Positions 1 through 55,905 of a stretch of 55,905 nucleotides of DNA are shown here, in pieces (position 1 is the stretch's first letter; each line of letters begins with the position of its first letter). The notes beneath the pieces were generated by a model, which saw only the letters and a list, made by a program, of their open reading frames with translations, was not told the DNA's origin and did not search any database. The stretch is from Ignavibacteria bacterium. GTDB taxonomy: Bacteria; Bacteroidota; Ignavibacteria; Ignavibacteriales; Melioribacteraceae. The position numbers and the translations under genes were made by a program. The stretch is from contig WPAE01000026.1 in the NCBI GenBank assembly GCA_009773205.1, positions 1-55,905 of the forward strand, given 5' to 3'.

Positions 1-119
1 TGTGAGACTCCTTTTTTAGTTGTTTGTTTTTTCCAATTATAAATTACTAAAATTTACTGGAGTCTCTTTTTTATTTCAACTAAATATGAATATACACCCG
101 ATAAAAAGTTAATAATTGT

Positions 120-578
120 TTAGATGTTACTTCTGTATCCTCGAAAAAGTGTAATGAACTTGTTCACATGCTTATAAACTACAATACTATCAACTGATAC
201 ATAATCAGGTCTCGGAGAAGTAGCGACGGAGATTATACTTTTATCTTTTGAAAGGGTTTTGTAAAATTTATTCCTTGTGGAATACCATATGTAAACGGTA
301 TCATCAACAAATTGAATATCTTTTGTTGTGTTGGGTCTCTGACTATAACTCCCAAATGAAATGTATAACTTTAATTTTATTGAATCAGATTCGGCATTAT
401 TAAATGTTGAATAAGGAATATTTTCTTTCAATTTAACAGGCATTTCAGCTTGCTCGAAAATTATTATTACGGAATCTAAAGGCGAGTAGAAAAGCATGTC
501 TTCGTTATACTGCCCTTCATAATAATTTCCAAATTTATCTGTTTGTTCTGAACATGAAAGAGATAATAATAATGTCAA
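120..578 (-). CDS. Putative lipoprotein of unknown function, 5' end damaged
   Basis: The reading frame gives a hydrophobic stretch followed by a lipobox-like LSLSC at residues 5-9, so the product is probably a lipoprotein; the remaining ~140 residues match no family I recognise. No in-frame ATG exists. The only start inside the frame is TTG at 578, which leaves a signal peptide of 8 residues. The frame stays open upstream (residues EYFALTI and earlier) into a family A repeat that begins near 611, so the original start codon and signal-peptide N-terminus were probably replaced by the repeat. The gene may be a decaying remnant or may use a non-standard start. An 8-bp inverted repeat (4-11 and 59-66) lies downstream of the stop, without a T-tract. 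Confidence 0.5.
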   Translation of the reverse strand: MTLLLSLSCSEQTDKFGNYYEGQYNEDMLFYSPLDSVIIIFEQAEMPVKLKENIPYSTFNNAESDSIKLKLYISFGSYSQRPNTTKDIQFVDDTVYIWYSTRNKFYKTLSKDKSIISVATSPRPDYVSVDSIVVYKHVNKFITLFRGYRSNI

Positions 579-610
579 AATGGTAAGTGCAAAATATTCA
601 GTAGGTATTT

Positions 611-770
611 TTAACCCAAATTTTCCGTTAGGAAAATTTGCCCTTTGGGCCGACAGGCATTAAGTCATTTAGAGTAAATAGGTTATGTCGAAATTCTCAA
701 TTTTCAACACTGCCTTCGGCAATCCCGCTTATATTTAGCGGGACATTTCTAATGAATTTTTTGGGTTTAA
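611..770. repeat. Family A dispersed repeat, copy 1
   Basis: It begins with TTAACCCAAATTTTCC, carries the common segment GGCATTAAGTCATTTA, and ends with the hairpin AATCCCGCTTATATTTAGCG... and AATGAATTTTTTGGGTTTAA. Other copies lie at about 8516, 33282, 34134, 48866 and 54263. This copy abuts the 5' end of the lipoprotein gene and lacks the GGGGTTAACCCCGAC core found in the others. No coding capacity is seen. Confidence 0.85.
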
Positions 771-836
771 TATTTCTCGACTTAAAAACGTAAATATCCT
801 CCTTAACATTTTTGTTTATTACTTACCATAATATTA

Positions 837-958
837 AGGGCACCCCTAAAAATTAGTTTTTATAAAATTTACCCACGCAAAAAAACGGCGGGCGGGCGCC
901 GAGTTTGCAAAGAAAACTAAAAGTCCGCAAAGTATATTGGTATTTTTAGAGGCGCCCT
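837..958. repeat. Family D MITE-like repeat, copy 1
   Basis: The ends are near-inverted: AGGGCACCCCTAAAAA at the left and TTTTTAGAGGCGCCCT at the right. The interior is non-coding and includes a GC-rich hairpin (GGCGGGCGGGCGCC). Related copies with the same ends lie at 33104-33205 and 34661-34757. With family A copy 1 it accounts for most of the 400-base gap 579-978. Confidence 0.8.
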
Positions 959-978
959 TAACATAAAGTAAGTACAAC

Positions 979-2340
979 TTAATTTGTTAAGCTTCTCATT
1001 GGTGCGGGAATTTTTCCGCCGCGTCCTACAAATCCTTTTGAGCTTAAATTTCTTACTTCCATAACTGGAGCCAAGCCAAGTAATCCGCCGTAATCTACCA
1101 TCTCGCCAACTTTTTTACCGTAGGCGGGAATAATTCTAACAGCAGTAGTTTTATCATTAATAATTCCAATAGCTGCTTCATCGGCTATAATTCCTGCAAT
1201 TGTAGAAGCCGGTGTATCGCCGGGAATCGCGATCATATCAAGACCAACAGAACAAACTGCAGTCATTGCTTCCAATTTTTCTAAAGAAAGATTTCCTGCC
1301 TGCACCGCGCGAATCATTCCCATGTCTTCACTTACGGGAATGAAAGCGCCACTCATTCCACCTACAGAAGAACTTGCCATCAATCCAGCTTTTTTAACCG
1401 AATCATTCAACATGGCTAGAGCAGCCGTTGTACCTGGCGCGCCAACATCTTCAACTCCCATAGCTTTTAATATATCTGCAATGCTATCACCTTCAGCCGG
1501 AGTTGGAGCGAGAGAAATATCCACAATTCCGAATGGAACGCCGTTTTTTTCTGCTACTTTTCTGCCAATCAATTCGCCCGCACGTGTAATTTTATAAATA
1601 GTTTTTTTGATTACTTCGGAAAGCTGCTGAAGGTCAACATTTCCGGCTTCTTTGATTGCATCGAGAACAACGCCTGGCCCGCTTATTCCAACGTTCAAAA
1701 CAACTTCCGGTTCGGATATGCCATGGAAAGCGCCTGCAACAAAAGGATTGTCTTCTACAGCGTTTGCAAATACTACAAGTTTTGCGCAGCCAATCGAATC
1801 TTTTTCTTTAGTTAATTCGGCAGCAAGTTTGATAGCATCAGCCATCATGTTCACAGCGTCCATATTGATTCCAGCTTTTGTGGAGCCAATATTTACGCTC
1901 GAACAAACTCTTTTTGTTTGCGAAAGCGCATAAGGGATTGCCTTAATTAATTCTCGCTCGCCGTTAGTCATACCTTTTTGAACAAGTGCTGAGAAACCGG
2001 CTATGTAATCTATTCCAATTTCTTCAGCTGCCTTATCAAGAGTTTTGGCAATTTCAACAAAGTCATCCATTTTAAATGAATCGAACGGGATTGAAATTGG
2101 AGTAACGGAAACACGCTTGTTTGCAATCGAAATTCCGTATTGAGCTTCTACTTCTTTAGCATTTTTTACATGCAGTTTGCCATAACGCAAAATCTTATCA
2201 TAAATTTTTTGTTTTGTTACTTCCAAGCTTCTATCGTGGCAATCGCGCAGGCTAATTCCAAGTGTAACGGTACGAATATCGAAATGTTCTATTTCTGTCA
2301 TTCGTATTGTTTCTAATATTTCTGAGAAGTCGTAGTTCAT
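979..2340 (-). CDS. PFL/UPF0210 family protein (COG2848-like)
   Basis: This 453-residue protein matches the UPF0210 (PFL-like, formerly DUF711) family over its whole length. Recognisable signatures are the N-terminal [30 protein letters not shown] at 216-225 and [17 protein letters not shown] near 325-341. It is soluble and has no signal peptide. The biochemical role of the family is not established. The upstream neighbour (2400-2828) is an ACT-domain protein, and these two families are commonly found side by side, which argues that they work together, perhaps with the ACT protein as an amino-acid sensor (inference). The ATG start at 2340 is the first in frame and the length is normal for the family. 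Confidence 0.9.
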
Positions 2341-2399
2341 GTTTCCTCGTAAAACGTGAAAAGTGAAACGGTTAAACGTTTTTCGTTTTCCGTCTTTCG

Positions 2400-2828
2400 T
2401 TAAACCCTGTGCATATATCTAAAAACATCTTCGTGCTGCAGGTATATTTTAATGTTGAGAGAGGCAGCTGTTTTGTACATCTCTTCTTGAATTTCTTTTA
2501 AGTCTTTTTTCGAATTGGTGATATCAACAATCATAATCATCGTAAAAAAATCAACTAAGATTTTTTGGCTTAGGTCTTGAATATCGCAATTTGCATTGCC
2601 GAGCGCGGTTGTAATTGCTGCAACTATCCCCGGTTTGTTTAATCCAAACGAAGTTAAAATAACTCTGCCAGAAATCGAATCTTTTTTAACAGCATCAAAG
2701 GGTGCAGTAGTGCTGGCTTCAACTTTCTTGCGAACAGCTTCTTTAACAACATCAGGCGCTGCATTTGAGCCAAGCTCGTTAATTGTTTCAAAAGTAATTC
2801 TTCTAATATCGTTTTCAGTAAAATTCAC
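2400..2828 (-). CDS. ACT domain protein (UPF0237-like), partner of UPF0210
   Basis: Of its 142 residues, the C-terminal ~90 form an ACT domain of the UPF0237/GcvR-like type ([20 protein letters not shown] at about 57-76, then [11 protein letters not shown]). The first ~50 residues are an extra helical segment not found in the shortest family members. ACT domains usually bind small ligands such as amino acids. The start is GTG at 2828, overlapping the stop of the upstream TPR gene by 4 bases (GTGA), so translation is probably coupled. The gene is followed 59 bases later by the UPF0210 gene. Confidence 0.85.
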
Positions 2829-3661
2829 GGTTTTACTCCCTTGTATTCATTCTCTAAATATTTTAAAGTCTTGTTTGCTGCAAGCATATTTTTTTCAACA
2901 GCAAAATCTTCAGCATTTTCTAAATTTCCCCTATAAAATCTGAGCCATACAAGCTCTGCAATTAAAAGTCCATCAAAAGCACGGTTAGCCATAAAAGCGT
3001 TTACGGTTAAGTATCCAGCCGCAAGACTCCAGACTAAAGACATTAGCCCTGAAAAAATTTTGCCTGAGTAAATCTGTCCAGCGCCGGGCAAAATATAAGA
3101 AATAACCTTTGCAAAAGTAACGGAAACTTTGTCTTTAACCACTTGCCCGCAAAGCATTATTAGCTCATTGTAATCTTTACTTTGCGAAAAACATTTTGCT
3201 GCGTTTTCCCAATCATCGGCGAACATAAATGCCCAGCCGCGCCAGTAATAAATTTCATCTTTTTTTGAAGCAAAACGAATATCATCTTCTAATTCGTTGC
3301 AAAGCTGCAATGCTCTTGCAGTACTTTTTCTCAGTATGTTGCAGCGGATAATTTCGATTTTAGCATTGAAAGCCAGCGAATCGTTTGAGGCGTGTTTTTC
3401 TGAGAGTACAAAGTATTTAATAGCTTCATCTAAGTGAGCGCCTGCTTTGTAGCAAAGCGCAATTTGATAATATAGTTTCGAGTAATACTTCTTATCCGAA
3501 CTAAAAAACAAAACACGTTTGTATTCTGTTATTGCATCGAAGTATTTGCTTGATTCGAAAATTTTATTTGCATAATCTAATTGAGCATCAACCGAGTTTT
3601 GAGCTAAAACTGATTTGAAGAACAACAGTCCCACAAAAACATATTTAATGTAAGACCGCAT
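2825..3661 (-). CDS. Exported TPR-like protein with C-terminal membrane segment (paralogue 1)
   Basis: It has 278 residues: a signal peptide at about 1-20 (ends SVLAQ), TPR-like helical repeats at about 25-165, the motif PGAGQIYSGK at 192-201, then two hydrophobic segments. PG.G..Y.GK followed by membrane helices is typical of small TM2/DUF5683-like envelope proteins. The gene 3664-4527 has the same architecture and motif and is evidently a paralogue from an old duplication. Both sit in an operon with an exported YidD-like protein, suggesting an envelope complex (inference). The ATG at 3661 follows the previous stop by only 2 bases. Function unknown. Confidence 0.8.
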   Translation of the reverse strand: MRSYIKYVFVGLLFFKSVLAQNSVDAQLDYANKIFESSKYFDAITEYKRVLFFSSDKKYYSKLYYQIALCYKAGAHLDEAIKYFVLSEKHASNDSLAFNAKIEIIRCNILRKSTARALQLCNELEDDIRFASKKDEIYYWRGWAFMFADDWENAAKCFSQSKDYNELIMLCGQVVKDKVSVTFAKVISYILPGAGQIYSGKIFSGLMSLVWSLAAGYLTVNAFMANRAFDGLLIAELVWLRFYRGNLENAEDFAVEKNMLAANKTLKYLENEYKGVKP

Positions 3662-3663
3662 TC

Positions 3664-4527
3664 TTATAATTCTATCTTCGGTAAGAAGTAATTTCTTTCT
3701 TCAAAGTAAAGTTTGATCTCTTTATTAAGATCGGATTTCAGTTTTGCATTATAAATTTTTGCTGAAGCGGCCGAACCATAAATGCTTCCGCCGTAGAAAA
3801 ACGCTGTTAATCCTGTAAATAGCCAACCTCTAAATTGATGATTGTTCTGGAAGTTGTTCACGGCTAAAAACCCGGATAGTAATGTTGCGCCAAGTGCAAT
3901 TAAACCGTCTGTAATTTCACCGGAATAAAACTTTCCTGCACCTGGAATTGCCGCTGAAAGTAAAGCGGCTGTAACCGGATTTTTCTTTGGCGGGTTCTTA
4001 ATCATCTGAGAAAAATAAATAAGTTTAGTCTGAACGGAATCATCAAAAGGTTTTATTAATTTTGATTCGCCCGGTAAGTTAGCTTGCTGCAAAAAATAAG
4101 TTGCGCTGTTAAGCCTATCAATTACTTTGTAATATTTCTGAGGCAGGTAAAAACCACCGTCGTAATTTATGCGAAAGTCATTGTAATCCCCGCTAAAGAA
4201 CAACGTCTGATAATAACTAAACTTAGCTTCTTCCTGTAATTTAGAGCTTACAAATAACGTCTTAAAATTTTGTGCTGCTTCATCGTATCTGCCAACTTTC
4301 AAAAAGCTGTTAGCAAACCTAAAACGTATCGTATCATTATCAACCAATTTTAGAATTTCTTTGTACTCACCAAGCGCACGCAAATAATCCTTTTCGTTGT
4401 AAAGGTGATTAGCAAATTTCAGTCTGTTGTTATTAGAAAAGAAATCGCTCTGCACGTTAGTTTGCGATTTGGCAATTGAAACTATCAACAAGAAAAAGCT
4501 CATGAAAGCAATGTGAGTTTTAGTCAT
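3664..4527 (-). CDS. Exported TPR-like protein with C-terminal membrane segment (paralogue 2)
   Basis: I chose the ATG at 4527 (protein MTKTHIAFM..., 287 residues) because the TTG five codons upstream lacks a ribosome site, whereas the ATG has GGAG about 6 bases before it. A signal peptide (about 1-22) is followed by TPR-like helices, PGAGKFYSGE near residues 195-204 and hydrophobic segments. It is paralogous to the next gene downstream (2825-3661). Its start overlaps the YidD-like gene by 8 bases, so the two are probably co-translated. Function unknown; an outer-envelope assembly or secretion role is only a guess from context. Confidence 0.8.
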   Translation of the reverse strand: MTKTHIAFMSFFLLIVSIAKSQTNVQSDFFSNNNRLKFANHLYNEKDYLRALGEYKEILKLVDNDTIRFRFANSFLKVGRYDEAAQNFKTLFVSSKLQEEAKFSYYQTLFFSGDYNDFRINYDGGFYLPQKYYKVIDRLNSATYFLQQANLPGESKLIKPFDDSVQTKLIYFSQMIKNPPKKNPVTAALLSAAIPGAGKFYSGEITDGLIALGATLLSGFLAVNNFQNNHQFRGWLFTGLTAFFYGGSIYGSAASAKIYNAKLKSDLNKEIKLYFEERNYFLPKIEL

Positions 4528-4957
4528 TATACTCCGGTTCAAATATTATTTGATGTGAATTTAATGTGTAATTAGATGGCGGGTCAAAATGTTTTCCGTT
4601 TTTATGAAGTGAGTAACGATACGTGTCTTTAAGAAAATTCATGTCGCGCGTAAATCTATCTGCAAACATTAATATTCCGGCAGCAATATTTGTTCTCTCA
4701 ACAGATTCAACGAAGAAAACTGCACACGTAGGAGTGAAAGGGCAGTTATCGCCATCGTAATTACTAATTGTAAAAGAGTAAACACTTTTTAGTGAGTTTA
4801 GTACAGTTCCAACAAGCGAAGAATTCCTTGTTAAAAGCTTTTGTTCATTTTTAGCGGGAAGCAGATATGAAATATCTTTAGCTTCCCACTTTTGCCAATC
4901 AGTTTGTGCGAAAGAAAATGAAGCCCAAAGAAAAGATATGTAAACAAGTTTTTTCAT
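4520..4957 (-). CDS. YidD-domain protein with signal peptide
   Basis: Residues 1-17 form a signal peptide (ends SFSFAQ). The region at about 65-125 resembles YidD (membrane protein insertion efficiency factor): a Y-x-D-x-x-C-P-F-x-P-T-C core (NCPFTPTCAVFFVESVERT), then AAGILMFADRFTRD. Classical YidD is a short cytoplasmic-face membrane protein encoded next to yidC and rnpA. This copy instead is predicted to be exported, has about 60 extra N-terminal residues, and is translationally coupled to two TPR/membrane proteins. The upstream acyl-CoA dehydrogenase stop overlaps its ATG by one base (TAATG). Confidence 0.75.
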   Translation of the reverse strand: MKKLVYISFLWASFSFAQTDWQKWEAKDISYLLPAKNEQKLLTRNSSLVGTVLNSLKSVYSFTISNYDGDNCPFTPTCAVFFVESVERTNIAAGILMFADRFTRDMNFLKDTYRYSLHKNGKHFDPPSNYTLNSHQIIFEPEYND

Positions 4958-6099
4958 TAGTCTTTCAGTAATTCCCGCGCAACAACAATTCTCTGTATCT
5001 CAGAAGTGCCTTCATAAATTTCTGTAATTTTTGCGTCGCGCAAATATCTTTCAACTAAGTATTCGCGCACATAGCCATATCCGCCATGAATCTGTATTGC
5101 TTCAAGAGCACAATCAACTGCGGTTTTAGAAGCATAAAGTTTTGCCATTGCGGCTTCTTTAGAATATTTTTTGCCTGCATCTTTAAGAAAAGCCGCTTGC
5201 AGAGTTAAAAGTTTTGCTGCTTCAACATTTGTTGCCATATCTGCAAGTTTGAATTGAATGCCTTGATGATTTGCTATTTCGGTTCCAAATGCTTTGCGAA
5301 TCTTAGAGTATTTTATTGCTGCCTCAAGCGCTGCTTCTGCAATACCAACAGCTTGAGAAGCAATTCCTATTCTTCCGCCGTTGAGAGTATTCATAGCAAA
5401 ATTAAAACCCTTACCAACTTCCCAAACTATATTTTCATCCGGCACAATACAGTTTTCGAATGAAAGAGAGCAGGTATCGCTGCTTCGGATACCAAGTTTA
5501 TCTTCTTTTGCACCATGCGTAAAACCGTGCGTCCCTTTCTCTACTAAAAAAGCAGTAATTCCATGATGAGCTTTTTCTTTGTCGGTTTGAGCCATCACCA
5601 AATGATAATCGGCGCTAACGCCATTTGTAATCCAATTTTTAATTCCGTTGATTGCCCAGCCGCCATCAACTTTATGAGCTTGTGTATGCTGTTTAGTTGC
5701 ATCACTTCCGGCTTCTGGTTCTGATAAGGCAAAAGAGCCGAGTTTTTCTCCTTTAGCCAGCCGACGGAGAAATTTATTTTTTATATGCTCGCTTCCCCAT
5801 TTATCAAGTCCGTAACAAACAAGAGAATTATTTACAGACATAATAACACCAAGGCTTGCATCAACTTTAGAGATTTCTATCATAGCTAAAACATAACTTA
5901 CGGTGTCTAAACCGGCGCCATCGTACTCCGGTGAAACCATCATTCCCATAAAACCAAGCTCACCTAATTTCTTTACTAACTTATAAGGGAACTCGGCGTT
6001 TTTATCGCGTTCAACAGCAGTAGGCGCAATTTCGCTTGTGGCAAACTCGCGTGCTGTTTGCTGGATCATCAATTGATCCTCGGTAAATTGGAAGTTCAT
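4957..6099 (-). CDS. Acyl-CoA dehydrogenase (short/medium-chain type)
   Basis: This 380-residue flavoenzyme oxidises acyl-CoA thioesters to 2-enoyl-CoA with electron transfer to ETF. The full family architecture is present: the helical N-terminal domain (FTEDQLMIQQTAREFA), the FAD/substrate loop ALSEPEAGSDA near residue 125, WITNG, and the C-terminal signature IYEGTSEIQR, whose glutamate (about 363) is the catalytic base. Length and motifs fit butyryl/short-chain enzymes best, but chain length cannot be fixed from sequence. The ATG at 6099 has a CGGAG motif upstream. It is first in the operon running to 979, though its link to the envelope genes downstream is not obvious. Confidence 0.93.
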   Translation of the reverse strand: MNFQFTEDQLMIQQTAREFATSEIAPTAVERDKNAEFPYKLVKKLGELGFMGMMVSPEYDGAGLDTVSYVLAMIEISKVDASLGVIMSVNNSLVCYGLDKWGSEHIKNKFLRRLAKGEKLGSFALSEPEAGSDATKQHTQAHKVDGGWAINGIKNWITNGVSADYHLVMAQTDKEKAHHGITAFLVEKGTHGFTHGAKEDKLGIRSSDTCSLSFENCIVPDENIVWEVGKGFNFAMNTLNGGRIGIASQAVGIAEAALEAAIKYSKIRKAFGTEIANHQGIQFKLADMATNVEAAKLLTLQAAFLKDAGKKYSKEAAMAKLYASKTAVDCALEAIQIHGGYGYVREYLVERYLRDAKITEIYEGTSEIQRIVVARELLKD

Positions 6100-6275
6100 T
6101 ATTACTCCGTATTTGGTTTGTAACCTTTTTACGAAAACTACTGAATGCTTTTCTGAAAAAAAAGAAATAGTTTATTGAAAAAGTGAGAAGTGAAAGAGCC
6201 TGTCCCGAGCTCTTTTCGGGATGAGAGGTGAAAAGAAAACGGAAGACGAAAAAGGTGAGAGGTGAGAGAAACAAT

Positions 6276-6283
6276 CAAAAGTA
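6276..6283 (-). promoter_or_regulatory. Possible -7 box upstream of the acyl-CoA dehydrogenase
   Basis: Read on the minus strand this is TACTTTTG, matching TAnnTTTG. A TTTG provided by the end of family B copy 1 lies 22 bases upstream, slightly longer than ideal. A start here would leave about 170 bases of leader that include a hairpin (TCCCGA...TCGGGA). Confidence 0.3.
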
Positions 6284-6289
6284 TTTTAT

Positions 6290-6427
6290 GGACTCCTCTA
6301 AAAACCAAAAATGCTTGTCTTTCTGAGGATCGGAGCGACAAAGAATCTCTGTTTTTCTTTCTAAAAGCTAAACGAAGATTCTTCATCGGCTAAAGCGGAT
6401 TCAGAATGACAGTTATTAGAGATGCCA
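6290..6427. repeat. Family B MITE-like repeat, copy 1
   Basis: The ends are GGACTCCTCTAAAAACC and GTTATTAGAGATGCC. Inside is a long imperfect palindrome whose arms end in TGTC.TTCTGA and TCAGAATGACA. Other copies lie at 8721 (truncated), 10391, 38775 (truncated) and 54108. It has no coding capacity; frames across it are repeat artefacts. Confidence 0.85.
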
Positions 6428-6437
6428 TTATTATAAA

Positions 6438-6492
6438 TCCAGAATCCAGTATCGAGCATCCAGAATCCAGCATCCGGAATCCAGTATCCAGC
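6438..6492. repeat. 21-bp tandem repeat upstream of rlmN
   Basis: Two full units and a partial one of about 21 bases (CCAGAATCCAGTATCGAGCAT and variants). Related words (GATTCTGGATACTGG, ACTGGATACTTGAT) occur in opposite orientation at about 36391-36442. Confidence 0.6.
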
Positions 6493-6499
6493 AAATTGA

Positions 6500-6507
6500 T
6501 ATATTTG
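6500..6507 (+). promoter_or_regulatory. Putative rlmN -7 promoter box, near-leaderless
   Basis: TATATTTG matches TAnnTTTG exactly and lies only 4 bases before the rlmN ATG at 6512. A start a few bases after the box would give a leaderless or nearly leaderless mRNA. No clear -33 box is seen. Confidence 0.4.
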
Positions 6508-6511
6508 TTTT

Positions 6512-7573
6512 ATGAATAAGGAAAAGAAAATAGCGCTAAAAGGATTAACACTTTCGGAACTTGAAGAGTATTTCCTCTCAATAAACCAGCCAAAGTTTAG
6601 AGCGCATCAAGTTTTTAATTGGATGTACAACCACCTCTCTTTTGATTTTGCCGATATGCGGAACATTTCTAAAGAGCTTAGGAACAACTTAGCCGAAACA
6701 TGTTTTCTGCAAACTTTGAACTTGGTGAACACACAAAATTCTGCTTCCACAGAAACAAAGAAATATCTTTTTGAAACTCACGATGGCAAAAAAATTGAAT
6801 CTGTCCTAATACCAGAAAAAGATAGAAACACACTTTGTATTTCTACTCAAGTAGGCTGTCCGTTAGATTGTAAATTTTGCGCTACCGGCTTGATGGGCTA
6901 CAAAAGAAATCTTTCTGTTGGTGAAGTTGTTGATCAGTATTTACTTACAGCAAAAGGTGCTGGTAAGGAAAAAATTACCAACATAGTTTATATGGGAATG
7001 GGCGAGCCATTTTTAAACTTCGAGACAACATTAAAATCAATTGAGATTTTTACGCACGAGCTAACAAAGGGATTGAGCAGAACAAGAATTACTGTTTCTA
7101 CTGCAGGCATTCCAAACAAAATAAAGGAATTAATGGAAAGCCCTTTTAGAGTTAAGCTGGCTTTTTCTCTTCATTCGCCGTTTGAAGAGGTAAGAAACAG
7201 AATTATGCCGATTAATAAAAAATATTCCCTGCACGAGAATCTAACCGTACTAAAAACTTATGCGCAGAAAACAAGAACACGCATAACGTTTGAATACACA
7301 ATGCTGAAAGATTTGAACGATAGAGATATTGATGTGAAAGAACTAACTAGAATCTGCTCTAAACTTCCGTGCAAAATAAATCTCATTCCGTTTAACAGTA
7401 TTAAACACATGAGTCCGGCGGGAATTTCTGCCGAGCTTGAACCAACTCCAATAAATTCCATTTATAAATTTGCGGATAAACTAAGGAATAATAATATTAC
7501 GGTAATGATCCGCGAGACGCAAGGCGATGATATAGCTGCTGCGTGTGGGCAGCTTGCATCTGTATTTGCATAA
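6512..7573 (+). CDS. rlmN: 23S rRNA (adenine-2503-C2)-methyltransferase RlmN
   Basis: Radical-SAM enzyme that methylates A2503 of 23S rRNA and A37 of some tRNAs. The cluster motif CPLDCKFC gives C116, C120 and C123; the glycine-rich MGMGEPF follows near 160. The C-terminal conserved Cys (in ACGQLA, about residue 345) that forms the methyl-protein intermediate is present. Its 353 residues are the normal length. The start ATG lies directly after a TATATTTG box, so the mRNA may be leaderless, which fits the lack of a ribosome site. It is monocistronic; a family C repeat follows the stop immediately. Confidence 0.96.
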   Translation: MNKEKKIALKGLTLSELEEYFLSINQPKFRAHQVFNWMYNHLSFDFADMRNISKELRNNLAETCFLQTLNLVNTQNSASTETKKYLFETHDGKKIESVLIPEKDRNTLCISTQVGCPLDCKFCATGLMGYKRNLSVGEVVDQYLLTAKGAGKEKITNIVYMGMGEPFLNFETTLKSIEIFTHELTKGLSRTRITVSTAGIPNKIKELMESPFRVKLAFSLHSPFEEVRNRIMPINKKYSLHENLTVLKTYAQKTRTRITFEYTMLKDLNDRDIDVKELTRICSKLPCKINLIPFNSIKHMSPAGISAELEPTPINSIYKFADKLRNNNITVMIRETQGDDIAAACGQLASVFA

Positions 7574-7677
7574 ATGAGCCTGCTATACAAAACATATTTA
7601 TGATGAAAAAATGTTTTTATTATTGCTCAAATTCAAAGTTCGAAAACTCAATTTGAGACTTTTTAGAGCGTCCTCAT
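7574..7677. repeat. Family C dispersed repeat, copy 1
   Basis: Bounded by ATGAGCCTGCTATA and CTTTTTAGAGCGTCCTCAT, with the internal inverted words GCTCAAATTCAAAG and CTCAATTTGAG. Copies at 8314-8411 and (reversed) 43528-43631. It begins at the last bases of the rlmN stop region. Confidence 0.8.
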
Positions 7678-7744
7678 AAATATTAATCACTTGCTACTTA
7701 TTTGTTCCCGCTTTAATATTCAGCCAAAGATTTGGAGAACAATC

Positions 7745-8275
7745 ATGAAATCATTTCTATTGCTTGCTCTGTTAGTTATTAGTGCCGCCTCTTTACTTGC
7801 CCAAACGAATAAAGAAGAAAAAAAGAATGTACGAGTTGTTGTTATGCCGTATGATAGATTTGAACGCTTTCCGTATCGTTTTGATCTTATTAGAGAATCT
7901 TTGCAGTTAGGTCTTATGGAAAAAGGTTTTACTGTTGTTAATGATGACACTACTTGGTCAATTATTTTAGAAAAGGATTATGCACTTTATAATCTTTCAC
8001 AATTGCAGGCAGATACAATTATCAATATTGTTAATGCAGACTTAATTGTTTTTGGAAATGCAGATAATTTTCAGAACAATAGACTAACCGGTTTGTACTC
8101 CGAAAAGAAAATCAGCCGTCCAATTCTTGTTAAGGTTTTTGATAAAAGGAAGCATGCCATCGTACTTCATGAACGAATTGATTTTATTCAGCACTGGGGA
8201 TTGAATGTTAAAGAACTTAGTTTTCGTGATTTTGGGATTCAAACAGCTTACAAGTTAAAACAGTTGGGATATTAG
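7745..8275 (+). CDS. Exported protein of unknown function
   Basis: The start is the ATG at 7745, which has GGAG 7 bases upstream and begins a good signal peptide (MKSFLLLALLVISAASLLAQ); an earlier in-frame TTG would prepend repeat-derived residues. The mature part (~155 residues) begins KEEKKNVRVVVMPYDRFERF and has alternating beta/alpha character: NADLIVFGNAD near residue 100, then VKVFDKRKHAIVLHE. This resembles the N-terminal fold of TolB/CsgG-like periplasmic proteins (an inference from pattern only). It is flanked by two family C repeats. Confidence 0.75.
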   Translation: MKSFLLLALLVISAASLLAQTNKEEKKNVRVVVMPYDRFERFPYRFDLIRESLQLGLMEKGFTVVNDDTTWSIILEKDYALYNLSQLQADTIINIVNADLIVFGNADNFQNNRLTGLYSEKKISRPILVKVFDKRKHAIVLHERIDFIQHWGLNVKELSFRDFGIQTAYKLKQLGY

Positions 8276-8313
8276 CTTTTGACTGAAGCTGCACATGAAT
8301 TGAATTTTTATGA

Positions 8314-8411
8314 ATGAGCCTACTATAAAAAGGTATTTCGGATGAAAAAATGCTTTGATTATTGCTCAAATTCAAAGTGCAAAAACTCAATTTGAGGCTT
8401 TTTAGAGTAGG
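8314..8411. repeat. Family C dispersed repeat, copy 2
   Basis: Same orientation as copy 1, bounded by ATGAGCCTACTATAAAAAGG and GGCTTTTTAGAGTAG. Together with copy 1 it brackets the exported-protein gene 7745-8275. Confidence 0.8.
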
Positions 8412-8515
8412 AATAGTGCATTAGTTCTAAATTGATTGTGTTTTCTTTGCAACCAAGCCACAGTACACCAAGAAATCACAAAACGGATAATTTCAGCTAT
8501 GGAGTTAAAAGATTA

Positions 8516-8716
8516 TCCCAAAAAATTCATTAGAAATGATTTTTTTGCCGAAGGCCGATAGTAAGACGTTTTTTCGTAACGTCTTACTATCGTGGTTAAC
8601 CCCGACAAGCATGTAAGATTTTAGTAAGTGTTGAAAATTGAGAGTTTCGACATAACCTATTTACCCTAAAGGACTTAATGCCTGTCAGCCATCTTGTTGG
8701 GCGGGCTTGTCGGCCC
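8516..8716. repeat. Family A dispersed repeat, copy 2
   Basis: Carries the scaffold words AATTCATTAGAAATG, TGCCGAAGGCC, GGTTAACCCCGACAAGCATG and TTGTTGGGCGGGCTTGTCGG. Where copies 3 and 4 have the short hairpin GTCCCG..CGGGAC, this copy has an unrelated, longer hairpin (GATAGTAAGACG...CGTCTTACTATC). It runs directly into a truncated family B copy. Confidence 0.85.
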
Positions 8717-8720
8717 AAAA

Positions 8721-8774
8721 GCGGAGCGACAAAGAATCTCCATTTTTCTTTCTAAAAGCTAAACGAAGATTCTT
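8721..8774. repeat. Family B repeat, truncated copy fused to family A and cut by the IS
   Basis: It starts at GCGGAGCGACAAAGAATC and stops at GAAGATTCTT, where the left inverted repeat of the IS begins. Both ends of the MITE are missing. Confidence 0.8.
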
Positions 8775-10390
8775 CCTGACTTGAGCAAATTAGTGCGGCA
8801 AGAGATTTAGGTTATTTATAATCGCTTCGAGCTGATGAGGAAGCGGCACTCGCTTTACTATAATCTTATTAGTAATCTTGTTTAAGAGTTTAGCGTCGGT
8901 AATTAGTTTACATTGAGAAAGAAAAGCCCGAATAGATAGATTGGTTCTTATTTCAACATACTTAGAAACAGCTAAAGCCATGAAACAAATAAGCATATGA
9001 AGTCTAATAGGGTCTTCCTTAAAATGAAAAATTGGACGAGTTTTCAAATCATGCTTTGATATTCTAAATGCTTGTTCAATTTTATAGAGTTGATGATAAC
9101 GTTCAATAATAAGTTCGTTGGCTATAGTATCCTTATCGAGATTAGTATAGTAACCTTTAATGCCAAGTAAGATATTAGTTTTGTCAATGAGCTCAGTGTT
9201 CAATTGATTTTTCTGTTCTGTGGCTTTTATAAATTTTACTTTTTTTGTTTTGCCTGGATGCAGCAGTATTTCTTTGGCTTTAGCAATTTGTTTTTCCATT
9301 TCAAATTTATCTTTAGTGAAACGTTGCTTAGAAAAATCACAAATCAAGTAACCAAGATTAGTCTTAAGTCTAATGTTGGCTAAATCAGTTCTCGGCAGTT
9401 GTTTGTCAATAGAGGTTACTATATCTGCTCTCAGATTTCCTAAACGAGCCCCGACTATATAATTGATTTTAGCTGCTTTTAAGTTATCAATATTATCAAA
9501 GCTAATCATTGCAGCATCAGCAACAACCGTTAGATTTTTCATGTTATGTTTTTTCTTAAACTCCTTGATGATAGGAATCAATGTATGCCCTTCAAATGTG
9601 TTGCCGGGGAAAAGATCGTAAGCTATAGGAAAACCTTCTTTGCTAACAACCAGGCCAACGAGAATCTGCGGTTGATTAGATTTATTGTCTTTAGAAAATC
9701 CTTCTTTACGAAAATCATCTGCCTTGAATGTTTCAAAATATAATGTAGTTACATCATAAAATACTATTGCAAAGTCAAAATCAAATTCCTTGACGGCAAA
9801 GTTAATTGTCAACTCTTCTATTTTATTTTTCAGTTTTAGTAGTTTGGGAAGTATATCGTAAAGAGTTCTTCTTCGGTGGCTTATGTTAAAATAGTTTTTC
9901 AAAAGCTCAAGCGATCGTAATTTTGAAGCCGGTTCAATAATTCGGATAGTGACCAAATCGTTAAGCAGCTTGTTTCCAAAACAAGTGTAACCTAATCTAG
10001 CTTGCAGTTTGTAGAGAGTCTCGTATAAGAATGTGTACTGAAATCCAATATATTCGAATTGCTCTAGTGAAATAATTTGTTCTTCTTCTTGAAACAAGGA
10101 GATTTGTTTTGTTTGTTCAGAAATCCATCTTGCTGCAATATTACAGAGAGTACTAACTTCCTCTTTATTATGTGCAGAACCAAAATGTTTTACAATAATC
10201 CGGTTACGTTTTACATATTTGATTACTTGAATGGCAATAGCCTTCGAGCCGGTTTTAACTTTTCGGACGTAATAGCTCATAAAAATATGGGGGGTAAGCC
10301 CCTTAGTGCTACAAATTAGTGTTTTTACATTCGTAACTTATTGAAAAACAATAACTTATTTTTTGTAAAATCTCACCCGCTCAAGTCAGG
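8775..10390 (-). mobile_element. Insertion sequence, IS1634-like, 1.6 kb
   Basis: Perfect 12-bp terminal inverted repeats CCTGACTTGAGC (8775-8786) and GCTCAAGTCAGG (10379-10390) enclose a single transposase gene. The element is about 1616 bases, normal for the family. No target-site duplication is visible: the left flank is GATTCTT and the right flank AGGGCTC. Each flank is a piece of a different family B repeat copy, so the insertion was followed by rearrangement or arose by recombination between repeats. Confidence 0.9.
8790..10280 (-). CDS. IS1634 family transposase
   Basis: A 496-residue DDE transposase of the IS1634/IS4-type superfamily. Visible signatures are FYDVTTLYF (first catalytic Asp), VVADAAMIS (second Asp), the FPGNTFEGHTL stretch typical of this group, and the C-terminal Y-x-x-x-x-I-E-x-x-F-R...K block (YHQLYKIEQAFRISKHDL) carrying the catalytic Glu. 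The frame is intact, so the element may be active. The stop lies 4 bases from the left inverted repeat and the ATG 98 bases from the right end. Confidence 0.93.
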   Translation of the reverse strand: MSYYVRKVKTGSKAIAIQVIKYVKRNRIIVKHFGSAHNKEEVSTLCNIAARWISEQTKQISLFQEEEQIISLEQFEYIGFQYTFLYETLYKLQARLGYTCFGNKLLNDLVTIRIIEPASKLRSLELLKNYFNISHRRRTLYDILPKLLKLKNKIEELTINFAVKEFDFDFAIVFYDVTTLYFETFKADDFRKEGFSKDNKSNQPQILVGLVVSKEGFPIAYDLFPGNTFEGHTLIPIIKEFKKKHNMKNLTVVADAAMISFDNIDNLKAAKINYIVGARLGNLRADIVTSIDKQLPRTDLANIRLKTNLGYLICDFSKQRFTKDKFEMEKQIAKAKEILLHPGKTKKVKFIKATEQKNQLNTELIDKTNILLGIKGYYTNLDKDTIANELIIERYHQLYKIEQAFRISKHDLKTRPIFHFKEDPIRLHMLICFMALAVSKYVEIRTNLSIRAFLSQCKLITDAKLLNKITNKIIVKRVPLPHQLEAIINNLNLLPH

Positions 10391-10526
10391 AGGGCTCTAA
10401 AAACTAAAAATGCTTGTCATTCTGAGGAGCGGAGCGACAAAGAATCTCCATTTTTCTTTCTAAAAGCTAAACGAAGATTCTTCATCCGCTAAAGCGGATT
10501 CAGAATGACAGTTATTAGAGATGCCC
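10391..10526. repeat. Family B MITE-like repeat, copy 3
   Basis: Near full length, from AGGGCTCTAAAAACT to TTATTAGAGATGCCC, starting directly at the right end of the IS. Contains TGTCATTCTGAGGAGCGGAG and the complementary arm TTCAGAATGACA. Confidence 0.85.
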
Positions 10527-10583
10527 ATAATCTTTGCTTTACAGAAATAATGTCTCCAATTTTGTTTTGGTTGTAGCTGCAAA

Positions 10584-11201
10584 TTAATATTTAGAGTGAA
10601 TTCTCATTAAATCTTCTTTAGTATCAAAATCTTCTAATATAAACTTGTAATCCGTTATCCAATATTTCTTTTTAATATTATCTTTCGCCCGCACTAACTT
10701 CATTCTATAATTAGATGGACAGTTAAGTATTTGGGGAATTACCGAATTGTTAAACATAACCGGATGACCTTGCTTTAATTCATAAACAGGTTGTATCCAA
10801 TCATGTTTGTCATCAATTTGATCAATAAGTTCGTTGTAAAAATTTATAGGTATTGCAGGCTGATCAACAAAATGAAAAAGAATCCAATCGGAGCTTTGCA
10901 TATAAGCAACCCCTGCTTTTACAGAAGAAAACATTCCATTACTGAACTCATGATTAAAAACACACTTAATGCGCGGATTCTGGCACGAGGTTTCGTTTTG
11001 AAAAATAGAATTAATTTCAAACTCCACATCGCAGCTTCGATAACCTGTTACAATAGTAACCGTTTCGCAAACGCCAAGAAGTTTCTCTGTAATTTTCGAG
11101 ACAAAAGTTTGGTTTTCAATTTTAATAAGCGGTTTGAACTCTCCCATCCTTCCAGAAAATCCGGCTGAGATAAGTAATGCGTTGATAATAGGTTTAGACA
11201 T
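10584..11201 (-). CDS. MocA/YgfJ-like molybdenum cofactor nucleotidyltransferase
   Basis: This 205-residue MobA-like NTP transferase starts with LLISAGFSGRMGEFKPL (9-25), the LAAGxSxRMGxxK nucleotide-binding signature, and has the VDQPAIP metal-binding loop near 110. Family members attach CMP to molybdopterin (MocA) to make the dinucleotide cofactor of xanthine-dehydrogenase-type enzymes. E. coli ygfJ/mocA sits in the equivalent xdh-yge locus. Here it is last in the cluster, 2 bases after the PLP-enzyme stop, so it very likely serves the two Mo hydroxylases encoded upstream. CTP versus GTP specificity cannot be read with certainty. Confidence 0.85.
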   Translation of the reverse strand: MSKPIINALLISAGFSGRMGEFKPLIKIENQTFVSKITEKLLGVCETVTIVTGYRSCDVEFEINSIFQNETSCQNPRIKCVFNHEFSNGMFSSVKAGVAYMQSSDWILFHFVDQPAIPINFYNELIDQIDDKHDWIQPVYELKQGHPVMFNNSVIPQILNCPSNYRMKLVRAKDNIKKKYWITDYKFILEDFDTKEDLMRIHSKY

Positions 11202-11203
11202 AA

Positions 11204-12454
11204 CTAAAAGAATTTATCCTTAATTTGACTGGGGGTTAGAGGTACAACTGGGTCATTCCAAATAGATAAAGAGGAAATATCTTTCAATCCATTTCCGGTA
11301 AATAATAACAAATAAGTTTCGTTTTGATTTTCATTCAGTTTTATAAATTTTTTGTAAGCTGCAAAAGAAGCGGCGCTTGAAGGCTCCAGCAGCATTCCAA
11401 ATTGTTTGGCGGTTATTTTTTGTGCTTCTATAATTTCTTCATCGCTAACAACAATAACAGAACCGTTTGTTTTTTCTATTGCTTCGGCTCCATAGTACAA
11501 AGCCCGCGGCGCGCCTGCGCAAATAGAATCAGCTATGCTGTTGGCAGATTTGTATTCAAAAACATTTGCAATGTAGAACCTTGCAAAGCAATCGCTTCCT
11601 TCGGCTTGAACAGAAATCAGCTTTGGCAGTTTTTCAATTAACCCAAGTTTTTTCAATTCAGCTAACCCTTTGTAAAAGCCGGAAAGAATTACTCCATCGC
11701 CTGTTGGAATGAAAACTACATCAGGCATTTTTCCTTTTGTGGAAATAAAAATATCATAAGCAGCGGATTTTTTTCCTTCGATTGTTAAAGGATTGTATGC
11801 AGTATTTCTGATATACCAATTTTTTTGCGAAGAGATTTCTATACATGTATCAAAAGCTAAATCATAATCTCCATCAACTAATATTAATTCTGCGCCGTAA
11901 GATTGAATTTGAATTCGTTTTGCTTCTGGTATGTTTTTAGGAACAAAGATTACAGACTCTAAACCAAGCCGTGCACAAATTCCGGCAAGAGACGAGCCGG
12001 CATTTCCGGTTGAAGCAGCGGCAATTTTGGTAATTCCCATTTCAATAGCTTTAAGAGCAACTAAACTTGAAGCACGGTCTTTAAATGAAAGAGTTGGATT
12101 GCATGTCTCGTTCAAAACAAAAAAATTTCGCCCCTCATAATTTAGTTTTTGAACACAATTTGAAGGCAGTGTAATTTTAGCAAGTTTATCTGGTATAGAA
12201 TCAAGCTTTGATTTATCAAGCGGAAAGAGAAAAGAATACTGCCAGAACTTTCCAAGCTCGTAATTGAAAAAACTTTCTAAACTTATTTTCTTTTTGATTG
12301 AATCGTAATCATACTCAACCAAAAGAATTCCTTTTAGCGGCTGATTCTTTTCAACTTTTCCGCAAGTAGAACAAAGATAAAGCAGATTTTTCTCTACTTC
12401 ATCTTTGCCGTAAGTCTTGTTGCAATCAAAACATTTGTAAATGTATTCGTTCAT
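11204..12454 (-). CDS. Threonine-synthase-like PLP enzyme (fold type II)
   Basis: About 416 residues. An N-terminal zinc-ribbon-like segment (C8, C11, C28, C31) is followed by a fold-type II PLP core: TLSFKDRASS with the PLP lysine at about K125, and the phosphate loop ASTGNAGSSL. The ATG at 12454 was chosen because an upstream in-frame extension is encoded by a GxxExxY-type repeat. Threonine synthase would be the default name, but its place between YgeW and MocA-like genes suggests an amino-acid ammonia-lyase step, for example on a 2,3-diaminopropionate-type intermediate, where E. coli has YgeX. That role is inference. Confidence 0.75.
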   Translation of the reverse strand: MNEYIYKCFDCNKTYGKDEVEKNLLYLCSTCGKVEKNQPLKGILLVEYDYDSIKKKISLESFFNYELGKFWQYSFLFPLDKSKLDSIPDKLAKITLPSNCVQKLNYEGRNFFVLNETCNPTLSFKDRASSLVALKAIEMGITKIAAASTGNAGSSLAGICARLGLESVIFVPKNIPEAKRIQIQSYGAELILVDGDYDLAFDTCIEISSQKNWYIRNTAYNPLTIEGKKSAAYDIFISTKGKMPDVVFIPTGDGVILSGFYKGLAELKKLGLIEKLPKLISVQAEGSDCFARFYIANVFEYKSANSIADSICAGAPRALYYGAEAIEKTNGSVIVVSDEEIIEAQKITAKQFGMLLEPSSAASFAAYKKFIKLNENQNETYLLLFTGNGLKDISSLSIWNDPVVPLTPSQIKDKFF

Positions 12455-12464
12455 AAGATTATGA

Positions 12465-12549
12465 ATAGAACGCGGATAAAATCCGATCAAACAGATTTTC
12501 GCTGATCCAATCTTTTATCCGCTTGATCCGCGTCATCTGCGTTCTATTT
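12465..12549. repeat. GxxExxY-type terminal repeat, solo copy
   Basis: An imperfect palindrome bounded by ATAGAACGCGGAT and ATCTGCGTTCTAT, containing TTATCCGCTTGATCCGCG. It uses the same end words as the two GxxExxY loci at 13583-14040 and 15264-15727 but holds no gene. It lies just 3' of ygeW. Confidence 0.75.
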
Positions 12550-12556
12550 AGTTTGT

Positions 12557-13567
12557 TCACATCGTTAATCCCATTATTGCTTTTGCTGTGTGCAAGCGGT
12601 TTTCAGCTTCATCAAAAACAATAGAGATATTTGGATTATCAAGAATTTCATCAGTAACTTCATTTCCGCGGTCTGCCGGAAGTGCATGCATCAACTTAAC
12701 ATTTTTATCAGCAAGTTTAATTCTCTTATCATCACAAATCCAACCCTTATATTTTTCCAAGTTCGATTTCATTTCTTTCTTGCATTCTTCTTCGTTTGCC
12801 AAATATTGTTCTTCGCCATAGTAACCAAAGCCGCCCCAATTTTTAGGAACAACAATTTGTGCGCCTTCAAATGCTTCATCCATATCATTTGTAAAGCGTA
12901 AACTTCCGCCACCCTCTTTTGCATTAAGCTGTGCTTTCTCTACAATCTTTTTATCCAAAGGAAATTCTTTTGGATGAGCAACGGTTACGTCAATTCCATA
13001 ACGAGGGAAAAGCAAAATTTGCGTCTGAGGAACGCTTAAAGGTTTTGAGTGAGTGTTAGCATAAGCCCAAGAAACAGTTACTTTTAGATTTTTTGTGTTG
13101 CGTCCAAGATGTTCAAAGATAGTCATCAAATCTGCTAAGCCTTGAAACGGATGATAAACATCATCTTGCAAAGACATTACCGGCTTGCGCGAGTTTTCAG
13201 CTAACTCGTTTAAGTATTTGTTACCAGCACCATAAAAACAATTGCGGCAGGCTATTCCATGTCCCATTCGACTGAGAATGATTGCTGTATCTTTTGCAAC
13301 TTCGCCGTGAGTAATTTGCATTTTATCAGGAGTTAAATCGTGTGCGTGACCGCCAAGTTGTGTCATTCCGGCTTCCATCGAGTTGCGGGTGCGTGTTGAC
13401 TGCTCAAAGAACATCATAAATAAAGTTTTATGAGGAAGCCAAAGAGTTGGTTCTTCAGCGTAAAACTTTTTCTTTAAATTGAACGACGCATCAAAGACTA
13501 AATCGAGTTCTTCTTTTGTCCAGTTGTCTTCTGTAATAAAATGTTTCCCTTTAAATCTTGTTTCCAT
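12557..13567 (-). CDS. ygeW: YgeW-like knotted carbamoyltransferase
   Basis: A 336-residue aspartate/ornithine carbamoyltransferase superfamily member. The carbamoyl-phosphate loop STRTRN is at 57-62, with HPFQGLADLM near 140 (HPxQ signature) and MGHGIACRNC around 105. YgeW proteins form their own knotted subgroup and accompany purine-catabolic clusters. Running in reverse, such an enzyme would cleave a carbamoyl group from a ureido intermediate to carbamoyl phosphate (inference). It is shorter than E. coli YgeW (about 396). The start is supported by AAGGAG five bases before the ATG at 13567. No carbamate kinase is encoded in this window. Confidence 0.85.
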   Translation of the reverse strand: METRFKGKHFITEDNWTKEELDLVFDASFNLKKKFYAEEPTLWLPHKTLFMMFFEQSTRTRNSMEAGMTQLGGHAHDLTPDKMQITHGEVAKDTAIILSRMGHGIACRNCFYGAGNKYLNELAENSRKPVMSLQDDVYHPFQGLADLMTIFEHLGRNTKNLKVTVSWAYANTHSKPLSVPQTQILLFPRYGIDVTVAHPKEFPLDKKIVEKAQLNAKEGGGSLRFTNDMDEAFEGAQIVVPKNWGGFGYYGEEQYLANEEECKKEMKSNLEKYKGWICDDKRIKLADKNVKLMHALPADRGNEVTDEILDNPNISIVFDEAENRLHTAKAIMGLTM

Positions 13568-13582
13568 TTTTTCTCCTTAAGA

Positions 13583-14040
13583 ATAGAACACTGATTTTTA
13601 TGATGATTATGATTTTTTATGATCTTTTGAAAAAACTTTTCTTTTTAATTGCGGTTCTTTGCCAAAGTTTAAAAGCAACCCGACTTCAATTTCAGTTGCT
13701 TTTAAATAATTTATTAATTGACATTCGTGCTCTTCGCATAAATTTTCTGCTGCTTTTAACTCAACTATAATGCAATCATTAACAATAATGTCAGCGTAAT
13801 AATCGCCAACTTTTTTTTGATCGTAGAAAACTGCTATCGGAAACTGATTGGTAGATTTCAATCCAAGCTTTGAAAGCTCAATAAGCATTGCACTCTCATA
13901 AACCTTTTCAAGAAAGCCATAACCAAGCTTATTGTAAACTGTGTAAAAGGCTTTAATTATTTTCTCGGTGATATCAGAATACTTGTAATTATTTTCTATC
14001 ATATTCTTATCATATTAGATCATAATACTCAGCGTTCTAT
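13583..14040. mobile_element. GxxExxY element, intact gene
   Basis: Bounded by ATAGAACACTGAT on the left and AGCGTTCTAT on the right, enclosing one GxxExxY gene. The right end is also the last codons of ygeY (ATA GAA CGC TGA = IER stop). Recognition as one element rests on the matching ends at three loci; transposition of this family is not something I can demonstrate. Confidence 0.5.
13607..14002 (-). CDS. GxxExxY family protein (PDDEXK-like)
   Basis: A 131-residue protein with the defining GFLEKVYE (GxxExxY) motif near residue 29, and a nuclease-like core DYYADIIVNDCIIVELKA (D...E-L-K) near 67-84. The family belongs to the PDDEXK nuclease superfamily and is spread widely in Bacteroidota; its function is unknown. 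It sits between ygeW and ygeY in the same direction, although it has no evident link to their pathway. The frame is intact, unlike the second copy at 15294-15697. Confidence 0.85.
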   Translation of the reverse strand: MIENNYKYSDITEKIIKAFYTVYNKLGYGFLEKVYESAMLIELSKLGLKSTNQFPIAVFYDQKKVGDYYADIIVNDCIIVELKAAENLCEEHECQLINYLKATEIEVGLLLNFGKEPQLKRKVFSKDHKKS

Positions 14041-15243
14041 TCTGTTTACCATTACAAACGGGAACAAGGAATAAAACTTTGTTGCTTTCAAAAGATCGTT
14101 AAGAACAAGTTCTTCTTTTGATGAGTGAGAAAGTTCTTCTCTTCCAGGTGCAAAACCAATTGTTGGAATTCCAAAATGCCCGGCAGTTGCAACTCCGTTT
14201 GTAGAGAAACTCCAAACCCCGGTTTTTGCTTTTCCAATTGCCTCTTTAGATGTTTTCATTGCTGCATCAACAAGCGGATGTCTTTCATCGTAAACCCAAG
14301 TTGGAAAGTAAGCTTCTTGACAGAATTGTGTTCCTTTCCAACTAACACCTTCCACATTTGGAATCGAAACTTTTGCATCGCTCTTATGTTTTTTGATAAT
14401 CTCTCGTATTTCTTTTACAACAGTTTTTTTGTTTTCGCCAATCGTCATTCTTCTATCAATATGAATTTGGCAGTAATCTGATACAGAACAAAGCGATGGC
14501 GCTTTAGAGGCAATTTGGCTAACAGTAATTGAACCTTTGCCAAGCGGGTTTTTCGGTTTCAACTTTTTATCCAGCTTTTCAATCTCCGCAAGTATAGGCT
14601 GCAATTTATAAATAGCATTAATTCCTTTCTGATTATGAGCGCCGTGTGCAGATTTTCCGGTTGCTGTAATTTTCAACTCCATTCTACCGCGCTGACCTCG
14701 GTAAACTTGCAAATTTGTTGGTTCGCCAAGAACAACATAATCCGGTTTAATTTTTTCATTTTGGATTATGTGATACAGCGGATATCCGTCCACATCTTCT
14801 TCCAAAACAGAACCAACAACATAAAGAGTGAAAGGAAAATCATTACCATAAACTTGTTTTAAAACTTTTCCGGCAATCATAAAACCTGCCATAGCAGGTT
14901 TTTCATCAACAACGCCGCGTCCGTAAATTTTTCCATTTTCAATTACGCCGCCAAATGGTGGACGCACCCAATTTTCTGTTTCGGTTACTTTTACCGTGTC
15001 AATGTGGGCGTCAAACATAATTTTAATTGGACCGTTGCCAATTTTTCCGATTGCATTTCCAAATCCATCGTGATATGCTTCATCAAATCCATACTCTCTC
15101 ATTTTAGCAACACTGAACTCAACAATTTCTTTTTCTTCGCCGCTGTAGCTTTTAATTTGGATCAATCGTTGAATCAAACCAAAAAGATTTTCTTTTTCTG
15201 CTTCAACAACTTTAAACAGCTTTTCTTTAAGAGCTTTTTCCAT
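14029..15243 (-). CDS. ygeY: YgeY-family M20 metallohydrolase
   Basis: This 404-residue M20/ArgE/DapE-type zinc hydrolase shows DAHIDTV (about 77-83; metal His and catalytic Asp), GRGVVDEKPAMAGF (bridging Asp), LEEDVDG (catalytic and metal Glu residues), GEPTN and the C-terminal H of REELSHSSKE. These match the YgeY group, annotated elsewhere as a selenium-metabolism-linked hydrolase because of genomic association. It probably hydrolyses an N-carbamoyl or ureido/amide intermediate of the ring-opened purine (inference). The last codons (NRIER, stop) fall inside the end of the neighbouring GxxExxY element. Confidence 0.87.
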   Translation of the reverse strand: MEKALKEKLFKVVEAEKENLFGLIQRLIQIKSYSGEEKEIVEFSVAKMREYGFDEAYHDGFGNAIGKIGNGPIKIMFDAHIDTVKVTETENWVRPPFGGVIENGKIYGRGVVDEKPAMAGFMIAGKVLKQVYGNDFPFTLYVVGSVLEEDVDGYPLYHIIQNEKIKPDYVVLGEPTNLQVYRGQRGRMELKITATGKSAHGAHNQKGINAIYKLQPILAEIEKLDKKLKPKNPLGKGSITVSQIASKAPSLCSVSDYCQIHIDRRMTIGENKKTVVKEIREIIKKHKSDAKVSIPNVEGVSWKGTQFCQEAYFPTWVYDERHPLVDAAMKTSKEAIGKAKTGVWSFSTNGVATAGHFGIPTIGFAPGREELSHSSKEELVLNDLLKATKFYSLFPFVMVNRIER

Positions 15244-15263
15244 ATCGCACCATTCTTAATTTA

Positions 15264-15727
15264 ATAGAACGCGGATGACGCAGATAAAGCGGATCACCGC
15301 AGATTTTTATTTTCATTCATAAATATTTTTCTTTTGAATTCCGGGCGTTTACCAAAGTTTAACAAAAGTCCAACTTCTTTGTCTGTTGCTTTTAAATAAT
15401 TAATCAGTTGAGCTTCGTGTTCTTCGCATAAAGATTCTGCGGCTTTTAATTCAAGTATTATTAAATCATTTACAATTATATCGCAAAATAATCACCAACT
15501 TGGAGACCAAAATATTCTACTTTAATATTCGTTTGAGTTGCAGCGTTTAGTCCAATGTTTGTCAGCTCAAATTTTAATGCGTTTTCATACACCTTCTCTA
15601 AAAACCCGTAACCCAAAACATTATAAACTTTGTAAAAAGATTTTATAATCAATTCGGTTAAATCATGATGCAGTATTTTGCTTTTATCAGCGTTCATCCG
15701 TTTAATCCGCGTTATCTGTGTTCTATT
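15264..15727. mobile_element. GxxExxY element, decayed gene
   Basis: Bounded by ATAGAACGCGGATGACG on the left and CCGCGTTATCTGTGTTCTAT on the right. The right end supplies the final codons of the PreA-like gene (ATA GAA CAC AGA TAA = IEHR stop). It holds the frameshifted GxxExxY gene and fills the gap 15244-15711. Confidence 0.5.
15294..15697 (-). pseudogene. Frameshifted GxxExxY gene
   Basis: The first part (start 15697) encodes an N-terminus with GFLEKVYE and runs to VGDYFAI followed by a stop at 15476. A one-base deletion near 15481 explains this: restoring one base gives [18 protein letters not shown], and the frame continues to NENKNLR and a stop at 15294. Compared with the intact copy at 13607-14002 the fused product would be about 134 residues. 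Without the deletion the protein would be full length. Confidence 0.85.
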
Positions 15728-16830
15728 ACTTCCTTCATTTCAAGTGCGTGCGTTGGACAAACTTGAGTGCAAATTCCACAGCGAACACAAATTTCTTTTT
15801 CGAGAGTTAGACTATCTTTTATTTCCAAAGCAATGTGCACGCAAATTTTTACACAAGCACCGCAGTTATCACATTTTTCATAATCAACGGTTGGATAAAC
15901 TTGCGGGCCGTGATACAGATAATGCTGCTTCTTTTCTTCTTCCGGATCAAAAATTCCAATCAAAGATTCTATGTTTGGATAGTTGTGTGCATCCATCCAT
16001 TTCTCTAAATCTTTAGCAAGTTTGCCGTAAACTGTTTGTCCCTTTAAAATTGAAAGCGAACAAACTTGCACAGCAGATGCGCCAACCATAAGATATTTTA
16101 CAACATCTTCGGCTGATTTAACACCGCCAACGCCAATAATAGGTTTGTTAGAAAGTTTATGAATAGCCGCGACAAAGTGTAAGCCAATTGGCAAGATAGC
16201 TCTTCCGCTTAACCAACCGCGCCCGTCTATGCTTCCTAAGTAAGGTTTTCGTGTTTCAATATTAAAATCTAAAGCCGGACCAACAGAATTGATTGCTATG
16301 TAGCCATCTACAACATCATCAAGCAAAGAGATAGCGAGTGGCAGATCTGAAACGCCGGGAGAAAATTTTGCAAAGACGGGAACATCAATATTATTTTTAA
16401 GTGCGACGGCAGTTTTACGCAAGTTATTTGCGTCTTTATCTATGTAGTGTATAGAAAACTCAACAGCGTCAATCAAGCCGCTTCCATTTAACTCTTTGCC
16501 AAGGATCTCTAAATCCTGCGGCGAATAACCAACCGAAGCAATCACAGGCATTCCAAGAGTTCTAATTCTTTTTAATTCTTGTTCGATAAATTCTTTATAA
16601 CCAACTTCGCTCCAAAGTTCTGCATTAAGCAAGCTATTCGGATTGAAATTAGAAATATTTGGGATAGGAACTTTAGCCGGCTCAACGCTAATTGTTTTTA
16701 CAACCAGCCCGCCAGCGCCGCCATCTTTTGCGCGCTTTAACATTTCGTAGTTAGCCGCAGTAGGTCCGGCAGCAGTAAAAATCGGATTGCTAAAATTTAT
16801 TCCAAGAATATTTGTTTTAATATCTGCCAT
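15712..16830 (-). CDS. PreA-like dihydropyrimidine/dihydroorotate dehydrogenase with 2x[4Fe-4S]
   Basis: 372 residues. Residues 1-300 form a DHOD-type FMN barrel (NPIFTAAGPTAANYEM near 16, KFSPGVSDL, GVGGVKSAEDVVKYLMVGA near 240). The C-terminus carries two ferredoxin motifs: CDNCGACVKIC (last position V not P) and CVRCGICTQVCP. This is the architecture of PreA, the catalytic subunit of NAD-dependent dihydropyrimidine dehydrogenase; no PreT partner is nearby. In the E. coli locus the reductase position is taken by YgfK, so this protein may perform the ring-reduction step here (inference). The C-terminus IEHR is contributed by a GxxExxY element end. Confidence 0.85.
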   Translation of the reverse strand: MADIKTNILGINFSNPIFTAAGPTAANYEMLKRAKDGGAGGLVVKTISVEPAKVPIPNISNFNPNSLLNAELWSEVGYKEFIEQELKRIRTLGMPVIASVGYSPQDLEILGKELNGSGLIDAVEFSIHYIDKDANNLRKTAVALKNNIDVPVFAKFSPGVSDLPLAISLLDDVVDGYIAINSVGPALDFNIETRKPYLGSIDGRGWLSGRAILPIGLHFVAAIHKLSNKPIIGVGGVKSAEDVVKYLMVGASAVQVCSLSILKGQTVYGKLAKDLEKWMDAHNYPNIESLIGIFDPEEEKKQHYLYHGPQVYPTVDYEKCDNCGACVKICVHIALEIKDSLTLEKEICVRCGICTQVCPTHALEMKEVIEHR

Positions 16831-16835
16831 AATTT

Positions 16836-17879
16836 TTATTTTGGTTTGTTTTCAAATAGTAAAGTTTCTTCAAAAATTTCAGCAATAACCGAAGGAGAAG
16901 GTAAATACTTTTTCAACTCTTTAGGAACTTTATTGAAGAGTTTGTAGGTGGCAACTCCAATTGGCTGCGTTGAATCGCGCAAGGCATATTCAACAATTAT
17001 TCTATCTTTATCTTTACATAAAATTAGTCCAATCGAAGAATTTTCATCCGGCAGTTTTACTTTGTCATTCAAAACAGAAAGATAAAACTGCATTTTACCT
17101 GCGTATTCGGGTTTGAACTCACCAACTTTCAACTCTACGGCAAGCAAGCATTTTAATCTTCTGTGATAAAGAAGTAGATCAATAAAAAATTCTTGGCTGC
17201 CAACTTTTAACTTGTATTGATTGCCAATAAACGCAAGATCGCCACCCATTTCAATTAGAAACTTTCTAATGTTATTTATTAATGAAATTTCTAATTGTCG
17301 TTCAGTATGTTCTTCGCCAAGTTCGAGGAAGTCGAATGTGTATTCATCTTTAACTGCTAATTTTGCATGCTTCCTAATTTCGGGTGTAAGTGTTTTATTA
17401 AAGTTCGTCTGGTTATTTAAAGTTTTTTTATAAAGTCCGTTTTCAATTTGGTGAATCAAAACATTTTTTGTCCAGCCAAACTCTTTGGTAATCTTCAAGA
17501 AAAAAGCTCTTTCATTTTCTTCTTTGCACTTTTCCATGATTACCACGTTATGAGCCCAGCCAATTTCTGCCACCATTGGTGGCAGAATTAAGCTGTTACA
17601 ATACTCGGAGTAGAAACTTCTCATTCGCCATAGATTTCGTGAAGATAATCCATTAACTCCAGGAAACTCTTTTTGTAAATCTTCCGATAGATTTTCTACA
17701 ATTGACTTACCCCATCCATGCAGATTTTGATTCTCGACAATTCGCTTTCCAATATTCCAATACAGCTTAATTAGTTCTCGATTGACAGAACGCAAAGCAT
17801 TGTATTGAGCCTTGCGTATTTGTTCCTTTATTTCAAGAAAGAAAGTTTTGTATTCTGTTTTGTTAAGCTTGTCTGCCAT
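16836..17879 (-). CDS. DUF1016/YhcG-like PDDEXK nuclease
   Basis: A 347-residue protein with the DUF1016 N-terminal domain (VNRELIKLYWNIGKRIVE, about 33-50; WGKSIVENLSEDL) and a C-terminal PDDEXK nuclease domain (FFIDLLLYHRRLKCLLAVEL, then K of ELKVGEF, about 232-254). These proteins are scattered by horizontal transfer and often accompany restriction or defence loci. It lies 2 bases after the 2Fe-2S subunit gene and 5 before the PreA-like gene, so it is spliced into the metabolic operon without gaps. It probably arrived as a passenger; a role in purine metabolism is unlikely. Confidence 0.9.
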   Translation of the reverse strand: MADKLNKTEYKTFFLEIKEQIRKAQYNALRSVNRELIKLYWNIGKRIVENQNLHGWGKSIVENLSEDLQKEFPGVNGLSSRNLWRMRSFYSEYCNSLILPPMVAEIGWAHNVVIMEKCKEENERAFFLKITKEFGWTKNVLIHQIENGLYKKTLNNQTNFNKTLTPEIRKHAKLAVKDEYTFDFLELGEEHTERQLEISLINNIRKFLIEMGGDLAFIGNQYKLKVGSQEFFIDLLLYHRRLKCLLAVELKVGEFKPEYAGKMQFYLSVLNDKVKLPDENSSIGLILCKDKDRIIVEYALRDSTQPIGVATYKLFNKVPKELKKYLPSPSVIAEIFEETLLFENKPK

Positions 17880-17881
17880 AT

Positions 17882-18358
17882 CTATAGTTTAGCAGAAGGA
17901 TTTAATTCTTTTGCAGTTTGTTTTACGGCATCAAGAATTTGTTTGTAGCCGGTGCAACGGCACAAATTACCGGCAATTGCATCTTTTATTTCCTCTTCGG
18001 AAGGATTAGAATTTTCTTGCAGCAGCGCATAAGAAGAAAGAACCATTCCCGGCGTACAAAAACCACACTGAACAGCGCCAGCTTGTAAGAAATTTTTCTG
18101 AAGCAAATGAAGTTCTTCTCCGTTTGCAATTCCTTCAATCGTCAAAACTTCGCTTCCAACAACTTGAGAAGCTAACACTAAACAAGAATTAACAGCAACA
18201 CCGTTCATTATCACAGTGCAAGCGCCGCATTCACCAACGCCGCATCCTTCTTTTGTTCCGGTTAGGCTTAGTTTCTCGCGCAGCAAATCAATAAATCGCA
18301 AACTTGGTTCACATACTACAACTGCTTCTTTTCCGTTTAGAGTAAACTTAATTTCCAT
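17882..18358 (-). CDS. Xanthine dehydrogenase-type 2Fe-2S subunit
   Basis: 158 residues with both clusters of the family: the plant-type CGVGECGAC...C loop (about 39-60) and the helical-domain CGFCTPGM plus CRCTGY pair (about 98-135). It passes electrons from the molybdenum site to FAD. Together with 18379-19245 (FAD) and 19242-21620 (Mo) it forms a three-subunit hydroxylase, separate from the two-subunit enzyme at 26509-30188. Stop and start spacings are 2-20 bases, indicating one transcript. In the E. coli locus the counterpart is XdhC. Confidence 0.92.
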   Translation of the reverse strand: MEIKFTLNGKEAVVVCEPSLRFIDLLREKLSLTGTKEGCGVGECGACTVIMNGVAVNSCLVLASQVVGSEVLTIEGIANGEELHLLQKNFLQAGAVQCGFCTPGMVLSSYALLQENSNPSEEEIKDAIAGNLCRCTGYKQILDAVKQTAKELNPSAKL

Positions 18359-18378
18359 ATCAATATCTTGAACATGCT

Positions 18379-19245
18379 TTAGCGTTCAATCCCTTTTAAT
18401 AATTGATAAAACATTTGCTGAACTACAGGCAGCTTGTACGCGCTCGACCAACGCAAACCGGTAACACCTAAAACTTCTTCGCCCATTTTTTTTGCAATGT
18501 TTTTGCAAAGAACGTCTGTCATTATTTTTCCTTTTGCAAATTCTTCCAGTTTTGGGAAGCGCGTTCCAATTGGAGTTACTGCGCCCGAAGCAATTTTAAT
18601 ATCAAGAATTTGTTTTTCTTTTAACGCAATCAAAACAGCTAAGGTTAAACGGCTGATTGCAACAGCGCGTCTTCTTCCTAATTTGTAGAACTCGCCAAAA
18701 TAGTTTTGCTCTTTCTGGGAAATAATAATTCTTGTAACGAGTTCCTCTTTTTGTAATTGAGTTTGATAAGGACCTTTTAGAAATTCTTGCAGGGAAATAA
18801 TTCTTTCAGAATTATGAGATTTGATTTCAATGCTCGTATCATATACTAAAAGCGCCGGGACAGTATCGGCACAAGGAGCGTTGTTTACAAAATTACCTGC
18901 AATAGTTGCTCTGTTTCTAATTTGCTGGCTTCCAACCATTGAAGCTGCTTTTTTCAAGAGCGGAAGCTTTTCTCCAACAATTTTATTGTTACATATTTCT
19001 CCCAAAGTAGTTGCAGCGCCAATCGAAATCGAGCAATCATTTTCTTCTATACCTCTTATTTCAGAAATCCTATTAATATCAACAAGAACATTTGAATCAA
19101 TAAATCTTTTGGAGCCTTGCGTTTTTCCAACTATAACATCAGTTCCGCCGGCAAGAATTTTTGTGTATTCATTATTGTTAGCTAAATATTGCAATGCCTC
19201 TGCTAAAGAATTAGGCGTAAGCACTTCACACTTTAAGTCTATCAT
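18379..19245 (-). CDS. Xanthine dehydrogenase-type FAD subunit
   Basis: 288 residues, the CoxM/XdhB-type FAD protein. The FAD loop LAGGTDVIVG is at about 31-40; QQIRNRATIAGNFVNNAPCAD (about 107-127) is the second flavin motif; and the C-terminal CODH-flavoprotein domain follows. It accepts electrons from the 2Fe-2S subunit. It resembles E. coli YgfM/XdhB. The ATG overlaps the stop of the Mo subunit gene by 4 bases (ATGA), indicating coupled translation and 1:1 stoichiometry. Confidence 0.92.
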   Translation of the reverse strand: MIDLKCEVLTPNSLAEALQYLANNNEYTKILAGGTDVIVGKTQGSKRFIDSNVLVDINRISEIRGIEENDCSISIGAATTLGEICNNKIVGEKLPLLKKAASMVGSQQIRNRATIAGNFVNNAPCADTVPALLVYDTSIEIKSHNSERIISLQEFLKGPYQTQLQKEELVTRIIISQKEQNYFGEFYKLGRRRAVAISRLTLAVLIALKEKQILDIKIASGAVTPIGTRFPKLEEFAKGKIMTDVLCKNIAKKMGEEVLGVTGLRWSSAYKLPVVQQMFYQLLKGIER

Positions 19246-21620
19246 AAGCTGCCTCTTTTCAAATCTTGCGGGCGCAATTTTCTGCCAAGTAAAACCTCTT
19301 CTAAATTAAGAGGAAGATTATAAAATCTTTTGCCAAGTGCGTTGCATACAGCATTTGCAATAGCTGCGGCGCCAAGTTCTAAAGTTGGTTCACCCAAAGA
19401 TTTAGCGCCCCACGCTCCATATTTTTCTTCGCCTTCCAAAAACAACGGCTTAATTTCATCAATATCTTTTGCAGTTGGAATTAAGTACTGATCGAAGTTA
19501 AGCTCGCGTATCATTCCATCTTCACTTGTTACTTCTTCTAAGATTCCATAGCCAGAACCCTGCGTAACTCCGCCATAAACCTGCCCAATTGCACCAAGTC
19601 GGTTAATAACCGTTCCTGGATCATGAACGGCAGTAATTTTATTCAGATAAACTTCGCCGGTTCCGGTGTTTACGCTAACTTCTGCAACTTGGCACCCATA
19701 AACATAAGTAAAGTATGCATCTCCTTGTCCTGAGTGCTCATCCCAAGAAACATCTGGACTTTTATATCTACCAATTACAGAAAGATCAATTCCTTTTTGA
19801 GATGCCAATTTAACTACATCATCAAATTTTGTAATCGCTCCTTTTTTACGCGATAGAACTAAATTCTCTCTGAAAGAGATGAAATCTGAATCATCAACTT
19901 TAAATTCTACTCTAACAACATTTTCTAATTTTTCGAGAAGAAGATCGCAAGCATTTTTTGCTGCCGCAGCGCCCATAAGCGTGCCTCGCGATGCAACTGT
20001 TGGACCGCTGTCATCCATCTTTGATGTATCGCTTTCCAAGAAAGTAATTTTCTCAGAAGATACACCAAGTACTTCGGCAGCAGACATAATTAAAGTCATT
20101 CGCAAACCTTGCCCATTCTCTGCTAGTCCGCTTAGCATTACTATTTTTCCATCTGGTTGAATAGAAACAAAGCAAGAAGATTGATCTAAACCTTCTGCGC
20201 CAAGTGAGCAGCCGCGAAAACTAACTGCAAGACCAATTCCCTTTTTAATCAGTTTCTCGGGTTGAATAAATTGTTCATCCTTAAATATCGGCTGATCAAA
20301 AATATATCCGTTAAGTTCTTCCTGCTTATTTTTATACTCGTTCCACTTTGATGCAAAGTTTGTAAACGCACATGCTTTATCAAGAACCGGAATTAAATTA
20401 ACATCGTGGTCGCGCAATGTTTGTCCTGTTGAAGTAACTGAGCCAAGTTTTAAGCCATTGCGCCTTCTAATTTCATCTGGAGTAATTCCAACTCTAACGG
20501 CAATTTCATCCATAATAGATTCTTGAGCGAAGATTGGCTGTGGCGAGCCAAAGCCGCGCATTGCACCGGTATAGGGATTATTTGTATAAACAGCCCGCAC
20601 ATCGGTATGAACATTTTCAATTGCGTAAGGTCCTGTTGCTTGAACAACAGAGCGCCAAGTAACAAAGGGACTCATCGAGCAATATGCGCCGCCATCAGCA
20701 AGTAAATCAATTTTCATCGCTTTGATTTTGCCGGACTTACTAAAACCAACTTTGTACTTTAAGATATATGGGTGGCGCTTGTAAGATTCAAGAATAGATT
20801 CTTCTCGTGTGTAACGAATTTTTACCGGACACTTTGCTTTTAATGCTGCAACAGTAGCGCGGGATGAAAGCATACACATATTATCATCTTTTCCGCCAAA
20901 CGAACCACCTAGCTGAGCTTGAACAACATGTACTTTTTCTGGAGGGAGATTTAGCACATTACACACAATTCTTCTCGCGCTAAACGGATTTTGAATTGAG
21001 CCGATGATTTTCACGCCGCCATTATCAATAGGCAATGCAATTACTGCTTCGGGCTCAATGTAGGCATGTTCAATTGTTTGTGTTGTGTAAACTTGCTCTA
21101 ATATTTCATCGCTATCGGCAAATCCTTTTTCTACATCGCCTTTATGTAACGGATGATGACAAATTAAATTAGTTCCAAACTCGGGATGAATAAGCAATGC
21201 TGTCTCTTCAAGCGCTTTTGCCGGGTTAGTTAGTGTCGGAAGTGCTGTGTAATCAACTTTTATACTCTTTACTAATTCTCTTAGTTCGTTTTCATCCTCG
21301 CCAAGAATCATAGCCAGAACATCGCCCGGTGTTACAACTTTTTCGTCACAGAAAACCGGCTGATCATTTTTAATTATTCCAATTTTCTTTGAAGCGGGCA
21401 CGTCTTGTGAAGTAATTATTGCTTTAACAGATGGATTGTTGATAACTGCGGAAAAATCTATAGAGTTGATTGCTGCGTGAGTTGCTGGAATGCGTAGCAT
21501 AGCCGAATGAAGCATTCCATCGAATTTGTAATCATCGGCAAACATTGCTCTGCCCGTAATTTTTTCTAATCCATCTTCGCGGACGAGCGATTTGCCAACA
21601 ACCGAAAAATCTTTGTTCAT
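19242..21620 (-). CDS. Xanthine dehydrogenase-type molybdopterin subunit (XdhA/XdhD-like)
   Basis: This 792-residue molybdenum hydroxylase large subunit starts with the hammerhead domain (GKSLVREDGLEKITGRAMFADD) and contains QLGGSFGGKDD (cofactor Gln loop), ESYKRHPYILKYK, the substrate-site AMRGFGSPQP with its Arg, and SLGEPTLELGAA with the catalytic Glu. It hydroxylates a purine-like heterocycle. It is distinct from the second large subunit at 26509-28779 (SFGGKDD versus GFGGKED; GEPTLE versus GEPPFL), so the two probably attack different ring positions or substrates (inference). A GAAAGGA ribosome site precedes the ATG at 21620. Confidence 0.92.
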   Translation of the reverse strand: MNKDFSVVGKSLVREDGLEKITGRAMFADDYKFDGMLHSAMLRIPATHAAINSIDFSAVINNPSVKAIITSQDVPASKKIGIIKNDQPVFCDEKVVTPGDVLAMILGEDENELRELVKSIKVDYTALPTLTNPAKALEETALLIHPEFGTNLICHHPLHKGDVEKGFADSDEILEQVYTTQTIEHAYIEPEAVIALPIDNGGVKIIGSIQNPFSARRIVCNVLNLPPEKVHVVQAQLGGSFGGKDDNMCMLSSRATVAALKAKCPVKIRYTREESILESYKRHPYILKYKVGFSKSGKIKAMKIDLLADGGAYCSMSPFVTWRSVVQATGPYAIENVHTDVRAVYTNNPYTGAMRGFGSPQPIFAQESIMDEIAVRVGITPDEIRRRNGLKLGSVTSTGQTLRDHDVNLIPVLDKACAFTNFASKWNEYKNKQEELNGYIFDQPIFKDEQFIQPEKLIKKGIGLAVSFRGCSLGAEGLDQSSCFVSIQPDGKIVMLSGLAENGQGLRMTLIMSAAEVLGVSSEKITFLESDTSKMDDSGPTVASRGTLMGAAAAKNACDLLLEKLENVVRVEFKVDDSDFISFRENLVLSRKKGAITKFDDVVKLASQKGIDLSVIGRYKSPDVSWDEHSGQGDAYFTYVYGCQVAEVSVNTGTGEVYLNKITAVHDPGTVINRLGAIGQVYGGVTQGSGYGILEEVTSEDGMIRELNFDQYLIPTAKDIDEIKPLFLEGEEKYGAWGAKSLGEPTLELGAAAIANAVCNALGKRFYNLPLNLEEVLLGRKLRPQDLKRGSL

Positions 21621-21648
21621 TCCTTTCTCAATTTGATATTGAAAGAAT

Positions 21649-22974
21649 TTATTTCAGCTTATTATATAACCTTTCACCTTCTTGAAAAATCTGGCTGCGA
21701 ACTTCTTCTATTTCTTCGTTTATATATTGAAAATTTTTCATTAAAAATTTTCCCTTTTGAACAACACTCAAAATTCGGGCTTCTAAAATACCATAAATAA
21801 AATGTCCCCAGAAATTTTCTTTATTTATTGGAGTTGGCGGCACGTAATCCCAAACAATAAAATCGGCACGCTCTTTTTCCATCAGAGAAGTAAAATCATT
21901 AAAATATTTTTTTACAAAATTATTTTGGTCGAAATAGATTTTCTTAATCAAAGAGAAAGATTGCTCGCTGCTCATTCCTTGATTTCTAGAAATTAAAAAT
22001 AGCTGCTTAAAAGAGCGGGCAATATTAGAATGCATTCCGTCAGTTCCAATTAACAAAGGAATTGGGTTAGGAATTTTTGTAAACTGAGGCATTCCAACAG
22101 AATTGTTCATGTTGGAATCAAGACAAAAAGCAATTGCGCTATCCGCCTCAATAATTTTTAGATAATCTTTTTGCTGCAGATGTACTCCATGAACAAGAAT
22201 ACTTTTATCGTTCATCAACTTATATTTTTTCAAACGGCTTACAGGAAGTGCGCCGGAGTATTCCATGCTAAGCCTATTATCACTTTCGTCTTCAGCAACA
22301 TGAATATGAATTCCCCAGTTTTTTCCTAAAACCTTTTTTGCTTCAAGTAATGTTTCGTCAGAAATTGTAAACGAGGCATGCAAGCCAAGCATAGCTTTGA
22401 AATTCTCATTCGCATCATTTAAGAAACTAACATTCTCGCTTAGCCCATCAACAGCGCTTGATGAACTGTTTCTATCGGTCGTTTCAAAACATAAAACACC
22501 GCGCAAAGAAAAATCATCTAGAACATTCTTAATTACATTTAAACTGTTCTTTATTTCAGACTGTGAAGAATGATGATCGAAAATATATGTTACCCCGTTT
22601 TGTATTGAATCTATTGCCGCAGCTTGTGCCGATGCTTTAATCATATCGCGGTCCAGCGCACGGTCGAGCTTCCACCAGAGGTTTTTCAAAACATTTTGAA
22701 AAGAATCGAACTTACCTTTAAGCGGCAATCCCTTTGCTAATCTCGAATAGATATGATCATGAAAATTTACGTTTGGAATTGTTAATACTCTTCCAAATGC
22801 ATTGTAAGAATCTTTGCCAACTCTTGTTGGGTTTTTTAGAAAGGAAAAAAAATTCTTTGGGCGTATTTTACTAATTATACCACTAGTGATAAGCAGATCG
22901 CCAAAGAATGGAATTACTTCGGTTTCCACAACGGAACAAATCCAAGCATTTTCGATAGTAAGATTATTTTTCAT
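21649..22974 (-). CDS. ssnA: SsnA-type amidohydrolase
   Basis: A 441-residue metal-dependent hydrolase of the guanine-deaminase/chlorohydrolase group. Metal ligands are visible in NFHDH (H72, H74), HIHVAEDESDN, LVHGVHL and GTDGMHSN (final Asp). KGLPLKGKFDSFQNVLKNLW matches the SsnA subgroup found in purine-catabolic loci. Likely reaction: deamination or ring hydrolysis of an aminopurine or oxopurine (inference). The start is well supported by AAGGAG 8 bases before the ATG at 22974. It sits between the hydantoinase-like gene and the three-subunit hydroxylase. Confidence 0.88.
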   Translation of the reverse strand: MKNNLTIENAWICSVVETEVIPFFGDLLITSGIISKIRPKNFFSFLKNPTRVGKDSYNAFGRVLTIPNVNFHDHIYSRLAKGLPLKGKFDSFQNVLKNLWWKLDRALDRDMIKASAQAAAIDSIQNGVTYIFDHHSSQSEIKNSLNVIKNVLDDFSLRGVLCFETTDRNSSSSAVDGLSENVSFLNDANENFKAMLGLHASFTISDETLLEAKKVLGKNWGIHIHVAEDESDNRLSMEYSGALPVSRLKKYKLMNDKSILVHGVHLQQKDYLKIIEADSAIAFCLDSNMNNSVGMPQFTKIPNPIPLLIGTDGMHSNIARSFKQLFLISRNQGMSSEQSFSLIKKIYFDQNNFVKKYFNDFTSLMEKERADFIVWDYVPPTPINKENFWGHFIYGILEARILSVVQKGKFLMKNFQYINEEIEEVRSQIFQEGERLYNKLK

Positions 22975-22991
22975 AGCTTACTCCTTTTATA

Positions 22992-24359
22992 CTATTGAAG
23001 ACTCCCGCTTAAGTATCGTTCTTTAATTACAGCACTAAACATTACTCCTTCAAACGGCGTGTATTTCCCCTTCGAGTGCATATTCTTAGCCTGAACAATT
23101 TCAGAATTCCAGAGGTCAACCAAAACTAAATCCGCGTCATTCCCAACATCTAAACTTCCTTTTCCTTTTAAGTTGAAAAACTTAGATGCATTTGTAGAAA
23201 TCAATTCTATAGTTCGTTGAAGAGAAAGTCTTCCAGACAAAAATCCTTCGCTCAACATAAACGGCACTCTATGCTCTACGCCAGGAATTCCTCCATAGAT
23301 TTTCCAAAAATTATCTCCAGCTTTATCAATTTCTGGAATGCAGCCCGCGTGGTCTGTTGTTACAAACTCAATAGAATTATCTTTCAAACCATTCCATAAA
23401 GCATTCTTGTCTTCCTCAAATTTTACCGGCGGAGCGGTTTTTAAGAATGCACTAATGTGTTCGTTTTCAAAATCCTTTTGTGTAAAGTGTAAATAGTGGG
23501 GACAAGTTTCTGTTGTAATACAAATTCCTTTTTCTTGAGCTTGCTTTATTGAATTCAAAGCTAAGGCCGAGCTGAGATGAACAATGTGAACTCTGCATCC
23601 GGTTTTTTCCGAAATTCTAATCATTTGTTCAACAGCCTCAAGTTCCGATTGAACATCGCGAGATTCGCAATAGGCTTTCCAATCATTTCTATTGTGAGCT
23701 TTGAAATTTTTCTCGCGCGAAGAGACCAACATTTTATCTTCTGCATGAACTGCCATTGGAAGTTCGGTTTTTTTAATCTTAGCAGCAACAAGCTCTATTT
23801 GTTCATAAGTTAAATCTGCGAAAGTTTCCATTCCGCTAATTACATAAACTTTAAAACCCACAACACCGGCTACAGCTAGTTCGTTGATATTTTTTTCGAC
23901 TTGTACTATATCAAAATTACAGCCGCCAACTCCTCCCCAAAAAAAGGAATTTACTTTGCCAAGTTCTTTAAGCGCTCTTTTTTTAGTTTCAAAATTTTCA
24001 GCGTTCGAGACTGGCGGCAGCGATGTACAAGGCATATCAATTACGGTTGTGGTTCCGCCAAATATTGCCGCACTTGATGCATGTGTAAAATCTTCTCTTG
24101 CTTCAAAACCAGGAGTATTAAAATGCACGTGTGGATCAACTCCGCCGGGAATTGCAAGAATCAAATTTTTGCAATCGTCTTTCGAGACAAACTCGCCAAG
24201 AATTTCATCTCGTTTCTCAATCTGCTTTATTTCGCTCCATTCAAATTCGCAGTCTGAGATGAATTTAATTTCTTGAATTTTTTCATCGTAGAGTATATTG
24301 CAAAGTTTAAGTTTGTTATCCCTTGATGAAATAAGGACGTTCTTAATTGTTTTTATCAT
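22992..24359 (-). CDS. Allantoinase/dihydropyrimidinase-like cyclic amidohydrolase (HyuA-like)
   Basis: 455 residues. Metal-site motifs: DPHVHF (H77, H79), the carbamylated lysine in VGFKVYV (about K170), MAVHAED (H205), VHIVHLSS (H261) and TTDHAG (Asp). This is the allantoinase/hydantoinase fold that opens five- or six-membered cyclic amides. GGVDPHVHFNTPG and the loop VEHRVP lean towards allantoinase rather than dihydropyrimidinase. In the E. coli locus the equivalent is hyuA. It probably opens an imidazolone or hydantoin-type intermediate (inference). Sixteen bases separate it from the PLP enzyme gene upstream. Confidence 0.88.
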   Translation of the reverse strand: MIKTIKNVLISSRDNKLKLCNILYDEKIQEIKFISDCEFEWSEIKQIEKRDEILGEFVSKDDCKNLILAIPGGVDPHVHFNTPGFEAREDFTHASSAAIFGGTTTVIDMPCTSLPPVSNAENFETKKRALKELGKVNSFFWGGVGGCNFDIVQVEKNINELAVAGVVGFKVYVISGMETFADLTYEQIELVAAKIKKTELPMAVHAEDKMLVSSREKNFKAHNRNDWKAYCESRDVQSELEAVEQMIRISEKTGCRVHIVHLSSALALNSIKQAQEKGICITTETCPHYLHFTQKDFENEHISAFLKTAPPVKFEEDKNALWNGLKDNSIEFVTTDHAGCIPEIDKAGDNFWKIYGGIPGVEHRVPFMLSEGFLSGRLSLQRTIELISTNASKFFNLKGKGSLDVGNDADLVLVDLWNSEIVQAKNMHSKGKYTPFEGVMFSAVIKERYLSGSLQ

Positions 24360-24375
24360 AGTCAGTTCTTATAGT

Positions 24376-25836
24376 TTACAAGCAAACTTTGGTGTTGAAT
24401 TCACCAATTAATTTATCCCATTCCGGAACAATCGAAAATCTTTCATTCCAGTAGTTTTCATCATACCATTGTGCATTTAGTTCTTCAACCGTTTTTCCTT
24501 GCTGTTCTACCCAAGTAAAATATTTCAAATTGTGAATTCGCTTTTTATCTTGATAACTGAGTTCTGTAAAATTATCTGTTGATTGCTTCTTCAAAACAGA
24601 ATACCAATCTTTATCGGCTTGATGAGCAGAATAAGTTCCCCACATTTTATTCATCTCTTCTAAGCGTGAACCGTAAAGCTCTACAGAGTCTGTAAAAATT
24701 GTGAAGATTATATCATTCTCATTCATCTCGTAATACTTTGCAAGTTTGATTGCGCTTATCACATTGCTTATTCCGGAAACTCCAAGCCAAGAAAGTTTTG
24801 AAATTGTTTCTTCATCAACGCCAAGCTGTCGCAAATATTTTTGCCCCTCTTGTTCGTTGAATAAGCGTAAAATTCTTAATGGATCTTCATCATCAATTGC
24901 AGCAACTGTGTCCGTATTCTTAACATTGTGAACCCAAGGAATATGTTTGTCTCCAATTCCTTCTATACGATGAGCGCCATAGCCGTTAAATAAAAGAGTT
25001 GGACACTGAAGAGCTTCGCTTGCCGTAACTCTTAGTAAAGGAAAACTCTCGCGCAAATAATCGCCCGCAGCAATTGTTCCTGCAGAGCCGGTTGCGCTAA
25101 CATATCCGCTCAAACGCTGGCTTTCTTTTTTTAATTGATTAAACAAAGATTCTATTGTAAAGCCGGTAACTTCGTAATGCCAAATCGGATTTCCCATTTG
25201 CGCAAACTGATTGAAGATTAAGTATTGATCGCTTTTGTTTTCAAGCTCGTGACATTTATCATAAATTTCCTTCACGTTGCTTTCGCATCCGTAAGTAGCA
25301 TAAATTTCCGCACCCATATTTTTCAACCAATCAAATCTTTCTTTGCTCATTTCTTCGGGAAGAATTGCAACTCCATCAACAGCAAGCAAGCGGGAATTAA
25401 AAACACCGCCGCGGCAGTAGTTGCCTGTTGAAGGCCAAACTGCTTTGTGATACTCCGGATTGAATCTCCCAGTAACTAAGTATGGAGCGAGACAACCGTA
25501 AGTTGCTCCAACTTTGTGAGCGCCGGTCGGGAAAAACTTTCCAACCAACCCAACTATGCGAGCTTTCACTCCTGTGATTTCGCATGGAATCTCGAGATAA
25601 TTTATTTGCCCAACACCACCGGTCTTTGCATCGTTTCGCCAATTAATTCTAAACAGATTAAGCGGATTAATTTCCTGCATTTCAACCTTTGGCAATTGAT
25701 TTTTAATTGTTTGAGGAATTGTATCTGGATTTTTTAGCTCGCTAAACTTTGGTAAAATAATTTTCTTCTCTTTACATCGTTTAATCGTTTTGTTTAAATA
25801 ATCTTCGTTTTCAATTTTCCAAGAAAAACTTTCCAT
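24376..25836 (-). CDS. Fold-type II PLP enzyme, cysteine-synthase/TrpB-like, unusually long
   Basis: Start chosen at ATG 25836: GGAG lies 6 bases upstream, while an earlier in-frame start at 25896 would add 20 residues encoded by a REP palindrome. The 486-residue product has FPTGAHKVGATYG with the PLP Lys at about K108, PSTGNYCRGG as phosphate loop, and a second glycine loop SATGSAGTIAAGDY. It is about 80 residues longer than diaminopropionate ammonia-lyase (YgeX) and not a close match in sequence. It occupies the genomic position of YgeX, so a related lyase function is an attractive inference, but the substrate is unknown. Confidence 0.75.
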   Translation of the reverse strand: MESFSWKIENEDYLNKTIKRCKEKKIILPKFSELKNPDTIPQTIKNQLPKVEMQEINPLNLFRINWRNDAKTGGVGQINYLEIPCEITGVKARIVGLVGKFFPTGAHKVGATYGCLAPYLVTGRFNPEYHKAVWPSTGNYCRGGVFNSRLLAVDGVAILPEEMSKERFDWLKNMGAEIYATYGCESNVKEIYDKCHELENKSDQYLIFNQFAQMGNPIWHYEVTGFTIESLFNQLKKESQRLSGYVSATGSAGTIAAGDYLRESFPLLRVTASEALQCPTLLFNGYGAHRIEGIGDKHIPWVHNVKNTDTVAAIDDEDPLRILRLFNEQEGQKYLRQLGVDEETISKLSWLGVSGISNVISAIKLAKYYEMNENDIIFTIFTDSVELYGSRLEEMNKMWGTYSAHQADKDWYSVLKKQSTDNFTELSYQDKKRIHNLKYFTWVEQQGKTVEELNAQWYDENYWNERFSIVPEWDKLIGEFNTKVCL

Positions 25837-25864
25837 CTGATCTCCATTTTGATTATTTGTGGTG

Positions 25865-25881
25865 ATAGGTCTAAGACCTAT
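25865..25881. repeat. REP-like palindrome 1 (RAYT-associated)
   Basis: ATAGGTC-TAA-GACCTAT, a perfect 7-bp stem with a 3-base loop. It lies upstream of the PLP-enzyme start and 3' of the RAYT gene. Confidence 0.75.
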
Positions 25882-25917
25882 TATTACGTTTGCCATTAAA
25901 TCGTTTCGTTAATTATA

Positions 25918-25940
25918 GTGATAGGTCTAAGACATATCAC
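25918..25940. repeat. REP-like palindrome 2 (RAYT-associated)
   Basis: GTGATAGGTC-TAA-GACATATCAC, the same palindrome extended to a 10-bp stem with one mismatch. It directly follows the RAYT stop. Confidence 0.75.
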
Positions 25941-25945
25941 TACCA

Positions 25946-26512
25946 CTAAATCACTAAATTTTCCGGTGTATTTTCAAATTCCCACTTCTCCGGGTTTTCT
26001 TGAATATACTTTCGAATTTCAAAAAGTTCTTTTTCGTTTCTTACAATCCTATCATAGAAAGAATACTGCCAGCGAAATTTATTTTCGTTTGTAATTAATT
26101 CGTTGGTTCTCCTCGATGAGAAAGATTTAAAAGCTCGTACTATTTCTGATAAACCGTGGCTTTTCTCTTTCGTATTTACGCAGTGATGAGTCTCAGACTC
26201 ATCGCTACAAATAATATCGGATTCTTTGATACTAATTATTCCATGAAAATGGTCTGGCATAATCACATGGTAATCTAATTCACAATTAGAATAATGCTTA
26301 GGAAGTTGTAGCCAGCAGTTTTCTACTATCTTTCCAAAATCATTTAGTTTTACTTCAGCGTTATAAATCTTTCCAAACCACTTTTTCATTTGCATTGGAC
26401 AAATGGTTACAAAGTAATATCCTGTAGTTGAATAATCAAAATATTGTAACCGGTTTCGTTTTCTATGTTGTAATGTTTTTTCCACCGCATATGTTATCCT
26501 TTTTATTATCAA
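25946..26512 (-). CDS. REP-associated tyrosine transposase (RAYT, IS200-like)
   Basis: A 188-residue TnpA_REP/Y1_Tnp protein: NRLQYFDYSTTGYYFVTICP near 19-38, the HUH motif in VIMPDHFHGII (about 83-93), and FRWQYSFYDRIVRNEKELFE with the catalytic Tyr near 150. The start is uncertain: TTG at 26512 overlaps the xdh stop (TGA), and GTG at 26485 is an alternative. Two REP-like palindromes flank its 3' end and a third lies inside it, as expected for RAYT/REP pairs. It sits between two metabolic genes in their orientation, so it is a passenger in the operon. Confidence 0.88.
   Translation of the reverse strand: MIIKRITYAVEKTLQHRKRNRLQYFDYSTTGYYFVTICPMQMKKWFGKIYNAEVKLNDFGKIVENCWLQLPKHYSNCELDYHVIMPDHFHGIISIKESDIICSDESETHHCVNTKEKSHGLSEIVRAFKSFSSRRTNELITNENKFRWQYSFYDRIVRNEKELFEIRKYIQENPEKWEFENTPENLVI
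26183..26205. repeat. REP-like palindrome 3, inside the RAYT gene
   Basis: Contains GATGAGTC-TCA-GACTCATC, with the same stem-3-stem layout as palindromes 1 and 2 but a different stem sequence. It encodes residues DESETHH of the RAYT protein. Confidence 0.6.
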
Positions 26513-28779
26513 TCAAGCACAACAGATGAATCATATAACGTGAGTAATACTTTTTCCGGTGTGAGCGGAGAATCAAATTTTATTTCGAGGTTTGGTTTAA
26601 ATGCGCGCATTGCATTTAGTAGTGCAAAGTAAACAGCCATTCCATATAAGAATGGCGGCTCTCCGACTGCTTTAGAAAGCAATGGACCAAAGACGTTAGG
26701 CGAATTATCTAAAAAATTGATATTCATTTCTTTCGGCATCGCGTGAATATCTGGAACTTTGTAAGTTGAAAGCGCATCTGTAATTAATCTTCCATCAGAA
26801 TTCCAAATTAGTTCTTCCGATGTCATCCAGCCAATTCCTTGAACAATGCCTCCTTCAATTTGCCCTAAATCAATTACACTATGAAGCGATTCGCCGGTAT
26901 CGTGAACCACCTTCATTGAATCAACTTTATAAGTACCGCGAAGGCAGTCAACTGTAACTTCGGCGGCGCAAGCGCCGTAAACGTGATAAGAGAATGGTTT
27001 GCCTTTATTTGTTTTCTTATCAAAATGTATTTCTGGAGTTGCATGGTAAGATTGCGCTGTTAGACTGATTCTTTTAAGATATGCTTTGTTAACAATGTCT
27101 TCAAATCGAAAATTTGTTTGTTTGCCCTCATCAAAAACTATTTCATCTTTAAAAGTGATTTTTGTAATATCCTTCTTTCCAATTTCCTCTGCGGCTACCT
27201 TCTTCAATCTTTCAATTAATATTTCGCACGCAGCTATTACGGCAAAACCGTTTAGATCTGTACCTTTACTTGCCGCCGTTGGCGATGTATTTGATACGCG
27301 CGATGTATTTGTTGACTCAACATTAATTCTTCTATCATAAACATTAAGAGTTCGGGCGGCAATACGCTTCAGTTTTGCATTAACACCTTGTCCCATTTCA
27401 ACAGCAGCAGTGCTAATGTTAATGCTTCCATCTGTGTAAATATGAACAAGCGCCGAAGCTTGATTTAAAAATGTTGTAGTAAATGAAATCCCAAAACAGA
27501 TTGGAAGAACCGAAACACCTTTCTTCACAAGTTTGTTAGAATTGTTAAACGCATTTACATCTTTTTTGATTTTATTAATATTGAAGTTTTCATCCAATTG
27601 TGCAAAAGTATTTTCCGCTTGACATTCATAAGTTTTCTGACCAAAAGAAAATTCATCTCCTTCTTTCAACAAGTTAGCTTTTTGAATTTCAACCGGATCA
27701 ACCCCAATGACTTGAGCTGCTTTATAAATTGCAGATTCAAAAACGAAAATACCTTGAGGTCCGCCAAATCCTCTAAAAGCAGTAAAAGGAGGAAGATTAG
27801 TTTTGCAGCTAATTGCTGTTGCACGCACGTTTGGCACGTAATAAGAATTAGTGCAATGAAAAAGTGTTCTATCTAAAATTGCAGGAGAAAGATCTGCCGT
27901 AGCGCCTGCGTTTTGAAAGTAGGTAGCTTCGAAAGCCAAAATTTTTCTTTGCTTGTTTAATCCAATTTTAAAATCGCTTGAGTATGGATGACGCTTGCCA
28001 GTAATTCTTATATCATCTTGGCGGTTTAAAATTAACTTAACTGGTTTTTTTAATTTGTAAGCAGCAAGTGCGGCTATGCACGCCCATGGAGTTGCTTGAT
28101 CTTCCTTACCGCCAAAACCGCCGCCAAGCCGTTGAACATCAACTTCAACTTTACTCATAGGAAGAGCTAACACACGCGCAGCCATTTTCTGAACATTTGT
28201 TGGTCCTTGTGTTGCAGAAGAAATAAACACTCCGCCACTTTCGGTTGGAATTGCAAGCGAGCCTTGTGTTTCTAAGTATAAATGCTCCTGTCCGCCGCTT
28301 TCAACTTTTCCCTCAACTACGTAATCACAATTTTGCCAGGCGTCTTCAACATTTCCGAGTTCAAATTTTCTTGGCGGTATAATTAATAAGTTCTGTGCAG
28401 CAGCTTCGCGTGCGTCAAGAACCGGTTTTAGTTTTTCGTAGATAGCAGTAATTTTCTTAGTTGCTTCTTTTGCGTGTAAATAAGTATCGGCAGCAACAAC
28501 CGCTATTGGGTGCCCGATAAAATGTACTTCGTGCTCTGCAAATAAATTTTCGTCGGGAATTATTCCGCCAATCTGATTATCGCCTGGGATGTCTTTTGCA
28601 GAGAAAACTCCGGCAACACCTTTGGATTTCAGAGCCTTTGTAAAATCCAACTCAAGAATTTTTCCATGAGCAACTGGCGAGTAATAAACGTAAGCGACGA
28701 GTGTTCCTTCCGGAGTTTTTAGGTCATCAATAAATTGAGATTCTCCTCTCGCGTGGCGAATTGAATCGTAATTCTTCAT
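26509..28779 (-). CDS. xdhB: Xanthine dehydrogenase molybdopterin subunit (XdhB-type)
   Basis: 756 residues of the classical xanthine dehydrogenase large subunit. Key sites: hammerhead domain with GHPIAVVAADT, QRLGGGFGGKEDQ (cofactor Gln), ITGKRHPY, AFRGFGGPQGIF (substrate Arg) and VGEPPFLYG (catalytic Glu). These match bovine/Rhodobacter XDH residues closely, so hypoxanthine/xanthine oxidation is likely. Its start overlaps the small-subunit gene by 4 bases (ATGA). The RAYT gene begins at its stop codon. The pair is transcribed first in the cluster. Confidence 0.93.
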   Translation of the reverse strand: MKNYDSIRHARGESQFIDDLKTPEGTLVAYVYYSPVAHGKILELDFTKALKSKGVAGVFSAKDIPGDNQIGGIIPDENLFAEHEVHFIGHPIAVVAADTYLHAKEATKKITAIYEKLKPVLDAREAAAQNLLIIPPRKFELGNVEDAWQNCDYVVEGKVESGGQEHLYLETQGSLAIPTESGGVFISSATQGPTNVQKMAARVLALPMSKVEVDVQRLGGGFGGKEDQATPWACIAALAAYKLKKPVKLILNRQDDIRITGKRHPYSSDFKIGLNKQRKILAFEATYFQNAGATADLSPAILDRTLFHCTNSYYVPNVRATAISCKTNLPPFTAFRGFGGPQGIFVFESAIYKAAQVIGVDPVEIQKANLLKEGDEFSFGQKTYECQAENTFAQLDENFNINKIKKDVNAFNNSNKLVKKGVSVLPICFGISFTTTFLNQASALVHIYTDGSINISTAAVEMGQGVNAKLKRIAARTLNVYDRRINVESTNTSRVSNTSPTAASKGTDLNGFAVIAACEILIERLKKVAAEEIGKKDITKITFKDEIVFDEGKQTNFRFEDIVNKAYLKRISLTAQSYHATPEIHFDKKTNKGKPFSYHVYGACAAEVTVDCLRGTYKVDSMKVVHDTGESLHSVIDLGQIEGGIVQGIGWMTSEELIWNSDGRLITDALSTYKVPDIHAMPKEMNINFLDNSPNVFGPLLSKAVGEPPFLYGMAVYFALLNAMRAFKPNLEIKFDSPLTPEKVLLTLYDSSVVLD

Positions 28780-30188
28780 AACAATTCCCCCACATTAATT
28801 TTTTTTGGAAAGAGCATTAAGAAATGAGAGTAAATTAATTGTCTTAGCAACAATCTTTTATAATCTGCCGTTCCGCGCGCATCGCTTATCGGAGAAATTT
28901 CTTGCATAGCTGTTTCTGCACAATCTTTAACAAGTTGAGTTGAGATTTCTTTCTCCAATAACAAATTAGAAGATTTCTCTAAGTAAAGCGGAATTGGTGC
29001 AACACCGCCGGCAGAGATACATGCAGTTTCTATTTTCCCTTTCTTCATAACTAACGATATACTTGAGTTTACACTTGCTATATCTAAGTAGGTCCGCTTA
29101 GAAACTTTTTCATAGTTAAAGAAAAAATTGTTAGTTGGGATATTCATCGAAACACTTGCTACAAGCTCGTCTTTCTTTTTAGCAAGCGTTTTATAACCTA
29201 GATAAAAGTTTTTAAGTTGAATTGTTCGTTTAGTTTTACCAACAAGGTGAACATCTGCATTCAGAGAAGTCAGTATGTTGGTCATATCACCAATTGGAGA
29301 AGCATTTACAATATTGCCCGCTATTGTAGCTCTGTTACGAATTGGAAGCGAACCAAAAAGTTCTAATTTATTTTGCAGAGAAGGAAAATATTTTTTTATG
29401 ATTTTGGATTCTAAAACTTGCTGAATTGTGCAAGCGCCGCCAAACACAATTTTGCTGTTAACAATTTTTATTTCGCCGCTAATTTTTTTACTCGAAACAA
29501 ATTCTGAATTCGACTGAACAAGCTCTTCCCAGCGCTGAACGTATAAGTCGGTTCCGCCGCCAATAAGAAAATCAGCTTTAGATTTTGGAATATCTTCTTT
29601 AATTAGTTTCAACCGTTTTGGCATCTCAAAAAAATATTCCGGAATGAGGCTGGCTTCGATTAGTCTATTGTAGTGATTACTATCTTTCTTTGTTTCTCCA
29701 ATTGCTGCAATAGTTTTTTTCAACGCACGAACAATGCCTGTATAACCTGTACATCGGCAGATATTTCCTCCAATGGAATTAACAGCGTCTTTAACATTGG
29801 GATTGATTTCATTCAAAAAATAACTTGTCATCGAAACAACAAAACCCGGTGTGCAAAATCCACACTGAGTTCCGCCTTCATCAACAATAGCGTTTTGAAT
29901 TGGAGATAAGTCATCAGTATTGTTTCGGGACGGCGTTAACCCTTCAACCGTAGCAATATGTTTAGCATGAACAGCAGATAAAGGAACAAGACAAGAATTA
30001 ACCGATTTGTAAACAACTTTAGATTTTTCGAGCGAGCCTATTAAAACTGTACAAGCGCCGCAATCGCCTTCGCGGCAGCCCTCTTTCGTTCCATTTAATT
30101 TTGATTCTTTCCGTATAAAATCGAGAAGAACAGTAGTAGGAGAAAGATCTGTAGTAATGGTTTGGTTATTAAGAATAAATTCGATCAT
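28776..30188 (-). CDS. xdhA: Xanthine dehydrogenase small subunit, 2Fe-2S and FAD domains fused (XdhA-type)
   Basis: 470 residues. N-terminal half: two 2Fe-2S domains (CREGDCGACTV around 38-48; CGFCTPGF; CRCTGYTG). C-terminal half: FAD domain (LIGGGTDLYVQ near 217; LPIRNRATIAGNIVNASPIGD). This two-domain fusion pairs with the large subunit 26509-28779 to make an alpha-beta XDH. It is the first gene of the 19.6-kb cluster; the 129 bases to the divergent MFS gene must hold the cluster promoter, though I see no good TAnnTTTG box on that strand. The ATG at 30188 is 7 bases after GAGG. Confidence 0.94.
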   Translation of the reverse strand: MIEFILNNQTITTDLSPTTVLLDFIRKESKLNGTKEGCREGDCGACTVLIGSLEKSKVVYKSVNSCLVPLSAVHAKHIATVEGLTPSRNNTDDLSPIQNAIVDEGGTQCGFCTPGFVVSMTSYFLNEINPNVKDAVNSIGGNICRCTGYTGIVRALKKTIAAIGETKKDSNHYNRLIEASLIPEYFFEMPKRLKLIKEDIPKSKADFLIGGGTDLYVQRWEELVQSNSEFVSSKKISGEIKIVNSKIVFGGACTIQQVLESKIIKKYFPSLQNKLELFGSLPIRNRATIAGNIVNASPIGDMTNILTSLNADVHLVGKTKRTIQLKNFYLGYKTLAKKKDELVASVSMNIPTNNFFFNYEKVSKRTYLDIASVNSSISLVMKKGKIETACISAGGVAPIPLYLEKSSNLLLEKEISTQLVKDCAETAMQEISPISDARGTADYKRLLLRQLIYSHFLMLFPKKINVGELL

Positions 30189-30265
30189 TGTTACCTCAAT
30201 GGAATTATCGCTCCAAGATCGCTCAGTAAATTTTTAGAACATTCTAACCACACAAAAATTAACGT

Positions 30266-30297
30266 TTTGGAATGCGGAAATCAAAAAGTTAATTTTG
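30266..30297 (+). promoter_or_regulatory. Promoter of the MFS transporter gene
   Basis: TTTG (30266-30269) and TAATTTTG (30290-30297) are separated by 20 bases, matching the Bacteroidota consensus TTTG-N19/20-TAnnTTTG. The predicted start is about 15 bases before the ATG at 30318. Confidence 0.6.
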
Positions 30298-30317
30298 GAA
30301 CAAATAACAAAGCTGAT

Positions 30318-31517
30318 ATGCACTCTGAGAATTATTGGAAAAAAAATCTTTACGCTCTTTTCATAAGCCAGTTTTTTTACCGAGCTGGAACAAGAAGCAT
30401 AATTCCTTTTCTTCCACTATACGTTAAAGAACTAAGCGGCGAAAATTTTGAAATTGCAGCTATTTGGAGCGGTTGGATTTTTGCCGCGCCGTTTTTAATT
30501 TCTTTTATTACAACTCCGCTTTTGGGAAGCGTTGGAGATAAGTACGGAAGAAAGCTTATCGTTCTTATTGCAATTTTTGGCTTTGCTATCTCTAATATTC
30601 TGATGAGTTTTTCTTCTTCTCTTTTGTTTCTTTTAATTGCAGCATCAACTCAAGAATTATTTGGCGGCGCTTACCCGGCGGCAGTTTCGCTAACTGCTGC
30701 TAACTCTCCTAAAGAAAAAACTACCGAAGCATTAAGCTATCTGCAGCTTGCAAATGCTCTGGGTAATATTATTGGTCCTGTTTTAGGCGGAGTCTTGGCA
30801 GATACTATTGGCTATAAGAATGTTTTTTTGATTACGGCTGTTTCGGTTTCGTTAACTTCTTTACCAATATTCTTCTTTGTAAAAGAAAGTAATATTGAAA
30901 AACGCACTAATTATCATTCTCTTTTAGATAATTTAAAATACTTTACTGCTAAGCATGGATTGATAGTTTGCGGCGTTATGCTGCTCGGTTTTACGCTAAG
31001 TCTAACTATGATGAGACCAAACTTCACTTTTTTTGTTCAGCAGCAATTTGCTTATGTAAATAATGTAGCTACAACTGCAGGTATTCTTTTCAGTTTATTT
31101 GGCGCGGCGGCAGCGGTTTCTGTTGCTTTACTTCCATTTGTTGTAAGAAAAATAGAACGGTGGATAATACTCACTGCTTCATATTTTATTTCTTCAATTT
31201 CATTCTTCCTTTTAATCACAATAAGCAATATTTATCTGTTTGCAGCAATCTTTTTTGTGCTTGGTTTTGTGCTTGGAGTTGTTTTGCCTTTAGTTTATTC
31301 TTTAACAAGCGATTACACAACACAAGATAGAAAATCAGGCGTTATGGGAATTGGCTCCAGTTTTCAGATGACAGGCAATTTGCTTGGTCCTTTGTCTGCA
31401 GGTTACATAGCTTCAATTTTTGGAGCACATTTTTCTTTTCTACTAAGCGGCACTGTTTTAGCTGCTGCAATTCTTTTTTATAAAATAATGGAGAAAGATG
31501 TTAAAGCGTCTAATTAA
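30318..31517 (+). CDS. MFS transporter, drug/small-molecule efflux type
   Basis: I place the start at the ATG 30318, just after the predicted promoter, giving about 399 residues (MHSENYWKKNLYALFISQFF...). Twelve hydrophobic segments are evident, with the MFS loop 2-3 motif GDKYGRKLIVL near 73 and the motif C region GPVLGGVLADTIGY near 155. The family covers multidrug and metabolite exporters. It is divergent from the xdh genes; export or import of a purine is possible but unproven. Its last 20 bases overlap the methyltransferase start. Confidence 0.88.
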   Translation: MHSENYWKKNLYALFISQFFYRAGTRSIIPFLPLYVKELSGENFEIAAIWSGWIFAAPFLISFITTPLLGSVGDKYGRKLIVLIAIFGFAISNILMSFSSSLLFLLIAASTQELFGGAYPAAVSLTAANSPKEKTTEALSYLQLANALGNIIGPVLGGVLADTIGYKNVFLITAVSVSLTSLPIFFFVKESNIEKRTNYHSLLDNLKYFTAKHGLIVCGVMLLGFTLSLTMMRPNFTFFVQQQFAYVNNVATTAGILFSLFGAAAAVSVALLPFVVRKIERWIILTASYFISSISFFLLITISNIYLFAAIFFVLGFVLGVVLPLVYSLTSDYTTQDRKSGVMGIGSSFQMTGNLLGPLSAGYIASIFGAHFSFLLSGTVLAAAILFYKIMEKDVKASN

Positions 31518-32313
31518 AACTCTGATTAAAAACGAGTATGTTCAAGACCAACTGCGCTTGGTTTATAACAGTGCTAAAACAGTTACGCCAAACTTATTGT
31601 TGGAAGAGATAAAACTCCGCAAAAACGGATTGCCAGACGGCTTCCCGTTTCCGCCACAGAAATTAATCTTTACAGTAATTGCAATTCCTTGGGTAAGCGA
31701 GTTCTATAAATCCGGCAAAATTATTTTTGATGATATGATGAAGATGTTTGAGCTAAATAAAATTGATATCAAAGACAATTCTAATATTTTAGATTTTGGC
31801 TGCGGCTGCGGAAGAATCATTCGCCACTTTGCCGCCAAAAACAAGTACAACTTATTTGGCTCGGATCTAAATCCCGATTTGATTTCTTGGTGCGGTAAAA
31901 ATTTATCCTTTGGAAAATTTTCCGTAAACAATTTAGTTCCGCCATTAAACTATCCGGATAATTTTTTCGATTTAATTTATGCGCGTTCCGTTTTTACACA
32001 TTTAGGAAAGGAACTTCAGCAAGAATGGATTGCAGAGATGAAGAGAATCTTAAAACCGGGCGGAATATTTTATTTTACAGCGCATGGAAAAATTACAATC
32101 TCACCTTTAAGTAAGTCGGAACAAGAGCTATTCAACAAAGATGAAATTGTCTTGCACAATTCTTTTGGTGAAGGCGGCAACAAATACAGCAGCTATCAAT
32201 CTTATAAATGGACTACCGAAAACTTACTTAACGGATTTGATTTGGCTGGATTTCATGAGGGAGGAAGCAATCCGCATCTAAAACAAGACGTTTATATTTT
32301 TAGAAAACTTTAG
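31498..32313 (+). CDS. Class I SAM-dependent methyltransferase
   Basis: 271 residues with the Rossmann motif I ILDFGCGCGRIIRHFA near 97-112, motif II LFGSDLNPDLISWC, and the Methyltransf_11 post-motif LKPGGIFYFTAHG. The N-terminal ~90 residues are helical with no clear relative. The substrate cannot be named. It overlaps the MFS gene by 20 bases, so they form a two-gene operon; a modified and exported small molecule is one possible reading (inference). Confidence 0.87.
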   Translation: MLKRLIKTLIKNEYVQDQLRLVYNSAKTVTPNLLLEEIKLRKNGLPDGFPFPPQKLIFTVIAIPWVSEFYKSGKIIFDDMMKMFELNKIDIKDNSNILDFGCGCGRIIRHFAAKNKYNLFGSDLNPDLISWCGKNLSFGKFSVNNLVPPLNYPDNFFDLIYARSVFTHLGKELQQEWIAEMKRILKPGGIFYFTAHGKITISPLSKSEQELFNKDEIVLHNSFGEGGNKYSSYQSYKWTTENLLNGFDLAGFHEGGSNPHLKQDVYIFRKL

Positions 32314-32472
32314 ATGAGACTGCTGGTATTTTAAGAAACATTTTCTTCGCTGAACTTTGTCTTTAGATTAGCTATATTTTAGTATTAAAAAATTGTTGGC
32401 GTTTTAGTATGCTGACCGTAAACAAAATAACCTTTCTCGTTTCTCTTCCTTATTACAATCCCAGGAGTTTGT

Positions 32473-32886
32473 ATGAAAACAATTAAAATTATTTCGCTTG
32501 TTTTCGCTCTAATAGGATTTTCGGAATATACTGCTCAACCTAAAATTGATTACTCTGATCCCAAAGAGGTTGCCGAAAAGTTTCTTGAATATTATTTCAA
32601 AGGACAGTGGTTCGATGCTGCAAACTATTGTGGTGCTGAAAACTGCCAAAAGCAAATTGAAATTATGATGCAAAAAATGGCGCTCGATGATGTTACTATG
32701 GAAGAAGGTAACTGCAAAGCCGTTGTTGATAACGTGGTTATAGACCCATCAAACACAAAAGGACAAGCGTTTTTCACAAAAACTTGCAGCGGAATTGATA
32801 AACCAATAAAGAAGAAGCTCGAGCTTGTAAAAGTTGGCGAGAAGTGGCTTGTAGAATATATTTTCAGAAGAGACAAGTATTTGTGA
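32473..32886 (+). CDS. Exported DUF4878-like protein
   Basis: 137 residues with a signal peptide (about 1-21, MKTIKIISLVFALIGFSEYT) and a DUF4878/SnoaL-like small domain (DPKEVAEKFLEYYFKGQWFD, then ...KLELVKVGEKWLVEYIFRRD). Two Cys pairs (C54/C59 and later) could form a disulfide. It is monocistronic, with GGAG 8 bases before the ATG. The family's function is not known; such domains are often extracytoplasmic binding modules. Confidence 0.75.
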   Translation: MKTIKIISLVFALIGFSEYTAQPKIDYSDPKEVAEKFLEYYFKGQWFDAANYCGAENCQKQIEIMMQKMALDDVTMEEGNCKAVVDNVVIDPSNTKGQAFFTKTCSGIDKPIKKKLELVKVGEKWLVEYIFRRDKYL

Positions 32887-33103
32887 ATTCTGCTGGCAAG
32901 TGAAAGTGCCCGACTCAAGTGTCGGAGAATCTTTCTGTTTTGATAACCAAGTTTTTTTAGATTTCTATGGCGGAATTTTACTTTAGCTCATTAAAAATAA
33001 ATTCGTATCAACACTTAACATGTTTAATGACTCGCGTAAATGAAAGCATTGCCAAGTTATTCTAATTGAGTAAGCAGAATAAACTAACACACTTTTTGAT
33101 TAA

Positions 33104-33205
33104 AGGCGCTTCTAAAAACATCTATATCATTTGCGGCTTTTGCTTTTTCTTTGTCCCGCTTTGCGTGATGAATTTTTTTAAAACAAAACTTTTTAGAGGC
33201 GCCCT
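33104..33205. repeat. Family D MITE-like repeat, copy 2
   Basis: Ends AGGCGCTTCTAAAAACATC and CTTTTTAGAGGCGCCCT. With the following family A copy it accounts for most of the 667-base gap 32887-33553, which otherwise shows nothing coding. Confidence 0.8.
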
Positions 33206-33281
33206 AAAAACTTAAAGCCTATTTTGTTTTACCCCACCATTAAAAATGGCTAACATTTGGTGGTAAATTAGACAGAAAATT

Positions 33282-33438
33282 AATCCCAAAAAATTCATTA
33301 GAAATGTCCCGCTAAATATAAGCGGGATTGCCGAAGGCCGTCCCGAAAATCGGGACGGGGTTAACCCCGACAAGCATGTAACCCAAAGGGCAAACCTGCC
33401 TACCGCAGGCAGGTTTGCCTAACGGAAAATTTGGGTTA
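33282..33438. repeat. Family A dispersed repeat, copy 3
   Basis: A nearly complete scaffold from CCCAAAAAATTCATTAGAAA to GGAAAATTTGGGTTAA. Hairpin modules inside: TCCCGCT...AGCGGGA, GTCCCG..CGGGAC, GGGGTTAACCCC and CCTGCCTACCGCAGGCAGG. A short piece resembling a family C end (CTTTTTAGAGCAGGCTCAT, about 33490-33508) follows. Confidence 0.85.
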
Positions 33439-33553
33439 ATTTTAAATATGTTTGAGCGTAGTTCGAAAACAACATTTTTTAATAATGATCATGGCTTTTT
33501 AGAGCAGGCTCATAGATGATTTAACAAAAAGTCCAGCTAAGTGCGGGATTTTT

Positions 33554-33937
33554 TTATTGAGGCATGAATTTTTTAATTATAGCTCTTAGCTCTTCTCGCG
33601 TAAATGGTTTTGCGAGATAATGATCGAAGCCGGCTTGCAAAAATTCTTCTTTATCACCCTTCATTGCAAATGCAGTAATTGCAATTATTGGCACGTTGGC
33701 ATAGTTTGGTCTTTGCTTTAAATTTTTGGTTATGTCTAAGCCCGTAAGTCCGCGCCCCAAGTTAACATCCATTAAAACCAAATCATATTGATTAGAATCT
33801 GCTTTTTCCAATGCAGTCTGTGCGTTTCGTGCTTCATCAATATCAAAAAGATGCTTTAAAAAGAGAATAAGAACATCTCTCGATATTTCGTCATCTTCAA
33901 CAACTAATATTTTTTTCTTTGCGGTTACTTCGTTCAT
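33554..33937 (-). CDS. Single-domain response regulator (CheY-like)
   Basis: A 127-residue receiver domain with nothing else attached: acidic pocket E14/D15/D16, phospho-acceptor D57 (LVLMDVNLG), T88 and K110 (LAKPFT). All signalling residues are intact, so it should be phosphorylated by a hybrid or histidine kinase encoded elsewhere. Single receivers of this type with a C-terminal basic tail often work as phosphorelay intermediates. Dispersed repeats surround it on both sides and no partner gene is nearby. The gap 33938-34297 holds a family A copy and otherwise nothing recognisable. Confidence 0.92.
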   Translation of the reverse strand: MNEVTAKKKILVVEDDEISRDVLILFLKHLFDIDEARNAQTALEKADSNQYDLVLMDVNLGRGLTGLDITKNLKQRPNYANVPIIAITAFAMKGDKEEFLQAGFDHYLAKPFTREELRAIIKKFMPQ

Positions 33938-34133
33938 ATTAGTACCAAAATAGAATTGTAGAACTTTAAACTACGGTTTTTGTTTTATTTTCTTATGTTG
34001 TGCTTAGACAAATACTGTTTGAATCTTAAATAGCCAAATCTTACCGATTTTATTATCGAGAGTATCTGGAATTTTTTTAGACACCCTTAATTCAACAACG
34101 AACAGAATCTGTTAAGTTCATTTCGTAACTCTG

Positions 34134-34320
34134 TTAAACCCAAAAAATTCATTAGAAACTGAATTTTTTGCCGAAGGCCGTCCCGAAAATCGGGACGGGG
34201 TTAACCCCGACAAGCATGGTAAGATTTTAATTCCGTAGCAGGCGGGCTTGTCCGCCATCTTGTTGGGCGGGCTTGTCGGCCCGTACGGCAAATTTTCCTA
34301 ATGGAAAATTTGGGTTAAAC
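34134..34320. repeat. Family A dispersed repeat, copy 4
   Basis: Complete-looking copy from TTAAACCCAAAAAATTC to GGAAAATTTGGGTTAAA, including GCAGGCGGGCTTGTCCGCC modules. Its last bases are read as the final codons and stop of the thioredoxin gene at 34298. Confidence 0.85.
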
Positions 34321-34597
34321 TAATATTTCTTGATTTTCGTAAAACTTCTTTTCCCCCAACAAAAACAACCAAAGTTGGAACGGTAAATACAAAGTTTTGA
34401 GCGGCAGTTATTTTGTTTTCATCACAGTTTATATAGGCAATTGGAATTTTGAGAAAATCATCAGAAAGCATATTTATGATTTTTGGTTTTAGAGCTTTGC
34501 ACACACTGCAATCTGGCGTGCTAAAATATACAGACGCTATTTTGTTTTTTTGAATGAAGCCAAGAAACTCTTCGTGGGTAGTTAAATCAAGTAACAT
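34298..34597 (-). CDS. Thioredoxin-family protein whose C-terminus is repeat-derived
   Basis: 99 residues with the redox site CSVC (C30, C33, instead of CGPC), then CDENKI and the cis-Pro in FTVPTLVVFVGG. The fold is complete up to beta-5, but the usual last alpha helix is missing: the final residues SLTQIFH plus the stop are encoded inside family A copy 4 (TTAACCCAAATTTTCCATTAG). The helix was probably cut off by repeat insertion, leaving a shortened and possibly still functional protein. A low-potential disulfide reductase role is likely for the family. Confidence 0.85.
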   Translation of the reverse strand: MLLDLTTHEEFLGFIQKNKIASVYFSTPDCSVCKALKPKIINMLSDDFLKIPIAYINCDENKITAAQNFVFTVPTLVVFVGGKEVLRKSRNISLTQIFH

Positions 34598-34660
34598 AGT
34601 TTTTAATCTTTTCTATTTATTGTAAGCGCTTCTGCGGAAAGAACGATAGTTTCTCCTAAT

Positions 34661-34757
34661 GGCACCTATAAAAACATCAATATTCTTTGCGGACTTTGTT
34701 TTTATTGCCCCTCTTTACGGGATGAAATTTTTTAAAACAAAAGTTTTTAGAGGTGCC
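34661..34757. repeat. Family D MITE-like repeat, copy 3
   Basis: Ends GGCACCTATAAAAACATC and GTTTTTAGAGGTGCC. About 63% of its interior words are shared with copy 2 by eye (for example GATGAAATTTTTTAAAACAAA). Confidence 0.75.
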
Positions 34758-34838
34758 TCTAAGTTTATTGCCGCACTCCTTTTTATGATAGTCTTCGATA
34801 TTATAATTTTTGCGTTATTTGCGCCGTTGTAAACGAGG

Positions 34839-35741
34839 TTATTGTTTTTTTAGAATAAAAATATACTCGTGCTTAAAAATATAAAAGCCGCCGTTTAATG
34901 CTCTGTAACGCCAAAGCTGCTGCTGATTCTGTTTAGCTCTGTTTCCTTGCATATCTTTTACTACGATAGATTTCAATTTGAAGTCTCTTTTAAGAGCTTC
35001 TTGCATAACGTAAAATCCCAAAGGTATCCATTCTGAATTTGAGTATTTGTCTCCAATTACTATAACTAAATACTTGTCTTTTTGTAAGTGAAAAGTAGTG
35101 TTGTCTATTACTGTTCCAAAAGAATTACAGAAATCTTCAACACTGCATGTGTTTGATAGATCGTTCGGGTTATCGGAAAATCTAATAATATCATGGTAAG
35201 GAGGGTGCAGAATTACGAGATTTGAATTTTCTTTACCAGCTTTTTTTAATGCGTTGTGAATTTTTCCTTTAGCACCTACATCAGCGGAGTTAGCAACAAT
35301 AATCTCGTTATAAACATTGTGTTCGTTGCACTCTCCATATATTAATTGTTTAGCTCTCTCTGCTACTCCAGGCAAAAGTTCGATCCCAATACCATGCCTT
35401 CCTAATCTTTGCGATTCAATCAAAGTTGTGCCGCTTCCCAAAAAACCATCAACTACAACATCTCCTTTTTTAGTATATCTTTGAATAATCTGGCGTGGAA
35501 TTTGGGGCACAAAGTTACCGTGATATTCGCCTGTATGAGAACCGGAGTTGTCCCTTTGCGGAATCAGCCATAAGCTATCTGTCCATATATGGTCTAGTGA
35601 TTTCCAGTTCTCTAAATCCAAATCATTGATCTGGTTAGGTTTTCTTTTGTGTGGTTTGCTTGAGCACTCCAAATCTTTGGTAGATTTAATCTTAGTTATA
35701 TCAACTTGAGGGAACAAATGAAGAACTGCCGGTTTATTCAT
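34839..35741 (-). CDS. DNA methyltransferase, N4/N6-methylase fold, divergent motifs
   Basis: 300 residues. Motif I is DGFLGSGTTLIESQRLGRHG (about 96-115), the DPFxGSGTT loop with P replaced by G. Motif IV is HPPYHD near 180 instead of the usual (D/S/N/T)PPY. The order (I before IV) indicates a gamma/alpha-type arrangement. Residues 50-65 include a WTDSLWLIPQRD stretch. It is probably a DNA amino-methyltransferase but may be an orphan; no restriction enzyme is adjacent. An overlapping tiny frame (35734-35901) precedes it. Target and activity are unknown. Confidence 0.8.
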   Translation of the reverse strand: MNKPAVLHLFPQVDITKIKSTKDLECSSKPHKRKPNQINDLDLENWKSLDHIWTDSLWLIPQRDNSGSHTGEYHGNFVPQIPRQIIQRYTKKGDVVVDGFLGSGTTLIESQRLGRHGIGIELLPGVAERAKQLIYGECNEHNVYNEIIVANSADVGAKGKIHNALKKAGKENSNLVILHPPYHDIIRFSDNPNDLSNTCSVEDFCNSFGTVIDNTTFHLQKDKYLVIVIGDKYSNSEWIPLGFYVMQEALKRDFKLKSIVVKDMQGNRAKQNQQQLWRYRALNGGFYIFKHEYIFILKKQ

Positions 35742-35901
35742 GATTTTTTTCCTTCTGTATAAATTTATTTAGCATAGTTCTCCACTCTCCTGGGTTATAC
35801 CAAAAACAACCTACACAACCTTGTTCATCAGCAGGTAGTTTTTTCCAAATACAATTACCGAGATAAAAGTAATTTATGCCAATAAATTTATCTAAAGAAT
35901 T
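35734..35901 (-). CDS. Small Cys-rich frame coupled to the methyltransferase (no standard start)
   Basis: An open frame of up to 55 codons ends 8 bases inside the methyltransferase gene (CATGAATAA). It encodes a composition that looks like real protein: GNCIWKKLPADEQGCVGCFW, then YNPGEWRTMLNKF, with three Cys. No ATG, GTG or TTG start exists after the upstream stop at about 35904, apart from an internal ATG in the last 20 codons. It may be the 3' remnant of a longer gene whose 5' part was lost, or start at a rare codon. I do not recognise the family. Confidence 0.4.
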   Translation of the reverse strand, partial: NSLDKFIGINYFYLGNCIWKKLPADEQGCVGCFWYNPGEWRTMLNKFIQKEKNHE

Positions 35902-35921
35902 TTATGCGTATATCTGCAAAA

Positions 35922-36383
35922 TTATAAAGATTGCCCAGTAATTTTGAATCGCACGCGCAAAATACCATTTTCAAAGCTCGAAGAAACTATTTTGAATCTG
36001 CCAATAACATTTGTTGATTCAACGTGCGGACCGCTGCAAAGACACTTATCGTAATTACCTATTGTAATAACTCGCAAAGTATCGCCGGCTTCTTCGGGCA
36101 GTTTTGAAAGATTAAATTCTCTTTCGGCTTCGTTCCTATCTATGAGACTTTCGCTTACTTCCATATCTGCAATAATTACAGAATTTACCTTTTCTTCTAC
36201 GGCTGCAATTTCTTCTTCTGTTAAATTACGTGTAAAGTAATAATCGCACTTAGATTTTTTCTTTTCTATATGCGCGCTGAATGCTCTTCCGCAGCCGAAC
36301 ATTTGATTTATCGTTCCGTTAAGAATGTGTTCGGCGGTATGCATTGGCGCATAATAAGATTTTGGATTTTCGTTGTATTCCAT
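35922..36383 (-). CDS. AlaX-like alanyl-tRNA editing domain protein
   Basis: 153 residues homologous to the second additional domain of AlaRS/ThrRS. Zinc ligands are present: HTAEH (H15, H19) and CSGPH (C116, H120). Such stand-alone proteins deacylate mischarged tRNA, typically Ser- or Gly-tRNA(Ala). Its small size suggests a minimal editing domain (AlaX-S type). The ATG at 36383 is the first in frame and no ribosome site is evident. It has no operon partner; the next gene upstream is the S9 peptidase 154 bases away. Confidence 0.85.
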   Translation of the reverse strand: MEYNENPKSYYAPMHTAEHILNGTINQMFGCGRAFSAHIEKKKSKCDYYFTRNLTEEEIAAVEEKVNSVIIADMEVSESLIDRNEAEREFNLSKLPEEAGDTLRVITIGNYDKCLCSGPHVESTNVIGRFKIVSSSFENGILRVRFKITGQSL

Positions 36384-36536
36384 TAGGCGCTCGATTCTGG
36401 ATACTGGTTTCTAGATCCTTGTTACTGGATACTTGATATTAATGTAGAGTCCCGAACAAAATTCATGCTCTGCTCTTGTTCTTATTCTCGTTCAAGCTCT
36501 ATTTGATGTTCAAACACGAGCAAGAAGTTTTAGAAA

Positions 36537-38732
36537 CTAATCTTTGGTTACATCGAGTTCCCTTCCGAGAAGATGCTTAAACCAAAACTGATTTTTAACT
36601 TTAGTTACATGAGGCAAACCAATCCCGTGCCGGAAGTTAGGATAAAACATCATCTCAAAATCTTTGTTTCGCTTTTGCAGTTCTGTAACAAGCTGAATTG
36701 AGTTTTGCAGATGTACGTTATCATCAGTTGTGCCATGTGTAATAAGAAGGTTGCCTTTGTAATTATCAATATAATTGAACACAGAACCGGCTTTGTACCC
36801 TTCTGGATTTTCTGCCGGCGTATCCATATATCTTTCGGTATAAACATTATCATAAAGTTTCCAATCCATTACGCCATACTCTGCTATCCCGTGTGTAAAT
36901 AGATCTGCCGCTTTTGTTAAAGCAAGTGCAACAACATAACCGCCGTAACTTCCGCCAATAATTCCAATGCGTGTTGAATCAATAAATGATTTTGTCTTGA
37001 GCCACTTAACCGCCGCAGAGTAATCATTGATTTCCCACTTGCCAAGGCAGCGGTGCATATAAGCCTGCCCTTTTTTGCCAAAGTGTCCAGAGCCGCGGTG
37101 ATCTACAGAAACAGAAATGATTCCTTGCTGTGCAAAATAGCTTTGGCTTAATCCGGATGAATAAGAATTTCTTACCGAGCTGCTGTTGGGTCCGCCATAT
37201 ATGCTGATAATTACAGCATGCTTTTTGTTCGGATCAAAATTGGCTGGAAGCCACCAAACGGCTGGCAATTCAAAACCATCTTCGGTAGGAATGCTGAACA
37301 ACTCAGGTTTTGCCATTGCATATTCATCATATTGTGCGCTATTTGCATCGCTTATTGTTCTTATTAATTTGCCATTGATGGAATACAATTCGCTCTTTGC
37401 CGGCGTAGTAATGTTGCTGTAAGAATCAATATAGTATTTTGCCTTTGGAGAAACTGAAGCAGTATGCTGACCAGGAGTTGTTGTTAACTGCTTAAAGTTT
37501 TTTCCATCTAAATCAACTACACATAAATATCTATCTGTGCTATTTTTAAGAGGAGTATGAAAGTAAACTTTCTTGCTTGTCTCATCAACTAATACTGTGT
37601 TTGTTACCTGCCAATCTCCTTGTGTTAAACGTTTCTTCAACTTGCCGTTCAAATCGTAGTAGTAAAGATGATCCCATCCATCAACATTTGATCTTAACAA
37701 GAATCCGGTTTTGTTTTCAAAGAAGTATAAATCCTCGAACCATTCAACCCACTCATTTTGTTTTTCATTGTAGAGTTCGGTTTTCTTTCCGGAGTTTGTG
37801 TCAATCCAATAAATTATGATATTGTCCTGAGCGCGGTTCATCCACTGAACTGTTAGGCGATTGTCTTTAGTCCAAAATGGCCAAGCAATGTAATGATCTG
37901 CTTTTTCATCAAAATCCGCCCAAGTAATTTTTCCATCGGCAATGTTAGCAACACCAAATTTTACATAAGGATTTGGATCGCCTGCTTTTGGATAGCGCTG
38001 CCTCTCAAGCTTTCCGTGCTGTCCATCTGCGTGGTAAATCGGGAACTCCGGAACCGGGCTGTCATCAAATCTCAAGAAACAGATTTTATCACTTTGTGGA
38101 GACCACCAAAAAGCAGAGTGTGCGGTTGCCCTTCCGAGAATTTCTTCCATGTAAACCCAGCTTGCCCAACCGTTGTAGATCAGCTCTGCGCCATCGGTTG
38201 TTAGCTGTGTTTCTCTTTCTTTTTCTATATCAAACACATAAAGATTATTTCCTTTTACGTACGCAGCCTTTTTTCCATCTGGCGATAATTGAGGAACTTT
38301 CTCTTCGGCATCGTCTTTGGTTAGTTGTTTAAAGGTGTTATCTGGACGAGAATAATAGTAGAGATTATTTTTAGAATTGAATAGATAGTAATTATAATCT
38401 TTGGACAAACCCGATGGGCGATCAATTGAAAAACCTTCGGGCAATTCAACTTTGCTGTTATCTACCAAAGGAACAGAAGAACCATCTTTTACATTTGTTT
38501 TCATTGGCACGGGGCGCGAGCCTGGTTTTGCCGGGTCTGCTTTCATTTCGATGTAATGTTCATCATCTAACCAGTTTATAGCTCTACTAAAACCCATCAT
38601 GCCGCGCATGCCGCCACTTTCAAAGACTTGTTTGTAGGTAAGCTGTTTTTTCTGGGCTGATAAATCTGCGTAATTAAATATTATTGCGGCTGCCGAAAGA
38701 AAAAATATCATAATATTTTTTGAGTGTTTCAT
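36537..38732 (-). CDS. Dipeptidyl peptidase IV family serine peptidase (S9B)
   Basis: 731 residues with a signal peptide (about 1-26), a beta-propeller domain with repeated D-G-K strands, the WVYMEEILGR double-Glu motif that binds the substrate N-terminus, and a C-terminal alpha/beta hydrolase with GGSYGG (S595), HGTTDDNVH (D671) and FRHGIG (H702). It removes X-Pro or X-Ala dipeptides from peptide N-termini in the periplasm or at the surface. It is monocistronic. A consensus promoter lies upstream (38764-38795), its -33 box inside a family B repeat. Confidence 0.95.
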   Translation of the reverse strand: MKHSKNIMIFFLSAAAIIFNYADLSAQKKQLTYKQVFESGGMRGMMGFSRAINWLDDEHYIEMKADPAKPGSRPVPMKTNVKDGSSVPLVDNSKVELPEGFSIDRPSGLSKDYNYYLFNSKNNLYYYSRPDNTFKQLTKDDAEEKVPQLSPDGKKAAYVKGNNLYVFDIEKERETQLTTDGAELIYNGWASWVYMEEILGRATAHSAFWWSPQSDKICFLRFDDSPVPEFPIYHADGQHGKLERQRYPKAGDPNPYVKFGVANIADGKITWADFDEKADHYIAWPFWTKDNRLTVQWMNRAQDNIIIYWIDTNSGKKTELYNEKQNEWVEWFEDLYFFENKTGFLLRSNVDGWDHLYYYDLNGKLKKRLTQGDWQVTNTVLVDETSKKVYFHTPLKNSTDRYLCVVDLDGKNFKQLTTTPGQHTASVSPKAKYYIDSYSNITTPAKSELYSINGKLIRTISDANSAQYDEYAMAKPELFSIPTEDGFELPAVWWLPANFDPNKKHAVIISIYGGPNSSSVRNSYSSGLSQSYFAQQGIISVSVDHRGSGHFGKKGQAYMHRCLGKWEINDYSAAVKWLKTKSFIDSTRIGIIGGSYGGYVVALALTKAADLFTHGIAEYGVMDWKLYDNVYTERYMDTPAENPEGYKAGSVFNYIDNYKGNLLITHGTTDDNVHLQNSIQLVTELQKRNKDFEMMFYPNFRHGIGLPHVTKVKNQFWFKHLLGRELDVTKD

Positions 38733-38763
38733 TTATACTCCAAATTCTTTTTTTGCGAATGAA

Positions 38764-38795
38764 CAAAACTATTAAGGGCATCTCTAAAAACCAAA
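38764..38795 (-). promoter_or_regulatory. Promoter of the DPP-IV gene, -33 box inside a MITE
   Basis: On the minus strand TTTG (38792-38795) is followed after 20 bases by TAGTTTTG (38764-38771), an exact fit to TTTG-N20-TAnnTTTG. The TTTG and most of the spacer belong to the end of family B copy 4. Confidence 0.6.
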
Positions 38796-38872
38796 AATGT
38801 TTGTCATTCTGAGGAGCGGAGCGACGAAGAATCTTCGTTTTCTTTCAAATAGACAAAGCTGAAATTCTTTAT
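38775..38872. repeat. Family B MITE-like repeat, truncated copy 4
   Basis: Starts with AGGGCATCTCTAAAAACC and keeps TGTCATTCTGAGGAGCGGAG, then diverges after about 38872; the far end is missing. The remainder of the gap to 39061 shows no gene. Confidence 0.75.
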
Positions 38873-39061
38873 CTTAATAAAGGGCAACCAACGCTGTTTT
38901 ATTTTTACTACGCCAATGGTAGTGCCAAATTACACGCTGCTACTCATACGAGAGCAAAGCTGCGTGAAGGTTACGGCGAAGAGATACATTAAATCACTAT
39001 AACTGTGAACTAATATTTGTTTGAAAGCGTTATCATAACAAACGTTTAGATATTTTTTCGT

Positions 39062-39069
39062 TATCTTTG
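39062..39069 (+). promoter_or_regulatory. -7 box upstream of the Cys leader and cysE-cysK
   Basis: TATCTTTG matches TAnnTTTG exactly. The predicted transcription start falls about 8 bases before the leader ATG at 39083. The -33 region is poor, which would fit an activated or weak promoter. Confidence 0.5.
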
Positions 39070-39082
39070 CGGCAGACAAAAA

Positions 39083-39169
39083 ATGCATTATCTCAATAAT
39101 ACATATCGAAACTTTGTAAGAACTGCTTCCTCAAAGGAAACTGCCGCAATTTGCTGCTGTTGTTGTTAA
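39083..39169 (+). CDS. Poly-cysteine leader peptide upstream of cysE-cysK
   Basis: A 28-codon ORF beginning ATG CAT TAT at the predicted 5' end of the mRNA and ending Ala-Ile-Cys-Cys-Cys-Cys-Cys-stop (TGC TGC TGT TGT TGT TAA, 39152-39169). It ends 52 bases before the serine acetyltransferase start. Five consecutive Cys codons directly before the stop of a short ORF in front of cysteine biosynthesis genes is the signature of an amino-acid-responsive attenuator; poly-Cys leaders acting this way are known in mycobacteria. The peptide probably has no function of its own. The word AGGAAACT occurs both in the leader and at the cysE ribosome site, which might allow alternative pairing with GTTCC between them, but the helices are short. 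Confidence 0.7.
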   Translation: MHYLNNTYRNFVRTASSKETAAICCCCC

Positions 39170-39221
39170 TCTAATCTCCGTTCCACTTTAATTAAAATAA
39201 TTTTAAGATAGGAAACTCATA

Positions 39222-40073
39222 ATGGCAAAGAACCATTTATTTGATGCATTTACAAAGGAATTTTTAAGTAAGCGGCAAACTCACGCTTGCACAACATCGC
39301 TAAAGACCGAAACAGTTAATTACTTAAACGAACTGATAGATTTTCTTTTTCCTCATTTTTCAAAAAAGGTTTATTTTGATACAAGCGATGTTATTGCAAA
39401 CATTCAGATACTTAAAAGAAATCTGGCAGAGCTTCTGAAGCAATTGAACGGAAACACGCCCGCCAATATGGATGAGATTGCAGGTTTATTCATTAAAAAG
39501 ATTCCGGAAATTCATAGCATGCTTTGGAAAGATGCGGAAGCAATTCATTCCGGAGATCCAGCTTCCGAAAGTATTGATGAAGTAATCCTCGCCTACCCCG
39601 GCTTTATGGCAATTGTAATTTATAGAATTTCACATGAACTTTATCTGCTCAAAGTTCCAATCATTCCGCGCATTATGTCCGAACACGCGCATCAAATTAC
39701 CGGAATTGATATTCATCCAGGCGCAGATATCGGAAGCCCTTTTTTTATTGATCACGGGACCGGAATTGTAATCGGGGAAACAACAATAATCGGCAAGAGC
39801 GTAAAAATTTATCAAGGCGTTACATTAGGTGCGCTTAGTGTTGATAAATCTCTCGCACAGATAAAGCGGCATCCAACAATTGAAGACGACGTAATCATCT
39901 ACTCTCAAGCTGTAATTCTTGGCGGGAACACAACGATTGGCAAGAACAGCGTCATTGGCGGCAACTCTTGGATTACACAAAGCATTCCACCCAATTCTGT
40001 TGTTTATAACAAAAGCGAAGTAAGAATAAAAACAAACAAAGAATTTGAAGAACCAATCAACTTTATAATCTAA
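39222..40073 (+). CDS. cysE: Serine O-acetyltransferase
   Basis: 283 residues of the EpsC/CysE type: helical N-terminal domain with DAEAIHSGDPAS (about 108-119), then left-handed beta-helix hexapeptide repeats including GIDIHPGADIG and FFIDHGTGIVIGE with the catalytic Asp and His, and GAKVQIL-like turns (GGNTTIGKNSVIGG). It makes O-acetylserine for cysteine synthesis. The C-terminus ends in Ile (NFII), the feature that lets CysE dock its tail in the CysK active site. Eleven bases separate it from cysK. An AGGAAACT ribosome region precedes the ATG. Likely controlled by the poly-Cys leader. Confidence 0.95.
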   Translation: MAKNHLFDAFTKEFLSKRQTHACTTSLKTETVNYLNELIDFLFPHFSKKVYFDTSDVIANIQILKRNLAELLKQLNGNTPANMDEIAGLFIKKIPEIHSMLWKDAEAIHSGDPASESIDEVILAYPGFMAIVIYRISHELYLLKVPIIPRIMSEHAHQITGIDIHPGADIGSPFFIDHGTGIVIGETTIIGKSVKIYQGVTLGALSVDKSLAQIKRHPTIEDDVIIYSQAVILGGNTTIGKNSVIGGNSWITQSIPPNSVVYNKSEVRIKTNKEFEEPINFII

Positions 40074-40084
40074 AAGGATAGAAA

Positions 40085-40993
40085 ATGAAAACGAACAACA
40101 TACTCGATACAATTGGCAACACACCGCACGTTAAAATAAATAAACTTTTTGGCGCCAACGAAGTTTGGGTAAAACTCGAAAGAGCAAATCCCGGAGGAAG
40201 CATTAAAGATAGAATCGCTCTTTCTATGATTGAAGACGCTGAGCGAAAAGGAATCTTGAAAAAAGAGAGCGTAATTGTTGAGCCAACTTCAGGAAACACT
40301 GGAATAGGACTTGCAATTGTTGCGGCTGTCAAAGGCTACGAACTTATTCTCGTCATGCCCGAATCAATGTCGGTTGAACGAAGAAAATTAATGTCCGCTT
40401 ACGGCGCAAAGTTTGAACTAACACCCCGTGAACTTGGAATGAAAGGCGCAATTGCGAAAGCAAATGAAATTGCTGCAAGCAACCCAAATGCTTGGATTCC
40501 TCAGCAGTTCGAAAATGATGCAAATGTGCAAATCCACATTAACGCAACAGCGCAAGAAATATTAAATGATTTTCCAGAAGGATTTGATTATTTGATTACG
40601 GGAGTTGGCACTGGCGGACATATAACCGGCGTTTCAAGAGTGCTGAAGAACAAGTTCCCGAATCTAAAAGTGTTTGCAGTCGAGCCAACTCTTTCGCCCG
40701 TAATTTCTGGTGGAGAGCCGGGACCGCATCCAATTCAAGGTATTGGCGCAGGTTTTATTCCCAAGAATTTAGATACGAGTTTGCTCGACGGAGTTATTCA
40801 AATTACAAAAGAGGAGTCTTTTGAGTTTGCTCAGCGCGCGGCTAAAGAAGAAGGAATCTTCGGCGGCGTTTCTTCCGGTGCTGCATTAGCTGCGGTAAGC
40901 AAAAAACTTTCTGAAAACAATGAACCGAAAAGAGTATTAACTTTTAATTACGATACTGGCGAACGCTACCTCTCGGTTGACGGACTTTTTTAA
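40085..40993 (+). CDS. cysK: Cysteine synthase A (O-acetylserine sulfhydrylase)
   Basis: 302 residues, fold-type II PLP enzyme. The PLP Lys is K41 in GGSIKDR, the substrate loop TSGNTG is at 68-73, the phosphate loop [10 protein letters not shown] is near 176, and GIGAGFIP follows. All family residues are intact. It converts O-acetylserine and sulfide to cysteine. Second gene of the cysE-cysK operon. The ATG at 40085 is preceded by AAAGGATAGAAA. A strong hairpin terminator lies about 160 bases downstream. Confidence 0.96.
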
Positions 40994-41152
40994 TGCTTGA
41001 TCATAATCTTGATCTTTGGAAAAACAACGCAACTTATATCTCTAACTACAATCGACAACTTGAGGCAGACATACGGGAAATCTTATGTTCATCTTTATTA
41101 GAAAAATATTGCTTACTTCTTATTACAGTTCCTTTTCTTAATCCAAACAAAA

Positions 41153-41172
41153 CCGCCGCAGCAATGCGGCGG
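41153..41172 (-). terminator. Hairpin terminator between cysK and the decarboxylase gene
   Basis: CCGCCGCA-GCAA-TGCGGCGG: a perfect 8-bp GC-rich stem with a GCAA tetraloop (read on plus). On the minus strand it is followed by TTTTGTTT, so it best terminates the decarboxylase gene; it may also stop read-through from cysK. The rest of 40994-41180 has no gene. Confidence 0.75.
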
Positions 41173-41180
41173 ATTGTACT

Positions 41181-42623
41181 TCAAATAATATTTTTTAATG
41201 TCTCTTTCAGCAGTTTCCACACTTCTTCAGCATGTCTTTCTTCTTGTCTAATTCCGGAAATGACCAACCGAATTGTAAACTTTCCGTTTAGCTTTGTGTG
41301 CGAAAGAAGAACTTTTCCTGTTGCATTTACTTCGCTAATTAATTTTTCATTCAACTCGTTCAAAGTATTTTCATCTGAAATTGATTTTGGCTTAGCGCGG
41401 AAACAGACTGTACTGAAAGGAGTTGGCGCTAACCGTTCAAAGTTTTCGCTTTCGTCAATCCATTTTGCAACTAGTCCGGCAATGCGGATGTGCTCACGAA
41501 CTCTCTCTTGCAAGCCTTCTACACCAAAGTAGCGAATAACAAACCAAAGCTTTAGCGCGCGGAATCTTCTTCCAAGCTGTATTCCGTAATCCATATAATT
41601 TTCTGCAACTGAATCTTCAGCGGTTTTTAAATATTCCGCCGAAAGTGAAAACGCTCTTTTTAAAACTTCTGGGTTGCGAATGTAAAGCGTACTGAAATCT
41701 ATTGGCACAAAAAGCCATTTATGAGGATTGCTAACTATCGAATCAGCTTTTTCAATTCTATCAAAGTATGTTTTCATTTCGGGCAGCATTGCGGTAACGC
41801 CGGCATAAGCCATATCAACGTGAAGCCAAATATTTTCGCGCTCGCATATCTCAGCAATCTTATCAACCGGATCAACTGCGGTTGAAGATGTTGTTCCGAT
41901 TGTCGCGACTACACAAACCGGTAGAATTCCATTAGCTCTATCATCTTTAATTGCGTTCTCAAGTTCTTCGGGAATCATGGAAAAATTTTCATCTGACAAA
42001 ATTTTCTTAATTCCATCCAAACCAAGCCCAAGCGTTAAGCAAGATTTATCAATAGAATTATGCGCGTGCTCGGAACAATACAACCTAAGTTTCGGCGCGC
42101 CGCTCATTCCCTTTTCTCTAATTCCAGCTTGTAAATATTCTCTCGCGCTTGCGATTGCGTGAAGTGTGCTTACAGAAGCTGTATCGTAAACAATTCCTTT
42201 AAAGCTGTTTGGAATTCCGAGCATCTTCTGATACCAAACTAAAACTGTCTGCTCAAGTTCTGTTAACGCAGGCGAAGTTCTCCAAATCATTCCGTTAACA
42301 TTTAACGCCGAACTGATTAGGTCAGCTAAAATACCAGGTCCGCTTGCTGTTGACGCGAAGTAAGCCATAAAATTCGGGTGCTGCCAGTGTGTTATGCCGG
42401 GAAGAATAATTTTATCGAGATCATTAATTATTTCTTCAAACGATTCACTCTTTTGCGGCGCGTTTTGAGGAAGTTTAGATTTAACATCGCCGGGTTTTAT
42501 TTTCGGAAGCACATCAAATGTTTCAAGGTTGTCTAAGTAATCGGCGGACCAATCAACAAGTTTTTTGCCGACTTCTCTAAACTCGCCCAAAGGCATATCA
42601 AGATTTTCTTTCTTGTCGCTCAT
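41181..42623 (-). CDS. Group II PLP-dependent decarboxylase (aromatic-L-amino-acid type)
   Basis: The start is the ATG at 42623 (480 residues); an in-frame TTG four codons earlier overlaps the upstream gene and is less likely. PLP motifs: HVDMAYAG (D270) and NPHKW with K302. HWQHPNFMAYF and MIWRTSPALTELE are typical of aromatic-L-amino-acid/tyrosine decarboxylases. It would make aromatic amines such as tyramine or tryptamine; the exact substrate is open. One base separates it from the stop of the alpha/beta hydrolase gene, so they are co-transcribed. Confidence 0.92.
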   Translation of the reverse strand: MSDKKENLDMPLGEFREVGKKLVDWSADYLDNLETFDVLPKIKPGDVKSKLPQNAPQKSESFEEIINDLDKIILPGITHWQHPNFMAYFASTASGPGILADLISSALNVNGMIWRTSPALTELEQTVLVWYQKMLGIPNSFKGIVYDTASVSTLHAIASAREYLQAGIREKGMSGAPKLRLYCSEHAHNSIDKSCLTLGLGLDGIKKILSDENFSMIPEELENAIKDDRANGILPVCVVATIGTTSSTAVDPVDKIAEICERENIWLHVDMAYAGVTAMLPEMKTYFDRIEKADSIVSNPHKWLFVPIDFSTLYIRNPEVLKRAFSLSAEYLKTAEDSVAENYMDYGIQLGRRFRALKLWFVIRYFGVEGLQERVREHIRIAGLVAKWIDESENFERLAPTPFSTVCFRAKPKSISDENTLNELNEKLISEVNATGKVLLSHTKLNGKFTIRLVISGIRQEERHAEEVWKLLKETLKNII

Positions 42624-42624
42624 A

Positions 42625-43476
42625 TCAGTTTTCAATTTTTGTGAACCAATCAGAAATTATTTTCATTAGTTGAATTCGTTTATCGGAAAAAGAATGTCCT
42701 GTTTCAAGAATTACAAATTCTGAATTTGGATTTGCGGATTTTAGTTTTGCTTCAAGAGGCAAGTGATGCAATTCAACCGGAGCAATTGAATCGAACTTTG
42801 CGCTAACTACTAAAATATTTTTCTTTGCAAGATTTTCTAAGTGATAAAGCAAATTCCATTCTTTCATGTTTGCGATCAACTCGTTCAACAAGATTTCCGC
42901 CGAATCGTTTTTAACAAACTCCATTGCCGGCTGCATTTGCTGAATGCTGTAGTGTTTTATCTGTTCGTTGTTTGCCAAAACTTGTCCAAACAATCCTGCG
43001 TTGAATGGTGCAATTCCACAAACATTAATAATTTCATCAAAATGAATGGCGTTATACAAAGCAGAAAATCCGCCCATGCTGTGTCCAACCAAGGAAATGT
43101 TTTCTGCATCAACATTAAATTTTCCTTTAATAAAATTGCTCTGAAGAAATTTTATTGCCGCCGCTCCATCATCCACTAAATTTTGCCATGAGTAATTTCC
43201 TTCGCTTCCCCAGCAGCCGCGGGGATAAAATGTAAAAACATTATAACCTTTGCGGCGCAGCATGTGGGCAATATCAAAATTTACTTCGTTGCCTGGAAAT
43301 CCGCCGAGCAGCAAAACTGTTGGGTGTAATCCCTCTCCGGCAGCCGAAAAAAATGTACCATAGACTTTGCTTGCGCTGCTAACAAAATATAAAGGCGCCA
43401 TCGAGGCTGGGAATTTTCCACTTGAATTTGAATCGTCTTCTGTTACTGGATCGAATGGCATTCTACTTTCAGTCAT
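42625..43476 (-). CDS. Alpha/beta hydrolase
   Basis: 283 residues with the canonical fold: LLGGFPGNEVN oxyanion region (about 55-65), nucleophile elbow GHSMGG (Ser about 131), VVSAKFDSIAPVE carrying the acidic residue near 225 and ETGHSFSD with the catalytic His near 263. Members include esterases, peptidases and thioesterases, so the substrate is not predicted. No signal peptide. It is the first gene of a two-gene unit with the decarboxylase. Confidence 0.88.
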   Translation of the reverse strand: MTESRMPFDPVTEDDSNSSGKFPASMAPLYFVSSASKVYGTFFSAAGEGLHPTVLLLGGFPGNEVNFDIAHMLRRKGYNVFTFYPRGCWGSEGNYSWQNLVDDGAAAIKFLQSNFIKGKFNVDAENISLVGHSMGGFSALYNAIHFDEIINVCGIAPFNAGLFGQVLANNEQIKHYSIQQMQPAMEFVKNDSAEILLNELIANMKEWNLLYHLENLAKKNILVVSAKFDSIAPVELHHLPLEAKLKSANPNSEFVILETGHSFSDKRIQLMKIISDWFTKIEN

Positions 43477-43527
43477 GTAAACCCAATTAATTTTGCTTCA
43501 AAAATAAGTAAAATTGAAGAGCTATTT

Positions 43528-43631
43528 ATGAGCCTATTCTAAAAAGCCTCAAATTGAGTTTTTGCACTTTGAATTTGAGCAATAATCAAAGCATTTTTTC
43601 ATCCGAAAATACCTTTTTATAGTAGGCTCAT
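43528..43631. repeat. Family C dispersed repeat, copy 3 (inverted)
   Basis: Bounded by ATGAGCCTATTCTAAAAAGC and TTTATAGTAGGCTCAT, the reverse of copy 2 with few changes, including CTCAAATTGAG and CTTTGAATTTGAGC. It occupies a third of the 340-base gap 43477-43816. Confidence 0.8.
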
Positions 43632-43645
43632 TTATTACAAGGTAT

Positions 43646-43677
43646 GTTTCCATTAGAATCTTCATTGCTTATCTTTG
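43646..43677 (+). promoter_or_regulatory. Possible proS promoter
   Basis: GTTTC followed after about 20 bases by TATCTTTG (43670-43677), a good match to the TAnnTTTG box. It lies 140 bases before the proS ATG, with a 9-bp hairpin in between. Confidence 0.4.
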
Positions 43678-43700
43678 CACCGCCTATCGTAAAATTGGCC

Positions 43701-43730
43701 TGTCACACTGAGCGGAGTCGAAGTGTGACA
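43701..43730. repeat. Hairpin repeat TGTCACACT...AGTGTGACA
   Basis: A perfect 9-bp inverted repeat around GAGCGGAGTCGA, followed by GCCTCGACTGCGCTCGGC. This type of word recurs as an intergenic repeat in related genomes. It lies in the proS leader region. Confidence 0.55.
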
Positions 43731-43816
43731 AACAGAAAACAGCACATGCCTCGACTGCGCTCGGCTTGACTAAACAAGTTTTTGTTTTAGTCCAAATTAA
43801 TTACACAAATAACATT

Positions 43817-45502
43817 ATGAGATTAAGCAAATCATTCATACCAACTCTGAAGGAAGTTCCTTCAGAAGCAGTTATTCCAAGTCATATTTTAATGATTCGC
43901 GCTGGATTAGTGCGCCAGCTTTCTGCCGGAATTTATTCTTGGCTGCCGCTTGGCTACAAAGTCTTAAGAAAAGTTATGGATATTATTCGCGAAGAAATGA
44001 ATGCAATCGGCGGACAGGAATTTCATTTCCCTGGATTGAACCCAAAAGAAATTTGGGAACAAACCGGACGCGTTGAAGCTTTCGGAGATATTCTTTTTCA
44101 TGTTAAGAACCGCGAGTATGTTTTAGCTCCGACTCACGAAGAGATTGTTGCTTATCATGCTAAAGGCGCTATTGTTTCTTATAAAGATATGCCGCAAATC
44201 TGGTATCAGATTCAAACCAAGTTTAGAAATGAACCAAGACCAAGAAGCGGTGTAATACGCGGAAGACAGTTTATTATGAAAGATGCTTACACACTCGACC
44301 GTGATACTGCGGGTTTGGATGTTGGTTATGCTTTGCACGATAAAGCTTACCGCTCAATTTTTGATAGATGCGGATTGAAATATTTTGTTGTTGGTGCTTC
44401 TAGCGGCGCGATGGGCGGAAGCAAGAGCGAAGAGTTTATGGTTAAAAGTGAAGCCGGTGAAGATACAGTGGCTTACTGCGAAAAATGTCAGTACGCTGCT
44501 AATTCGGAAGTTGCTCAGTCTGTTGCCGAACCAGCAAAGAAACACGACGAGAGCAAAACAGTTTACGAAATTTCTACTCCAAACGTTAAATCAATTGATG
44601 AGCTTTGTGAGTTCTTAAAAATTCATGAACATGAAACCGCAAAGAGCCGAGTTTATATGCACGATGATAAACCGGTTCTTGTTCTTACGCTTGGCAACAA
44701 TGAAGTTAATGAAACCAAACTCACCAATGCGCTTGGTGGTAACGTACGTCCGTGTCATCCAGATGAATTAAAAGAAATTTCTGGTGCAGATGCCGGCTCT
44801 ATTGGACCAATAGGATTTAAATATAGAATCATTGCGGATAATCTTTTGAAAGAAGCAAATAATTTGTACAGCGGCGCAAACAAGAATAATTTTCACATTG
44901 GCGGAATTGATTTAACACGCGACGTTCCCGGCATAGAATATTTTGATTTACGTACAGCAGAAAGCGGTGAAAAATGTATCCGCTGCAGCTCCACTTTGGA
45001 AGTATTTAAAGCAATTGAGCTTGGACATATTTTTAAACTTGGGACAAAATATTCTGAAGCGCTTGGTGTTTTATTTTTAGATGCAAACGGAAAGGAACAA
45101 CATGTTGTAATGGGAAGCTACGGAATTGGTGTTGAAAGAATTTTAGCATGTTTCATAGAGCAGAATTATGATGAAAAAGGATTAACATGGAAAGAACCAC
45201 TCGCACCTTTTGACATTCATTTAGTAGGTTTGAATATGAAGAGCGCACTTGTTTCTGAAGCGGCAGAAAAACTTTATAAGCAATTAGCCGAAGAAGGCTA
45301 CGAAGTTCTGTTTGATGATAGGCTTGATGGAAGCGCCGGCGTAAAATTTAACGATGCAGATTTATTAGGAATGCCAATTCAAATTATTGTTGGCGAGAAA
45401 AACCTTAAAGAAGGCAAAATAGAAATAAAAAACAGGCGCACCGGCGAAAAGAAAATTGTTGAGCTTGATAAACTGCTCGACTCACTTCAACAACCGGTTT
45501 AA
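43817..45502 (+). CDS. proS: Prolyl-tRNA synthetase (bacterial type)
   Basis: The start is the ATG at 43817 (561 residues, MRLSKSFIPTLKEVPSEA), where the family normally begins; an upstream in-frame start would add 17 repeat-derived residues. Class II motifs: motif 2 FRNEPRPRSGVIRGRQFIMKD (shortened here to its core RSGVIRGRQF), motif 3 GSYGIGVERILACF, and a YbaK-like editing insertion between (about 230-390, with LVLTLGNNEVNETKL). The C-terminal anticodon domain ends the protein. Essential translation gene; single-gene unit or with rsmI downstream. Confidence 0.96.
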   Translation: MRLSKSFIPTLKEVPSEAVIPSHILMIRAGLVRQLSAGIYSWLPLGYKVLRKVMDIIREEMNAIGGQEFHFPGLNPKEIWEQTGRVEAFGDILFHVKNREYVLAPTHEEIVAYHAKGAIVSYKDMPQIWYQIQTKFRNEPRPRSGVIRGRQFIMKDAYTLDRDTAGLDVGYALHDKAYRSIFDRCGLKYFVVGASSGAMGGSKSEEFMVKSEAGEDTVAYCEKCQYAANSEVAQSVAEPAKKHDESKTVYEISTPNVKSIDELCEFLKIHEHETAKSRVYMHDDKPVLVLTLGNNEVNETKLTNALGGNVRPCHPDELKEISGADAGSIGPIGFKYRIIADNLLKEANNLYSGANKNNFHIGGIDLTRDVPGIEYFDLRTAESGEKCIRCSSTLEVFKAIELGHIFKLGTKYSEALGVLFLDANGKEQHVVMGSYGIGVERILACFIEQNYDEKGLTWKEPLAPFDIHLVGLNMKSALVSEAAEKLYKQLAEEGYEVLFDDRLDGSAGVKFNDADLLGMPIQIIVGEKNLKEGKIEIKNRRTGEKKIVELDKLLDSLQQPV

Positions 45503-45504
45503 AA

Positions 45505-45565
45505 ATTAACCGCAAAGACGCAGAGAACGCTAAGTTTCTCCGCGCCTTTGCGCCTCTGCGGTAAA
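45505..45565. repeat. Imperfect inverted repeat between proS and rsmI
   Basis: CCGCAAAGACGCAGAG and GCGCCTCTGCGG form an imperfect stem with a TTTCTCCGCG loop region. It occupies the whole spacer and ends right before the rsmI ATG, so it may affect termination or translation. Confidence 0.55.
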
Positions 45566-46285
45566 ATGAAACCAATACTTTACATAGTATCTACTCCAAT
45601 CGGCAACTACGAAGACATTACGCTTCGCGCGCTAAACTTTCTTAAAGAAGTTGATTTCATAATCTGCGAAGAACTTAAAGAAGCCAGACGATTACTTTCT
45701 CACTACAAAATCGAGAAAGAATTATTATCGCTTAACGAACACAACGAAGAAGAATCTTCAAGAGAAGTTTTAAGTAAGATAAAAGAAGGTAAATCCGCAG
45801 CGTTAATTTCAGATTGCGGAACTCCGCTCTTTTCGGATCCCGGAACTCAGCTAGTTCAAATGTGCATTGAAGCAAAGATTGACGTTGTTCCAATTCCAGG
45901 CGCAAGTTCTTTAATGGCTGCACTTGTCGGTTCCGGATTTAAACCAGATAAATTTTACTTTGCTGGATGGCTTTCCCCCAAAAGTGAAATCAGAAAAAAA
46001 GAGTTGCTCCGTTTAAAAAGCATGAAAGAAATAATTGTATTGATGGAAACTCCTTATCGTTTGAAAGCAATTCTTGCAGATGTTTCAAAAACATTCGGAG
46101 AGAAAACTAATCTCGTTGTTGCTTTCGATCTTACGCTTCCGACCGAAAAATTTTTTAGAGGAAATGCAGCACAACTGTTAAATCTTGCAGAAAAAAAGAA
46201 ATTGAAAGGTGAATTTGTTTTGTTAATAAACAACAAACACCCGTTCACGCAATCTTCTTTTTCCAAAAGATATGCGCTTGAATAG
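45566..46285 (+). CDS. rsmI: 16S rRNA (cytidine-1402-2'-O)-methyltransferase RsmI
   Basis: Start at the ATG 45566 (MKPILYIVSTPIGN), because the in-frame TTG six codons earlier lies in the preceding inverted repeat. About 239 residues of the tetrapyrrole-methylase fold: STPIGNYEDITLRAL (about 9-23), SDCGTPLFSDPG (about 87-98), PIPGASSLMAAL and FAGWLSPK. These define RsmI (YraL). It methylates C1402 of 16S rRNA in the decoding site. It follows proS with a 63-base spacer. Confidence 0.95.
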   Translation: MKPILYIVSTPIGNYEDITLRALNFLKEVDFIICEELKEARRLLSHYKIEKELLSLNEHNEEESSREVLSKIKEGKSAALISDCGTPLFSDPGTQLVQMCIEAKIDVVPIPGASSLMAALVGSGFKPDKFYFAGWLSPKSEIRKKELLRLKSMKEIIVLMETPYRLKAILADVSKTFGEKTNLVVAFDLTLPTEKFFRGNAAQLLNLAEKKKLKGEFVLLINNKHPFTQSSFSKRYALE

Positions 46286-46363
46286 CTATTCCATTTTTAT
46301 TTAAGTTTGCCCAAAAGAAACTAACCAAAGAGTTTTTTGGTTATGTAAGTAAAGGAGAAAATT

Positions 46364-46909
46364 ATGTTACAAGTACAAGATGTTGATCTTACGCCAAATC
46401 CACAGGCGCTTAAGTTTATTTTAAATGAAAAACTGCTCGTAAGAGAAACGCGCAATTATAAATCGGCAGATGATGCTGTAAACGATCCGCTTGCACAAGG
46501 CATTTTTGCAATCGGCGGAGTCGTTTCTGTTTTTTATATGGATAAGTTCATTACGATTGAAAAGGACCCAAAGGTTGCGTGGGGAACAATTCAGCGCCCC
46601 TTTGTTGAATTCATAAAGAATTTTGAAAAAGCTAATATTCCTGCTGAAACAGATACGCTGCAAATGTCTAACGAAGAAGAAACTGCTCTGCTTAAAAAGA
46701 TTAACGAAATTTTAGATACGCGTGTGCGTCCTGCTTTAGCAGGAGATGGAGGCGGACTTGAAGTTGTAGGACTTGAAGGAAATACTTTACGAATCCGGTA
46801 TCAAGGCGCTTGCGGAAGCTGCCCAAGTTCAATACGCGGAACTTTAGTTGCAATCGAAAACTTACTTCGCCGCGAAGTAAATCCTACAATTGAAGTTATT
46901 TCGGGATAA
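46364..46909 (+). CDS. nfuA: Nfu-type Fe-S scaffold/carrier protein
   Basis: 181 residues: an Nfu_N domain (about 1-90, NPQALKFILNEKLL) and a C-terminal NifU-like domain with the cluster motif GACGSCPSS (C150, C153). It binds a [4Fe-4S] cluster at a dimer interface and hands it to target enzymes. This two-domain layout matches eukaryotic NFU1 and many Bacteroidota proteins; the symbol is by family analogy. GGAG 8 bases before the ATG at 46364. The clients here could include the Fe-S enzymes of the purine-type cluster (inference). Confidence 0.9.
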   Translation: MLQVQDVDLTPNPQALKFILNEKLLVRETRNYKSADDAVNDPLAQGIFAIGGVVSVFYMDKFITIEKDPKVAWGTIQRPFVEFIKNFEKANIPAETDTLQMSNEEETALLKKINEILDTRVRPALAGDGGGLEVVGLEGNTLRIRYQGACGSCPSSIRGTLVAIENLLRREVNPTIEVISG

Positions 46910-47051
46910 AATTTCCAAATATAGTGTGGCTATGTTACTAACAAGAATGAGAAGCCCGCAAATCTTTACAGACTGAGAGGTGAAAAACTTGTTCGTAATT
47001 TTGACCATTTCTATAGAGGCATTTAATTAAATTTTGTTTAACATTCGGACA

Positions 47052-48032
47052 ATGAAAGTAAAAGAACCATTATTTGATTATATAAGCCCCGACACTAATT
47101 ATCAAATCAAAAAGGGCGACTGTTTGACCGTTGTAAAAAGTCTTGAGGACAGAAAGTTTGATCTTATTTTGACCTCTCCGCCTTATAACGTTGGGAAATC
47201 CTACGAAACAAAAACCAGCATTGAAAAATATTTAGAGACCCAAGAAGAAATTATTGACGAGCTTGTTCGGACACTCTCCGACAAAGGAAATTTATGCTGG
47301 CAGGTTGGCAACTACGTGGACAAAGGTGAAATTTTTCCACTGGATATTTACTATTATCAAATATTTAAAAAGCACGGACTAAAACTTCGGAATAGAATAA
47401 TCTGGCATTTCGGACACGGGCTGCACGCGAGTAACCGTTTTAGTGGGCGCTACGAGACATTACTTTGGTTTAGCAAAACAGACGATTATATTTTTAATCT
47501 TGACAACGTTAGAGTTCCATCAAAATATCCTGGAAAACTTCATTTCAAAGGACCAAAGAAAGGACTGCCTTCCGGCAATCCTCTTGGTAAAAATCCTAGT
47601 GACATTTGGGAAATTATTCAGCAAGATTGGGAAAATGGGATGTGGGACATTCCTAATGTAAAATCCAATCATCCCGAAAAGACTGGGCATCCTTGCCAAT
47701 TTCCGATCGAACTGGTTGAAAGATGTGTTCTCGCATTGACCAACGAAAACAGTTGGGTGCTTGATCCCTTTTCGGGTGTTGGCTCAACCGTTCTTGGAGC
47801 AGTAAAAAATAATCGGAACGCAATTGGAATTGAAAAAGAGGAAGAGTACTGTAAAATTGCAAAGCAAAGAATAAAGGATTTCAATGAAGGAAAATTAAAA
47901 TTCAGACCAATAAACAAACCTATTCATAAGCCGACTGCGAATGATAAAATCGCTCAAATTCCTAAAGAATGGATGGTGCTTGAACATGTATACGGCAATG
48001 GAAAATCTAACGGCGAAAACGGAAAGCACTAA
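47052..48032 (+). CDS. DNA methyltransferase of a BglII-type R-M system (beta class)
   Basis: The start is the ATG at 47052 (326 residues) rather than the TTG six codons upstream. Motif IV TSPPYNVGKSY (about 43-53) precedes motif I DPFSGVGSTVLG (about 240-251) and the AdoMet acidic loop GIEKEEEYCKIA, which is the order of beta-class amino-methyltransferases. TSPPY occurs in both N4-cytosine and N6-adenine enzymes; M.BglII itself is an N4-cytosine enzyme, and the neighbour here is BglII-like, so m4C is favoured. The stop overlaps the next ATG by one base. Confidence 0.92.
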   Translation: MKVKEPLFDYISPDTNYQIKKGDCLTVVKSLEDRKFDLILTSPPYNVGKSYETKTSIEKYLETQEEIIDELVRTLSDKGNLCWQVGNYVDKGEIFPLDIYYYQIFKKHGLKLRNRIIWHFGHGLHASNRFSGRYETLLWFSKTDDYIFNLDNVRVPSKYPGKLHFKGPKKGLPSGNPLGKNPSDIWEIIQQDWENGMWDIPNVKSNHPEKTGHPCQFPIELVERCVLALTNENSWVLDPFSGVGSTVLGAVKNNRNAIGIEKEEEYCKIAKQRIKDFNEGKLKFRPINKPIHKPTANDKIAQIPKEWMVLEHVYGNGKSNGENGKH

Positions 48033-48646
48033 TGAAAATAGCGCAAAAGTATTCGCATTTGAACGGAGAAGAATATTTACTTGTTCATCATAAAAAACTT
48101 TACAAAGAAATCATTGATACCATTGCGAGCATTGACGCATCAAAACTTATGACAAAGGAAAGTAAAGAAAAAACCATGACTGGTAAAATGCTTTACAGCC
48201 CTATTGAGCTTAATAAAGCATTCAACACAAAATTCAACAAACTAGGGTGGAATGAAAGCCGTTATCAATATTACATAACTACTGAACAAAAGTTGTTGCC
48301 TGAATTAATTACGCTTCCTTACGAAAAACAAAAGCAGTTTTTAATTTATAAGGGAATCAAAGAACCAATTTCCTCTTATAAACAAACCGACTTTGTAAAA
48401 GATCAAATTGCTGTTGAAGTTCAATTTGGGAAATATGCTTTTGTAGCTTTTGACTTGTTCGTTAAACATTTACTTTTTTATACTGGTGGCGTAATAAATC
48501 TTGGCATTGAAGTTTTGCCGACAAAAAAAATGCAAGCACAAATGAGTAGCGGTGTTGCTTATTACGAAGGTGAAGTTTATAACGTATTACGACACGGGCG
48601 CAATAATCCTCCTGTGCCATTGCTGATTTTAGGAATAGAACAATAA
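48032..48646 (+). CDS. Type II restriction endonuclease, BglII/BstYI family
   Basis: 204 residues. The catalytic block TDFVKDQIAVEVQFG gives D120, E129 and Q131; the Asp-(8)-Glu-x-Gln spacing equals the BglII active site (D84, E93, Q95). SSGVAYYEGEVYNVLRHG and VPLLILGIE are also characteristic. BglII cuts A^GATCT and BstYI R^GATCY, so a GATC-centred site is expected. It overlaps the methyltransferase gene by one base (TAATG). Several AGATCT sites occur in this window, which the methyltransferase must protect if the specificity is that of BglII. Confidence 0.88.
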   Translation: MKIAQKYSHLNGEEYLLVHHKKLYKEIIDTIASIDASKLMTKESKEKTMTGKMLYSPIELNKAFNTKFNKLGWNESRYQYYITTEQKLLPELITLPYEKQKQFLIYKGIKEPISSYKQTDFVKDQIAVEVQFGKYAFVAFDLFVKHLLFYTGGVINLGIEVLPTKKMQAQMSSGVAYYEGEVYNVLRHGRNNPPVPLLILGIEQ

Positions 48647-48865
48647 AAAACAGTCGGGTTAGTGTTTAGCACGCGTCACCACCAATTTAAAACATTACTT
48701 ACAACTAAAAAAAATATGAGAACTCTTGGTGGAGATGTGGGTGTTATAATACTCTTTTAATCATTATGAGTAAATTTCCAGCAGCCTACTGACATACTTT
48801 AGCAAATAACGTCGGTTTTTATTGAGTTTTAGATGTCCCATTAAAAGCTAATAAAAATCTTAGCT

Positions 48866-49007
48866 TTAACCCAAATTTTCCATTAGGAAAATTTGCCATA
48901 CGGGCCGACAGGCATTAAGTCATTTATAGTAAATAACTTATGTAAGATTTTTAATTTATAAAGACAATTAAAATCTTACCATGCTTGTCGGGGTTAACCC
49001 CGTCCCG
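48866..49007. repeat. Family A dispersed repeat, copy 5
   Basis: From TTAACCCAAATTTTCC to GGGGTTAACCCCGTCCCG. Contains a long hairpin GTAAGATTTTTAATT...AATTAAAATCTTAC. The rest of the gap 48647-49056 shows no gene. Confidence 0.85.
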
Positions 49008-49056
49008 TTTGCTTAACTGCTCGTTGATAATCAAGAGGTTTACAAAGATTTTTTTG

Positions 49057-50313
49057 CTAAAGTATATCATCCTTTTTTTCTTCAAATCTCGAAACCGGCT
49101 TTTTCCTTCCTTTTAAGAAATAAGCAAATACCAATAAAATAATTACAGCGCCACTTGCAATGTAAACCCAATTAAGTGATGAACTTGGTACAGCTTTTTC
49201 TTTCCATTTTGCAATATGCGAATCAATTGTATCTTTGTTAGCATCGGTCATCATATTGTTTTCAATAAGTATCGGAATCCAAACCGGTTCTACAATTTTA
49301 AAATAAACGCTGTCTGTAAAAGCATAATAAATATTTTCAGATTCGCTGCTACTCTTGACTCCAAAGTTTTTTAACTCATCGCCAATAAATGAAGTAACAC
49401 TGGCTACAAACTGCTCTCCAGATCTAAACTGAAGCATAGAAATTTTCTTTTCTCTGAACAATTTGCTGACTTGTCCCCACATTTCATCATTAACACGGAA
49501 ATTCCAATCGGCAAACATTGCGTCTATGTTTGCTATCTGCGCAGTTTTGTCTTTTCTGGTTAAATAAACTTCGGCTAATTTGGGACCAATCTGCCTCCAG
49601 ACTTTGTTGAAATCTTGATACTGCATTTTCATTTCGCCAAGGTCATCGGGAGTTAGCTCTGTAACTTTCATATACTGAACATTATCTGCGATAGTTCTTT
49701 CGATGTTGTAAAACAAATTGCCCGCATCTATTTTTGTGTAAATATTTTGCCTTTCCGTTTCGTTAAACCCGCTTGGCATTTGAACAAACTCTGCAAGTAA
49801 GCTATCTACAATACCACGTACAAGTTCGTCTCTTTGCTGAATGTTGGCTTTTAGTTGGGCAACTAATTGTTGAAGCGATGCAATTGTTTGAGCATCTTTT
49901 GCGCTGCGTATTTGCAAAGTTCTTATCTGTGCAATCAATCCTTGGTTTTCTTGACTGATAGTAGAAATTTTATCTTTGAGATTTCCAACTTCGGTTGTTA
50001 ATTCCGTTATTTGTGCAAAATCTCCTTTGCGGGTTTCTACTGCAAGTTCAATTTTAGCAAAAGAAGATTCAAAATTTTCCGGATAGAGTGAGTTATCTAA
50101 CAAGTTTTTATCGGAAAGAAAATCGCTCTTTAACTTTGCAATATTCTCAGAAATTGTATTGCATTCATCAAGTGAAGCCGCATTTTTAATAGCTGTTTCA
50201 AGCTGTTGATAGCGGGCTTTAAAATTTTGTGTCTTTTCGTAATCGGATTGAGCTTTAAGCGCACCGGATAAAGCAAAAACAAATAAAACACCAGTGAGTA
50301 AAATTATTTTCAT
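49057..50313 (-). CDS. Membrane-anchored periplasmic coiled-coil protein, unknown function
   Basis: 418 residues: signal peptide (about 1-21, ends GALKAQ), a helical N-terminal part with heptads and an evident coiled coil at about 95-165 (VGNLKDKISTISQENQGLIA, then QLVAQLKANIQQRDEL), a globular middle, and a C-terminal transmembrane helix (about 384-404, VYIASGAVIILLVFAYFL) with a KGRKK stop-transfer signal. Topology predicts the bulk on the periplasmic side. It overlaps the lipoprotein gene upstream by 4 bases (ATGA), so the two probably form an envelope pair. No family recognised. Confidence 0.75.
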   Translation of the reverse strand: MKIILLTGVLFVFALSGALKAQSDYEKTQNFKARYQQLETAIKNAASLDECNTISENIAKLKSDFLSDKNLLDNSLYPENFESSFAKIELAVETRKGDFAQITELTTEVGNLKDKISTISQENQGLIAQIRTLQIRSAKDAQTIASLQQLVAQLKANIQQRDELVRGIVDSLLAEFVQMPSGFNETERQNIYTKIDAGNLFYNIERTIADNVQYMKVTELTPDDLGEMKMQYQDFNKVWRQIGPKLAEVYLTRKDKTAQIANIDAMFADWNFRVNDEMWGQVSKLFREKKISMLQFRSGEQFVASVTSFIGDELKNFGVKSSSESENIYYAFTDSVYFKIVEPVWIPILIENNMMTDANKDTIDSHIAKWKEKAVPSSSLNWVYIASGAVIILLVFAYFLKGRKKPVSRFEEKKDDIL

Positions 50314-50768
50314 TTTTGTTGCCTCATTATGCCTGTGTAATTCAGCAAATATTTACTTGGTGCATCTAACAATTCAATATTTGGTGCTTTTTGATTAAAA
50401 GCAGGCGATGCCATTCCCTTTGTTTCAGATATTGTAATTTTGTTTTCGAGCTTCATTCCGCTTTCAACAGATTCGAAAACGTAAACACTCTTAAACTCTT
50501 TGGCTGTTAAAAAATAATAACCTGCTTTATCGCGTATTATTCTTATTTCTTTTCCTATGTAATTTGTCGAGTCGTTAAATTCTTCAAAAAATAATGGCTT
50601 TACGTTTAGTGTAAACGAATAGCGTGGTTCGGTTATGTTTCCTTTTGCGTCAACTTTTAAAGCGTTTTCTATTGGCCAAGCATATTCTGCCGGTTTTAAT
50701 GTTAAAGTTGTGCATGCAGAAGCAGTCAAAAAAACTATTATCAAAGCGAAAACTGTTCTAGGCAGCAT
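50310..50768 (-). CDS. Lipoprotein of unknown function
   Basis: 152 residues with a clear lipobox (FLTASAC, Cys19), after which the mature protein starts TTLTLKPAEYAW. A central beta-rich segment (PRYSFTLNVKPLFFEEF, then GKEIRIIRDKAGYYFLTAKE) resembles a small beta-sandwich, but I cannot name the family. It is encoded upstream of, and translationally coupled to, the membrane-anchored coiled-coil protein 49057-50313. The ATG at 50768 has AAAGAGGA upstream. Confidence 0.75.
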   Translation of the reverse strand: MLPRTVFALIIVFLTASACTTLTLKPAEYAWPIENALKVDAKGNITEPRYSFTLNVKPLFFEEFNDSTNYIGKEIRIIRDKAGYYFLTAKEFKSVYVFESVESGMKLENKITISETKGMASPAFNQKAPNIELLDAPSKYLLNYTGIMRQQK

Positions 50769-50861
50769 AAAAATCCTCTTTCATATTTTTTAACTGTAGA
50801 AACATAATGAATTAGCTGCTATTTTGTAAGAGGATGTTTAGCAGAGCAAACTTTCTTAAGT

Positions 50862-52091
50862 TTGTACACTTTTGAAAATTTGAGGCTCGTTCAGTTGAAT
50901 CCTTACAAAGGTCTTAATAACATACCAAGAAGCGTGTGGGTTTTGTCTTTAGCTACACTAATCAACCGTTCAGGAACTATGGTTCTTCCTTTTCTTGCAA
51001 TTTATATAAATAGAGAAATTGGAGTTACACCAAGCGCTGCCGGAATGGTTTTAATGATTTACGGCTTCGGTGCGTTTTTAACTTCACCTTTTGTTGGAAA
51101 ACTCTCAGACAAAATAAGTTCTTTAACAGTAATGAGAATTTCTCTTTTTGCAACTGGCATTATGATTATTCTCTATTCTTTAATCACCGACTACATTTTA
51201 ATACTGTTAGTTACTTTTATATGGGCGGTAATCAGCGAAGCTTTTCGTCCAGCAAATTTGTCTTTGATTTCTTTTGAAACAACAAGCCAACAGCGCAAGA
51301 CAGCTTTTGCTCTTAACAGGCTTGCTATTAATCTAGGCATGAGCATTGGTCCGGTAATTGGCGGATTTCTAACTCAAGTAGATTACTCATTGCTTTTTTA
51401 CATCAACGGAGCGAGTTCAATTCTTTCTGGTTTATTCTTAAGCATGGTTAAGATTGAAGGAAGAGCCGCATCGCAAAAAGTTGATGCTGTACAAAGCAAA
51501 AATGAGATTAACAATAAGCAGCGTTTCAATCTTTTTAGCGATAAAAAATTTTTGTTTTTTATGGCGGCTCTAATTCCTGTAAATTTGGTTTACTTTCAGT
51601 TCCTTGGGGGATTGCCGCTATACATTGTGAATGAGCTTTGCTACTCGGAGGCAACGTTCGGATTGTTAATGTCTATCAACACAATTATGATTGTGCTTAT
51701 TGAAGTGCCATTAAATAACGCCATGGCAAATTGGGATGATAGAAAATCTTTGGCGCTTGGTTCTCTTCTTGCCGCAATTGGATTTGGGATGATGTGCCTT
51801 TCCTCTTCTTTAGTTTGGATTGTAATTACAATAATAATTTGGACTTTTGGCGAGATGATATTTTTCCCATCAAGCGCATCGTATAGTTCTGTAATTTCTC
51901 CAGAAGAACGGCGCGGCGAATATATGGGATATTATCAAATGGTTTTTAGTTTCGCTTTTATGTTTGGTCCTTGGCTTGGCGCAGTTGCTTTAGATAAACT
52001 TAATTCAACAATTCTTTGGAGCGGAGCTTTTGTTTTTGCTTCTGTTTCTACTTTTATGTTTATGCTAATGATGAAAAAGGAAACCAAATAA
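50862..52091 (+). CDS. MFS transporter
   Basis: About 409 residues with twelve hydrophobic segments. The MFS loop motif GKLSDKISSLTVMR is at about 76-89 and GPVIGGFLTQVDYSL near 165. No ATG starts the frame: possible starts are TTG at 50862 or TTG codons a few residues later, before NPYKGLNNIPRSVW, where relatives usually begin. It belongs to the drug/sugar exporter-like MFS groups (EmrD/MdtG-type by look); the substrate is unknown. Transcribed divergently from the lipoprotein gene. Confidence 0.85.
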   Translation: MYTFENLRLVQLNPYKGLNNIPRSVWVLSLATLINRSGTMVLPFLAIYINREIGVTPSAAGMVLMIYGFGAFLTSPFVGKLSDKISSLTVMRISLFATGIMIILYSLITDYILILLVTFIWAVISEAFRPANLSLISFETTSQQRKTAFALNRLAINLGMSIGPVIGGFLTQVDYSLLFYINGASSILSGLFLSMVKIEGRAASQKVDAVQSKNEINNKQRFNLFSDKKFLFFMAALIPVNLVYFQFLGGLPLYIVNELCYSEATFGLLMSINTIMIVLIEVPLNNAMANWDDRKSLALGSLLAAIGFGMMCLSSSLVWIVITIIIWTFGEMIFFPSSASYSSVISPEERRGEYMGYYQMVFSFAFMFGPWLGAVALDKLNSTILWSGAFVFASVSTFMFMLMMKKETK

Positions 52092-52163
52092 AATTCTTTT
52101 CTTTATCAAATTCAGTTTGTAATATTGTACTGCATATCAAAAAAAATTAGAAAGGATATTTTT

Positions 52164-52724
52164 ATGAAATCAATCAAATTGATGATGGCATTCTTACTTA
52201 TATTTACAACGGCTCATGTAATTGCGCAAGACCAAGCAGAGATGATGAAGAAGTGGCAAGATTATATGACGCCAAGCGCCGCGCACAAACAGTTTGAAAA
52301 AATTTGCGGAACTTGGAATGCCGAAATAATTCAGTACATGGGCGGGCAAGAAACAAAAGCAGAGGGTAAAGCCGTGTTTGAAATGATTCTTGGCGGCAGA
52401 TACATGAAATCTTCTTTCAATTCTACAATTATGGGCATGCCAATGGAAGGCTTTGGTTTAGATGCTTACGATAATTTAACTAAAGAATACATTTCAATTT
52501 GGCTTGATAATATGGGAACAGGCGTTTTGTATATGAAAGGTAAGTACGATGATGCCGCTATGAGTATGATTTACAATGGAGAAATGGTTGATCCGATGAC
52601 TGGTAATAATGTAAAAATAAGAACCGTTACTACTTACCACAACGATAATAAAATGATTTTTGATATGTTTACTGGTGAAGGAACAAAAGAAACAAAAAGT
52701 ATGACTGTTACATACACACGATAA
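52164..52724 (+). CDS. Exported DUF1579 protein
   Basis: 186 residues from the ATG at 52164, which has AAAGGA 9 bases upstream and begins a signal peptide (MKSIKLMMAFLLIFTTAHVIAQ); an earlier in-frame start would spoil it. The mature part matches DUF1579: MTPSAAHKQFEKICGTW, GRYMKSSFN, GFGLDAYDNLTKEYISIWLD. These are small lipocalin-like beta-barrels of unknown function, probably binding a hydrophobic ligand. Followed by a good terminator. Confidence 0.85.
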   Translation: MKSIKLMMAFLLIFTTAHVIAQDQAEMMKKWQDYMTPSAAHKQFEKICGTWNAEIIQYMGGQETKAEGKAVFEMILGGRYMKSSFNSTIMGMPMEGFGLDAYDNLTKEYISIWLDNMGTGVLYMKGKYDDAAMSMIYNGEMVDPMTGNNVKIRTVTTYHNDNKMIFDMFTGEGTKETKSMTVTYTR

Positions 52725-52742
52725 GTTTTTCCTGTCTTGACA

Positions 52743-52779
52743 AAGCCTGGAATCGCGTGAGGGCGTTCCGGGCTTTTTT
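52743..52779 (+). terminator. Rho-independent terminator after the DUF1579 gene
   Basis: AAGCCTGGAA and TTCCGGGCTT form a GC-rich stem with one mismatch around TCGCGTGAGGGCG, followed by a run of T (TTTTTTATTTC). It reaches the end of the convergent gene. Confidence 0.85.
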
Positions 52780-53200
52780 ATTTCTTCTTTTTGATGTAAT
52801 ACTTTTCGATGTGTTTATAAGCTAAGATACCTACTGCGCCAACTTGTACAGCCCCCAAAATCCTCTGCATCAAACGGTGGTTTCTACCAGCCATATAATT
52901 ATTATAAAGTGGATTTAACAAATTAGTTTTTGCATCAAATGGATTATAAGTATTAAACATTGCTAGCTGCATTCTTGCTTGCATTAATATTGATGCGGTA
53001 TCTGCCGGTAAATGAATAACTTGGTTAAGGTTAATTAACTCATCATCGAAGTATGAATCCGGAAGAAATCTAAGCGGATTAAAGTATGCTGCAAAGTTTA
53101 GAAGCGGTTCTCCAATCTTAGTTGTATCAAGTTTTGCGTTTTGAGCAGACAAAACCGAACACGCAAGCAGTATTAAACTAATTATTTTCTTCATCGTCAT
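52778..53200 (-). CDS. Exported protein of unknown function
   Basis: 140 residues: signal peptide (about 1-19, ends VLSAQ), a polar middle with FNPLRFLPDSYFDDELINL, and a hydrophobic segment near the C-terminus (ILGAVQVGAVGILAYKHI, about 113-130) followed by a lysine-rich tail. It overlaps the upstream gene by 23 bases and should be co-expressed with it. No family recognised. Confidence 0.7.
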   Translation of the reverse strand: MTMKKIISLILLACSVLSAQNAKLDTTKIGEPLLNFAAYFNPLRFLPDSYFDDELINLNQVIHLPADTASILMQARMQLAMFNTYNPFDAKTNLLNPLYNNYMAGRNHRLMQRILGAVQVGAVGILAYKHIEKYYIKKKK

Positions 53201-53699
53201 CTTTAAAATCTTCTTCGCCTAAAACTTCTTCATCTTCAAAATTCAAATCATCTTCGCTCAAATCTGTTAGTTCTTTTTCTTCAACATCATCTTCATCGCT
53301 GTTCTTGCCTTTTTTCACAGAATCTACTTCTGTTGTATAATAAGCTCCGCTTGATTGATAATAACTGCCGCCGGAATAATTATCATCCATTCTATCCATC
53401 ACTTGCCCAAGAATATCTCCGGTTATATCTTCTTTCATTTCCGAAGAGTCAACTTTTTTACCGTCGTCTAATTTATCCATTCCTACATTAGTGCCTCTCC
53501 AAAGATCAGTAACTTCATTCTTATCGAGTTTATCAAGCCGCGCACCTATTTCAGTTTCAATAATTTTTAAGTCGCTCTGATCCCAAGTGGAATCCGAGTA
53601 AAGCTGCTCTTTCATAAAATCCCAAAAAGAACCGCTGGAGCCATCGGGCGAAGGTTTTTTCTTGAGCGAAGCAACAACATCAGTTGCAATTTTATTCAT
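53178..53699 (-). CDS. Acidic protein of unknown function
   Basis: Start at the ATG 53699 (MNKIATDVVASLKKK), 173 residues; the frame is open further upstream but only with poor starts. The C-terminal ~60 residues are strongly acidic with runs of Asp and Glu (SDEDDVEEKEL, DFEDEEVLGEEDF). A low-complexity tyrosine/serine stretch (SGGSYYQSSGAYYTT) precedes it. No signal peptide. Such acidic tails bind metal ions or basic proteins; function not assignable. It overlaps the exported-protein gene downstream. Confidence 0.65.
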   Translation of the reverse strand: MNKIATDVVASLKKKPSPDGSSGSFWDFMKEQLYSDSTWDQSDLKIIETEIGARLDKLDKNEVTDLWRGTNVGMDKLDDGKKVDSSEMKEDITGDILGQVMDRMDDNYSGGSYYQSSGAYYTTEVDSVKKGKNSDEDDVEEKELTDLSEDDLNFEDEEVLGEEDFKDDDEENN

Positions 53700-53882
53700 T
53701 ATAGATGACACAATAACACCTTTATTTTTTACTTGGATAAACTTAGTAATATTTAGCAAAAATCATCAAGTAGATTTTTTTAAGCGCAAAAGTTTCTGCA
53801 AAGAAGTTAAACAATAGTGAAAGAATCTTGCTATTTTTTACACCGTATTAATAAAATTTGTTCTATGATTTTAGAAATAAAC

Positions 53883-53955
53883 GCCCCTGTAGCTCAGTGG
53901 ATTAGAGCGTTGGCCTCCGAAGCCATGTGCGCAGGTTCGAGTCCTGCCAGGGGTA
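53883..53955 (+). tRNA. tRNA-Arg (anticodon CCG)
   Basis: The cloverleaf folds as acceptor GCCCCTG/CAGGGGT (one G-U), D-arm GCTC...GAGC, anticodon stem TTGGC/GCCAT (one mismatch) with loop CTCCGAA giving anticodon CCG, and T-arm GCAGG-TTCGAGT-CCTGC. The discriminator is A; CCA is not encoded. It reads the CGG codon. Confidence 0.93.
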
Positions 53956-54107
53956 CTAATAAAGCAAAAAACAGTTGGCAAAAATCTTTTCTATTCCTAC
54001 TACACTTCGAGAATTACATCCCCCCCGCATCTCTAATTAGTGCCATATTATATCTCCGGTAATTTTTATTGTTTAATGAAGTGTTTGTTGGTCTACTATT
54101 TACTTAT

Positions 54108-54246
54108 GGGCATCTCTAATAACTGTCATTCTGAATCGCTTTAGCCGATGAAGAATCTTCGTTTAGCTTTTAGAAAGAAAAATGGAGATTCTTCGTCGCT
54201 CCGCTCCTCAGAATGACAAGCATTTTTAGTTTTTAGAGGCGCCCTT
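54108..54246. repeat. Family B MITE-like repeat, copy 5
   Basis: Full length, from GGGCATCTCTAATAACTGTC to TTTTTAGAGGCGCCCTT, reversed relative to copies 1 and 3. Its right end is identical in type to the family D ends. Confidence 0.85.
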
Positions 54247-54262
54247 ATACCGGAATAGTATC

Positions 54263-54450
54263 TTAATCCCAAATTTTCCATTAGGAAAATTTGCCATACG
54301 GGCCGACAAGCCCGCCCAACAAGATGGCGGACAAGCCCGCCTGCTGCGGGCAGGCATTAAGTCATTTATAGTAAATAACTTATGTAAGATTTTTAATTTA
54401 TAAAGACAATTAAAATCTTACCATGCTTGTCGGGGTTAACCCCGTCCCGA
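54263..54450. repeat. Family A dispersed repeat, copy 6
   Basis: Begins AATCCCAAATTTTCC, includes two GCCCGCC-type modules around AACAAGATGGCGG, and ends GGGGTTAACCCCGTCCCG. It shares the long GTAAGATTTTTAATT hairpin with copy 5. The following 54451-54979 is AT-rich with no gene or RNA that I can see. Confidence 0.85.
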
Positions 54451-54979
54451 ATTAATTTTGGATGGCTTTTTGTAAGAAGTTGAACTTGATAATTGCGCCA
54501 TGTTTAAGTAGTTTAAAAACAGAAAGATGGTTCCGTTCCAAAAGATAAGACGGGGAACCGAAAAACGGTTATTAGTTCTTAGTAATTATTGAACAGTTTT
54601 TAGGTAGATATAAGTAGTAAGCCAAAATAGATTCATAGTGAAAATATTTTAATCTTTTAAGATCATCGAGTTATTTTGTAAATTAAATTGCAATAGTATC
54701 TCAAACTGAATATTTGAAATAATTGAGAAAAATATACTGGATTATCTGCTCTAATAAAAACATTCAATACTTGTAAACTAAAAGAAATAAACAAATTACT
54801 AGAATTTTAGTTTTAAGAAGCAAAAAACAAACACGATTTTAATTCTTAAATAACTACGAATTTGCAAACTGCAATTCGCCATAATTAATAGTTATATGGC
54901 TAATAGTTGAACTTGAAAATTGGAATAACGATACGTATTTTGTTGTAAGAATATTTACGTATTACTAGAAAGGAATTAT

Positions 54980-55231
54980 ATGAATACCAAACTAACATTA
55001 AAACTCAATAAAAAAACAATTGATCGTGCTAAAAAATATGCTCAAAGAAATAAACAGAGTCTTTCAGTAATGGTTGAAAAATATTTCAATTTGATATCTG
55101 ATAAAGAAAGCATCACGGAAATTGAAATATCACCAAATGTTCTTGAGCTTTCCGGGGTTATCAAGTTACCAGAGCATATTAATATGAAAGAGGTTTATAG
55201 AAATCATATTGAGGCAAAATATTCCAGATGA
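54980..55231 (+). CDS. DUF6364-family antitoxin
   Basis: 83 residues with an N-terminal ribbon-helix-helix-like segment (MNTKLTLKLNKKTIDRAKKY, then KQSLSVMVEKYF), matching the DUF6364 antitoxins that accompany PIN toxins. The C-terminal part (PEHINMKEVYRNHIEAKYSR) would bind the toxin. GGAA precedes the ATG, and the stop overlaps the PIN gene by 4 bases (ATGA). It is probably autoregulating, as is usual for such pairs. Confidence 0.85.
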   Translation: MNTKLTLKLNKKTIDRAKKYAQRNKQSLSVMVEKYFNLISDKESITEIEISPNVLELSGVIKLPEHINMKEVYRNHIEAKYSR

Positions 55232-55560
55232 TAAAACTTTTTGTTGATTCGGATATAATATTAGATTTACTTGCTGAAAGAGAACCACACTATATTCAGG
55301 CAGCTCGATTATTTACGTTAATTAATCAGAATAAAATTATTGCTTACACGTCCCCACTTATTTTCGCAAATCTGCACTACCTTTTAAAGAAACAAACCAC
55401 AAATCTCGTAGCATTAAAGAGCTTAAGAAAACTAAAAACTCTCATAAATATTCTACCAATAGATGAAAGAGTAATAGAACAATCACTTAATTCTGAATTC
55501 AACGATTTTGAAGATGCAATTCAGTATTACACAGCCCGCGTCTTCGACTTGGTCGTTTGA
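55228..55560 (+). CDS. PIN-domain toxin, C-terminally truncated
   Basis: 110 residues. The PIN core has FVDSDIILDLL (first Asp pair, about 5-15), REPHY, and FEDAIQYYTA (Glu/Asp pair near 93-101). A normal PIN toxin continues another 25-30 residues with a T-R-N-x-x-D-F block carrying the last acidic ligand; here the frame turns to RVFDLVV and stops, and no continuation is found downstream. The ribonuclease is therefore probably inactive, or it needs another subunit. The 345 bases after it are G/T-rich and hold nothing I recognise. Confidence 0.8.
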   Translation: MIKLFVDSDIILDLLAEREPHYIQAARLFTLINQNKIIAYTSPLIFANLHYLLKKQTTNLVALKSLRKLKTLINILPIDERVIEQSLNSEFNDFEDAIQYYTARVFDLVV

Positions 55561-55905
55561 TGTAGCAATTGGGTTTAGCATTTCAGAGTAAGTTTGTTGT
55601 TAAAGTTGATTTGTAAAACGTAACTGATTTTAAAACAAATAAAGAAGTTGCCAAAAGCGTCATTGTAGTTATGGGCGGCGCTTTAGTTGCAACGCCGTTA
55701 GTTTACTAAACAAGTTTTGTGTAAGCGGCGGCAGCTTAGTTAGTAAGCTGTTTTGGTTTGGTTGTTCATTTTGTGTTAAGAAGTTGTTTTTACTTTGGCA
55801 GCAAATGTTAGTTTGTTCTCTGGGCAGATAAATTTTCGGGTTTGGTTTGTTAAGGTCGGCAAGCAAGTTTTATCAATGCTTTGGTGGTGGCTTCCAGGTT
55901 TTGTG

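Follow-up and report, generated by a model that had tools for sequence, protein, structure and literature searches.

Upstream of cysE-cysK in the analyzed DNA (the window, a stretch of 55,905 nucleotides), a 28-codon ORF ends in a run of cysteine codons (Table 1). Judged from comparison of sequences, this leader is very probably a tRNA-Cys sensor for cysE-cysK, and it probably acts as a cysteine-responsive leader-peptide attenuator of the operon, whatever its output. The cysteine-sensing role is well supported because 38 of the 40 cysE loci of the same family (f1) carry such a leader, because the related genome G098 has a terminator/antiterminator switch, and because a terminator accompanies 11 of 11 Cys leaders in Bacteroidia. 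The proposal of the earlier note, that ribosomes stall at the Cys run and so sense charged tRNA-Cys, is thus supported by the f1 loci and by the terminator and antiterminator of relatives.

The transcript probably begins a few bases 5' of the leader ATG, so that every mRNA would first offer the 28-codon ORF. With ample Cys-tRNA, the ribosome would pass the Cys codons, terminate, and depart, and cysE-cysK would be kept low. With scarce Cys-tRNA, it would stop on the Cys run beside the stop codon, and the operon would be expressed.

The ORF, its ending in Ile and five Cys codons, the TAA, and the 52 bases that separate it from the serine acetyltransferase gene all lie where the earlier note had placed them. 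The Ile codon occupies 39149-39151, directly 5' of the Cys run. The product of cysK scored 408.7 bits, above the NCBIfam cut-off of 350.95; CysE scored 168.7 bits against TIGR01172, below its cut-off of 210.65, and 165.5 bits against the serine O-acetyltransferase EpsC profile, above the cut-off of 150.

Table 1. Features of the leader and operon in the window
Feature	Coordinates	Strand	Remarks
TATCTTTG, predicted promoter -7 box	39062..39069	+	13 bases 5' of leader ATG
Leader ORF, 28 codons, MHYLNNTYRNFVRTASSKETAAICCCCC-stop	39083..39169	+	ATG at 39083; Cys-ending counterpart in 38/40 family loci
Five Cys codons, TGC TGC TGT TGT TGT	39152..39166	+	Presumed stall site; TAA 39167-39169 adjoins
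Spacer, leader stop to cysE, 52 bases	39170..39221	+	First 30 bases C-rich, G-poor; candidate Rho loading site
cysE, serine O-acetyltransferase	39222..40073	+	ATG at 39222; profile matches
cysK, cysteine synthase	40085..40993	+	Profile match; adjoins cysE in related loci extending that far

The promoter box was assigned by its likeness to TANNTTTG, which we take to be the Bacteroidota-type promoter -7 motif. Of 38 family loci, 8 had an exact TANNTTTG no more than 45 bases from the start of the leader (shuffling gave 1.6), and the distance from box to ATG, 13 bases in the window, was 4 bases in G078, G092, and G116. An mRNA 5' end near the leader ORF, with translation from there, is plausible. 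The leader matched none of the curated Rfam families (riboswitch, T-box); the sole gathering-level match in the window was a tRNA at 53883-53955.

The window's genome belongs to genus g1 of family f1, which the names of the member genomes suggest to be Melioribacteraceae. Relatives of the same genus are Stygiobacter sp. RIFOXYC2_FULL_38_25 (G001, locus L089), whose CysE is 88% identical to that of the window, and Stygiobacter electus (G004, L103).

Two further elements flank the operon. A stretch with CATTCTGAGGAGCGGAGCGACGAAGAATCTTCG lies 5' of the leader at 38796-38839 and presumably resembles a dispersed intergenic repeat of environmental genomes. About 160 bases 3' of cysK, at 41153-41172, a hairpin CCGCCGCA-GCAA-TGCGGCGG is terminator-like on both strands and is possibly shared by cysK and an oppositely directed gene.

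Conservation of the leader within and outside the family

Leaders were scored as short ORFs ending 40-110 bases 5' of cysE with Cys among the last ten codons. Seventy-one cysE rows were started; L222 and L227 were omitted as they had no tblastn match, and 69 were left (40 in f1, 5 in f2, and 24 in f3). The genomes of the omitted rows, G140 and G115, correspond to L109 (no leader) and L111 (CCCRLCCCC). G104 stands outside the table, having no upstream DNA, and G003 and G002 were taken from a sampling separate from the draw that gave the other family loci. An ATG was not found for L183, L226, and some TTG or GTG starts; L183 and L226 were scored as lacking a leader.

In 38 of the 40 f1 upstream regions, the last ten codons held two or more Cys, where base shuffling gave an expectation of 1.28; only G012 and G018 had no Cys leader. 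At least three were found in 24 of the 40, and two base-shuffle runs gave 0.06 and 0.07. These shuffles ignore the relatedness of the loci, and the CysE tree shows many separate genera. The peptides, 18 to 50 codons long, differ in length and in their N-terminal part but retain the Cys end; in 36 of the 38 loci, at most one codon separates the last Cys codon from the stop.

The DNA between the window and three congeners is conserved unevenly. Identity is 58, 52, and 32% in the leader body, 80, 81, and 68% in the spacer, and 80, 80, and 70% at the cysE start. These values bear on whether the ORF encodes a small Cys-rich protein with a function of its own, such as metal or thiol binding, and no regulatory role. 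Retention of the Cys codons at the ORF end would suit such a protein, but a body less conserved than the spacer, a variable length, a constant place before cysE throughout the family, and the terminator/antiterminator of relatives make it highly improbable.

The earlier note had expected the Cys run wherever related genomes keep cysE. This holds in 38 of the 40 f1 loci, but cysE stands without the run in the other two, in 5 of 5 f2 loci, and in 21 of 24 f3 loci. Cys leaders were absent likewise from all 7 cysE loci of other families of the class. In f3, they occur in three loci (G033 and G047, both with CCCCLCCCC, and G098), and genus g52 of that family has cysE and no leader in the loci read.

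In L224 and L225 (G033 and G047; f3 genus g28) and in L111, a double run, CCCCLCCCC or CCCRLCCCC, lies 77-80 bases 5' of cysE. The script found no terminator after it in these three loci, which are possibly a separate terminator-free case. Eight loci were flagged and left uncounted: L198, L200, L333, L283, and L307 have their Cys codons wholly or partly 5' of the start, or scattered, and L292, L310, and L280 have them far upstream with no terminator nearby.

Two leader classes and the relatives with a terminator

The f1 leaders fall into two classes. Class A comprises 24 loci whose ten final codons include 3 to 7 Cys; in 23 of them, no more than one codon stands between the last Cys and the stop. 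Class B comprises 14 loci with the two-Cys ending Y-[FLYI]-x-T-C-[ILVM]-C-stop, in which T is replaced once by A and once by S, and in G139 two extra codons follow the motif. Some class A endings, e.g., NNCICCCN and RDCICCS, contain a C-I-C core as well.

The class B pattern was found at 36 places in 33 of 146 genomes, and its reversal at 16. Eleven of these places belong to cysE leaders; nine were recognized on reading 30 of the loci, and two (G114, G116) by coinciding position. Of the remaining 21 among those 30, all except L248 fall within a longer open frame of at least 125 codons. These counts cover 32 of the 36 places.

In the CysE tree (53 rows), class B forms one side of a branch with support of 62/62, so this grouping is weak. 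The class A sequences fall into one clade (100/98) together with 12 from f3, of which 11 lack a leader. The CysE sequences of the leaderless f3 genus g52 (L183, L185, L187-L193, L196, L198) are placed inside this poly-Cys clade, for which gene transfer followed by leader loss is the simplest reading.

Class B may use more than codon hunger. Its leaders, and perhaps all of them, could be sequence-specific arrest peptides in which conserved residues preceding the Cys codons work inside the ribosome tunnel. The motif is kept in 14 loci, and a C-[ILVM]-C-stop type of ending occurs in 13 of the 40 f1 loci, against 0.02 expected. Entropy in 13 class B loci is 0.90 at the third codon position and 0.40 and 0.36 at the others; since the third position varies most, the peptide is kept. 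However, class A, including the window, has no such motif, and two Cys codons may be enough for codon-dependent stalling. The constraint on class B may also lie partly in the RNA, because all 13 tabulated loci use TGT for the second Cys. On balance, arrest peptides are quite unlikely.

The class B stop codon tends to fall into a small hairpin (-6 to +30, mean z -1.44, se 0.39; other cuts, z -0.50 and -1.23). The tendency is weak in class A (z -0.50, se 0.25; other cuts, 0.27 and -0.29), and the window leader shows no such signal.

The CysE of G098 (L174, f3) is nested in the class A clade and groups with that of the window; it is labeled "none" in the tree, as the last-ten-codons criterion misses its leader. 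In this leader, CCC lies eleven codons 5' of the stop, and a terminator with a mismatch-free 12-bp stem and a T run comes after it. At its end, the leader has CAATCGAAGG, which is exactly complementary to CCTTCGATTG of the terminator region. The terminator (-15.4 kcal/mol) and the antiterminator (-17.5 kcal/mol) use common bases and are mutually exclusive.

Eleven Cys leaders precede cysE in Bacteroidia: L113 (Foetidibacter luteolus), L114, L157 (Bacteroidales), L289, L298, L319, L326, L328, L329, L331, and L342. All have a terminator, detected by script in ten and by eye in L289, where the T run is too short for the script; L319 is counted even though its Cys run is far upstream (stop at -156). 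By eye, L342 has a CCCGCC/GGTGGG stem in place of CCCTTC/GAAGGG and GCGGGG after the stop, so that its candidate antiterminator has changed along with the terminator. Such leaders are a minority, with 5 of 30 cysE loci in family f23 and 3 of 58 in a wider draw (the 58 take in those 7 loci from the class's other families), and none of the Chryseobacterium and Flavobacterium cysE loci examined has three Cys in the last twelve codons.

In these eleven leaders and G098, the last Cys is 3 to 12 codons before the stop. The f1 Cys codons, by contrast, lie at the stop. This difference would be expected if the halted ribosome had to sit over the RNA 3' of the stop in f1 but had to leave that RNA free in the terminator type.

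Output in family f1 and comparison with described systems

None of the 38 f1 leaders, the window's included, has an intrinsic terminator after the Cys codons; two hairpins that were flagged precede these codons. The window has no exclusive antiterminator either, and no terminator there to exclude. The earlier note had seen a basis for alternative pairing in the word AGGAAACT, repeated in the leader and at the cysE ribosome site. This idea fared badly: the leader copy is missing in L170 (identical in sequence to L003), L002, and L004, and as a group the leaders pair their Cys/stop region with downstream RNA no more than shuffles do (z -0.08, se 0.15, and 0.00, se 0.18), by a measure without shown power because it also missed four terminator-type positive controls. 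The pairing was rejected, moreover, because its sign would be wrong: a ribosome halted at the Cys codons would hide the leader copy and free GTTCC for the ribosome site.

As f1 leaders are without a terminator, shielding from Rho is the most likely output. A ribosome halted at the stop would mask the C-rich, G-poor stretch 39170-39199, in the manner of tna. We favor this masking, tentatively and short of conviction, because a terminator is lacking in f1, the spacer is conserved with C over G, the Cys codons lie at the stop, and the genome has a rho gene (PF07497 above cut-off at one place). The 30 bases after the stop contain 19.3% C and 4.6% G in class A and 27.1% C and 8.8% G in class B. C minus G is 6 in the window and averages 4.42 in class A and 5.50 in class B, versus 1.27 in 90 control upstream regions; the p values (6e-7 and 1e-6) are only indicative because some controls are cysE loci and the loci are related. 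Four terminator-type leaders gave -6, -4, 1, and 2.

Rho-dependent attenuation in tnaC regulates a catabolic operon in response to free tryptophan. The f1 leader would resemble the tnaC type in that the RNA immediately 3' of the stop would be masked by a ribosome halted there, and it differs in that the presumed signal is a lack of charged tRNA. Against the Rho output, base composition is weak evidence and the spacer is short for a Rho site, and the window leader makes the cysE start site 2.8 kcal/mol harder to open, which favors control at the start site.

With the same sensor, RNA pairing could hide the cysE start unless a halted ribosome keeps the site open, a translational output as in mycobacteria. 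The closest described system is said to regulate translation of the downstream gene (PMC9031893). For the window's start site, the opening cost is 8.2 kcal/mol when the leader is present and 5.4 when it is absent, the largest exception in the set. In class B, the start sites have slightly more pairing than their shuffles (z -0.46, se 0.14), and by eye spacer hairpins lie over the ribosome site in a few loci. However, class means are alike with and without the leader (5.23 and 5.34 kcal/mol in class A, 6.78 and 6.49 in class B), and the leader effect in the congeners G001, G003, and G002 is -0.6, -0.8, and +0.8 kcal/mol. The Cys/stop region shows no excess of downstream pairing, as given above, and the whole window leader folds like its own shuffles (z 0.28). 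We hold start-site control to be somewhat unlikely and retain it as a rival because of the window's own opening value.

An effect on mRNA stability, with a stationary ribosome near the 5' end shielding the cysE-cysK mRNA from decay, would agree with a leader close to the predicted 5' end and with the lack of a terminator. It leaves the conserved, G-poor spacer unexplained, and we consider it improbable.

Six mycobacterial polycysteine loci were reportedly described by Canestrari et al. 2020, and in that system a stalled ribosome is said to free the downstream start site from RNA structure. The present leader resembles the mycobacterial ORFs as a short ORF with a Cys run before cysteine genes, with no terminator and a probable start near the mRNA 5' end. 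It differs in its unrelated lineage and peptides, in the Cys run directly at the stop, and in that no general start-site structure was found; only the cysE leader was found in this genome, against the six mycobacterial loci noted above. Poly-Cys leaders are presented as established in mycobacteria in PMC13236596, PMC9031893, and PMC9094748, which cite Canestrari et al. 2020.

In Actinobacteria, Cys leaders without terminators have been predicted, with Rho proposed as one possibility (PMC1262725). They share with f1 the Cys runs near the stop and the lack of a terminator; their possible Rho sites are unconserved, whereas here the spacer is conserved, with C over G across the family. The uORFC-8-2 motif is a Cys leader with a terminator before cysS of Rhodobacterales (PMC8632094). 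It has tandem Cys codons in the leader ORF, as here, and the terminator form of G098 and the Bacteroidia relatives; it differs in its gene, cysS, and from the window in having a terminator. For Flavobacterium psychrophilum, attenuation of amino-acid operons by leader peptides has been mentioned without detail (PMC9723704), and for Bacteroides thetaiotaomicron leader-like short ORFs have been mentioned (PMC7366714). A literature search confined mostly to main texts in open access returned no report of a Cys leader for Bacteroidota or Ignavibacteria.

The leaders described here would extend the range of tRNA-Cys-sensing leader peptides to Bacteroidota, taken broadly as in GTDB. They may form a natural series, in which a single kind of sensor feeds different outputs along one gene lineage; such a series would make terminator-free leader-peptide action testable by comparison. 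A fuller scheme, unlikely when taken whole, would have one cysE lineage with one tRNA-Cys sensor and a swapped output (terminator/antiterminator in G098, Rho masking in f1), with class B as an arrest peptide that halts at or next to the stop according to cysteine supply, the stop often lying in a small hairpin. Class B raises the question of whether a starvation sensor can become an arrest peptide.

Other cysteine runs in the genome

Four consecutive TGY codons are not rare in the 4.14 Mb genome, with 76 places when overlaps are counted, and a chance short ORF might be suspected on that ground. Almost all of these places, however, lie within a longer open frame of another register. Together with the 24 of 40 family loci against 0.06-0.07 expected, because of which we regard the leader as beyond chance, this leaves a chance origin a negligible probability. 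Outside longer frames are the cysE leader, a CRISPR-like array (L022), L024, L061, and L075; the ORF of L075 ends CCCCV-stop, yet the next long frame has the opposite direction.

A scan for three TGY codons followed by a stop counted 110 places, and 60 loci covering 53 sites were read. Three of the 53 sites are outside a longer frame: a cysE leader (L404) and the doubtful L356 and L370. At position 1500 of L356, a short ORF ending ICCC-stop lies 40 bases 5' of a 198-codon frame that looks, by eye, like a GNAT acetyltransferase; whether it is a second Cys leader of the genome is doubtful. Neither scan gave a clear second Cys leader among the loci read, and no plasmid copy of the cysE leader region was found. 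The array in L022 (contig 9 of the window's genome, G000, near 30300) has the repeat GTTTCAATTCTATTGTAGTGCGATTAATAC, and TGTTGTTGCTGT occurs in two of its spacers.
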